Source of the DNA: an uncultured Chlorobiaceae bacterium
GTDB lineage: Bacteria > Bacteroidota > Chlorobiia > Chlorobiales > Chlorobiaceae
Direction of reading: 5' to 3'
DNA length: 40,980 nucleotides
NCBI GenBank assembly: GCA_903942355.1
Contig: CAJAOR010000108.1
Coordinates: 1 to 40,980 of the forward strand
Shown in pieces: positions 1 to 40,980 of the stretch (positions within the stretch are counted from its first letter, which is position 1; each line of letters begins with the position of its first letter). The notes under the pieces are model-generated. The model saw only the letters and a list, made by a program, of their open reading frames with translations. It searched no databases and was not told where the DNA came from. The translations under genes and the position numbers were made by a program.

Positions 1-24
1 AAACAACGCTCACAATACTCTTCA

Positions 25-1965
25 ATGACACGCCTCAACGCCAGAATCCCTGAAGGGCCGGTGGCTGACAAATGGACTGCCTACAAAGCTGGCTGCAAGC
101 TGGTAAACCCCAACAACAAACGCAAACTTGACATCATCGTCATCGGTACCGGTCTTGCTGGAGCCTCGGCTGCTGCATCGCTTGGACAACTCGGTTACAA
201 TGTCAAGGTCTTCTGCTATCAGGATACGCCGCGTCGTGCGCACAGCATTGCTGCGCAGGGAGGAATCAATGCCGCTAAAAATTATCCAAACGACGGCGAC
301 AGTGCTTTTCGGCTTTTTTACGACACCATCAAAGGTGGCGATTACCGGGCACGTGAAGCCAACGTCTATCGACTGGCTCAAGTCAGCAATCAAATTATTG
401 ATCTTTGCGTTGCGCAAGGTGTACCGTTTGCCCGTGAGTACGGTGGCCTGCTGACTAATCGTTCGTTCGGCGGAGCCCAGGTATCAAGAACCTTCTATGC
501 GAGGGGTCAGACTGGCCAGCAGCTATTGATTGGTGCCTACGGGGCATTAAGCCGCCAGATTGCTGCCGGCAATGTTACGCTTTTCAACCGTCGAGATGTC
601 CTCGATATGGTGCTGGTCGATGGAAAGGCTCGCGGTATAATTACCAGAAACCTGGTTACCGGTCAGATAGAGCGTCATGCGGCTCATGCTGTAGTGCTGG
701 CTAACGGCGGATACGGAAATGTATTTTTCCTCTCCACCAATGCCATGGGCTCCAATGTTACCCCGTCATGGAGCGCCTACAAGAAAGGTGCGATGTTTGC
801 AAACCCTGCATTTACCCAGATTCATCCTACCTGTATTCCGGTGCATGGAGATTCTCAGTCAAAGCTGACGCTGATGAGCGAAAGCTTGAGAAATGATGGC
901 AGGATATGGGTTCCGGCCAAGGTAAAAGATGTCGAAAAACTGAGGAATAAAGAGATCAAGCCGTCTGACATTGCGGAAGCGGATCGTGATTACTATCTGG
1001 AGCGTCGTTATCCTGCTTTCGGCAATCTAGTACCGAGGGATGTGGCTTCAAGGGCGGCCAAGGAGCGGTGCGATGCTGGTTTCGGCGTCGGAACGACCGG
1101 GGTTGCTGTCTATCTTGACTTTGCCGATGCTATAAAACGCAAGGGACATGATGCGATTAACTCCCTTTACGGCAACCTTTTCCAGATGTACGAGCAGATT
1201 GTTGCGGAGAGCCCATATGAAACGCCAATGATGATCTATCCGGCAGTTCATTACACTATGGGTGGCCTCTGGGTTGATTATGAGCTGATGACCACGATTA
1301 AGGGTCTCTATGCAATCGGCGAATGCAATTTTTCCGATCATGGAGCAAACCGTCTTGGTGCTTCAGCGCTTATGCAGGGTCTTGCCGATGGTTATTTTGT
1401 ACTTCCCTATACCATCGGAAACTATCTTGCAGATGAAATTCATACTCCACGGTTTGACACAGCCTCTTCTGAATTTAACCTTGCTGCGCAGGCAGTCAAC
1501 GATCGCCTGAAGCAACTCACAAACAGTGGCGGTAAGGAGTCGGTAGATCACTTCCATCGTCGTCTCGGCAAAATAATGTGGGAATACTGCGGGATGGCCC
1601 GAAATGATGGCGGTCTTACCGAGGCGCTTTACCAGATCACGGAACTGCGTCAAGAATATGCTCGCGGGGTGCGGATTCCCGGAGGACTGGATGAATACAA
1701 TCCTGAAGTTGAAAAAGCATGCAGGGTTGCTGATTTTATCGAGCTTGGGGAACTCATGGTACGTGATGCCCAGCAACGAAAGGAGTCATGCGGAGGACAT
1801 TTCAGGGAAGAGTACCAGACCAGTGAGGGCGAAGCATTACGAAATGATGAAAAGTACGCTTTTGTCGGGGCATGGGAATATAAGGGGCGGGATTCTGCGG
1901 CAGCGCTCCACCGCGAGGAACTTCAATTCAACGAGATCAAGCTCTCCCAGCGGAGCTATAAATAA
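25..1965 (+). CDS. sdhA: Succinate dehydrogenase/fumarate reductase flavoprotein subunit
   Basis: This FAD subunit interconverts succinate and fumarate at the cytoplasmic face of the membrane. In green sulfur bacteria the complex is expected to run as fumarate reductase in the reductive TCA cycle. The 646-residue protein has the dinucleotide-binding motif [14 protein letters not shown] at residues 41-54. [15 protein letters not shown] follows at 70-84, where His73 is the expected covalent FAD attachment site. A substrate-site motif, QIHPTCIP, lies near residue 270. Length and the N-terminal extension NARIPEGP match the Bacteroidetes/Chlorobi and epsilon-proteobacterial type rather than the shorter E. 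coli type. The ATG at 25 gives the expected family N-terminus. The reading frame stays open to the window edge and no good ribosome site is visible, so an upstream start cannot be fully excluded. The iron-sulfur subunit follows after 9 bases. A cytochrome b subunit is expected just upstream, outside the window. Confidence 0.95.
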
Positions 1966-1974
1966 CAGGTAATT

Positions 1975-2748
1975 ATGAACTTTACGCTGAAAATCTGGCG
2001 GCAGAAAAACGCTACGGTCAAAGGTGAAATGGTTTCCTTTGATGTTTCAGGGATCTCGCCCGACAGCTCTTTTTTTGAAATGCTCGATACCCTGAATCAA
2101 AAGCTTATTATGACCGGCGGTGATCCCGTTGCTTTTGATCATGATTGCCGCGAGGGTATTTGCGGCACATGCAGTCTTTATATCAATGGTCGTCCACATG
2201 GGCCAGTCAAGGGAGTTACAACCTGTCAGCTTCACATGCGCTCGTTTAAGGATGGCGAAACCATCCATATTGAACCATGGAGAGCAAAAGCCTTTCCCAT
2301 CATTCGTGATCTTATTGTCGATCGAAGTGCGTTTGATAAAATTATACAGGCCGGTGGCTACGTATCGGTGAATACCGGCGGGGTTCCTGATGCAAATACC
2401 ATTCCGGTACCCAAGGAGAAGTCGGATGCTGCGTTTGATGCGGCGACCTGCATCGGTTGCGGGGCCTGTGTTGCGGCGTGTTCAAATGCAGCAGCCATGC
2501 TTTTTGTTGGAGCAAAGGTATCCCACCTTGCCCTGCTTCCTCAAGGAAAGGTTGAGGCAGCAAAACGGGTGCAGAAAATGGTTGCCTGTATGGATGAGCT
2601 TGGTTTTGGAAGTTGCAGCAATACCTATGCGTGCGAGGCTGAATGTCCGAAAGGAATATCTGTGGTTAATATTGCCCGCATGAACCGTGAGTTTCTTGTG
2701 GCCAAACTCTTTACAGACAAGGAAAAGGTCATTCAGGAATCCCTGTAA
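1975..2748 (+). CDS. sdhB: Succinate dehydrogenase/fumarate reductase iron-sulfur subunit
   Basis: This subunit carries electrons between the flavin of SdhA and the membrane quinone pool. All ligands for three clusters are visible in the 257 residues. The [2Fe-2S] ligands are Cys58, Cys63, Cys66 and Cys84, in CREGICGTC plus a later Cys. The [4Fe-4S] ligands are Cys159, Cys162 and Cys165 in CIGCGAC, with Cys224. The [3Fe-4S] ligands are Cys169, Cys214 and Cys220. The spacing of the last Cys residues (214, 220, 224) equals that of E. coli SdhB (206, 212, 216). It follows sdhA by 9 bases, so the two are co-transcribed. A weak hairpin follows the stop codon. The oxidative versus reductive direction in vivo cannot be read from the sequence. 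Confidence 0.95.
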
Positions 2749-2769
2749 AAGAGGTTTGTTCCCCTCTTT
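2748..2769 (+). terminator. Possible weak terminator hairpin after sdhB
   Basis: AAAGAGG at 2748-2754 pairs with CCTCTTT at 2763-2769 around an 8-base loop. T-rich bases (CAGCTTTT) follow. The stem is short and the T run is interrupted, so this is only a candidate end for the sdhAB transcript. Confidence 0.35.
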
Positions 2770-2814
2770 CAGCTTTTAATGCAAGACGGTAAATTACCCT
2801 CTTGTCTATTCTTG

Positions 2815-2832
2815 GGGAGCGTTCAAGCTCCC
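2815..2832 (+). other. Hairpin in sdhB-histidine kinase intergenic region
   Basis: GGGAGC (2815-2820) and GCTCCC (2827-2832) form a perfect 6-bp GC-rich stem with a 6-base loop. No T run follows, so it is not a classical terminator. It could be part of a structured leader or an alternative end for sdhAB. Confidence 0.4.
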
Positions 2833-2939
2833 TCTCGAAACTCTTACTTGCCCCCGATCTCTTGCTGATCTGTTTACTACGCGATAGCCCCCCCCAAGTA
2901 AAAGAGTTGTGATATCAGAACAATTTTTCGCTAAATTAT

Positions 2940-2968
2940 TCAAATAAAGTTTCAGAAACTTTATTTGA
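2940..2968. other. Perfect 13-bp inverted repeat upstream of histidine kinase
   Basis: Bases 2940-2952 and 2956-2968 are exact reverse complements separated only by CAG. The core arms are CAAATAAAGTTT and AAACTTTATTTG. The site lies about 80 bases before the likely kinase start. It could be an operator for a dimeric regulator or a bidirectional terminator-like hairpin. A looser inverted repeat, AACTCTTACTTG at 2839-2850 against CAAGTAAAAGAGTT at 2895-2908, lies just upstream. The whole 260-base gap holds no open reading frame. Confidence 0.55.
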
Positions 2969-3047
2969 TAGTTGAAATTCATCTCACTGTCCGGTATGGG
3001 CAAGTGAGTTGTATCGTACAGATGTTCCCCCATATAACTCCCGCCCC

Positions 3048-5330
3048 ATGCAGAACGACATGAGCGAACAAATAAGTCCAGCAGGCATTGCGGAAATCAG
3101 GCTGTCTGAAGAAGTACTTCTTGCGAACAGGTCGCGTCATCGTATCCTGTTCAAAAGTATATCGCACGGTTGCGCTTACTGCCGAATGATTTTTGAGAAA
3201 GATCGGCCTGTTGATTTTATTTATGAGGTCGTTAACCTGACTTTCGAAAAAATGATCGGCATCAAAGAGCTGGAGGGGCTTAAGATCTCTAAGGTTCTTG
3301 CCGGATTCACCACCTCCAATCCAGAGCTTTTTGAGCGATTGGGTCGAGTAACCGAGTGCGGTGTTGCTGAGCGGTTTGAGTATTACATCAATGCACTGAA
3401 CAAGTGGTTTGACATTTCGATCTACAGTCAAAGTAAAGAGAGTTTTGTCCTGGTGCTTAATTCCATGAAAACCGTTAATACCGGTATTTGGGAATGGAAT
3501 CTCGAAAATGGAAATATGGTATGGTCTGATGAGCTGCGGACGCTGTTCGGGGTTGATCAACTCACCGGAGAACCATCTTATGACGTGTGGCGGAACTCAA
3601 TTTTGCCCAGTGACAGGGTGCATACGGAACAACAGATCCAGGCTGCGATCGCAAAGGGTAACAAGTTCATCGTCGTATGTCGGGTCAGTTGCTGTGATGG
3701 CATTATACGTCGCCTTATGCATCAGGGGTTTCCTGCCCAAGGCATTGACGGAAACAAGAACCGATATATCATAAGTTGCATTGATATTACTGAATATAAA
3801 AATGAAGATATCTCATTCCCGATCAATAAGATTAATTTTGATACTCTTCTGAATTCATCTCTTGATCCCTGCTGTTCTTTGGCATTAGACGGAACAATAG
3901 GGCATGCAAACAAATATTTCAATGATACTTATGCAAAAGAAGGCGAAACTCTGACAGGTCAAAATTTTCATAAGCTGTTTCCATGCAAATTGCCAGAAGA
4001 GCGAAAAACCAGATTTGATCGTGTCTTCTATACTGGTGAATCGATTTGTTATAAGGACAGATGTTTAGGTCATAACAACACGGCAATGGATTGTGTCGAG
4101 TGTCTCTATCAAATTGCAGTTTATCCAGTTTATGGCAGATATGATGAAGTCGAGTCAATTGCTGTTGTTATTACTAATTCAAATGAATTGAATAAATCCG
4201 AGGAGGCTCAAAAGCAGTTGGATCAAAAATACCAGACACTTATTGCGGCTTCCCCGGATAGCATTATTACAACCAATTTGCAGGGAATCATTACCAGTAT
4301 TTCAGATATGGGTCTTGGTTTGTATGGAACCAATGACAGGAGTGAACTGATAGGAATGCCATTTTCAAGTCTTGTTCACTCAAGTGACATCAGTATCTTG
4401 AATGAAATACTGGAAATCGCGTTTTATGAAGGTTTGATTCAAAACAGGGAGATATTGCTGAAAAAGAAAAACATTGCAATTTATTCTGCAGAAATCAGCG
4501 CTGCGTTGATTCAGGATTATAATGGATCTCCTTCATCATATATGATTATTATTCGAGATATTTCTCAGCGAAAAATAATAGAAAGCGAACTGTTTCATGC
4601 CAAAAGATTAATTAGTCTTGGAGAGATGGCGTCTGGTATTGCACATGAAATTTATCAGCCAATCAATAATATTGGATTAATTGTTGACAAGTTGCGTCTG
4701 GATGCTGTGGATAATAATTGGCCATGCGAGAAGGTAATCAGGATAAAGTCTGATAAGATATTTGAAAATATATTGAGAGTCCAGACTATAATTGATAATA
4801 TTAGATCATTTTCCAGTACAGATAATAATTACATTTCCTCAGTTATAAGTATAAACAAAAGCATAAAAAATGCATTACTGATGTTTTCTGAGCAATGTAA
4901 ACATAAATCGATATTCATAGGTTTTAATGCTAAAGACGATAATTTGCTGGTTTCAGGGAATATGTATAACTTTGAGCAAGTTATACTCAATTTAATAAAA
5001 AATTCAATAGATGCTATTGAGGAAAAAAGACGGTCCAGTGATACGAGTTTTGAAATGAAGATACTTGTTGAGTCAAAGTGTGAAAACGACTTGATAATAG
5101 TCAGCGTTGAAGATAATGGAATAGGTATTAAACCGGAAAATATTGAATATATTATGCACCCCTTTTATACAACGAAAGAATCTGGTAAAGGTACTGGCCT
5201 TGGGCTTTCAATTAGTTATGGAATAATTAAAGAAATGAATGGAGATATTAAAATAAAGAGTAATTTAACGAAAGGGACTTCCGTTATCATTACTCTTCCA
5301 GTCAAAAAGAAACAAAAGCTATCTATATAA
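3048..5330 (+). CDS. Soluble multi-PAS sensor histidine kinase
   Basis: A cytosolic sensor kinase of about 760 residues, with no membrane segment visible. The N-terminal two thirds reads as four PAS-like domains, roughly residues 20-140, 140-250, 265-385 and 395-515. The third is rich in cysteine. The kinase core begins with an H-box containing GIAHEIYQPINN, with phospho-acceptor His533. It continues with the N-box NLIKNSIDAI, the G1 box EDNGIGI, an F-box HPFYTT and the G2 box GKGTGLGLS. The family H-box normally reads HEINQPL, so Tyr replaces Asn. Start choice is uncertain: a TTG at 3009, ATG at 3048 and ATG at 3060 share the frame, none has a clear ribosome site, and I chose the first ATG. 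A sigma-54 activator gene lies 174 bases downstream, which suggests a cognate pair. G+C drops abruptly near 3785. The signal sensed is not apparent. Confidence 0.88.
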   Translation: MQNDMSEQISPAGIAEIRLSEEVLLANRSRHRILFKSISHGCAYCRMIFEKDRPVDFIYEVVNLTFEKMIGIKELEGLKISKVLAGFTTSNPELFERLGRVTECGVAERFEYYINALNKWFDISIYSQSKESFVLVLNSMKTVNTGIWEWNLENGNMVWSDELRTLFGVDQLTGEPSYDVWRNSILPSDRVHTEQQIQAAIAKGNKFIVVCRVSCCDGIIRRLMHQGFPAQGIDGNKNRYIISCIDITEYKNEDISFPINKINFDTLLNSSLDPCCSLALDGTIGHANKYFNDTYAKEGETLTGQNFHKLFPCKLPEERKTRFDRVFYTGESICYKDRCLGHNNTAMDCVECLYQIAVYPVYGRYDEVESIAVVITNSNELNKSEEAQKQLDQKYQTLIAASPDSIITTNLQGIITSISDMGLGLYGTNDRSELIGMPFSSLVHSSDISILNEILEIAFYEGLIQNREILLKKKNIAIYSAEISAALIQDYNGSPSSYMIIIRDISQRKIIESELFHAKRLISLGEMASGIAHEIYQPINNIGLIVDKLRLDAVDNNWPCEKVIRIKSDKIFENILRVQTIIDNIRSFSSTDNNYISSVISINKSIKNALLMFSEQCKHKSIFIGFNAKDDNLLVSGNMYNFEQVILNLIKNSIDAIEEKRRSSDTSFEMKILVESKCENDLIIVSVEDNGIGIKPENIEYIMHPFYTTKESGKGTGLGLSISYGIIKEMNGDIKIKSNLTKGTSVIITLPVKKKQKLSI

Positions 5331-5384
5331 TATAAAATCAGTTAAGCTTCTGTGACTGCATTGATGTCGTTGCCTATGCATGGT

Positions 5385-5422
5385 ATCAAAACATTGTGTA
5401 GAGGGGGAAGTACTGTTTTGAT
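5385..5422. promoter_or_regulatory. Inverted repeat and direct repeat upstream of response regulator
   Basis: ATCAAAACA (5385-5393) and TGTTTTGAT (5414-5422) are exact 9-bp reverse complements separated by 20 bases. In addition, TTGATGTCG occurs at both 5361-5369 and 5418-5426. The cluster lies 80-145 bases before the response regulator start and could be an operator or enhancer. Function is inferred only from symmetry and position. Confidence 0.4.
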
Positions 5423-5504
5423 GTCGCATCGTTTTTATTCAAATTTTGCGGCGCGCTAATATGTGAGTAATTCTGGCGCCCGAGCATTCTTAATACATCG
5501 ATAA

Positions 5505-6914
5505 ATGAATAAAAAATCTATTAGTCCAATCAAAGTCCTGATTCTTGATGATGAAATTGACTTTACTAATGAGATCAGTGACTATTTGCAAAATTCCGGA
5601 TTTGTGCCTTTTTCTGCAAACACAACACAGGATGGATATGCAATTTTAAGCAAGAATGAAATTGATCTTTTGATCCTTGATGTGCGTTTGCCTGGGGCAA
5701 ATGGGTTGGATATTTTAAAAAATGTTAAATCTCTTTATCCAAGTATTGAGATTATTATGGTTTCAGCACATGGCGATATGGATACGGTCATTCAGTCTGT
5801 ACGCCTCGGAGCATTTGACTATTTGCGCAAGCCACTGAGGTATATAGATATACAGATTGCTATTGAGCGCACTCAAAAATATCTGCACATGCAGCGAAAA
5901 CTTGAGCAGATTGAGGAAAAGTACTCTTTGATCACCAATGAAATGGAGTCAAGAATCGGACGACACTGTATTGGAAAGAGTGCGAAAATCATTGAATGCT
6001 ATGAATTGGCTAAAAAAGCCTCGCAATATTCGGATACGAACGTACTGATCACCGGTGAAAGTGGAACCGGAAAGGAAATATTTGCAAAACTCATTCATTA
6101 TATGAGTAAGAAAAAAAATAACTTTTTTGGCGCAATCAACTGTAGTGCTATTTGTGATTCGTTGATGGAAAGTGAGTTTTTCGGCCATAAAAAAGGGGCT
6201 TTTACAGGAGCATATTCTGACAAAAAAGGGCTTTTTGAAATCTGCGATGAAGGGACACTGTTTCTTGACGAAATTGCTGAAATGCCATTTAATCTCCAGG
6301 CAAAACTACTTAGAGCTATAGAGGAAAAAGAAATTACGCGCGTTGGTGATACCAAGCCGATACATCCAAAATTCAGATTAATTTCTGCAACAAATTGTGA
6401 TTTGCAAAAGATGGTTGACGAAAAAAAATTCAGGCTTGATTTGCTTCATCGATTAAATACGATCCATATACATATCCCGCCTCTGAGAGAACGGCCAGAA
6501 GACATCGCTCCGCTATTACTTGATTTTACAGAAGAGTTTTCAGAAAAAATCAATAAACCAATTGAATATATTGCCGACGAAGTGTTCGAGATACTCGGGA
6601 AATACAGTTTCCCTGGCAATATCAGGGAGTTGAGAAACCTGACAGAACGAGCGATTATTCTTTCAGAAGGCAAGTCCCTTGAAGTGAGCGATTTCCCCTT
6701 GCTGGCCATTTATTCGTCGACAGTAAAAAAGGACTATACTGAAGTTAATCTTAAAAATAATGAGGTAGAACTCATAAGAAAAGCGCTTGAGGATTGTGAC
6801 TTCAATCAGACAGTTGCATCCGAAGTGCTTGGGATAAGTCGATACTCCCTTATAAGAAAAATGCAAAAATATAATATTGGTATAGTGAAAAAGGATGCAA
6901 GGAAGTTGGTATGA
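5505..6914 (+). CDS. Sigma-54-dependent response regulator (NtrC family)
   Basis: A 469-residue transcription activator in three parts. The receiver domain (about 8-125) has the acidic pair in LILDDE (Asp15-Asp16), phospho-acceptor Asp59 in LLILDVRLPG and Lys109. The AAA+ ATPase domain (about 152-385) has Walker A GESGTGKE at 184-191 and the sigma-54 contact loop GAFTGA at 231-236. Walker B, TLFLDE, is at 251-256. A Fis-type helix-turn-helix is near the end, in NQTVASEVLGISRYSLIRKM. All residues needed for phosphorylation and for sigma-54 RNA polymerase remodelling are present. It follows the multi-PAS kinase in the same direction and in the same AT-rich DNA, so it is probably that kinase's partner. 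Target promoters are unknown; I found no convincing sigma-54 promoter within the window. Confidence 0.93.
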   Translation: MNKKSISPIKVLILDDEIDFTNEISDYLQNSGFVPFSANTTQDGYAILSKNEIDLLILDVRLPGANGLDILKNVKSLYPSIEIIMVSAHGDMDTVIQSVRLGAFDYLRKPLRYIDIQIAIERTQKYLHMQRKLEQIEEKYSLITNEMESRIGRHCIGKSAKIIECYELAKKASQYSDTNVLITGESGTGKEIFAKLIHYMSKKKNNFFGAINCSAICDSLMESEFFGHKKGAFTGAYSDKKGLFEICDEGTLFLDEIAEMPFNLQAKLLRAIEEKEITRVGDTKPIHPKFRLISATNCDLQKMVDEKKFRLDLLHRLNTIHIHIPPLRERPEDIAPLLLDFTEEFSEKINKPIEYIADEVFEILGKYSFPGNIRELRNLTERAIILSEGKSLEVSDFPLLAIYSSTVKKDYTEVNLKNNEVELIRKALEDCDFNQTVASEVLGISRYSLIRKMQKYNIGIVKKDARKLV

Positions 6915-7267
6915 TCGATTGGAATGAAGCCTGTTCTGCAGAAATCTTTGTGTGAAAATAAAAAAATGCAGAGTATTGTTTACTTTTACTGATGAAGGTC
7001 GTCAGAATCATGATGGCAGCATGCACTGCATAGCTATCAAAAAAAACGGGCCGGAATATGGATCGAACGTAAGGCTAGCTGCTCATGTTTTCATTGAAGG
7101 TGTTCAAGTTTCTGTTCAATATATGGAGTGAGGTGATGAATGTCATTTCCTTAAGTATTGTTTGTAATATTCTGTTTGTTTGGAATTTACAGAATAAAAG
7201 TGTAGTTGATAGCTCAATGGATATCCGCGTTATGTAAGAACAGAACTGTACGGGACTCTTGCCGTTT
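6915..7267. other. Gene-free AT-rich stretch
   Basis: About 350 bases follow the response regulator without a convincing gene. Only very short open frames exist, for example a 13-codon one starting near 6991. TGGCAGCATGCACTGCA at 7012-7028 resembles a sigma-54 promoter, but its GG and GC elements are one base too far apart. The stretch shares the low G+C of the two-component genes. Confidence 0.5.
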
Positions 7268-7303
7268 TGACCGGTTTAAAGCGGTCATGTTTTTTTATTT
7301 TTC
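7268..7303 (+). terminator. Rho-independent terminator
   Basis: TGACCG (7268-7273) pairs with CGGTCA (7282-7287) around an 8-base loop. TG and then a long T-rich run (seven T, A, five T) follow. This is the clearest intrinsic terminator in the window. It ends transcription coming from the two-component region, about 30 bases before the next gene. It could also act as an attenuator if a promoter lies in 6915-7267. Confidence 0.75.
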
Positions 7304-7333
7304 TCTTGTCCCGAAAGGTTCAAACCTGAATTT

Positions 7334-8665
7334 ATGGAAGTACTTTTTCTTTTTGTTCTGATTATTATTAACGGGCTTTTTGCCATGTCAGAAATTGCTC
7401 TGGTAACGGCAAAGCGATCCCGTCTTACAAAACTTGCCGAGGATGGTGAAAAATCTGCGGCTGTTGCCCTCAAGTTGGGCAGGGAACCCTCCAGTTTTCT
7501 TTCGACCATCCAGATTGGCATTACTTCCATTGGGATTCTTAACGGTATTGTCGGGGAAGGGGCTCTTGCCAGCCCAATGGCAATCCAGCTTCAATTGTTC
7601 GGTATGGATCGGGAAATAAGTCACATTATTTCTACGGCTGTTGTTGTGCTGTCGATTACCTACATCACCATTGTTATCGGGGAACTGGTTCCAAAGCGGC
7701 TTGGTCTGTTCAATCCCGAAGGAATTGCCTGTCTGGTTGCACGCCCCATGCTGACGCTTGCGACCTTAACCCGTCCGTTCGGTCGGCTGCTGACGGTTTC
7801 GACTGATACCATTCTCCGTCTGACGGGAAACCACCCCCACATCATGCCAAGCGTCACTGAGGAAGAGATTCATGCTATGCTTGAGGAGGGCTCTGAAGCA
7901 GGGGTGATTGAGCAGCATGAACATGAAATGGTGCGCAATGTTTTCCGTCTTGATGACCGTCAGCTCGGCTCACTGATGGTGCCGAGAGCGGATATTGTCT
8001 CGCTTGATGTTTCCCAGCCGCTTGAAGAAAATATCAGCAGGGTGACAGAGTCGGAGCACTCACGTTTTCCTGTTTGCAACGGTGGTCTTCAATCCCTGCT
8101 TGGTGTGGTTAACGCCAAACAGCTTTTGTCGAAAACACTGAAAGGTGGACTTACTGAGTTTACCTCGCAATTGCAGCCTTGTGTCTATGTTCCAGAAACA
8201 CTTACCGGTATGGAGCTGCTCGATCATTTCAGGACCTCAGGTACCCAAATGGTCTTTGTTGTTGACGAGTACGGTGAAATTCAGGGGCTGGTTACCCTTC
8301 AGGATATGCTTGAAGCGGTCACCGGAGAGTTCGTGCCCCGCAATAGTGAGGATTCTTGGGCTGTGCAACGTCAGGATGGTTCCTGGCTGCTTGATGGCCT
8401 TATTCCTGTTCCCGAGCTTAAAGACACTCTTGAGCTGAAAGGTGTGCCGGATGAGGATAAAGGCCTCTATCATACACTCAGCGGTCTGATGATGTGGTTG
8501 CTTGGGCGTATGCCGCAAACCGGTGACATTATGATCTGGGAAGAGTGGAGTCTTGAGATTGTTGATCTGGACGGCCAGAGAATTGATAAGGTGCTTGCTT
8601 CGAGGCTGTCAGCAACTACCAAGCCGACAGATGCACATGCTGTTGATTCTTCCGCGTCAACTTGA
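7334..8665 (+). CDS. CNNM/CorC-type (HlyC/TlyC) membrane transporter
   Basis: A 443-residue inner-membrane protein of the hemolysin C/CorC family, related to magnesium and cobalt transporters. Residues about 1-185 form the DUF21 (CNNM) domain with several hydrophobic segments. A cytoplasmic pair of CBS domains follows at about 205-330, including the stretch GTQMVFVVDEYGEIQGLVTL. The C-terminal CorC_HlyC domain at about 345-430 includes DGSWLLDGLIPVPEL. CBS pairs in this family bind adenine nucleotides and regulate transport. The name hemolysin is historical and no toxin activity should be assumed. The ATG at 7334 leads directly into the first membrane helix. A strong terminator lies immediately upstream, so it has its own promoter or depends on readthrough. 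The ion transported cannot be settled from sequence. Confidence 0.88.
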   Translation: MEVLFLFVLIIINGLFAMSEIALVTAKRSRLTKLAEDGEKSAAVALKLGREPSSFLSTIQIGITSIGILNGIVGEGALASPMAIQLQLFGMDREISHIISTAVVVLSITYITIVIGELVPKRLGLFNPEGIACLVARPMLTLATLTRPFGRLLTVSTDTILRLTGNHPHIMPSVTEEEIHAMLEEGSEAGVIEQHEHEMVRNVFRLDDRQLGSLMVPRADIVSLDVSQPLEENISRVTESEHSRFPVCNGGLQSLLGVVNAKQLLSKTLKGGLTEFTSQLQPCVYVPETLTGMELLDHFRTSGTQMVFVVDEYGEIQGLVTLQDMLEAVTGEFVPRNSEDSWAVQRQDGSWLLDGLIPVPELKDTLELKGVPDEDKGLYHTLSGLMMWLLGRMPQTGDIMIWEEWSLEIVDLDGQRIDKVLASRLSATTKPTDAHAVDSSAST

Positions 8666-8806
8666 CTGCGCTATCCATGCAGGAGAGGTTCAGCTTCTAA
8701 CCATGAATAAAACCGGCAAATACTTCGTTTATTTCACGCTTTTGCGTACATTTTGGCAGTGTAGTTTTCGTTTTGAATGTTTTCATGACATAAAAATTGA
8801 TATGAC

Positions 8807-9322
8807 ATGCTGATACTTTCAAGAGTTCGTTCTGCCGCTCTTATTCTGGCGGCCTTGGCAATAAGCGGCACGATTTCCTCCTGTCAGAAAAAGATTGGAG
8901 ATGAGCTTGTGGAAAAAGCGATTGAGCAGTCTACGGGCAAGAAGGTTGATATCAATTCCGGTGGCCAAAACATAACGATCCAGTCTGAAGGGCAGAAAAT
9001 TGAAATTCAGGGCAACACCGGAGTCTGGCCGGCAGATATGCCTGCTGATGTGCCGAAGTTTTCAGGTGGCCAGATAAAGGCAGTTACCCGTGCAGATACG
9101 CCTGAAGGGAAGAGCTGGAGCGTTATGTGCGAGAATGTTACTGGAAACATTGTCAAGGATTTCGAGATCCAGCTTAAAAACAATGGTTTCAAAAATATTT
9201 CAACCATTGTGACTTCCGGAGAAAGTGAGGGAGGAATGGTGTCCGGTGAAAAGGAAAAGCTTAAAGTGGTACTCATGACTGGCAAGGGCACCGCCTCGCT
9301 CTCTGTTGTTAAAGAGCTTTGA
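8807..9322 (+). CDS. Small predicted lipoprotein of unknown function
   Basis: A 171-residue protein I do not recognise. The N-terminus has an arginine-containing n-region, a hydrophobic stretch (ALILAALAIS) and the lipobox-like ISSC with Cys26. It should therefore be lipid-anchored in the envelope. After the anchor comes a short helical region (ELVEKAIEQS), then alternating polar/hydrophobic strands rich in Gly, Gln and Ile at about 50-70. The rest is a compact domain with WPADMPADVPKF and a Gly/Ser-rich C-terminal half. The family resembles uncharacterised envelope lipoproteins. The 140 bases upstream hold no gene. A HIT hydrolase gene begins 34 bases downstream. No enzyme motif is visible. 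Confidence 0.75.
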   Translation: MLILSRVRSAALILAALAISGTISSCQKKIGDELVEKAIEQSTGKKVDINSGGQNITIQSEGQKIEIQGNTGVWPADMPADVPKFSGGQIKAVTRADTPEGKSWSVMCENVTGNIVKDFEIQLKNNGFKNISTIVTSGESEGGMVSGEKEKLKVVLMTGKGTASLSVVKEL

Positions 9323-9356
9323 GAACTGCAAAAAGAGCCAAGGATTATATACCCTC

Positions 9357-9737
9357 ATGATACACCAGGAACCTGATTGTCTTTTTTGCCGCATTGTGCG
9401 CGGAGAGATCCCCGCAAAGGTTGTTTATCGTAATGATCATGTCGTTGCATTCAGGGACATAACGCCCATCGCACCACAGCATGTCCTCATCATTCCGGTC
9501 AAACATATCGCTTCACTCAACGATCTTGCTCCGGAAGATCAATCGATAGCCGGCCATATGCTTCTTGCTGCGGGAATCGTTGCAGAAAGCATCGGTATAA
9601 GAGAATCGGGGTACAGGCTGGTTTTTAATACGGGCAAGGATGCCCTTCAAAGCGTTTTTCACATCCACGGTCACCTGATCGGGGGAACCCAGATGGGTTG
9701 GCCTCCCTTTCCGGGTGCACCAGCAGTGCACGGATAG
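9357..9737 (+). CDS. HIT family nucleotide hydrolase (HINT-like)
   Basis: A 126-residue histidine-triad protein. HIHGH at residues 102-106 is the HxHxH catalytic motif, in which a histidine forms the nucleotidylated intermediate when adenosine phosphoramidates or related nucleotides are hydrolysed. The N-terminal CLFCRIVRGEIPA is typical of the bacterial HINT/PKCI-1 group and keeps the two Cys that can bind zinc in some members. The frame is open further upstream to a TTG at 9306, but family proteins start just before DCLFC. The ATG at 9357 is therefore preferred. It lies between the lipoprotein gene and feoA with no clear link to either. Confidence 0.92.
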   Translation: MIHQEPDCLFCRIVRGEIPAKVVYRNDHVVAFRDITPIAPQHVLIIPVKHIASLNDLAPEDQSIAGHMLLAAGIVAESIGIRESGYRLVFNTGKDALQSVFHIHGHLIGGTQMGWPPFPGAPAVHG

Positions 9738-9810
9738 CCCTTTATCCAGGGGATTGTTCAATTCTGCACAAAAAAAATAGTTGAATTTTTTCTTGTTTGC
9801 TGTTGTTATA

Positions 9811-9829
9811 CAGGATATTATTAGTCCTG
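9811..9829 (+). other. Small hairpin in feoA leader
   Basis: CAGGA (9811-9815) pairs with TCCTG (9825-9829) over a 9-base AT-rich loop, followed by TTTATTTT. It lies 33 bases before the feoA start. It may be the end of the HIT transcript or a leader structure; the stem is too short to decide. I saw no Fur or DtxR box in 9738-9861. Confidence 0.3.
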
Positions 9830-9861
9830 TTTATTTTATGGTTATTGCCGGAGGTATTACT

Positions 9862-10119
9862 ATGCGGTTATCGGAATTAAAAGTAGGAGACAAGGCTGAA
9901 GTGACGGCTTTAAAGGCTGAGAGTGTCATACGGCGCAGGATTATGGATATGGGGTTGATAAAAGGGACCCAATTCAAGGTTCTTCGGGTTGCTCCGCTCG
10001 GTGATCCGATTGAAATATTTTTCAAGGGGCTCTATCTTGCCATGAGAAAAACCGAGGCTGATGGAGTGATGGTGTGTAAGGTCGGAGATGCAGTTTCCCT
10101 TTCCGGAAGCAACGCATGA
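9862..10119 (+). CDS. feoA: Ferrous iron transport accessory protein FeoA
   Basis: An 85-residue cytoplasmic SH3-like protein that supports the FeoB iron transporter. The family signature appears as MRLSELKVGDKAEV at the start, RRRIMDMGLIKGTQF in the middle and APLGDPIEIFFKG later. The ATG at 9862 is preceded by a strong ribosome site (GGAGG, 8 bases upstream) and gives the normal family length. An in-frame start at 9781 would add 27 hydrophobic residues foreign to the family and is rejected. The stop codon overlaps the feoB start as ATGA, which indicates translational coupling. Feo systems are typical of anaerobes where ferrous iron is the available form. Confidence 0.93.
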   Translation: MRLSELKVGDKAEVTALKAESVIRRRIMDMGLIKGTQFKVLRVAPLGDPIEIFFKGLYLAMRKTEADGVMVCKVGDAVSLSGSNA

Positions 10120-12254
10120 GTGGTTATAATGAGATCAGTGTGGCGCTTGCAGGTAATCCTAATTGCGGAAAATCCTCTCTGTTCAATGCGCTGACCGGAG
10201 CTCATCAGAAAGTTGGGAATTTCTCTGGTGTCACTGTTGAAAAGCATGAAGGCTATCTTGAGTACAAGGGTTATCATATCAGGGTGGTTGATTTGCCCGG
10301 AATCTATTCTCTCACTCCTTACTCCCCTGAAGAAATAGTTACCCGGGAGTATCTCATCAAGGAATGTCCTGATGTTGTTGTCAATGTTGTCGAAGGACCA
10401 AACCTTGAGAGGAACCTTCTGTTGACAACACAACTCATGGAGCTCGAAGTTGATTTCCTTGTGGCCCTCAATATGATCGACGAAGTGCAGGAGAAGGGTA
10501 TTGTTATCGAGATCAAGCAGTTGCAGAAGCTTCTTGGCTGTCATATTATTCCAACTTCGGCCAAAAAGAGTACGGGACTTGATTCGCTGCTCGATCATAT
10601 TATCCGCCTCTCCCGGAAAGATATCGAGATCCGCAAAAACAAGCTTTTTTTCCGCCCTGAACTTGAGGCGGCGGTTGAAAAAATTACGGCTCTTCTCGCT
10701 CATCAGCAGGAGCTCGCAGGGTTCAATGCGCGATGGCTTGCCATCAAGCTTCTGGAAAACGACAGGGAAGTCTATCACGAGGTACAGCAGTATCCCGTTT
10801 GGGTGAAAGTTGAGCTTGCCCTTCAGGGTGCAATCCGTGATGCAGACCGGCTGCATGATTCAGAACCTGAAATTCTCATTACCGAAGACCGTCATGCCTT
10901 TATTAAAGGGGCCATGCAGGAGTGCGTGCGCCAACCGGGCGGAGCAAAGGCAACCCCGACAGACTATATCGACATGGTCGTGCTCAACAGGGTGCTTGGA
11001 CTGCCGATTTTTTTGCTGGTGGTTTGGGCCATATTTCAGTTGACCTTTTCACTCGGTGCGCCGATTATGAGCGGCCTTCAGCTTATTTTCGGCTTCATTG
11101 CCACGGCTATCGGGCCTCTTCTGCCGAATGAAACGCTCCGATCCATTGTTATTGACGGCATTATCGCCGGTGTTGGTGGGGTCCTGGTCTTTCTTCCGAA
11201 TATTGTCCTGCTCTTCATCGGACTCTCCTTCCTTGAGGCTTCCGGCTATATGGCCCGTGCAGCCTTTGTGATTGACCGGCTGATGCATCGTTTTGGTCTT
11301 CATGGCAAATCATTCATCCCCATGATAACCGGGTTTGGCTGTTCCATTCCTGCCATCATGGCAACACGGACGCTGAAAAGTTCTACGGACAGGCTGGTCA
11401 CCATCATGATTATTCCCTTCATGAGTTGCGGGGCCAAACTCCCGGTCTATGTACTGCTGACGGCTGCTTTTTTTTCGCCCGATGTGGCGGCCAACGTCAT
11501 GTTCGGCATCTATCTTCTCGGCATTGCGGTCGGCCTCTGGACCGCCTGGCTCCTGAAGTCTACCGTTCTAAAAAGCGATTCCGAGCCCTTTGTCATGGAG
11601 TTGCCACCATACCGCTGGCCGACATTGGCTTCGGTCCTTTTTCAGGCAAAGGTGAAAGCCCTGATGTATCTCAAAAAAGCGGGGACCCTTATTTTAAGCG
11701 CGGTCATCATTATCTGGGCGGTAAGTAACTACCCGCGCAATGAGGCCCTTCAGGCAAAGCTTTCGGCCGAAACCGCCCGCATCGCCGCAAGCAACATGGG
11801 CGAGGGTGAAAAAAAGGCTGAACAAAAAGAGTTAAACCTGCGCATCAAGCCAGAACAGCTCGAGTACTCTCTAGCGGGAAGGGCAGGCAAAGTACTCGAG
11901 CCACTTATACGGCCACTTGGTTTTGACTGGAGGATTGGCATTGCTCTTGTCACCGGGCTAGCTGCCAAAGAGGTTGTTGTTTCAACTTTGGGGACCATAT
12001 ACGCAATCGGTCAGAGCGATGGAACGCCAGTGGAGCTGAAATCGATTCTCCGTCACGACACCTCATTCAGCAGGGCAACGGCTCTAAGCCTTATGGTTTT
12101 TGTTCTGCTCTATATTCCCTGTGTGGCAGCGATCGGAGTCATGAAAAAAGAGGTCGGCCGCTGGCGCCCGGTGCTTCTCTATTCGGCCTACTCCCTCACG
12201 GTTGCCTGGGTGCTCTCTTTTGTCGTATACCGTCTGGCTCTTCTTTTTGCGTGA
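10116..12254 (+). CDS. feoB: Ferrous iron transporter FeoB
   Basis: A 712-residue inner-membrane permease that takes up Fe(II). The N-terminal G-protein domain has G1 GNPNCGKS at 13-20, G3 DLPG near 60 and G4 NMID near 120. A guanine-dissociation-inhibitor-like helical region follows to about 270. The membrane part carries the two Gate motifs. The first is around FGCSIPAIMATRTL, with the conserved Cys, and is followed by FMSCGAKLPVY. The second is in GLAAKEVVVSTLGTI. Length is normal and no feoC is present. It starts inside the last codons of feoA (ATGA overlap). The gene ends one base before the stop codon of topA on the other strand, leaving no room for a separate terminator. Confidence 0.96.
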   Translation: MSGYNEISVALAGNPNCGKSSLFNALTGAHQKVGNFSGVTVEKHEGYLEYKGYHIRVVDLPGIYSLTPYSPEEIVTREYLIKECPDVVVNVVEGPNLERNLLLTTQLMELEVDFLVALNMIDEVQEKGIVIEIKQLQKLLGCHIIPTSAKKSTGLDSLLDHIIRLSRKDIEIRKNKLFFRPELEAAVEKITALLAHQQELAGFNARWLAIKLLENDREVYHEVQQYPVWVKVELALQGAIRDADRLHDSEPEILITEDRHAFIKGAMQECVRQPGGAKATPTDYIDMVVLNRVLGLPIFLLVVWAIFQLTFSLGAPIMSGLQLIFGFIATAIGPLLPNETLRSIVIDGIIAGVGGVLVFLPNIVLLFIGLSFLEASGYMARAAFVIDRLMHRFGLHGKSFIPMITGFGCSIPAIMATRTLKSSTDRLVTIMIIPFMSCGAKLPVYVLLTAAFFSPDVAANVMFGIYLLGIAVGLWTAWLLKSTVLKSDSEPFVMELPPYRWPTLASVLFQAKVKALMYLKKAGTLILSAVIIIWAVSNYPRNEALQAKLSAETARIAASNMGEGEKKAEQKELNLRIKPEQLEYSLAGRAGKVLEPLIRPLGFDWRIGIALVTGLAAKEVVVSTLGTIYAIGQSDGTPVELKSILRHDTSFSRATALSLMVFVLLYIPCVAAIGVMKKEVGRWRPVLLYSAYSLTVAWVLSFVVYRLALLFA

Positions 12255-12255
12255 C

Positions 12256-14640
12256 TTAGGCGATATCTTCAACAGTAGCCATAAGCAGTCCGGACTCTTC
12301 CGCCTTCAGGATGATCTCATCCACTGCCACACTCATAGGTACCGGACTGCCGTCGAGCATCATAAGCGTGATCGCCGGGTGAGCTTTCTGGTGATCAGTC
12401 ATGATTGCCTCCCAGTGACGGTGGGCGCTCTCCTCAAGGGAACTCCACGCAAGACGACCCCTGCATTTCGGGAATTTTGAGCAGCCAAGCCATAGCCCTC
12501 TTTTGCCGCTCCTCAGGTAGAGCGGGGACCCGCACTTCGGACAGACAATGGTTGTCAGTATCGGAGGGGTTTTCATGGGTTCGATGTGGCGCTGTTTATT
12601 GAGATTCAGCAGCGTATTGCATTTCGGGTAGTTGGAACAGGCAAGAAAAGTGCCAAATCTTCCGTTGCGCAGAAGCAGGTGCCCTTCCTTGCAGGATGGG
12701 CAAAGGATTGCGGTATCAACAGGTTTTGCCCTGTTGCTGCTTATTGCCTTGATGTTTTTGCATTTTGGGTAGCATGAACAGCCGAAAAATTTTCCACTGG
12801 CCGTCCATTTGACAACCATACTGCCCTCTCCGCACTTTTCACATTTCTCGGGTTCGCTGTTCTGTGGTACTATCGGATTGCTTTTGCGGAGGCTCAGTAC
12901 GGCTTCAAGCGGTTTGTAGAAACTGTCGAGCACTTTTTCATATTCATCATCTCCGCTTGCCACCTTGTCAAGCTCGTTCTCCATGAAGGCGGTAAAGTCA
13001 ACATTGAAGAGATCGGGAAAATTGGCAACGAGGATCAGTGATACATCTACGCCAAGTTCAGTGGGAAGAATCTTTTTCTTCTCCAGTTCCACATAGCGGC
13101 GCTCCTGCAGTGTTGAAAAAATAGAGGCATAGGTTGATGGTCTTCCAATGCCAAAATGGTCTAGATCCTTTACCAGAGTGGCTTCACTGTAACGTGCTGG
13201 AGGGCGGGTAAAGCTCTGCTTCTGGTCCAGATCCGAAAGGGTTAGCGGTTCACTGACCGAAAGCTGTTCAGGCAACTTGACAGTCAGCTCTTTTTCAACA
13301 TCCTCTTTTGTGGAGGTCTGTGCCTCGTAATCAAGCTCTTTCTGGTCATCATAGACACGCATGAATCCAGGAAAAAGAACCCTGCTGCCGGTTGCCCTAA
13401 ACATGAATTTCCCTGCAGTATCCTCAACATCAACCCGCGTCTGTTCGATTTTGGCCGGAGCCATCATGGCGGCAAGAAAGCGCTTCCAGATCAGCTCATA
13501 CAATTTAAACTGATCGGCTGAAAGGTACTGTTTCAGTTGTTCCGGTTTTTTAAAAATCGATGTAGGCCGTATTGCTTCGTGAGCATCCTGAGCATTTTTG
13601 CCGGGCTTTGCCGCTCCGCCGAAACCAACATACTCCTTGCCAAACTCCTGATTGATATAGCCTCTCACTTCCACGATCGCTTCGGCACCGATGCGCGTTG
13701 AATCAGTTCTCATATAGGTAATCAAACCTGCCGTGCCTTCCGAGCCAAGATCAATTCCCTCATAGAGTTGTTGCGCCAAACGCATCGTTTTCTTTGAACC
13801 GAATCCGAGCTGGTTTGATGCCGCCTGCTGAAGAAGCGATGTCGTGAATGGCAGAGGCGGCTTGCGCTGCTGTATGCGGGGAGCAATCTCCCGGACTGAA
13901 AAATCGCATTTCTTGATGAGAGTTGCGATGGCTTCTGCCTGATCCTGATTGGAGATTTCTGGCTTGTCGCCTTCGAAACGCACAAGCCTTGCTTTAAACG
14001 ACTCTTTGGCGGGAGTAACGAAATCAGCCGCAATCGACCAGTACTCCTGTATCTGGAAACGGGTTATCTCGGCTTCACGTTCGCATATCAGCCGCAGTGC
14101 GACTGATTGTACCCTCCCGGCAGAAAGGCCCCGCAGCACCACATTCCACAAAAAAGGGCTGATTTTGTAACCAACTATTTTATCAAGACCTTGGCGGGTT
14201 TGCTGAGAGCGGACAAGGCGCTCGTCGATTTGCCGTGGAGCCTGAATCGCAGCAATGATCGCATTTTTTGTGATTTCATTGAAAAGAACCCGGGATACCG
14301 GTTTACTGGTTATTCCGATTTCTTTAGAGATATGCCATGCAATGGCCTCTCCTTCGCGGTCAGGGTCAGTCGCAATAAGGATGGCATCAGCTTCGGCCGC
14401 CAGCTTTTTTAACTGATGAACAACTTTTTCCTTACCCGGAATAATTTCATATCTCGGCTCGTAATGATGGTCAAAATCAAGGCCAATCTCCTTTTTTGGC
14501 AGATCCTTGATATGGCCAACAGAGGCAAACACCGTATACTTGTCACCAAGGTACTTATTGATTGTTTTTGCCTTTGAGGGGGATTCGACGACAATCAGGG
14601 TCCTGTTTCTGGCGGATGGAGTTGCTGCTTTTGAAGCCAT
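12256..14640 (-). CDS. topA: DNA topoisomerase I
   Basis: Type IA topoisomerase of 794 residues that relaxes negative supercoils. The TOPRIM domain starts at LIVVESPSKAKTI (15-27) and continues to the acidic motif TDPDREGE at 91-98. The catalytic tyrosine is Tyr309 in GLITYMRTDSTRI. The C-terminal region has three four-cysteine zinc ribbons between about 605 and 735. They begin CEKCGEGS, CPSCKEGH and CPKCGSPL, and each ends in a C-x-YPKC or C-x-FPKC style pair. A short C-terminal tail of about 55 residues follows and matches no domain I know. The gene is convergent with feoB and divergent from the amidase gene, so its promoter must lie in 14641-14868. Confidence 0.96.
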   Translation of the reverse strand: MASKAATPSARNRTLIVVESPSKAKTINKYLGDKYTVFASVGHIKDLPKKEIGLDFDHHYEPRYEIIPGKEKVVHQLKKLAAEADAILIATDPDREGEAIAWHISKEIGITSKPVSRVLFNEITKNAIIAAIQAPRQIDERLVRSQQTRQGLDKIVGYKISPFLWNVVLRGLSAGRVQSVALRLICEREAEITRFQIQEYWSIAADFVTPAKESFKARLVRFEGDKPEISNQDQAEAIATLIKKCDFSVREIAPRIQQRKPPLPFTTSLLQQAASNQLGFGSKKTMRLAQQLYEGIDLGSEGTAGLITYMRTDSTRIGAEAIVEVRGYINQEFGKEYVGFGGAAKPGKNAQDAHEAIRPTSIFKKPEQLKQYLSADQFKLYELIWKRFLAAMMAPAKIEQTRVDVEDTAGKFMFRATGSRVLFPGFMRVYDDQKELDYEAQTSTKEDVEKELTVKLPEQLSVSEPLTLSDLDQKQSFTRPPARYSEATLVKDLDHFGIGRPSTYASIFSTLQERRYVELEKKKILPTELGVDVSLILVANFPDLFNVDFTAFMENELDKVASGDDEYEKVLDSFYKPLEAVLSLRKSNPIVPQNSEPEKCEKCGEGSMVVKWTASGKFFGCSCYPKCKNIKAISSNRAKPVDTAILCPSCKEGHLLLRNGRFGTFLACSNYPKCNTLLNLNKQRHIEPMKTPPILTTIVCPKCGSPLYLRSGKRGLWLGCSKFPKCRGRLAWSSLEESAHRHWEAIMTDHQKAHPAITLMMLDGSPVPMSVAVDEIILKAEESGLLMATVEDIA

Positions 14641-14826
14641 GGATCAGTCCCGGTAGTAAGAGCGTTACAAATAAAATTTTGAAAAAGATAGGTGTTGAAG
14701 AGCAAAAAACAAATTTTACCATTTTCCTGTTGCAGATTCTGCCGGTCAGGATTGCTCTCAAACTCAACAATTACGGCTATAAAAACCGACTGCAAAGGGT
14801 AAAAGAGATATATTTATTATTATTCT

Positions 14827-14832
14827 TATAAT
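14827..14832 (+). promoter_or_regulatory. Candidate -10 box for the amidase gene
   Basis: TATAAT at 14827-14832 lies 37 bases before the amidase start, in AT-rich DNA between divergent topA and the amidase. No good -35 hexamer sits 17 bases upstream, so this is a weak assignment. Confidence 0.3.
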
Positions 14833-14868
14833 CAAGGTGCAAGGAAAAACATAACGTATTTGATAATC

Positions 14869-16596
14869 ATGCCCCATTTTTTGCTTCGTATCCGTTCTTG
14901 TTTAGCCGCTCTTGTCCTAATGACTCTGCTGATGCTTCCTTTCAAAACCCTCTTTGCGGTTCCTTCAGAACTTTATGGACCGACCTCCGTTCCCGTTGTT
15001 GTGACCACAGGAGCCGATCAGGGCTATACCATGAAGGTGCTTGCCTTGAGAACACCGAGAACGTTGATGATTGATCTTGAATACCTGGCAAGGACGTTGC
15101 GCCTGAGTTACCGTAAGGAGCAGGGTCAACTTGTTATTGAGGAATCATTGGGGATGCCCGGCTCTATTTGTACGATCATGGTCGATAATAATTTTGTGCG
15201 GATTCTTTCACGGGATCCGGAACTTCCTCAAAGGGTTATTCAACTGCAGTCAGCACCGTCACTGCTGCAGTCAAGTATCTGGTTGCCAGTTACCCAGGCT
15301 TGCAGGCTGATGACCGTGTGGCTAGGCCGTGAGGTTGTGTTCAACCATTCCTCTTCTCAGATAAGTGTTTTGCTTGGAAAAAAAAGTTTTGGGGAATCGG
15401 CCGGAACAATCGGAGCTGTTCCTGACGAAGAACAACCGGCTGTCGAAAGCTCCCTGACGCCGGCTGAATCAGCCAAAACAATAATTACCGATATTGAGGT
15501 AAAAAAACTTGCGAATGGAGCGATCATCATATTTTCAGCTTCTGGCGTAGCTGCTCAGGCTTCACTGGCGAAGCTCAATGCCGAAGGGTACCCCTGTTTT
15601 TCACTTGAAAAGGCAACTTGTGACATCAACGCGTTAACAAAAGTGTATGGCAGCGGCGTGGTCAAGGCAATCACTCCGAAACAGGTGGCCAACTCAGGGT
15701 TGCAGTTTACCCTGGTGCTTGACAATCACTCATTTGTCGTCAATTCGGTCGAATTTCAGCGCGATCAAAAACATAACAGCTACCTGCTCTATATTCACTG
15801 TAAAGCTGATGTGGAGGGAATTCGCAGAAGGGAAAAGGAGCGGCAGATCGCACAGGTTCTCAGTCACGATGTTGAAAAGTGGAAGCTTGATACCATTGTG
15901 CTTGATGCAGGTCATGGGGGAAAGGATCCCGGGGCAACAGGTGGAAACGGTACCAATGAAAAAGATGTTGCTCTCAATATTGTTCATGACCTCGGGAGGT
16001 TTATCACCCAGAAGTGGCCGGATGTAAGGGTGATCTATACAAGAACGGACGATACATTTATTCCCCTGCATCAACGGGGGAAAATAGCAAACCAGAGCGG
16101 TGGAAAACTTTTTGTCAGCGTGCACTGCAATGCAAGTCCGAACCATAATGCATGCGGATCTGAAGTCTATATTCTCGGCCCCCATAAATCCAAGGCAGCC
16201 CTTGATGTTGCGATGCTGGAGAACTCGGTTATCCGAAAGGAAGCCGATGCCAGTCTGGCATACAAAGGGTTTACTGAAGAGTACCTCATCATGAGCAGCA
16301 TGGCTCAGAGTGCCTTTGCCCGACAATCGACATCCCTCGCCCAGCATATTCTCAAACCCGAATATCGGCAGTCGACCAATAACAGACGAGGGGTCCGCCA
16401 GGCAGGCTTCATGGTGTTATGGACTCCTTCCATGCCGAGCGCTCTTGTTGAGGTGGGATACCTGTCCAATCCCGGTGAGGAGCATAGGCTTCGCGATCGT
16501 CAGGAGCAGACAAAGATCGCGTATACCATTTTCCAGGGAGTGCAGACCTACCGGAAAAATTACGAAACCGCCAACATGGCCTCAATGGGGCGCTGA
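14869..16596 (+). CDS. Secreted N-acetylmuramoyl-L-alanine amidase
   Basis: A 575-residue zinc amidase that cuts the bond between MurNAc and the peptide stem in the periplasm, usually for daughter-cell separation. Residues 1-31 form a signal peptide with a long hydrophobic core (CLAALVLMTLLML). Residues about 35-310 contain AMIN-like beta-rich regions for envelope targeting. The Amidase_3 domain starts near 343. Zinc ligands are His349 (DAGHGG), Glu364 (GTNEKD) and His419 (VHCNAS), and the catalytic Glu528 is in LVEVGYLSNP. All are present, so it should be active. A TTG at 14860 would add three residues; the ATG at 14869 gives a cleaner signal peptide. The insert between His419 and Glu528 is typical of the regulated AmiC-like enzymes that need an activator. 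Confidence 0.92.
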   Translation: MPHFLLRIRSCLAALVLMTLLMLPFKTLFAVPSELYGPTSVPVVVTTGADQGYTMKVLALRTPRTLMIDLEYLARTLRLSYRKEQGQLVIEESLGMPGSICTIMVDNNFVRILSRDPELPQRVIQLQSAPSLLQSSIWLPVTQACRLMTVWLGREVVFNHSSSQISVLLGKKSFGESAGTIGAVPDEEQPAVESSLTPAESAKTIITDIEVKKLANGAIIIFSASGVAAQASLAKLNAEGYPCFSLEKATCDINALTKVYGSGVVKAITPKQVANSGLQFTLVLDNHSFVVNSVEFQRDQKHNSYLLYIHCKADVEGIRRREKERQIAQVLSHDVEKWKLDTIVLDAGHGGKDPGATGGNGTNEKDVALNIVHDLGRFITQKWPDVRVIYTRTDDTFIPLHQRGKIANQSGGKLFVSVHCNASPNHNACGSEVYILGPHKSKAALDVAMLENSVIRKEADASLAYKGFTEEYLIMSSMAQSAFARQSTSLAQHILKPEYRQSTNNRRGVRQAGFMVLWTPSMPSALVEVGYLSNPGEEHRLRDRQEQTKIAYTIFQGVQTYRKNYETANMASMGR

Positions 16597-16823
16597 GCAT
16601 CACTCAGATTGCGATTCCCCATAAATCCTTCATCGTCAAAACAATTTCCCGAAAACAACCCAAGGATAGCTGTCGGTGCCTGTCCATGCCGGCTGATGTA
16701 TTGGAACTTAATCTGACTCATGTTAAGCGGTTATAGCGTTCTTTCGGATTTGTTGTGTTTTCCTTGAAAATGGGTTACTTTTCACTGAAATTACACGTAC
16801 GGTTCCCATTTTGATTGCAAATC

Positions 16824-19800
16824 ATGAGCAACCCTCCAGAAAAGTCACTTGACACAAGAGTCCTGCGGTTGGAACATGAAATGGAAGAACTCCTGGCAGT
16901 CATTCAAAAGCTTGAATCCGCTTCAGTCAACCCGTCGCGCCAATTAAACACGACGATACCTGAAAACACCACTGCAGAAAACACCGTCAATCTTTATGGA
17001 GGCTCACTTGACCAGAGAGTCCAGCGGCTGGAAATGGAGATGGACGAACTCCCGGCGGTCATTCAGGACCTTGAGTCTGTATCAGTCAAGAATCCATACG
17101 ATGAAAGCACTCCGCCCCCGGATAACCAACTTACAGCAACGCAACCCAACGACGAGGTCCCAGAAAAAAACGATTCAGTTGCCAGACGAGCCGAGAAAAA
17201 AAACACCATTATCAAAAATGAAAATATTCTCAGTAAGGCAGGCATCGGTTTGCTTCTTTTTGGTATTGCCTTTTTCTTCAAATACTCATTCGATCAGGGC
17301 TGGATTGGCCCTGAAATAAGAGTTCTTGCGGCAACAGTTGCAGGATTCGCCATGTTGACGGCAGGCCATACGTTGTATGATAAAAAGAGATATTTCAGTC
17401 TTGTCATGACAGGCGGAGGTATCGCCGTCTTCTATATCACCGCCTTCTCGGCCTTTCAGATTCTTCATCTTGTTACACTCGCCACGGCCTTTCTCTGCAT
17501 GTCGGCCATAACCGCACTATGCTTTTTCCTGTCGGTAAAACAGAAGGAAGCGGTATTGTCCCTTATCGCGATAGCTGGGGGTTTTGGAACTCCATTTGTT
17601 CTCTACAGCGATTCCAATAACATACAGGCATTAGTCAGCTATATCGTTTTGCTGCTGATAGTTGCAGGCAGTATCTACTTGATTCGTGGCTGGATATCAC
17701 TGTTCTGGACAGGTCTCACGGGCGGATTACTTTTTTTTATGATTCCTGTTCTGGACGGTGCTTTTCTCAACAGGGCGACTGATATCAATGACAAAATTGC
17801 CTTGCAGGCCGGAACTCTCCTTCTGTGCATTGGTTACTCATTCCTTCAGTCCTTCCGGATTTTATCCTTGAGGAAACATCATGACGAGCCCCTTCCACAG
17901 GCAATTGCCGGTGAAATATCCCGTCAACAAGTGCACATACCACTGATCATCCTGATTCTTGCATTTGTCACGCTCCATATTTCGCTGACTATCTGGACGC
18001 TCCCGTCAATGGTGTGGGGATTGGTAACGGCTCTTGTGGCAATGCTTTACCTTGGACTTTCACGTGTTCTAGCTGATAAAGAGCGTGCAGTGACTTATCT
18101 TCCAATAATATTGAGGCTTACCGGATATTTGTTTTTTGTTGCCTCTCTTGTTCTGTTTTTCAGCGGCGACCCGTTCATCTTTGTGCTTTCAGGGATAGCG
18201 GTAATACCCCATATGCTCGCCACCAGAAGGAAGCCTGCAAATCTCAACGGTATTGGCCATCTCTTGTTTGGCTTGCTCATCATATGGTTGACCGAATACC
18301 TCTCTGTGAGCGTTGCTGAACCGGTTAACCAGCTCAGAATCGGGTGGGGGTCTTGCGAACTGCTCTGGGTTATCGCTCTGGCTTTTGGTACCTCATTTGT
18401 TTTTGATACGCAGAGTGAAAAACAAGCGTACCGTGTTATTGCCCACGCTTGCGTATTATGGTGGTTTTACTACGTCATTTCTCCGCTTGTTGATGGAGAG
18501 GCCTATGTCTCCATTGCATGGATGTTCTATGCGATGGTCCTGCTTATGGTAAGTCGGCGTATGGATTACGACAGGGTGCAGCAGACCGCCATGGGTACCC
18601 TGCTCATTTTGGTTGTCAAACTGTTTTTTGTTGATATCGCCGAGTTTGAAACCACCTGGCGGACCAGCCTTTTTCTTTTTACCGCAACAGGTGCAGGATT
18701 CGCCATGTTGTATTCAGGCCATTTGTTGCATGATAAAAAGAGATCTTTCAGTCTTGTCATGACCGGTGGAAGTATAGCCGTCTTCTATATCACTGCCTTT
18801 ACTGCCTTTGAGACTCTTCAGCTTGTATCGTACGCCACAGCCTTCATTTGCATGTCAGCAACAACGGCACTGAGCTTTTTCCTGTCGGTAAAACAGAAAG
18901 AAGCCGTGTTGTCACTTAACGCAATAGCAGGCGGTTTTGTAACCCCCTTTGTTCTCTCCTGCGATACAAACAACATACCGGCGTTAGTCAGCTATATCGT
19001 TTTGCTGCTGATAGCTGCAGGCAGCATCTACTTGATACGCGGCTGGCTATCGCTTTTCTGGACAGCTCTTACGGGTGGATTGCTTTTTTTCCTGATACCG
19101 GTACTTCCGGGTCAGTTTCTCAACATGGCGACGAACATCAACGACAAAATTGCCTTGCAGGCAGGAGTTTTTCTTTTGTGCATGGGCTATTCTTTTCTTC
19201 AGCCGTTCCGTTTTTTATCCGTAAACAACCCTCATGAACAGCCCATTCCCGATGCAATTGCCGGAGAAATATCTGGTCAACAGGTGCAAATACCACTGCT
19301 CATATTGCTTTTTGCATTTTTCACTTCTTATATCTCTCTGAGTATCTGGACACTTCCCGGGAGTGTATCGGGGCCTGTGCTTGCGCTGGCAGGAATGCTT
19401 TACCTGAGTCTCTCTCTTATGGTGGCTGATAAAGAGGGCTCTATACCTTATCTGCCAATAATATTGAAGCTTACCAGTATTTTGTTTTTCGTTGCCGCTC
19501 TTGTTCTCTTCTTCGGCGGCAGCCCTCTTATCTTTGTGATTTCTGGCATTGCGGCCGTTCTTCATATTCTCGCTTTCAGAATGAAGTCAGCAAATCTTAA
19601 AAGTGCAGCTCATCTCTTGTTTGGACTCATGATGGTATGGCTCATTGGAGACATCGTTGACCATGCTGTTGAACCGATTAACCAGCTAAGCATCGGGTGG
19701 GAATCACTTGAAGTGCTCTGGGTTATCGCTCTTGCTTTTGGTATCTCGTTTGTTTGCAACGCGCCGAGTGAAAAACGAGCGTACCGCATTTTTGCCCACA

Positions 19801-20117
19801 TCGCCATGTTATGGTGGTTGCACCACATCCTGTCACCGTTCGGCAATGGGGAAGCCTATGTCTCCATTACATGGCTGCTCTATGCGATGATCCTGCTTGT
19901 TACCAGTTTGCGTATGGATTACGAACATGTGCAGCAGACCGCCATGGGCACCCTGCTCATTTTGGTGATCAAACTATTTTTGATTGATCTTGCTGAGCTT
20001 GAAACCATCTGGCGCATCACGCTTTTTCTTTTTGCAGGCACCATATTTCTCTTGCTCAGCTATTATTTCAGGTCTCTCTCAAAACAGAAGCAGGAGGAGT
20101 CGGAGCCTAACGGATAA
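16824..20117 (+). CDS. DUF2339 polytopic membrane protein with internal duplication
   Basis: A very large (1097 residues) membrane protein of the DUF2339 family, whose function is unknown. The first 140 residues are cytosolic and hold two coiled-coil heptad segments, RVLRLEHEMEELLAVIQKLES and a near copy 53 codons later. They are followed by a charged linker (RRAEKKNTIIKNENI). The rest is almost continuous hydrophobic helices. It consists of two tandem copies of one 451-residue unit, about residues 169-619 and 620-1070. Shared landmarks include SFFLSVKQKEAVLSL or FFLSVKQKEAVLSL, LVSYIVLLLI and VQQTAMGTLLILV. Single-copy DUF2339 proteins are common, so the doubled form is unusual. The ATG at 16824 is preferred over a TTG three codons earlier. 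Neighbours give no functional clue. Confidence 0.85.
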   Translation: MSNPPEKSLDTRVLRLEHEMEELLAVIQKLESASVNPSRQLNTTIPENTTAENTVNLYGGSLDQRVQRLEMEMDELPAVIQDLESVSVKNPYDESTPPPDNQLTATQPNDEVPEKNDSVARRAEKKNTIIKNENILSKAGIGLLLFGIAFFFKYSFDQGWIGPEIRVLAATVAGFAMLTAGHTLYDKKRYFSLVMTGGGIAVFYITAFSAFQILHLVTLATAFLCMSAITALCFFLSVKQKEAVLSLIAIAGGFGTPFVLYSDSNNIQALVSYIVLLLIVAGSIYLIRGWISLFWTGLTGGLLFFMIPVLDGAFLNRATDINDKIALQAGTLLLCIGYSFLQSFRILSLRKHHDEPLPQAIAGEISRQQVHIPLIILILAFVTLHISLTIWTLPSMVWGLVTALVAMLYLGLSRVLADKERAVTYLPIILRLTGYLFFVASLVLFFSGDPFIFVLSGIAVIPHMLATRRKPANLNGIGHLLFGLLIIWLTEYLSVSVAEPVNQLRIGWGSCELLWVIALAFGTSFVFDTQSEKQAYRVIAHACVLWWFYYVISPLVDGEAYVSIAWMFYAMVLLMVSRRMDYDRVQQTAMGTLLILVVKLFFVDIAEFETTWRTSLFLFTATGAGFAMLYSGHLLHDKKRSFSLVMTGGSIAVFYITAFTAFETLQLVSYATAFICMSATTALSFFLSVKQKEAVLSLNAIAGGFVTPFVLSCDTNNIPALVSYIVLLLIAAGSIYLIRGWLSLFWTALTGGLLFFLIPVLPGQFLNMATNINDKIALQAGVFLLCMGYSFLQPFRFLSVNNPHEQPIPDAIAGEISGQQVQIPLLILLFAFFTSYISLSIWTLPGSVSGPVLALAGMLYLSLSLMVADKEGSIPYLPIILKLTSILFFVAALVLFFGGSPLIFVISGIAAVLHILAFRMKSANLKSAAHLLFGLMMVWLIGDIVDHAVEPINQLSIGWESLEVLWVIALAFGISFVCNAPSEKRAYRIFAHIAMLWWLHHILSPFGNGEAYVSITWLLYAMILLVTSLRMDYEHVQQTAMGTLLILVIKLFLIDLAELETIWRITLFLFAGTIFLLLSYYFRSLSKQKQEESEPNG
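16848..17094 (+). repeat. Tandem coiled-coil repeat, 159-base period
   Basis: The segment at 16848-16935 is repeated in frame at 17007-17094. Both encode LD-x-RV-x-RLE-x-EM-x-EL followed by AVIQ-x-LES. The offset is exactly 159 bases (53 codons). It duplicates the N-terminal coiled coil of the DUF2339 protein separately from the larger membrane-domain duplication. Confidence 0.8.
17329..18681 (+). repeat. Copy 1 of 1353-base intragenic repeat
   Basis: First membrane unit of the DUF2339 protein. Landmarks recur exactly 1353 bases later: GCAGGATTCGCCATGTTG near 17340, TTAGTCAGCTATATCG at 17631 and GTGCAGCAGACCGCCATGGG at 18576. Identity is visible at DNA level, including identical stretches longer than 20 bases. 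The constant offset shows no net insertion or deletion between these landmarks. Confidence 0.9.
18682..20034 (+). repeat. Copy 2 of 1353-base intragenic repeat
   Basis: Second membrane unit, directly abutting the first. Matching landmarks are at about 18693, 18984 and 19929. Many differences are at third codon positions, which suggests both copies stay under protein-level selection. The ends of the unit are approximate, placed where similarity fades. Confidence 0.9.
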
Positions 20118-20136
20118 GCCGGCTCTCGTTGGTCCA

Positions 20137-20158
20137 ATAGGGGATTCTGCTCCCCTAT
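20137..20158 (+). terminator. Hairpin after the DUF2339 gene
   Basis: ATAGGGG (20137-20143) and CCCCTAT (20152-20158) form a perfect 7-bp stem with an 8-base loop. CCA at 20134-20136 and TGG at 20161-20163 could extend it past a 2-base bulge. There is no T run. It starts 20 bases after the DUF2339 stop codon and may mark the 3' end of that transcript before the biotin operon. Confidence 0.45.
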
Positions 20159-20262
20159 ACTGGCGAGCAAGGCTCTTTGGGCAAACATTCAGCAGGGCAA
20201 TTCTGGATTGTAGTGGCGTTCTTTCCGGCAACGCTGGGAATCGTGGCCATGCTGTTTTCTTT

Positions 20263-20291
20263 TTGCAAAGTTGTGAACCTTGGACTACATT
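20263..20291 (+). promoter_or_regulatory. Candidate promoter of the biotin operon
   Basis: TTGCAA (20263-20268) and TACATT (20286-20291) are separated by 17 bases and each match four of six bases of the sigma-70-type -35 and -10 consensus. The BirA operator overlaps the spacer and the region just after the -10. This is the arrangement expected of a repressible promoter. The assignment rests on consensus match and position only. Confidence 0.45.
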
Positions 20292-20302
20292 CAGGTTTAC
20301 AT
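20271..20302. promoter_or_regulatory. BirA operator (biotin-responsive)
   Basis: TTGTGAACC (20271-20279), 14 bases, then GGTTTACAT (20294-20302). The comparative-genomics consensus for bacterial BirA sites is TTGTAAACC-N14/15-GGTTTACAA. This site matches it at 16 of 18 positions with an allowed spacer. It lies 45 bases before birA, the first gene of the bio operon. BirA here has the DNA-binding domain needed to use it. Biotinoyl-AMP-bound BirA is therefore expected to repress birA-bioBFGCDA. I found no second site upstream of any other gene in the cluster. Confidence 0.82.
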
Positions 20303-20347
20303 TTTGTTTGGAAACGCAGCTTTTTTCCTCATCTTCTGCTCCCTGTC

Positions 20348-21334
20348 ATGAACGACGTTACCGCACATATTTTGAGTCGCCTGACGGTCGTTGCTGATTT
20401 TTTGTCGGGTGAAGCGCTTTGTCGTGAATTTGCCATCACCCGAAGTGCCGTATGGAAGCATATTGGCTTGCTTCGGAGCGAAGGTTATCATATTGAGGCT
20501 GTAACAGGTCGAGGATATCGGCTCTCAGGTCTGACCGGCCGTCCTGTAGAGGCTGAGGTACAGCCGTTTCTCGATGGCCGTCGGTTTGGAAAAAAAATCA
20601 TCTATCACCCCCTTATCGCATCGACCAATATTCTGGCCAAGGCTCTGGCTGTTGACGGCGCGCCGGAAGGTTGCGTTGTAGTTGCCGATTCCCAGAGCGG
20701 TGGTCGGGGCAGAATGGGGCGTACCTGGGTATCGCCTCCTGGTGTAAATCTCTATTTTTCCCTGATTTTGCGTCCGGGTGTGCCTTCAATTCGTGTGCCG
20801 CAACTGACTCTGCTGGTCGCAGCGGCTATTCATCAGGCATTCTGCAAGCTTTCTTTCGATCTTGTGGCGAAGATCAAGTGGCCGAACGATATTCTTGTCC
20901 GCGGCAAAAAGTTGTGTGGCGTGTTATGTGAAATGCAGTCAGAACCAGATTGTACACACTTTGTCGTTGTTGGTATCGGTATCAATGTAAACCAGTCAGA
21001 GTTTCCTCCCCTGCTGCAGGATAGTGCAACCTCGCTTTTTTTGGAGAGAGGCCAGCTGTTGTTGAGGCCGGAGCTTCTTGCCTCAGTCCTCAACCATTTC
21101 GAGCCACTCTATGACGAATGGCTGCTACAGGAGGACCTCAGCTTTATTCTTCCCTATCTCGAAGCACACTCGCTTTTGCAGTCGAAGGAGGTGACGGTCG
21201 ACCAGCTAAAACGAAGCCTCAGCGGAACGGTAAGGGGTATATCCTGCAGAGGAGAGCTTAAGCTCGAAAATGCGGAGGGAGAAACCATCCTTGTTTCGTC
21301 TGGAGAGGCTCACCTGCAAGCGACACTATCCTAA
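20348..21334 (+). CDS. birA: Biotin-protein ligase / biotin operon repressor
   Basis: A 328-residue bifunctional BirA. Residues 1-60 form a winged helix-turn-helix (LCREFAITRSAVWKHIGLLR, then the wing VTGRGYRL). The catalytic domain contains the biotinoyl-AMP loop GGRGRMGR at 118-125 and KWPNDILV near 177-184. Lys188 follows in KKLCGVL, equivalent to the E. coli active-site Lys183. The C-terminal SH3-like domain ends the protein. It attaches biotin to carboxylase carrier proteins and, when loaded, should bind the operator just upstream. The frame runs open for another 57 codons before the ATG at 20348. That extension contains the operator and has no family similarity, so the ATG is the start. 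bioB follows after 20 bases. Confidence 0.95.
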   Translation: MNDVTAHILSRLTVVADFLSGEALCREFAITRSAVWKHIGLLRSEGYHIEAVTGRGYRLSGLTGRPVEAEVQPFLDGRRFGKKIIYHPLIASTNILAKALAVDGAPEGCVVVADSQSGGRGRMGRTWVSPPGVNLYFSLILRPGVPSIRVPQLTLLVAAAIHQAFCKLSFDLVAKIKWPNDILVRGKKLCGVLCEMQSEPDCTHFVVVGIGINVNQSEFPPLLQDSATSLFLERGQLLLRPELLASVLNHFEPLYDEWLLQEDLSFILPYLEAHSLLQSKEVTVDQLKRSLSGTVRGISCRGELKLENAEGETILVSSGEAHLQATLS

Positions 21335-21354
21335 CAAAAACCTTTTAACTTATT

Positions 21355-22353
21355 ATGGAATCAACAGTAATACATCCTCAAATTGTTGCGGCATACCGTG
21401 TTCTTGAAACCGGTGAACCCATCAGCCAAGCCGAAGCCCTTCTGCTTGCAGATTTGCCCGGTGAGCTTGCGCTTGATTTGGCTGCACTGGCAAACAAGGT
21501 TAAAAACCGCTATTCAGCTGAATCGCTTCACGCCTGCTCCATCATGAATGCCAAATCGGGCGTTTGCGGCGAAAACTGTCGCTTTTGTGCGCAGTCCAAG
21601 CACAATCATGCCGATATTGAAGTCTATGATCTTGTCAATGAAGAGTCGGTGCTTATTGAGGCACGGAACTGTTTTGCCGCGGGGATCTCCCATTTCGGAA
21701 TCGTGACCAGTGGTTACGGTTATAAACGGATAAACCCGGAGTTTCAGCGGGTGCTCGACATGATTGACCGTCTCCATTCGGAGCTGCCGGAACTGAGTGT
21801 CTGTGCATCGCTAGGCATGTTGGGCGAAGAGCCTGCGAAGGCACTTGCCGCGCATGGTATTGCCCACTACAACATCAATATTCAGGTTGCGCCCGATAAA
21901 TACAATACGCTTATTGCCGATACGCACAGCGTCCAGGAGCGGATCGAGACCATCAAGCGGCTGAGAAAGAACAACATATCTGTCTGCTGCGGAGGCATTA
22001 TGGGAGTCGGTGAAACCATGCAGGATCGGATTACAATGATATTTGCGTTACAGGAACTTGATGTTTCCGTCATTCCGCTTAATGTACTGGTTCCGATCGA
22101 AGGTACCCCGCTTGCAGGAAAAGAGCCGGTTTCAGTGGCTGACATTGTGAAAACCTTTGCCATTTGCCGTCTGGCCCATCCCCATAAAGTCATCAAGTTT
22201 GCTGCGGGCAGAGAGACGATCATGAAGGATTTTCAGGGGTTGCTGATGTTGTCGGGCGCAAACGGTTATCTGACAGGCGGTTACCTGACTACACGGGGAC
22301 GCGATATCGCCGACGACCACCGGTTTGCCTGTCAGATCGCAAGTTTTAACTGA
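21355..22353 (+). CDS. bioB: Biotin synthase (radical SAM), variant ligand set
   Basis: The 332-residue enzyme inserts sulfur into dethiobiotin, the last step of biotin synthesis. The radical-SAM cluster motif is CGENCRFC (Cys71, Cys75, Cys78). Family landmarks [23 protein letters not shown] and AAGRETI are present. By hand alignment to E. coli BioB, Cys97 of the classical [2Fe-2S] site is Gly115 here. Arg260 corresponds to Lys281. The other two ligands remain as Cys150 and Cys211 (or the adjacent Cys212). This suggests the auxiliary cluster differs from the textbook one. I recall recent work on BioB types from anaerobes that use a [4Fe-5S] auxiliary cluster; this protein may belong there. 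Its place in a complete bio operon supports the biotin synthase role. It starts 20 bases after birA. Confidence 0.93.
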
Positions 22354-22368
22354 AGGAAAGGTCGCCAT

Positions 22369-23538
22369 ATGCAGTTTCAGGATCGGATCAGTCAGGAGCT
22401 TGATGAGCTCCGGCGCCTTGATCGCTTTCGGATACTTCCGGATATTACGGCACGTAATGGCAAGCATATTGCGGTGAACGGCCAGTTTCTCCTGAACCTC
22501 TCCTCGAACGATTATCTCGGTCTTGGCGACGACAGGGAGATGCTTGCCGGTTATGCAGAAGAGTTCAGCGAGAGGCAGTATGCCATGACCAGCTCTTCCT
22601 CCCGTCTTCTGACGGGCAACCATCCGCTCTACGACCAGTTGGAAACAGCCCTTGCCCGGCTCTATGGGCGTGAAGCTGCGCTGGTGTTCAACAGTGGCTA
22701 TCATGCCAACATCGGCATCATTCCTGCCCTCAGTGGCCGCCATGATCTTGTGCTCAGTGACCGCAAAAACCATGCAAGCATCATTGACGGGATGAAGATT
22801 GCCGAAGCCCCCTATCAGCGCTACCGTCACCTCGACTACGATCATCTTGAAGAGCTGCTTGAGAGAGCTGCCGGCCGCTACCGCCAGATATTCATTGTCA
22901 CCGAATCGGTTTTCAGCATGGACGGAGACCTTGCCGATCTTTCAAGGCTTGTTGCCCTGAAAGAGAAGTATGGAGCTCTGCTTATTGTCGATGAAGCGCA
23001 TGGTGTCGGAGTCTTCGGAGAGCGCGGTCTTGGGCTGTGTGAAACGGCTGGAGTGGTACAGCAGATCGACATTATTACTGGTACCTTTGGCAAGGCGCTG
23101 GCATCCACAGGAGCCTACGCCGTGATGAGCTCTCTTGTCAGGGAGTACCTGATCAATACCATGCGCTCCTTTATTTTTACCACGGCACTGCCGCCCGCAA
23201 TTCTTGGCTGGAGCCAGCTTACGCTTGAACGGCAGGTCACCATGCAGCGGGAGCGGCAAGCCCTCCTGCAGCTTGCCTCAAGGCTTCGCTGTGAGCTGAT
23301 TGCCCAATCTCTTGATGTTCCCGGCGAAAGTCACATTGTGCCGGTGATTACCGGCAGCAACGCTCTTGCCGTGGCACTCGCTGCCCGGCTCCGGGATGCC
23401 GGGTTTCTTTGTCTTCCGGTACGTCCCCCTACTGTGCCCGAAAAGAGCGCCCGCATCCGCATTTCGCTCCGCTCAACACTGCGGTGGGAAGATATTGAGC
23501 CGATAGTGGGACTCATTGGAGGGATAACAGGATCATGA
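22369..23538 (+). CDS. bioF: 8-amino-7-oxononanoate synthase
   Basis: The 389-residue PLP enzyme condenses pimeloyl-ACP (or -CoA) with L-alanine to give 8-amino-7-oxononanoate. The N-terminal SSNDYLGL, the motif FNSGYHAN, the PLP-contact VDEAHGVGVFG and the Schiff-base lysine motif TGTFGKALAS are all visible and in family order. The C-terminal RISLRSTLRWEDI helix is also typical. A purine-rich ribosome site (AAGGAAAGG) precedes the ATG. The gene begins 15 bases after bioB, and its stop codon overlaps the bioG start as ATGA. Confidence 0.95.
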   Translation: MQFQDRISQELDELRRLDRFRILPDITARNGKHIAVNGQFLLNLSSNDYLGLGDDREMLAGYAEEFSERQYAMTSSSSRLLTGNHPLYDQLETALARLYGREAALVFNSGYHANIGIIPALSGRHDLVLSDRKNHASIIDGMKIAEAPYQRYRHLDYDHLEELLERAAGRYRQIFIVTESVFSMDGDLADLSRLVALKEKYGALLIVDEAHGVGVFGERGLGLCETAGVVQQIDIITGTFGKALASTGAYAVMSSLVREYLINTMRSFIFTTALPPAILGWSQLTLERQVTMQRERQALLQLASRLRCELIAQSLDVPGESHIVPVITGSNALAVALAARLRDAGFLCLPVRPPTVPEKSARIRISLRSTLRWEDIEPIVGLIGGITGS

Positions 23539-24224
23539 AAACAGCATGGCTCAGAAAAGAGGGAGCAGAAGAGCTTCTGCTTTTCTTTAACGGATGGGGT
23601 ATGGATCGACGCATTGCCGACTACCTTCTCGCCGAGTCGCTTTCTGAAGGGTTTGCTTCGGATCTCCTGCTCTGCTATGATTACAGTTCCCTGGAGCATG
23701 AACCGGGGTTTATCTATGAGGTCAGTCGTTATGACCGGATAACGGTTGTTGCCTGGTCATTCGGTGTATGGGTCGCGCAACATATTGAACTCCCCCCTAT
23801 ATCATATGCGATTGCCATCAACGGGACTCTCCATCCGGTAAGCGCGGAAAAAGGGATCAACCATCAGGTTTTTCAGGCAACCCTTTCAGCCTGGTCTGAA
23901 AAGAGTCGCAACCTTTTCAATCGCAGAATGTGCGGTACAGGCGAAGTCCTCGCTCTTTTTTCAAGCATGTCGCCTGATCGTTCAGCAGCTGATCAGCGGG
24001 CAGAGCTGGAGCGGCTCCAAGAGCACTTTCTGACACCCCATTCAGCACGCAGTACCGCATGGCGCTATGATCATGCCATTATTGGCGGACGCGATCTTGT
24101 TTTTCCTGCACCACAACAGTGCCAAGCCTGGAAAGGAGTTCCTCAAACAGTTATAGCCGATATGCCTCACTTCCCGTTTTTTCATTTCAGTAACCTTCAG
24201 GAGGTGCTCGAGTGCCTCCGTTGA
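23535..24224 (+). CDS. bioG: Pimeloyl-ACP methyl ester esterase BioG (DUF452)
   Basis: A 229-residue alpha/beta-hydrolase of the DUF452/BioG family. It removes the methyl group from pimeloyl-ACP methyl ester, ending the BioC-primed fatty-acid cycles. It replaces BioH of E. coli. The oxyanion region FFNGWGMD (17-24) and the nucleophile elbow AWSFGVW with Ser75 are visible. The C-terminal GGRDLVFP supplies the likely acid residue and MPHFPFFH the catalytic His. The start overlaps the bioF stop (ATGA), and bioC starts inside its last codons. The tight order bioF-bioG-bioC strongly supports the function, as this pairing recurs in Bacteroidetes and Chlorobi. Confidence 0.9.
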   Translation: MKTAWLRKEGAEELLLFFNGWGMDRRIADYLLAESLSEGFASDLLLCYDYSSLEHEPGFIYEVSRYDRITVVAWSFGVWVAQHIELPPISYAIAINGTLHPVSAEKGINHQVFQATLSAWSEKSRNLFNRRMCGTGEVLALFSSMSPDRSAADQRAELERLQEHFLTPHSARSTAWRYDHAIIGGRDLVFPAPQQCQAWKGVPQTVIADMPHFPFFHFSNLQEVLECLR

Positions 24225-24994
24225 TCAACAAGCAATTGGTTCGCGAACGATTTTGCCGAACACTCAGAAGCTACGGCAGTCAAGCTGTGGTGCAGAAAGC
24301 GATGGCCGAAGAACTTACAGGCATTATCTGCCGCGAGGAGCCTGGTTGCTCGTTTGGGCGCGTTCTTGAAGTTGGTTCAGGTTCAGGAGCGTTCACGACT
24401 GAACTGCTGAGCCGCTGCTCAGTCAAGAGCTATTATGCCAATGATCTGGTCGAAGAGAGCCTTTTTGCTCTTCAGGGGGTTCTTGACCGGCATCCCGTTG
24501 AGGAGTTTCACTTTCTTGCCGGAGATATCGAGCGTCAGGAGCTGTTGCCATCAGCGCTTGACCTTGTTGCTTCGAGTGCCACACTGCAATGGCTTGATGA
24601 CCTTGATGGATTTTTCAGAAATATATCCGCTCATCTCAAGCCCGGCGGTATACTCGCTTTCAGCACCTTTGGGCCCTCGAACATGCGAGAAATATCGAGC
24701 ATCGAGGGCGTCGGACTCAGCTATCACACACTTGGAGAGCTTGAACTGCTCGCCGGACGGTATTTTGATCTGACCGTCAGCCGCGAAGAGCATACGCGCA
24801 TGGAATTCAGTTCCCCTGAAGCGATGCTTTGTCATATACGGCAGACCGGTGTCAACGGGCTGCTTCGCAGCTCATGGACCAAAAGCCGCTATCTCCATTT
24901 TGTCGAAGAGTATCGGCGACTTTTTTCCTGTGAAAACGGCGTTTACCTGACCTATCATCCTCTTTATTGCTGTCTGAAAAAAAGAGTGTCATGA
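24212..24994 (+). CDS. bioC: Malonyl-ACP O-methyltransferase
   Basis: The 260-residue SAM-dependent methyltransferase masks the free carboxyl of malonyl-ACP so that the fatty-acid machinery can build the pimeloyl chain. The N-terminus NKQLVRERFCRTLRSYGSQA is the BioC signature for the helix preceding motif I. VLEVGSGSGAFT is the SAM-binding motif I, and SSATLQWLDDLDGF is a family landmark. It begins with GTG at 24212, supported by a good ribosome site (GAGG, 8 bases upstream). The gene overlaps the end of bioG by 13 bases. Its stop codon overlaps the bioD start. Confidence 0.93.
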   Translation: MPPLINKQLVRERFCRTLRSYGSQAVVQKAMAEELTGIICREEPGCSFGRVLEVGSGSGAFTTELLSRCSVKSYYANDLVEESLFALQGVLDRHPVEEFHFLAGDIERQELLPSALDLVASSATLQWLDDLDGFFRNISAHLKPGGILAFSTFGPSNMREISSIEGVGLSYHTLGELELLAGRYFDLTVSREEHTRMEFSSPEAMLCHIRQTGVNGLLRSSWTKSRYLHFVEEYRRLFSCENGVYLTYHPLYCCLKKRVS

Positions 24995-25665
24995 ACGGAA
25001 CCGTCATCGCAGTTTCCGGTATCGACACCGGAATCGGAAAAACATATGTGACCGGCCTGCTGGCCAAAGTTCTGATTCAGCAGGGAAAAATGGTAATCAC
25101 ACAGAAAATTGTCCAGACCGGTTGCGAAGGGATGGCGGAAGATATCCTTGAACACCGTCGCCTGATGGGTCTTGGCCTGCAGGATGCCGATCGAGAGGGG
25201 CTCACCTCCCCCTGTGTATTCTCTTTTCCGGCCTCACCTCACCTTTCAGCCCGCCTGGAAGGCACCCAGATCGATCTTCACCATATCCGCCAATCTACCA
25301 TTGCCCTACAGCAACGCTACGACCTCGTGCTTCTTGAAGGGGTTGGCGGGCTCCTTGTCCCGCTTGCTGCGGATCTCCTTTTTGCGGACTATATCAGGGA
25401 TGCCGGATACGGGCTTTTGCTGGTGACAAGCCCCCGGCTTGGCAGCATTAACCATACCCTTCTCTCGATCGAGGCCTGTGTGAAAAGGGATATCGTTATC
25501 CGGGGAGTTATCTACAACTCTGTTCAGCCTGCTGACCGGCTGATTGTTGATGATACCCGTGAAGTTATTGGTCACTATCTCGTCAAGGCTGGATATAATG
25601 CCCCGATCATAGACCTGCGTGATGGCCGGCTTGACCTGGACGCGGTGGCGCATCTCTCTTTATGA
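24991..25665 (+). CDS. bioD: Dethiobiotin synthetase
   Basis: The 224-residue ATP-dependent enzyme closes the ureido ring of dethiobiotin from 7,8-diaminononanoate and CO2. The P-loop GIDTGIGKT is at 10-18, with the conserved TDTGIGKT-type glycine/threonine pattern. KIVQTG follows, and LLEGVGGLLVPL carries the acidic Mg/ATP residue. The ATG at 24991 overlaps the bioC stop as ATGA. An upstream TTG at 24967 in the same frame would add eight residues inside bioC and is less likely. bioA follows after 30 bases. Confidence 0.94.
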   Translation: MNGTVIAVSGIDTGIGKTYVTGLLAKVLIQQGKMVITQKIVQTGCEGMAEDILEHRRLMGLGLQDADREGLTSPCVFSFPASPHLSARLEGTQIDLHHIRQSTIALQQRYDLVLLEGVGGLLVPLAADLLFADYIRDAGYGLLLVTSPRLGSINHTLLSIEACVKRDIVIRGVIYNSVQPADRLIVDDTREVIGHYLVKAGYNAPIIDLRDGRLDLDAVAHLSL

Positions 25666-25695
25666 TAATTTTTTTCAGTTCCTTAGCTCACCGGT

Positions 25696-26988
25696 ATGGC
25701 CATGCAGTCCAGCTTTATTGACCTTGATTTTGACCGTCATCATATCTGGCATCCCTACACATCAGTAACGGCTCCTCTGCCGGTTTATCCGGTTTCCCGC
25801 GCATACGATGTCTTTCTTGAGCTTGAAGATGGCCGCCGGCTTGTTGACGGCATGTCCTCATGGTGGGCCGCAATTCACGGCTACAGCCACTCTGTGCTCA
25901 ACGACGCGATGGTCTTGCAGCTTAAGCGCATGAGTCATGTCATGTTCGGAGGTCTCACCCATGAACCAGCCGTAACTCTTGCCAAACAGTTGGTAGCTCT
26001 CACTCCTCAGCCACTGCAGAAGGTGTTCTTCAGCGACTCCGGTTCCGTAGCTGTTGAAGTTGCCATCAAGATGGCGTTTCAGTACTGGGCTGCCCTGGGT
26101 GAAAAGCAGAAAAACCGGTTGCTGACGGTTCGATCCGGTTACCATGGCGACACCTTTGCGGCCATGTCGGTCTGCGATCCGGTAACCGGTATGCACTCCC
26201 TCTTCAAAGGGGTGATGCCGGAGCAGTACTTTGCCGATGCACCCTCGTGCCTGTTTGGTGAGCCCTGCAGTGATGAAGATATTGCCGGCCTTCGTTTGCA
26301 GCTTGAGAGGCATCACCAGGAAATTGCCGCCGTGATTATCGAACCGGTGGTTCAGGGCGCGGGGGGAATGCGCTTCTACTCTCCGCACTATCTCCGTCGC
26401 CTCCGGGAACTCTGCGACCACTACAGCGTACTCCTCATTCTCGACGAAATAGCCACCGGCTTCGGGCGCACAGGAAAAATGTTTGCACTGGAACATGCCG
26501 CGATAGTGCCGGACATCATGTGTGTCGGCAAAGCGCTCACCGGCGGTTACATGACCCTTGCCGCAACCCTGACAACAGAGGATGTGGCCGATACAATCTG
26601 TTCAGGCAATCCGGGCCTCTTCATGCATGGGCCGACCTTTATGGCAAATCCTCTCGCCTGTGCCGTCGCATCCGCAAGTATTAGTCTGCTTTGCAGTTAT
26701 GATTGGCTGGCATCGGTTCTGCGGCTTGAAGCCGGGCTTCGCCAGGGGCTTGAGCCATGCAGGGCATCAGGCAATGTAGCGGATGTTCGTGTGCTTGGCG
26801 CCATAGGAGTGGTCGAGCTCCACAAGCCGGTCGATATGGCCGTTATCCAGAAACAGTTCGTTGATAAAGGAGTCTGGGTTCGCCCCTTTGGTCGCCTCGT
26901 CTATCTTATGCCCCCTTTTATCATGCGCGACGAAGAGCTTGGCATATTAACGACGGCGGTTTGCGATATTGTGGACTCAATGCGGTAA
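25696..26988 (+). CDS. bioA: Adenosylmethionine-8-amino-7-oxononanoate aminotransferase
   Basis: The 430-residue PLP aminotransferase turns 8-amino-7-oxononanoate into 7,8-diaminononanoate, normally using SAM as amino donor. Visible family motifs include IWHPYTS near the start, [15 protein letters not shown], the PLP-phosphate site [27 protein letters not shown] and [18 protein letters not shown]. The Schiff-base lysine is in [14 protein letters not shown] codons at 25696 and 25702 are both possible; neither has a clear ribosome site. It is the last gene of the bio operon. The 80 bases after it show no strong terminator. Confidence 0.95.
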
Positions 26989-27068
26989 ATTGTTCTCTTG
27001 CACGCTTTCGGAATGAGCGATATCCATTTATATTGGATTTGTATAAGAAATAATACCTAAAAACAGCT

Positions 27069-28760
27069 ATGAGAGCAAAGCCCTGGATTCGCCATTACGA
27101 CAAGGGAGTTCCCCACACACTTCATCCCTACCCGGAAAAGACTCTGGTCGATTTTCTCCAGAAGAGTGCAGAGGAGCAGCCCCGGCATCCAGCAATGTAC
27201 TTCAAGGGAACAGCCCTCTCATACCGCGAACTGGAGCAGCAAAGCAATGCGCTTGCCGAGGCACTGCTTTCGTTTGGCATAGCTCAGGGCGACCGGGTAG
27301 CCCTTATCCTGCCGAACACACCGCAACTGCTCATCAGCGAGTTCGCCGTATGGAAAGCCGGTGCTGTTGCGGTACCCATGAATCCGCTCTACACCGTCAA
27401 CGAACTTGAGCATGCCCTTAATGAATGCGGTGCCGAGACGGTTATTGTCCTTACACCCTTCTATGAAAAAATCAAGGCAGCTCAGACGGTTTCGCGCCTG
27501 AAAAGGGTGATTGTAACCAATATCAAGGAGTATCTTTCGCCCGTCAAAAAGCTTCTCTTTACGCTCGTCAAAGAGAAAAAGGATGGGCATAGGGTGAAAC
27601 TGCATCACGGAGACCGTTGGCTGGCCGATCTTCTTGCTACCCAATCGGGGGTAAAATTTATGCCGTTTGCCATAAAGCATGATGATCCGGCCATATTTCT
27701 CTTTTCCGGAGGGACAACCGGCAATCCGAAATGCGTTGTCATCTCCCATCAGGCGATGGTGATGACCGGCATGCAGATAGCAAGCTGGTTCAGTGTCATT
27801 TTGGAAAAAGGAAAAGATATCATCCTGCTCAACATGCCGCTCTTCCACGTCTACGCCCAGGTAGGGATTCTGACCGCCGCACTGATTGAGCGCTATCCTG
27901 TCGCTCTTGTGCCCAATCCTCGCGATCTTGACGACCTGCTCCATACCATTAAAACGCTCAAAGCAGCGGTGCTTCCCGGTGTGCCGACCCTCTTTACCGC
28001 ACTGCTCAATCATCCGAAAGTCAAGAGCGACAGCTCACTGCTGAAATCGCTCAAGCTCAGCGTTTCGGGTGCAGCACCGCTCATGCTTGAAACAAAAAAA
28101 CGCTTTGAAGAGTTGACCGGAGGCAGGATTATTGATGCCTACAGTCTGACCGAATCAGCGCTTGCATCGGTCTTTACCCCGATTTTAGGTACTTACAAGC
28201 ATGGTTCGGTAGGCGTTCCCATTCCGGATGTTGAGATACGGATTGTTGACCCGGAAACCGGCTTTGAGACGCTTCAGGAGCTTGAAATAGGGGAAATTAT
28301 CATGCGAGCGCCCCAGATCATGAAAGAGTACTGGCAGAACCCAATGGAAACCGCGCTTGTTCTTCGTGACGGCTGGCTCTACACCGGAGATCTCGGCTAT
28401 CTCGATCAGGATGGCTACCTCTTTATTGTTGACCGCAAGAAAGATGTTATCAAGCCTGGCGGATTTCAGGTCTGGCCCCGTGATGTTGAAGAGGCCATAG
28501 CCGTTCACCCCGCAGTGCTCGAAGTCGGCGTAGCCGGAGTGCCCGACCCCTACCAGGGAGAAGCTGTCAAGGCGTGGGTTGTCCTGCGTCCGGGCCACCG
28601 GCTTACCGTTGATGAACTCCGGGAGCACTGCCGCAAGGACCTCGCAGCCTACAAGGTTCCGAAACATGTCGAATTCATTCTGGTACTGCCAAAATCAACC
28701 GTAGGCAAGGTGCTCCGCCGCAAGCTTGTCGAAGCCCATCTGGCAGAAGCTGTGGCATAG
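27069..28760 (+). CDS. Long-chain acyl-CoA ligase (FadD-like)
   Basis: A 563-residue AMP-forming ligase that activates a carboxylic acid, most likely a long-chain fatty acid, as acyl-AMP and then acyl-CoA. The phosphate-binding motif IFLFSGGTTGNPK is at about 212-224. The adenylate motif YSLTES lies near 358 and the hinge motif GWLYTGDLGY near 437, followed by DRKKDVIKPGG. The C-terminal catalytic lysine is in STVGKVLRRK. It starts 80 bases after bioA in the same direction and may have its own promoter. Adjacency to the biotin genes raises the possibility of pimelate activation. However, BioC/BioG already supply pimeloyl-ACP and the sequence is FadD-like, so I favour fatty-acid activation. 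Confidence 0.9.
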   Translation: MRAKPWIRHYDKGVPHTLHPYPEKTLVDFLQKSAEEQPRHPAMYFKGTALSYRELEQQSNALAEALLSFGIAQGDRVALILPNTPQLLISEFAVWKAGAVAVPMNPLYTVNELEHALNECGAETVIVLTPFYEKIKAAQTVSRLKRVIVTNIKEYLSPVKKLLFTLVKEKKDGHRVKLHHGDRWLADLLATQSGVKFMPFAIKHDDPAIFLFSGGTTGNPKCVVISHQAMVMTGMQIASWFSVILEKGKDIILLNMPLFHVYAQVGILTAALIERYPVALVPNPRDLDDLLHTIKTLKAAVLPGVPTLFTALLNHPKVKSDSSLLKSLKLSVSGAAPLMLETKKRFEELTGGRIIDAYSLTESALASVFTPILGTYKHGSVGVPIPDVEIRIVDPETGFETLQELEIGEIIMRAPQIMKEYWQNPMETALVLRDGWLYTGDLGYLDQDGYLFIVDRKKDVIKPGGFQVWPRDVEEAIAVHPAVLEVGVAGVPDPYQGEAVKAWVVLRPGHRLTVDELREHCRKDLAAYKVPKHVEFILVLPKSTVGKVLRRKLVEAHLAEAVA

Positions 28761-28773
28761 TGAAGAGAGCCGC

Positions 28774-30033
28774 ATGATTAGAGAAGAGCTCAACTACCTT
28801 CTGAAACCAGACATTCAAGCCCTCCTTGAGTTGCATCGCTCTGACGACCCTGCTGCCTTTGCCATGCAGTTTCATGGGCGCAAAGAGTTGCCGGTACGGG
28901 CGATGGCGGAACAACTGGCCTGCCGGCAGAAGGCGGTAAAAAAACTGCCAACACTTTCAAAGTACAACCTGCTTTACACCCCATTGGCGCTTGAACAGTC
29001 CTCCGGGGAGCGTACGGCGGCATATAAGACTTCGATTATGTCGGGGACGAGGGCAATTGATTTGAGCGGTGGGCTTGGAGTTGATGCTATGTTTCTTAAC
29101 AGGGTGTTTCAGGAGGTGGTTTACTGCGAGCGTGATCCTCTTCTCTGTGTCGTGGTTGAGCATAACCTGAAGATGATCGGAATTGCCAATGTTGCGGTAC
29201 AGAATGGCGACAGCATCAGCTTGCTTGCCGCATACCTGGACAACTTTTTTGACTGGATTTATGTTGATCCTGCACGCCGTGAGGAGGGGCGTCGCTCCAT
29301 AGCGCTGGAGGCGGCCAGCCCGGATGTTGTGGCTTCTCATGATCTGTTGCTCCGTCATGCGCAGAGGGTTTGCATCAAGGCCTCTCCGGCGCTGGAAATC
29401 AGCGGACTGAAAAAGCTTTTGCCTGCCTTGCATACGATTGTTGTGGTTTCGGTTGACCGTGAATGCAAGGAGATTCTGCTGCTGCTTGAGCGCGCTTACC
29501 CCTCAGATGGGCCTGTGAAAGTAAAAGCGGTCTGCCTGAATTCTGATTCTGATAAGATAACTGAAGTTATCGGGGGTGGCGAGGCGCCGAGAGTGGTTGG
29601 AACGGCGGTGAGGGAGTATCTTTATGAGCCTGATCCGGCCATTATCAAGGCGAGGCTTTCGGCGGAGTTGGCGAGGGATTCTAGCCTCGAGTTTGTGAAC
29701 AAGAGCGTTGACTATCTCACCGCTGAACGCAAAATCGAGGCCTTTCCCGGCAGGACGTTTCGCGTGGTTGAGTGCATGCCTTACAAGCCGAAAAGTTTCA
29801 AAGCCTTTCTGGAGCGTCATGCCATTGCAGGGGCTAGTATCCAGCGGCGCGATTTTCCTCTTTCGGCGGAAGAGCTTAGGAAAAAATACCGGCTTCTTGA
29901 GAGTGAAAGTGCCTTTCTCTTTTTTACCAGGGATGCAACTGACCATCCGCTCTGCATCTACGCCATCAGATGTTTCCCTGGAGATGAAGCAGCTCCCTTT
30001 GGGCAAGGCCAAAGCGCAGCCCCTGAATGCTGA
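28774..30033 (+). CDS. Class I SAM methyltransferase with THUMP-like C-terminus
   Basis: A 419-residue methyltransferase of a family seen mainly in Bacteroidetes and relatives. The Rossmann core has motif I AIDLSGGLGVDAMFL near 90-104 and the acidic YCERDPLLC that contacts SAM. WIYVDPARR is a DPxR motif suggestive of RNA or amino-group methylation. The C-terminal 120 residues (from about KIEAFPGRTF) match a THUMP-like RNA-binding module. The target is unknown; RNA is the reasonable guess. An in-frame ATG at 28726 lies inside the ligase gene; the ATG at 28774, 13 bases past the ligase stop, is preferred. Its last 68 bases overlap the convergent ppx-like gene. Confidence 0.75.
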   Translation: MIREELNYLLKPDIQALLELHRSDDPAAFAMQFHGRKELPVRAMAEQLACRQKAVKKLPTLSKYNLLYTPLALEQSSGERTAAYKTSIMSGTRAIDLSGGLGVDAMFLNRVFQEVVYCERDPLLCVVVEHNLKMIGIANVAVQNGDSISLLAAYLDNFFDWIYVDPARREEGRRSIALEAASPDVVASHDLLLRHAQRVCIKASPALEISGLKKLLPALHTIVVVSVDRECKEILLLLERAYPSDGPVKVKAVCLNSDSDKITEVIGGGEAPRVVGTAVREYLYEPDPAIIKARLSAELARDSSLEFVNKSVDYLTAERKIEAFPGRTFRVVECMPYKPKSFKAFLERHAIAGASIQRRDFPLSAEELRKKYRLLESESAFLFFTRDATDHPLCIYAIRCFPGDEAAPFGQGQSAAPEC

Positions 30034-30904
30034 CGCGGATCTCCGCAACACCAAGCAGGCGCATAAACTGGTGGAGGATGAGCATGCCCATGGTGATGAC
30101 GTCAGCCCTCCCTTCGGGGATACCAAGCTCAATGATCTGCTCAAGGGTACTCTTTTTGAGTCTGTCGAGAAAGGCGTGTACCTCCTCATAGGAGAGGGGG
30201 TAGTTGTGCACCTTCAGGGCGTCGAAGTGTTTCAGCCCCTGGTCGACCTGGGCGATGGTGGTGATGGTTCCGGCCACGCCGTAGACGTGCTCTCTTGCCG
30301 CGAAAAAAGGGATGATGTTTGCCATGAGGAGCTGGTCTATGCAGGATTTAGCTGCATCAATCTCGCTCTGCGACGGGGGCAGTGTGGTGAAAAAGCGCTC
30401 GGTCAGCCTCACGGAACCGATGTCAAGGCTGACGCTTTCCGTGACGGCGCCGGGCGATCCCATGGATATTTCTGTGCTGCCGCCGCCGATGTCAATGACG
30501 GTGAAGAGTTCGGGGATATCGCTCATGCCGGCCACTGCGCCGCTGAAGGTGAGGTCAGCCTCCTCTTTGCCGGAGATGCACTCTATGGTTATCCCTGCAG
30601 CACGCTCAATTGCCTCAATCACCTCGGTGCGGTTTTTTGCATCTCTCAGGGCGCTGGTACCGGCGGCGATGATGGTGACGGATGCGTGCTCATCGCTAAG
30701 CTGGCGATAGTCAACCATGCAGTCGATGAGGCGTTGCAAGCCTTTCTGGTCAATCACTTTGTCGGCATCGACATTTTTGCCAAGCCGCACAATGGTCTGT
30801 TTGTGGTAGACCGGCTGGATGGTGCCTGTAGCAGGATCAAGGTCGGCAATGAGGAGCAGGGCGGTGTTGGTGCCGATATCGATGCATGATACCCGTTTTG
30901 TCAT
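29966..30904 (-). CDS. Ppx/GppA-family phosphatase
   Basis: A 312-residue exopolyphosphatase or guanosine pentaphosphatase with the actin-like ATPase fold. The phosphate-1 motif CIDIGTNTALLLIAD is near the start. AAGTSALRDAKN and the phosphate-2 motif VIDIGGGSTEIS are also visible, and a later VAGTITT closes the site. It corresponds to the short, catalytic two-domain form, without the C-terminal HD domain of E. coli Ppx. Polyphosphate versus pppGpp specificity cannot be told. The ATG at 30904 overlaps the prmA stop as ATGA, so the genes are coupled. A start nine codons further upstream lies inside prmA and is less likely. The 3' end overlaps the methyltransferase gene on the plus strand. Confidence 0.9.
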   Translation of the reverse strand: MTKRVSCIDIGTNTALLLIADLDPATGTIQPVYHKQTIVRLGKNVDADKVIDQKGLQRLIDCMVDYRQLSDEHASVTIIAAGTSALRDAKNRTEVIEAIERAAGITIECISGKEEADLTFSGAVAGMSDIPELFTVIDIGGGSTEISMGSPGAVTESVSLDIGSVRLTERFFTTLPPSQSEIDAAKSCIDQLLMANIIPFFAAREHVYGVAGTITTIAQVDQGLKHFDALKVHNYPLSYEEVHAFLDRLKKSTLEQIIELGIPEGRADVITMGMLILHQFMRLLGVAEIRVSIQGLRFGLAQRELLHLQGNI

Positions 30905-31767
30905 AGTGGTTTGATGAAGCTTGAAAGCCATTCGTCTTCATAGATGGTCTGCACCACAGTGTAGTTAAGCCGTTTCAGCAGCCTCTTCAGCCAGGGTTCA
31001 TCGTAAACAAGGATGCCGGAAAGCAGCACCGGTGCCTGGGGCGCGTATTTGCTGATCACCGGAAGGATGCGGTCGATCACGTTTTTGTTGATATTGGCCA
31101 GAATCAGGTCGTAACCCTCTTTCAGGTTGACTATAAGATCCTCTTCGGCATCAAGGAGCGCAACCTTGATTTCATCGGCATGGTTTTCGGCAATGTTTTC
31201 GACGGCGTTTTCTGCTGCCCAGGAGTTGTTGTCGAAGGCAAGGATAGGGCGGTTGTTGCCGAGCTTGCGTGCGGCGATGGCAAGGACACCGGTACCGGTG
31301 CCTATGTCCATGATTTTTTTGTCTTTCAGGTCGAGATGCTCCATTTGGCGCAGCATCAGGCGTGTTGTGGCATGGTAGCCGGTGCCGAACGACATTTTCG
31401 GGTTGATTTCAATGACGATCTGGCCGGGTTTCGGCGTGACGTCACTGCTTTTCTGGATAATCAGCAGCTTGTCGGAGATTTCGATAGGTTGCAGGGTTGC
31501 CTCCCATTCGGCATTCCAATTTCTGTCGGCGATAAAGGTTGCCGTATAGACGGGAAGAGCGCCAACCCTTCTCTCCAGCATGGTGCGGATGCTCTGCTCC
31601 TTCTCTTCTGTCCATTCTGTTTCTGGCAGATAGGCAAGGAGCTGGTGATCCTCTTCCTGAAAGGACTCTATGCCCTCTCCGGCAAGCAGGCCGATGTAAA
31701 GCTCATGAAGGTCAGGGTCTATCTGAAAAGTCAGTTCGATAAAGTTGTGTGTTCCGGGTTGAGGCAT
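30901..31767 (-). CDS. prmA: Ribosomal protein L11 methyltransferase
   Basis: The 288-residue enzyme trimethylates lysines and the N-terminus of ribosomal protein L11 in other bacteria. The N-terminal half is the substrate-recognition domain. The catalytic half starts with PKMSFGTGYHATT, the PrmA signature. SAM motif I follows in KIMDIGTGTGVLAIAARKLG, and ILANINKNVI is the N/DPPY-like catalytic strand. Length is normal. The ATG at 31767 is the first start in frame. It is upstream of, and translationally coupled to, the ppx-like gene. Confidence 0.92.
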   Translation of the reverse strand: MPQPGTHNFIELTFQIDPDLHELYIGLLAGEGIESFQEEDHQLLAYLPETEWTEEKEQSIRTMLERRVGALPVYTATFIADRNWNAEWEATLQPIEISDKLLIIQKSSDVTPKPGQIVIEINPKMSFGTGYHATTRLMLRQMEHLDLKDKKIMDIGTGTGVLAIAARKLGNNRPILAFDNNSWAAENAVENIAENHADEIKVALLDAEEDLIVNLKEGYDLILANINKNVIDRILPVISKYAPQAPVLLSGILVYDEPWLKRLLKRLNYTVVQTIYEDEWLSSFIKPL

Positions 31768-31873
31768 AAAAGGGCTCGGGGCAGATTAAGATGGTTGAAT
31801 CGGTTGCTGTTTGCAATATAAGATTTCCTCCGGCAAAGAAGAGATGAGCATCAGGAGTCTCTCTGTGGAAGAC

Positions 31874-32494
31874 TTACTCTGTTGTGATGAGGCGAGCGGC
31901 AAAGGCGTAGTGGCTCTCGTAATATCGTTCGTAGAGGTGGCTGAATTTGACGCCGTTTCTTGATGCATGGGCAAAGCTCTCCTGACCCACAAAAATACCG
32001 ACATGGTCGATATTCCGTCCTTCGTTACTGAAAAAAACAAGGTCGCCGGGACGCAGGCTGTTTTTCGGTACAATAGGGCCGAGTGCAGCAAGATCACTGG
32101 CAGCGCGGGGCAGGATCATCCGGAAGTTTTTCAGGTAGAGATAGAGCACCAGCCCCGAACAGTCAAACCCGTCCGGAGAGGCTCCTCCGAAGCGGTACCT
32201 GGTACCGAGAGATTCGTCAATGGATGAAAAGAGGTGATCGAGCGACTGTGGCATCACCTTCAGCGGCAGGGCGCAGGTGAGGGTTGAGTTGCTTCCTTCC
32301 GGGTGGCAGGAGATATGCGATTTTCTGTTTTTTAAACTATATTTGCTCTCCATGCGGTATCCTGAACCGCTCCAGGAGCTCTGGCAGCCGGCAACAGCGA
32401 GCATTATTCCTGTTACCGTGCAAAGGAGCACGGCAGTTCTGCATTTACTGATAAGGTATTGCCGTGATGCAGTCGGTTGATATTGTTGCTGCAT
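31874..32494 (-). CDS. NlpC/P60-family lipoprotein peptidase
   Basis: A 206-residue envelope protein. A basic/polar N-terminus leads to a hydrophobic stretch and the lipobox LAVAGC, with acyl-anchor Cys37. The NlpC/P60 domain covers about 90-206. The cysteine nucleophile is Cys112 in DGFDCSGLVLYLY, with His164 in IDHVGIFVG and His176 as the likely third residue. Such enzymes cut peptidoglycan peptide stems, typically between D-gamma-glutamyl and diaminopimelate residues. The frame extends 26 codons upstream, but the ATG at 32494 gives a sensible lipoprotein signal. It is divergent from the aspartokinase gene, with a 115-base shared promoter region. Confidence 0.9.
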   Translation of the reverse strand: MQQQYQPTASRQYLISKCRTAVLLCTVTGIMLAVAGCQSSWSGSGYRMESKYSLKNRKSHISCHPEGSNSTLTCALPLKVMPQSLDHLFSSIDESLGTRYRFGGASPDGFDCSGLVLYLYLKNFRMILPRAASDLAALGPIVPKNSLRPGDLVFFSNEGRNIDHVGIFVGQESFAHASRNGVKFSHLYERYYESHYAFAARLITTE

Positions 32495-32609
32495 GAAAGA
32501 CGAAGTTCTGTTTTTTTTGTGAGGCGGGCTAATGCCTAGCTCCCAGTAAAAAGGAACGGCTGAAAAACACAAGAGGAAAGATACTCTATTAAATTATTTT
32601 AGTGAAGAT

Positions 32610-34025
32610 ATGGCGGTGATGAAATTCGGAGGGACTTCTGTGGGGACTGCCCGGGCCATGCGGCAGGCCATCTCTATTGTTGCGAGGGAAGAGCAGAAGG
32701 CGGTACCTTTGGTGGTGCTCAGCGCCTGTAGTGGCATTACGAATAAGTTGGTGCACATAGCCGATGCAGCTGGGCGCAGTGCACTTGACGAGGCGATGCT
32801 CCTTGCCGGCGAGGTGCGCAGCTTTCATCTTGATCTGCTCGATGAGCTGATCAAGGGTGCGGAACTGAAGGCGGAACTTGCCGCCAAAATAGAGGAGCTT
32901 GCCGCTCGGCTTGAAATGCTGATCAAGGGCGTTGATATTGTTGGTGAGCTGACGGAGCGTTCGAGGGATATGTTCTGTTCGTTCGGCGAACTCTTTTCCA
33001 CAACCGTGTTTGCGGCGGCCATGAAGGAGCTGGGCTACAAGGCAGAGTGGGTGGATGTCCGTACGGTGATGATTACTGACGATAATTTCGGCTTTGCCCG
33101 TCCGCTTCAGGAGGAGTGCGAAGAGCGGGCGAGTCGCATCCTCCGGCCGTTGCTTGAAGGCGGAACGACCGTTGTGACGCAGGGCTATATTGGCGCAACA
33201 CAGGATGGCCGGACTACGACGCTTGGCAGGGGCGGTTCCGACTTTTCGGCGGCGCTGCTTGGTTCATGGCTCAACGAAGAGTCGATCCAGATATGGACAG
33301 ATGTTGACGGCGTCATGACCTGCGATCCTCGTATGGTGCCTGAAGCGAGGAGCATCAGGGTGATGACTTTCTCGGAGGCAGCTGAACTAGCCTATCTTGG
33401 TGCAAAAGTGCTGCATCCCGATACCATCGCCCCGGCACTGCAGAAAAATATTCCGGTCTACGTTTTGAACTCATTGCATCCTGATGCCAAAGGCACGATC
33501 ATTACCAATGATCCCGCAAGGCTTTCGGGCATGAGCTATGAAGGTCTTGTCAAATCTATTGCGGTTAAAAAGGGCCAGTGCATTATTAATGTTCGTTCAA
33601 ACCGCATGTTTGGCCGGCATGGTTTCATGAAGGAATTGTTCGATGTTTATGCCCGTTACGGTGTTTCGGTTGAAATGATTGCGACCAGTGAGGTTTCGGT
33701 TTCGCTGACGGTGGACGAAAAAAGTTTCAGCGAAGAGCTTATTGATGATCTGAAAAGCCTTGGCGAGGTTGACCTTGAGCATGGCGTTGCCACCATCAGT
33801 GTTGTCGGCGACAATCTCCGCATGTCACGCGGAGTTGCGGGCAGGATTTTCAGCGCGTTGAAGGATGTCAATCTCAGAATGATTTCCCAGGGGGCGTCGG
33901 AGATCAATGTCGGCTTTGTGGTCGAAGAGCCCGAGGTGGTCACGGCAGTCAACAATCTGCACCGGGAGTTCTTCTCCGGCTGGCAGGATGAGGGTATTTT
34001 TGAAACACCTGCAGGGAGCCGGTAA
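32610..34025 (+). CDS. lysC: Aspartate kinase
   Basis: The 471-residue monofunctional aspartokinase makes aspartyl phosphate, the first step toward lysine, threonine and methionine. KFGGTSVG at 5-12 is the kinase signature. [16 protein letters not shown] and [13 protein letters not shown] are the substrate/ATP motifs. From about residue 310, two ACT regulatory domains are visible, with [16 protein letters not shown] and [15 protein letters not shown] landmarks. This implies feedback by an amino acid, probably lysine or threonine. An alternative start three codons in (32619) is possible. No homoserine dehydrogenase fusion is present. purM follows after 69 bases with its own candidate promoter element. 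Confidence 0.94.
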
Positions 34026-34059
34026 GATGCCGGCAGGGCGAAACATCGTTAACTATCTA

Positions 34060-34065
34060 TATAAT
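34060..34065 (+). promoter_or_regulatory. Candidate -10 box upstream of purM
   Basis: A perfect TATAAT lies 29 bases before the purM start, in the lysC-purM gap. The upstream -35 region is not a good match, so this is a tentative promoter for purM-plsY-gpsA. Confidence 0.35.
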
Positions 34066-34094
34066 AGGCTGTAAAAACAAGAGGGATTGCACAC

Positions 34095-35084
34095 ATGGAC
34101 TATAAAAAAGCTGGAGTTGATATTGGTGCGGGCGAAGAGTTCGTCCGTATGATCAAGCCTCAGGTTCGCCAGACATTTACCCCCGGCGTTATCACTGATA
34201 TTGGCGCTTTCGGCGGATTTTTTCAGCCTGATTTCTCCCGGTATGCAAAACCGGTGCTGGTCAGCAGCATTGACGGTGTCGGTACGAAACTCAAGATTGC
34301 CATTGAGCTTGGCCAGTATGACACGGTCGGTTCATGCCTGGTCAACCATTGTGTGAACGATATTCTGGTCTGCGGCGCAAAACCGCTCTTTTTTCTTGAC
34401 TACTATGCCTGCGGAAAACTGACCCCTGCCGTTGCGGCTGCCGTGGTGACCGGTATGGTCAATGCCTGCCGTGAAAACGGGTGTGCTCTTATCGGCGGCG
34501 AAACGGCTGAAATGCCAGGCCTCTACCAAGAGAAGGATTTTGATTTGGCAGGCTCTATTGTAGGGGTTGTAGATCATGAAAAAATCATCAACGGCTCGGC
34601 AATCAGGGAGGGTGATGTGCTTATCGGGCTCCCTTCCAATGGTCTGCATACCAACGGCTATTCGCTTGCAAGAAAAGTGCTTGTGGGCAGAATGCATGAG
34701 AGCTTTCCTGGCCTTGACGGATCGATTGGCGAGGAGCTTCTGAAAGTTCATCGCTCCTACCTTTCCGTTATCGAGCCGTTCTTTGGTTCGCCCGATATCA
34801 GAGGCCTCTCGCACATTACCGGTGGTGGTCTCATGGGCAATACCATGCGTATCGTGCCAGAAGGGCTGAAGCTTGATGTTGCGTGGGATGCATGGCCGGA
34901 ACCGGTGATTTTTGATATCATCCGCAGGTCAGGGGACGTGCCTGAGGAGGATATGCAGAGGACCTTCAATCTTGGTGTAGGACTTGTGATGATTGTTGAG
35001 AAAAATGCGGTAGAGAGAGTGCTCTCATCCTTGAAATCTCAACAGGAAAATGCTTACATTATTGGTAGTGTGTCCAAAACTTGA
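34095..35084 (+). CDS. purM: Phosphoribosylformylglycinamidine cyclo-ligase
   Basis: The 329-residue AIR synthetase closes the imidazole ring in purine synthesis, using ATP on FGAM. The PurM-superfamily landmarks are in order: [15 protein letters not shown] at the start, [33 protein letters not shown] and [28 protein letters not shown] and [16 protein letters not shown] follow. Length is slightly below the E. coli enzyme (345) and normal for the family. An AGAGG-type ribosome site lies about 8-10 bases before the ATG. plsY follows after 46 bases. Confidence 0.96.
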
Positions 35085-35130
35085 TGTTCGTTTCTTTTTT
35101 TTTGAAACAAAGCACTAATCAGAAAGGTTT

Positions 35131-35841
35131 ATGCTGACTTTACTGGCCATTTTGGCGGTGAGCTACATCATCGGATCTATTCCTACCAGTCTTGTGGCGG
35201 GAAAGATGCTCAAGGGAATTGATATCCGGAATTTCGGCAGCGGTAATGCTGGCGGAACCAATGCGTTCAGGGTGCTTGGCTGGAAGCCCGGTCTTATTGT
35301 AACCCTGATTGATATTTTCAAGGGTGTCGTTGCCGCAGTCTCTGTTGTTGCTTTTTTCCGCCATCACCCGATTGGCGCTTTTCCGGACATGAATGAGGTT
35401 GCTTTGCGGCTTCTTGCCGGAATGAGTGCGGTTATTGGCCATGTTTTCACGCTCTTTGCCGGTTTCAAGGGTGGCAAGGGGGTCAGTACGGCTGCTGGTA
35501 TGCTTATCGGGATCGCCCCGGTGAGCATGTTGATGGTGGTAGGTATTTTTCTCCTGACGGTCTATGTTTCCCGTCATGTTTCCGTTGCCTCCATGCTTGC
35601 GGCAATCGCTTTTCCGGTGATTATTGCCATCCGCAAATATATTTTTGAGCTTGGCGGCGGTCTCGACTATTATGTCGGGCTTTTCGGCTCGCCACTCTTC
35701 TTTCATGACAGCCTCGACTATCACCTTATGATTTTCGGGCTGATTGTTGCCCTTGCCATTCTCTATACGCACCGGGCCAATATCAGAAGGTTGCTTTCTG
35801 GCACCGAAAGCCGTGTGACGTTCGGAAAAAAGCATTCATGA
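35131..35841 (+). CDS. plsY: Glycerol-3-phosphate acyltransferase PlsY
   Basis: A 236-residue inner-membrane enzyme that acylates glycerol-3-phosphate at position 1 using acyl-phosphate, the first step of phospholipid synthesis in most bacteria. Several hydrophobic helices are visible. The three PlsY motifs are present: [14 protein letters not shown] with [17 protein letters not shown], then [20 protein letters not shown], then the C-terminal [17 protein letters not shown]. Length is above the usual 200, owing to a longer loop around [18 protein letters not shown]. gpsA, which makes its substrate, lies 16 bases downstream, so the pair is a functional unit. Confidence 0.94.
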
Positions 35842-35857
35842 GGCACTGATACTACTG

Positions 35858-36859
35858 ATGAATATTGCTGTACTGGGGGCAGGAAGCTGGGGAACCACCC
35901 TTGCTGTGTTGCTTGCTAAAAAAGGGCATATGGTACGTCTTTGGGCGCATCGCCCTGAATTTGCAGCCACGCTTGCCGCCGAACGCGAAAATCACCGCTA
36001 TCTCAAGGGCATCAATTTCCCCCAAAACTTGCAGGTTGCCGTTCACTTGCGTGAGCTGGTCTCCTGGTCGGAGATGATTGTTACTGCTGTTCCCTCCCAG
36101 GCCCTGCGGGAGACGTTGCTCAGCTTCTTTGATCTTCCTTTGAACGGAAAAATTCTGGTCAATGTTGCCAAGGGCATCGAGATCGGAACGGGAAAACGGA
36201 TGTCGGAGGTTCTGCTTGAAGTGCTTCCCGGTGTGCAGCCCTCCCAGGTTGCAGCTCTTTATGGCCCGAGCCATGCCGAAGAGGTATCAAAAGAGCAGCC
36301 CACCACGGTTGTTGCGTCGTCGCCGTTGCTTGCTACGGCCGAAAAGGTGCAGGAGGTTTTCCACACCAATATGTTCCGCGTCTATGTCAATACTGATATT
36401 ATCGGGGTTGAAATAGCCGGTTCAGTCAAGAATATCATCGCTATTGCTGCCGGTATCTCTGACGGTATCGGATTTGGCGATAACGCCAAGGCGGCCATCA
36501 TTACCCGCGGGATGGCTGAAATTTCCAGGCTTTGCATCAAGCTTGGCGGCGATGCGGTCACGATCTCCGGTCTTGCCGGGATTGGCGATCTTGTTGTCAC
36601 CTGCTTAAGTCGCCACAGCCGGAACCGTTATGTCGGAGAGGAGATTGGCCGGGGCCGTTCGCTTGAAGAGGTCATCAGCCAGATGAACATGGTGGCAGAA
36701 GGCGTTCACAGCTCCAAGGCGGTTTTTGAGCTGAGCAGGGCTGTCGGGGTCGATATGCCCATCACGCGAGCCGTCTACGAGATGCTCTTTGAAGCCAAGC
36801 CTGTCCAGCAGGCAATTATGGATCTCATGACACGAGATCCAAAGCAGGAGCGGGATTGA
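35858..36859 (+). CDS. gpsA: NAD(P)-dependent glycerol-3-phosphate dehydrogenase
   Basis: The 333-residue cytosolic enzyme reduces dihydroxyacetone phosphate to sn-glycerol-3-phosphate for phospholipids. [14 protein letters not shown] near the start is the nucleotide-binding motif. [10 protein letters not shown] and the catalytic-lysine region [19 protein letters not shown] are family signatures, and [10 protein letters not shown] and [12 protein letters not shown] follow. It supplies the substrate of PlsY encoded just upstream. The stop codon is five bases from the stop codon of the convergent SixA-like gene, so no separate terminator fits between them. Confidence 0.95.
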
Positions 36860-36864
36860 ACTTG

Positions 36865-37359
36865 TTACTGATGTTCTTTAGGAGCATCGTACCAGATCAA
36901 TTCTCCGGCATCAGGATTTGCATTCTTCCACGATTCGATATCCAGGTCAATTCTGACCACCCCGCAAGTTGCCAGATTCTCGGTGTAGCTGCCGGCAAGC
37001 AGGTTTGAAAACTCTGTCAGCATCGGGTTGTGCCCGAAAAGCATTGCCGTTGTGCAGTTGTCGGGGATCTGCTGGACAACCTTCAGGAGATTGAGCACTC
37101 CTCCCTCGTATATCTCAATCTGTTGCAGAATCTTCTTCTTCGGGTATCCAAGAATTTCGCAAAAGAGCTCCGCAGTAACGAGAGCCCTGGTTGCGGGACT
37201 TGTAATGACCAGATCCGGGAGTACTCTTTTTTCCTTCAGCAAGGCGGCCATGACGGGGGCGGCTTTCATGCCCCGCTCGTTCAGTGTCCGGTCGAAATCG
37301 CCGGTATGGGCGCTCTTCCAGTCTGATTTGGCGTGACGGACAAGGTAGATGGTTTTCAT
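36865..37359 (-). CDS. SixA-like histidine phosphatase
   Basis: A 164-residue member of the short histidine-phosphatase superfamily. The catalytic phospho-histidine motif is LVRHAKSDWK (His9), and a second histidine lies in AMLFGHNPMLTEF. ITSPATRALVTAELFC is the typical middle motif. E. coli SixA removes phosphate from histidine in phosphotransfer proteins; the substrate here is unknown. The ATG overlaps the stop of the GH3 glycosidase gene (ATGA), which couples their translation, though a functional link is not obvious. Confidence 0.87.
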   Translation of the reverse strand: MKTIYLVRHAKSDWKSAHTGDFDRTLNERGMKAAPVMAALLKEKRVLPDLVITSPATRALVTAELFCEILGYPKKKILQQIEIYEGGVLNLLKVVQQIPDNCTTAMLFGHNPMLTEFSNLLAGSYTENLATCGVVRIDLDIESWKNANPDAGELIWYDAPKEHQ

Positions 37360-38480
37360 GTGCAGGTGAGAAGGTAACGTTTCTTGAGCTCCATGATTCT
37401 GCGATATGAGCGGTCAATGCGCTCCGGGGTAATGATTTTTTTGTCCAACAGCGAATGGATTATTTCCGTTGCTTTTGAGGCAATGGCCGGATCGTAGGTG
37501 GTATTGTTGCCAAAAAGCAGGATATCGACCCCGGCATCAATAGCCTGCCGGATGGCCGTTTCAAGACCGTAACGGTTGGCAATGGCTTTCATCTGCATGT
37601 CATCACTGATAATCACTCCCTTGAAGCCGAGTTTGGTGCGGAGCATTCCGTTCAGGGTTGCCTTTGAAAGCGTGGCCGGGTAGAGGGAATCGAGGTGCCG
37701 ATTGAAGACATGTGCGGTCATGATAGGGTCGCGGTAGCCTGAAGCAATAAGAGCGCGATAAGGTTCCAGCTCTTTTTTCGACCAGGTTGATGTAATGTCG
37801 GTAAAACCAAGATGGGAATCGGCGGTTGAACTGCCGTGACCGGGGAAATGTTTGAGTGTGGGAATAATGCCCTCATCACGATAGGTACTGCAAATAACTT
37901 TCACATTGCTGATCACCACGGCAGGGTCAGCTGAAAAGCTTCTGCCCAACTTGCCGATAACCGGATTGTCAGGATTGACGTTCAAATCAGCGACCGGCGC
38001 AAGGTTGAGGCCGATATGCATGGCTTTCAGCGTTCGGGCACATTGCAGTGCAGCTGCTCTGGTGCTGTCTGCATTGTTGAGCTCTCCAAGATGCTGTGCC
38101 GAGAAGCTGGGAGGAAATCCCCTGGCCGGTTTGAGACGATTGACTTTCCCGCCCTCCTGGTCTATGGCAATAAGGAGCGGTACCCGGGTCATGTTTTGCA
38201 ACTCCAGCGTCAGGAGGGAGAGCTGCTCCGGGCTGCTGATATTCCTTGACGGTGAGTGGGAGGGGACGTCATAATCAAAGAGCACAACTCCGCCTATATG
38301 TCGCTCCCTGATATCCGTCGCAATTTCCGGAGCTTCGGCCACACTGAACCCCCTAAAGCCGATCATGAGCATTTGGCCGATTTTCAGGGAGAGACTGTCG
38401 GGTTTCGTTGCACCGTACCCTTTTACGGAAAAGAGAGAAAGGAGCAATAATGCCGCCAATACCCGCAATTGTTTTTTCAT
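37356..38480 (-). CDS. Exported GH3 glycosidase (NagZ-like beta-N-acetylhexosaminidase)
   Basis: A 374-residue glycoside hydrolase family 3 enzyme. Residues 1-23 look like a cleavable signal peptide (KKQLRVLAALLLLSLFS). AIDQEGGKVNRLKP and the catalytic-loop motif KHFPGHGSS (210-218) with its conserved His are typical of NagZ, as is the nucleophile Asp in VIISDDMQMKAI. It should cut beta-linked N-acetylglucosamine from cell-wall sugars. E. coli NagZ is cytosolic, so export here suggests a periplasmic role as in some Bacteroidetes enzymes. It lies 67 bases downstream of the short clpB-like gene in the same direction. Confidence 0.9.
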   Translation of the reverse strand: MKKQLRVLAALLLLSLFSVKGYGATKPDSLSLKIGQMLMIGFRGFSVAEAPEIATDIRERHIGGVVLFDYDVPSHSPSRNISSPEQLSLLTLELQNMTRVPLLIAIDQEGGKVNRLKPARGFPPSFSAQHLGELNNADSTRAAALQCARTLKAMHIGLNLAPVADLNVNPDNPVIGKLGRSFSADPAVVISNVKVICSTYRDEGIIPTLKHFPGHGSSTADSHLGFTDITSTWSKKELEPYRALIASGYRDPIMTAHVFNRHLDSLYPATLSKATLNGMLRTKLGFKGVIISDDMQMKAIANRYGLETAIRQAIDAGVDILLFGNNTTYDPAIASKATEIIHSLLDKKIITPERIDRSYRRIMELKKRYLLTCT

Positions 38481-38547
38481 AGGTTGTCAGTACCTTCTGC
38501 CAAATTATTTAACAGCTCTTATCCTGCCTGTGGACGAGTGATCGCCA

Positions 38548-39870
38548 TCAGGCTATCGCTTTCATGATTGTCAGTTCATCGCCCGTCATATCGATTGCAA
38601 GCTCTTCCCCCTCCTGAATTTCGCCAGAAAGAATGAGCGCTGAAACACGATTGGTGATTTTACGCTGCATAACCCGTTTCAGTGGCCGGGCCCCGAAGGC
38701 CGGATCAAATCCTGCATTGGCAAACCATTGTATGGCCGCTTCAGAAATGGTCAGGCTGATGCGCTGCCGCAGTGCCGTCGCCTTGATGCGGTCAAACTGG
38801 ATCAGAACAATTTTTTTCAGGTCATCCCTGGTAAGCGGCGTAAAGAGGATAACCTCATCAATGCGGTTGAGAAACTCAGGCTTTACTCTCTGCTTCAGGA
38901 GCTGGAAGAGTTTTTCCTGCAGGCCTGAAAGCATGACGTCGCGGTTCATCCCCTCCATCGTCTCCATTTCAGACTGGATAAGCTGGGCGCCGATATTGCT
39001 CGTCATGATGATGATCGTGTTCTTGAAGTTTACCGTCCGTCCCTTGCTGTCGGTCAGACGGCCGTCATCAAGAATCTGCAGGAGTATGTTGAAGACATCA
39101 GGGTGTGCTTTCTCGATTTCGTCGAGCAGGACAACCGAAAAAGGTTTGCGGCGCACTGCTTCGGTAAGCTGTCCTCCCTCTTCATAGCCGACATAGCCAG
39201 GAGGAGCCCCCACCAGGCGGCTGACGGTATGGGATTCCATGTATTCACTCATGTCGATGCGGATCATGGCATCTTCGTCATCAAAAAGGTAGTCCGCCAA
39301 GGTGCGGGCAAGCTCGGTCTTTCCAACGCCTGTCGGGCCGAGAAAGATAAAGGAGCCGATAGGACGCCTGTCGTCACCCATGCCTGCCCGAGAGCGCTTG
39401 ACCGCTTCACTGACAGCCGTTACAGCCTCTTCCTGCCCGATCACCCGTTTATGCAGCTCATCTTCAATCAAGAGAAGTTTCTGCCGGTCAGATTGCAGCA
39501 TCTTGCTGAGAGGGATGCCGGTCCATTTCGAGACAATATCGGCAATGTCCTCGGCATCGATCTCCTCTTTCATAATCAGATCGCCCGAAGCCTTCTTTTC
39601 TTCAATTTTCAGGCGGTTCTCTTCAAGCTCTCGCTCGATTGCAACAGTTTTTCCATAACGGATCTCGGCAACCTTGCCATAGTCGCCCTGCCGTTCAAAT
39701 TCTTCGGCCTGCACACGGAGCTCCTCAAGCTGCGATTTCAGGCTTCGTGAGGACTGGATCAACTCCTTTTCGCTATCCCATTTTGCCTTGATGACGGTCT
39801 GTTCCTCAATGAGATTAGCAAGCTGTTTTTCTATCTCCTCCAACCGTTGTTTTGTGTCAGCGGTGCTCAT
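38548..39870 (-). CDS. Short ClpB-like AAA+ ATPase (partial M domain plus second ATPase only)
   Basis: A 440-residue protein matching the C-terminal half of ClpB. Residues 1-105 form a coiled coil corresponding to the latter part of the ClpB middle domain. Then come KWTGIP, Walker A GPTGVGKT (178-185), the pore-loop GYVG (225-228) and Walker B SVVLLDE (245-251). [17 protein letters not shown] and the arginine sensor FGARPLKR are also present. All second-ring catalytic motifs are intact. The ClpB N domain and first ATPase domain are absent. Residue 1 corresponds to about E. coli ClpB residue 428. The DNA upstream (39871-39989) shows no remnant of the missing half, so it looks like a real short gene, not a fresh truncation. 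I recall a short second ClpB in other green sulfur bacteria. The ATG at 39870 is preferred over one 12 codons earlier. Confidence 0.88.
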
Positions 39871-39989
39871 ACTTTTTCGCGTTTGATTACGGAGTGTGAA
39901 TAACAAATATTGTTGTAAATTTAAAGACTAAAACATTAAAGTCATCATCGACTCTCCTATTATGATTAAAAAAAGTAACGGATTACAAC

Positions 39990-40820
39990 GTGGAAAAGTT
40001 CTCAATTGGTTCACTCTCTGTTCCTGATTGCAACAGTCCCCTTTTTATTGCAGGTCCATGTGTGATTGAAAGTCGGGCAATGGCGATAGAGACGGCTGAA
40101 GAGCTGCAGCGCATCAGTCAGGAAGAGGGCGTTCGTTTTATTTTCAAGGGATCATACCGCAAAGCCAACCGCACCTCTGGGAGCTCCTTTACCGGTATCG
40201 GAGACCTCGAGGCGCTCGAAGTGCTTGCGGAGATTCGCCAGGATTATGATATGCCGGTGATTACCGATGTGCATGAAACAAAGGATGTTACGCTTGCCGC
40301 CCGCTATGTTGACGTGCTGCAGATACCGGCATTTCTCTGCCGTCAGACTGAGCTTCTGGTAGCAGCCGGAGAGAGTGGCCTTGCGGTCAATATCAAGAAA
40401 GGGCAGTTTATGGCTCCTGAAGATATGGTTCTTGCCGCAGCCAAGGTTGTCCAGACCGGTAACGGTCGGGTCATGCTGACCGAAAGGGGCTCAAGTTTCG
40501 GCTATCACAATCTTGTTGTCGATTTCAGGGGGCTTGCCAAAATGGCTGAATCAGGCTATCCTGTTCTCTATGACGCGACGCACAGTCTTCAGCTTCCCGG
40601 AGCGGGCCAGGGGGTTTCCGGCGGAGAACGCCAGTATGTGATGCCTCTTGCGCGGGCCGCGGTTGCCGCCGGTGTGGATGGCCTCTTTTTTGAGATCCAT
40701 CCTGATCCGCCAAAAGCTCTCTCGGATGCCTCCACACAGGTGGCATTGGCGGATTTCAGGATCATGGTCAAACAACTGCTTCATCTTTACCGGTGTGTGC
40801 ATGCTCTTCATTCACTTTAA
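39990..40820 (+). CDS. kdsA: 3-deoxy-8-phosphooctulonate (Kdo-8-P) synthase
   Basis: The 276-residue enzyme joins phosphoenolpyruvate and arabinose-5-phosphate into Kdo-8-phosphate for lipopolysaccharide core. [43 protein letters not shown] and [19 protein letters not shown] are family motifs. Cys24 in GPCVIES occupies the metal-ligand position that is Asn in E. coli, so this is the metal-dependent class. It starts with GTG at 39990. No ATG is available downstream of the in-frame stop, and no clear ribosome site is seen. The gene is divergent from the short clpB-like gene. A kdsC-like gene follows after 38 bases. Confidence 0.94.
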
Positions 40821-40858
40821 AATATCATACGCTCTTGGAAGGTTTTCAGTATTTCGGG

Positions 40859-40980
40859 ATGCAGCCTTCGCAAGCTGATCCAACATCAAGAATAGATCTG
40901 GCTCTCAAAGCTGTACGCGCACTTGTTTTTCCGGTTGACGGTGTCCTGAACGGCAGCCGCATTACCTTTGACTGCAACGG
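40859..40980 (+). CDS. KdsC-like HAD protein, partial (runs off window)
   Basis: Only the first 40 codons lie in the window. The N-terminus is a short helix (RIDLALKAVR) leading into the HAD first strand, ALVFPVDGVLNG. Position right after kdsA and similarity to the KdsC start (typically DVDGVLTDG) suggest Kdo-8-phosphate phosphatase. Strikingly, the first Asp of the DxD motif, the catalytic nucleophile, is Pro25 here (codon CCG), while the second Asp (Asp27) remains. If the reading is right the protein cannot work by the usual HAD mechanism. The remainder of the gene is needed before naming it. Confidence 0.75.
   Translation, partial: MQPSQADPTSRIDLALKAVRALVFPVDGVLNGSRITFDCN

Follow-up and report, generated by a model that had tools for sequence, protein, structure and literature searches.

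A probable type II biotin synthase of the Chlorobiaceae with lysine at the position of the cluster arginine

In the type I biotin synthase of Escherichia coli (BioB, PDB entry 1r30), Arg260 is a ligand of the auxiliary [2Fe-2S] cluster alongside Cys97, Cys128 and Cys188. A type II biotin synthase with a [4Fe-5S] cluster was reportedly described by Lachowicz et al. in 2024. The PDB entries 8vdw (V. parvula BioB) and 8vcw (B. obeum) were released on 2024-01-24, near the type II paper in time, and we take them to be the published type II enzymes. Both carry equivalents of Cys61, Cys150 and Cys211 of the BioB analyzed here and have no Cys97, and their putative cluster ligands are assigned in this work from these sequences. 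PMC11099021 and PMC11138216 report type II BioB for anaerobes. In PMC11099021, Ser43 is named among the residues around the E. coli [2Fe-2S] cluster, and the BsaP-dependent BioB of mycobacteria is described as having lost Cys128 and carrying Glu at the Ser43 position. LipS1 and LipS2, which carry out a BioB-like radical-SAM sulfur insertion, have four-iron auxiliary clusters (PMC9585515). A literature search for later papers on the type II ligands found none.

The BioB studied here is encoded in a window of 40,980 nt (the whole stretch of DNA analyzed) from an uncultured member of the Chlorobiaceae, a family of obligate anaerobes. The bioB gene (21355..22353, + strand) is an intact ORF encoding a biotin synthase of 332 aa. 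The product scores 361.3 bits against the TIGR00433 bioB model (equivalog cut-off 225), falls far under the cut-offs of HydE, PylB, LipS1/2 and other models, and contains the Pfam domains PF04055 (Radical_SAM) and PF06968 (BATS). Its nearest named relatives are from the Chlorobiaceae. Upstream lies birA (biotin-protein ligase/repressor; 20177..21334, + strand; BPL_LplA_LipB and HTH_11 matches), whose real start may be downstream of the TTG. Downstream are bioF, bioG, bioC, bioD and bioA, in that order (22369..26988, + strand; Pfam matches). The order birA-bioB-bioF-bioG-bioC-bioD-bioA is kept in 9/9 Chlorobiaceae loci checked, and birA adjoins bioB elsewhere in the family too. From this operon context the gene product is predicted to be a biotin synthase that converts dethiobiotin to biotin. 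It is the single BioB above the cut-off in the source genome (77% complete), where no second, classical BioB was found. Two other genomes (G297 and G635) each carry two full-length BioB genes with at least 50% identity to the query. Elsewhere in the window (16815-20117) a DUF2339 membrane protein of 1100 aa consists of two halves with long near-identical repeats, as if by a recent internal duplication.

Relatives were collected from GTDB contigs, plasmids and sampled genomes, covering the window's phylum, the phyla of a spirochaete and of a Lentisphaerae relative, and two further classes. The deduplicated alignment holds 182 sequences, 124 with lysine at position 281 of the query (Lys-type) and 58 with arginine. 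Arginine sequences with Cys61 and without Cys97 were designated Arg-type II (n = 22, both solved enzymes included), and 36 rows are type I-like. E. coli numbering was anchored on 1r30, with Ser43, Cys53/57/60, Cys97, Cys128, Cys188 and Arg260 all falling on the correct letters. The equivalences between the query and E. coli were obtained by phmmer, MAFFT and pairwise BLOSUM62 alignment, and the three methods agree, with position 115 gapped against E. coli in the BLOSUM62 alignment.

A sequence-only reading of this DNA had stated that the radical-SAM cysteines and the equivalents of Cys128 and Cys188 are kept, and the alignments agree. The CxxxCxxC motif providing the radical-SAM [4Fe-4S] ligands (Cys71, Cys75 and Cys78; 21565..21588; this and all codons below on the + strand) is invariant in 182/182 aligned sequences. 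Cys150 (21802..21804), the equivalent of Cys128 and a proposed auxiliary ligand, is present in 117/124 Lys-type and 21/22 Arg-type II sequences. Cys211 (21985..21987), equivalent to Cys188 and also a proposed ligand, is invariant in all groups. The same reading placed Gly115 at E. coli Cys97 and Lys281 at Arg260, and both placements were confirmed by the alignments and by a first comparison of 81 loci. The Cys97 position (codon 21697..21699 in the query) holds Gly in 118/124 Lys-type sequences, Ser or Ala in Arg-type II and Cys in type I. Lys281 (22195..22197), which defines the lysine subtype, is Lys in 124/124 Lys-type sequences by group definition; the position is Arg in 22/22 Arg-type II and 36/36 type I-like rows. 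A pseudogene or a sequencing error was rejected as an explanation, the ORF being intact and the substituted residues common to relatives; Gly115 and Lys281 are not sequencing errors because the 81-locus comparison found Lys281 in 81/81 loci and Gly115 in 80/81.

The claim that this BioB is without two auxiliary-cluster ligands held for the substitutions and failed for the supposed loss of a cysteine, since Cys61 (21535..21537) at the position of E. coli Ser43 had been overlooked. Cys61 is invariant (124/124 Lys-type and 22/22 Arg-type II), is present in 8vdw and 8vcw, and is a third proposed ligand. We propose a three-Cys set of 61/150/211 in place of 97/128/188; the auxiliary site would have lost no cysteine, because Cys61 makes up for the absent Cys97. 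Cys61 by itself is not diagnostic of type II, as 14/36 type I-like BioBs combine the Ser43-to-Cys change with Cys97. L086 and L098 are among the Bacteroidota loci whose type I-like BioBs have both of these cysteines. Other cysteines considered as substitute ligands (Cys106, Cys212, Cys271 and Cys326) were rejected, none being conserved in the 182-sequence alignment. Cys106, put forward earlier as a possible occupant of the Cys97 place, is found in 47/124 Lys-type sequences, and the replacement is Cys61. The importance first given to an extra Cys adjacent to Cys211 did not survive the comparison either. Relatives carry Cys, Ser, Thr or Ala at position 212 (Cys in 84/124 Lys-type), and Cys212 is an unlikely ligand because the position is variable and is also Cys in 6/36 type I-like rows.

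An AlphaFold model of the query was built from 20 family members, two plasmid-derived rows being excluded (pLDDT 90.4, pTM 0.91). The model matches 8vdw with a TM score of 0.91, 8vcw with 0.86 and 1r30 with 0.83. It is thus closer to the two presumed type II enzymes. The nearest PDB sequences follow the same order (8vdw, 8vcw, 1r30), with 34-38% identity to 8vdw and 8vcw and 33% to 1r30. The suggestion of a [4Fe-5S]-type cluster is therefore backed by homology and fold, though not by the features originally offered as its marks, the Arg260-to-Lys change and Cys212. The former does not mark type II, because Arg is kept in both solved structures as well as throughout the 22 Arg-type II sequences sampled.

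The query differs from the type I pattern of Cys97, Cys128, Cys188 and Arg260 by Gly115 and Lys281, and at Cys61, Gly115, Cys150 and Cys211 it follows the pattern seen in 8vdw and 8vcw. It lacks their Arg at the Arg260 position, a residue that may not be type-defining, and because of Lys281 we filed it as a type II variant and not as a standard member. It resembles 8vdw and 8vcw in the Cys at Ser43, the absence of Cys97, the kept Cys128 and Cys188, the fold (TM scores of 0.86-0.91) and the anaerobic lineage. It departs from them with Lys in place of Arg at Arg260, Gly in place of Ser at Cys97, Gln in place of Glu at Asp155 and Val in place of Ser at Ser218, and it has no Arg at the Arg95 position. 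With E. coli BioB it shares the radical-SAM motif, Cys128, Cys188, Asn153, Asn222 and the expected reaction, but it has Cys61 and is without Cys97 and Arg260. The auxiliary site is altered as in the BsaP-dependent mycobacterial BioB; dependence of that kind was rejected because the query keeps Cys150 at the Cys128 position and has Cys61, not Glu, at Ser43. Unlike LipS1 and LipS2, the query has another substrate and operon and stays far under the LipS model cut-offs.

The Lys281 sequences comprise 72 Chlorobiaceae rows and 52 others, the latter including members of the Spirochaetes, Kiritimatiellia, Lentisphaerae/Victivallales, a Bacteroidales MAG and Ilyobacter polytropus. Lys-type and Arg-type II sequences differ at several positions surrounding the active site: His/Ser/Thr/Ala versus Arg at Arg95, Gly versus Ser/Ala at Cys97, Gln versus Glu at Asp155, and Val/Gly versus Ser at Ser218. 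A quick maximum-likelihood tree placed the query within the group with Cys61 and no Cys97 (SH-aLRT 95) and, inside it, in a nested lysine group (97). Two long-branched Lys sequences (L171 and L208) fell outside the lysine group, so the lysine type may have had one or two origins. No BioB match at E <= 1e-40 was found in the ten listed genomes that belong to the window's order but not to its family (0/10), and the nearest kin of the query outside the Chlorobiaceae are in Spirochaetes and Kiritimatiellia/Lentisphaerae. Taken together, these two observations hint at horizontal acquisition. A search of viral contigs for BioB found no relative.

Cys150 is absent in seven Lys-type sequences, and in five of these a new Cys appears at position 113 or 115. 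The new Cys is at 113 in L155-157, at both 113 and 115 in L159, and at 115 in L205. Neither of the other two, L161 and L162, has such a Cys, and both carry His at position 150. In L080 Cys113 and Cys150 are both present. In the query, position 113 is His (21691..21693, equivalent to E. coli Arg95). Positions 113 and 115, the latter being the Cys97 position, alternate on one strand (113-118) of the AlphaFold model. A Fisher test of Cys150 against Cys113/115 gave p = 6e-7 with the sequences treated as independent of descent. The tree suggests only about three losses of Cys150 in the lysine group, two of them compensated, and the test is therefore not taken as proof. These data suggest that three cysteines are required in the pocket, the third of which can be supplied by an adjacent strand; the relocation is suggestive only, because about three evolutionary events lie behind the pattern. 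The BioB of a haloarchaeal plasmid (L142, locus 1866-2969, from Natrinema thermotolerans) combines Cys61 and a kept Arg260 with Gly at the Cys97 position and Asp at Cys128. This is yet another ligand set, from a largely aerobic lineage.

We consider it likely that the Chlorobiaceae BioB is an ordinary type II biotin synthase of a lysine subtype, built on the three-Cys [4Fe-5S] model with a cluster content predicted from its relatives. The enzyme would bridge C6 and C9 of dethiobiotin with sulfur. As proposed for type II enzymes, the radical-SAM cluster held by Cys71, Cys75 and Cys78 would cleave SAM, and the 5'-deoxyadenosyl radicals would take hydrogen from C9 and C6. Cys61, Cys150 and Cys211 probably hold a four-iron auxiliary cluster where E. 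coli BioB has a [2Fe-2S] cluster, and its fourth iron would carry a terminal sulfide, the probable transferred sulfur. Cys61 would take over from Cys97, and Lys281 fills the Arg260 position, within a shell reworked at His113, Gln177 and Val239. Lys281 may bind or stabilize the cluster or its sulfide. The data above show the residues, their alignment and conservation, the fold and the operon; we infer the cluster stoichiometry, the ligation, the sulfide transfer and the role of Lys281 by analogy. The lysine subtype may already be described in the type II paper.

The same three cysteines could also hold a plain [4Fe-4S] cluster, or a four-iron cluster ligated by Lys281, that is consumed as in lipoyl synthases and has no extra terminal sulfide. 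We regard this as quite unlikely: the nearest solved enzymes, those of V. parvula and B. obeum from 2024, share these cysteines, and lysine is a rare ligand of Fe-S clusters. The preserved three-Cys sites and the Lys at the Arg260 position across the whole subgroup would fit such a cluster, as would the auxiliary [Fe4S4] clusters of the LipS1 and LipS2 relatives (PMC9585515). A type I-like [2Fe-2S] cluster, with Cys61 substituting for Cys97 and Lys281 for Arg260, seems very improbable to us. The fold does match 1r30 (TM 0.83), and Cys61 occupies the position of Ser43, which in E. coli lies close to the [2Fe-2S] cluster (PMC11099021). Against this, the query is nearer to 8vdw and 8vcw in both sequence and structure, and the tree sets it with the type II sequences, apart from type I; its family, moreover, is anaerobic. 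There is hardly any chance that the protein is a related radical-SAM enzyme with a different substrate and not a biotin synthase. HydE, PylB, LipS and others in the BioB superfamily match weakly, but the score is well over the bioB equivalog cut-off and far under theirs, the gene lies within a complete bio operon, and it is the only above-cut-off BioB in the 77%-complete genome.

A more far-reaching reading, which we think unlikely, treats the lysine clade as a functionally distinct biotin synthase class, with cluster chemistry or regeneration unlike that of type I and of the solved type II enzymes. Lys281 would then stand in for the arginine flanking or binding the auxiliary cluster, perhaps as a fourth ligand or a residue handling protons or sulfide, and the movement of the three-Cys site (Cys150 to 113 or 115) would imply that chemistry or regeneration differs.

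The supply and regeneration of sulfur in biotin synthase is a long-debated question, and the arginine beside its auxiliary cluster ranks among the oddest features of the enzyme. In the natural, multi-phylum lineage described here that residue is always lysine. The lineage, with its reworked pocket and its ligand relocations, offers natural comparisons for the Arg/Lys position and for each cysteine. For the classification of BioB sequences, an absent Cys97 is to be judged jointly with the Ser43-to-Cys change. On the preferred type II assignment, a lysine subtype of the oxygen-sensitive type II BioB, of the kind reported in 2024, would span several phyla.
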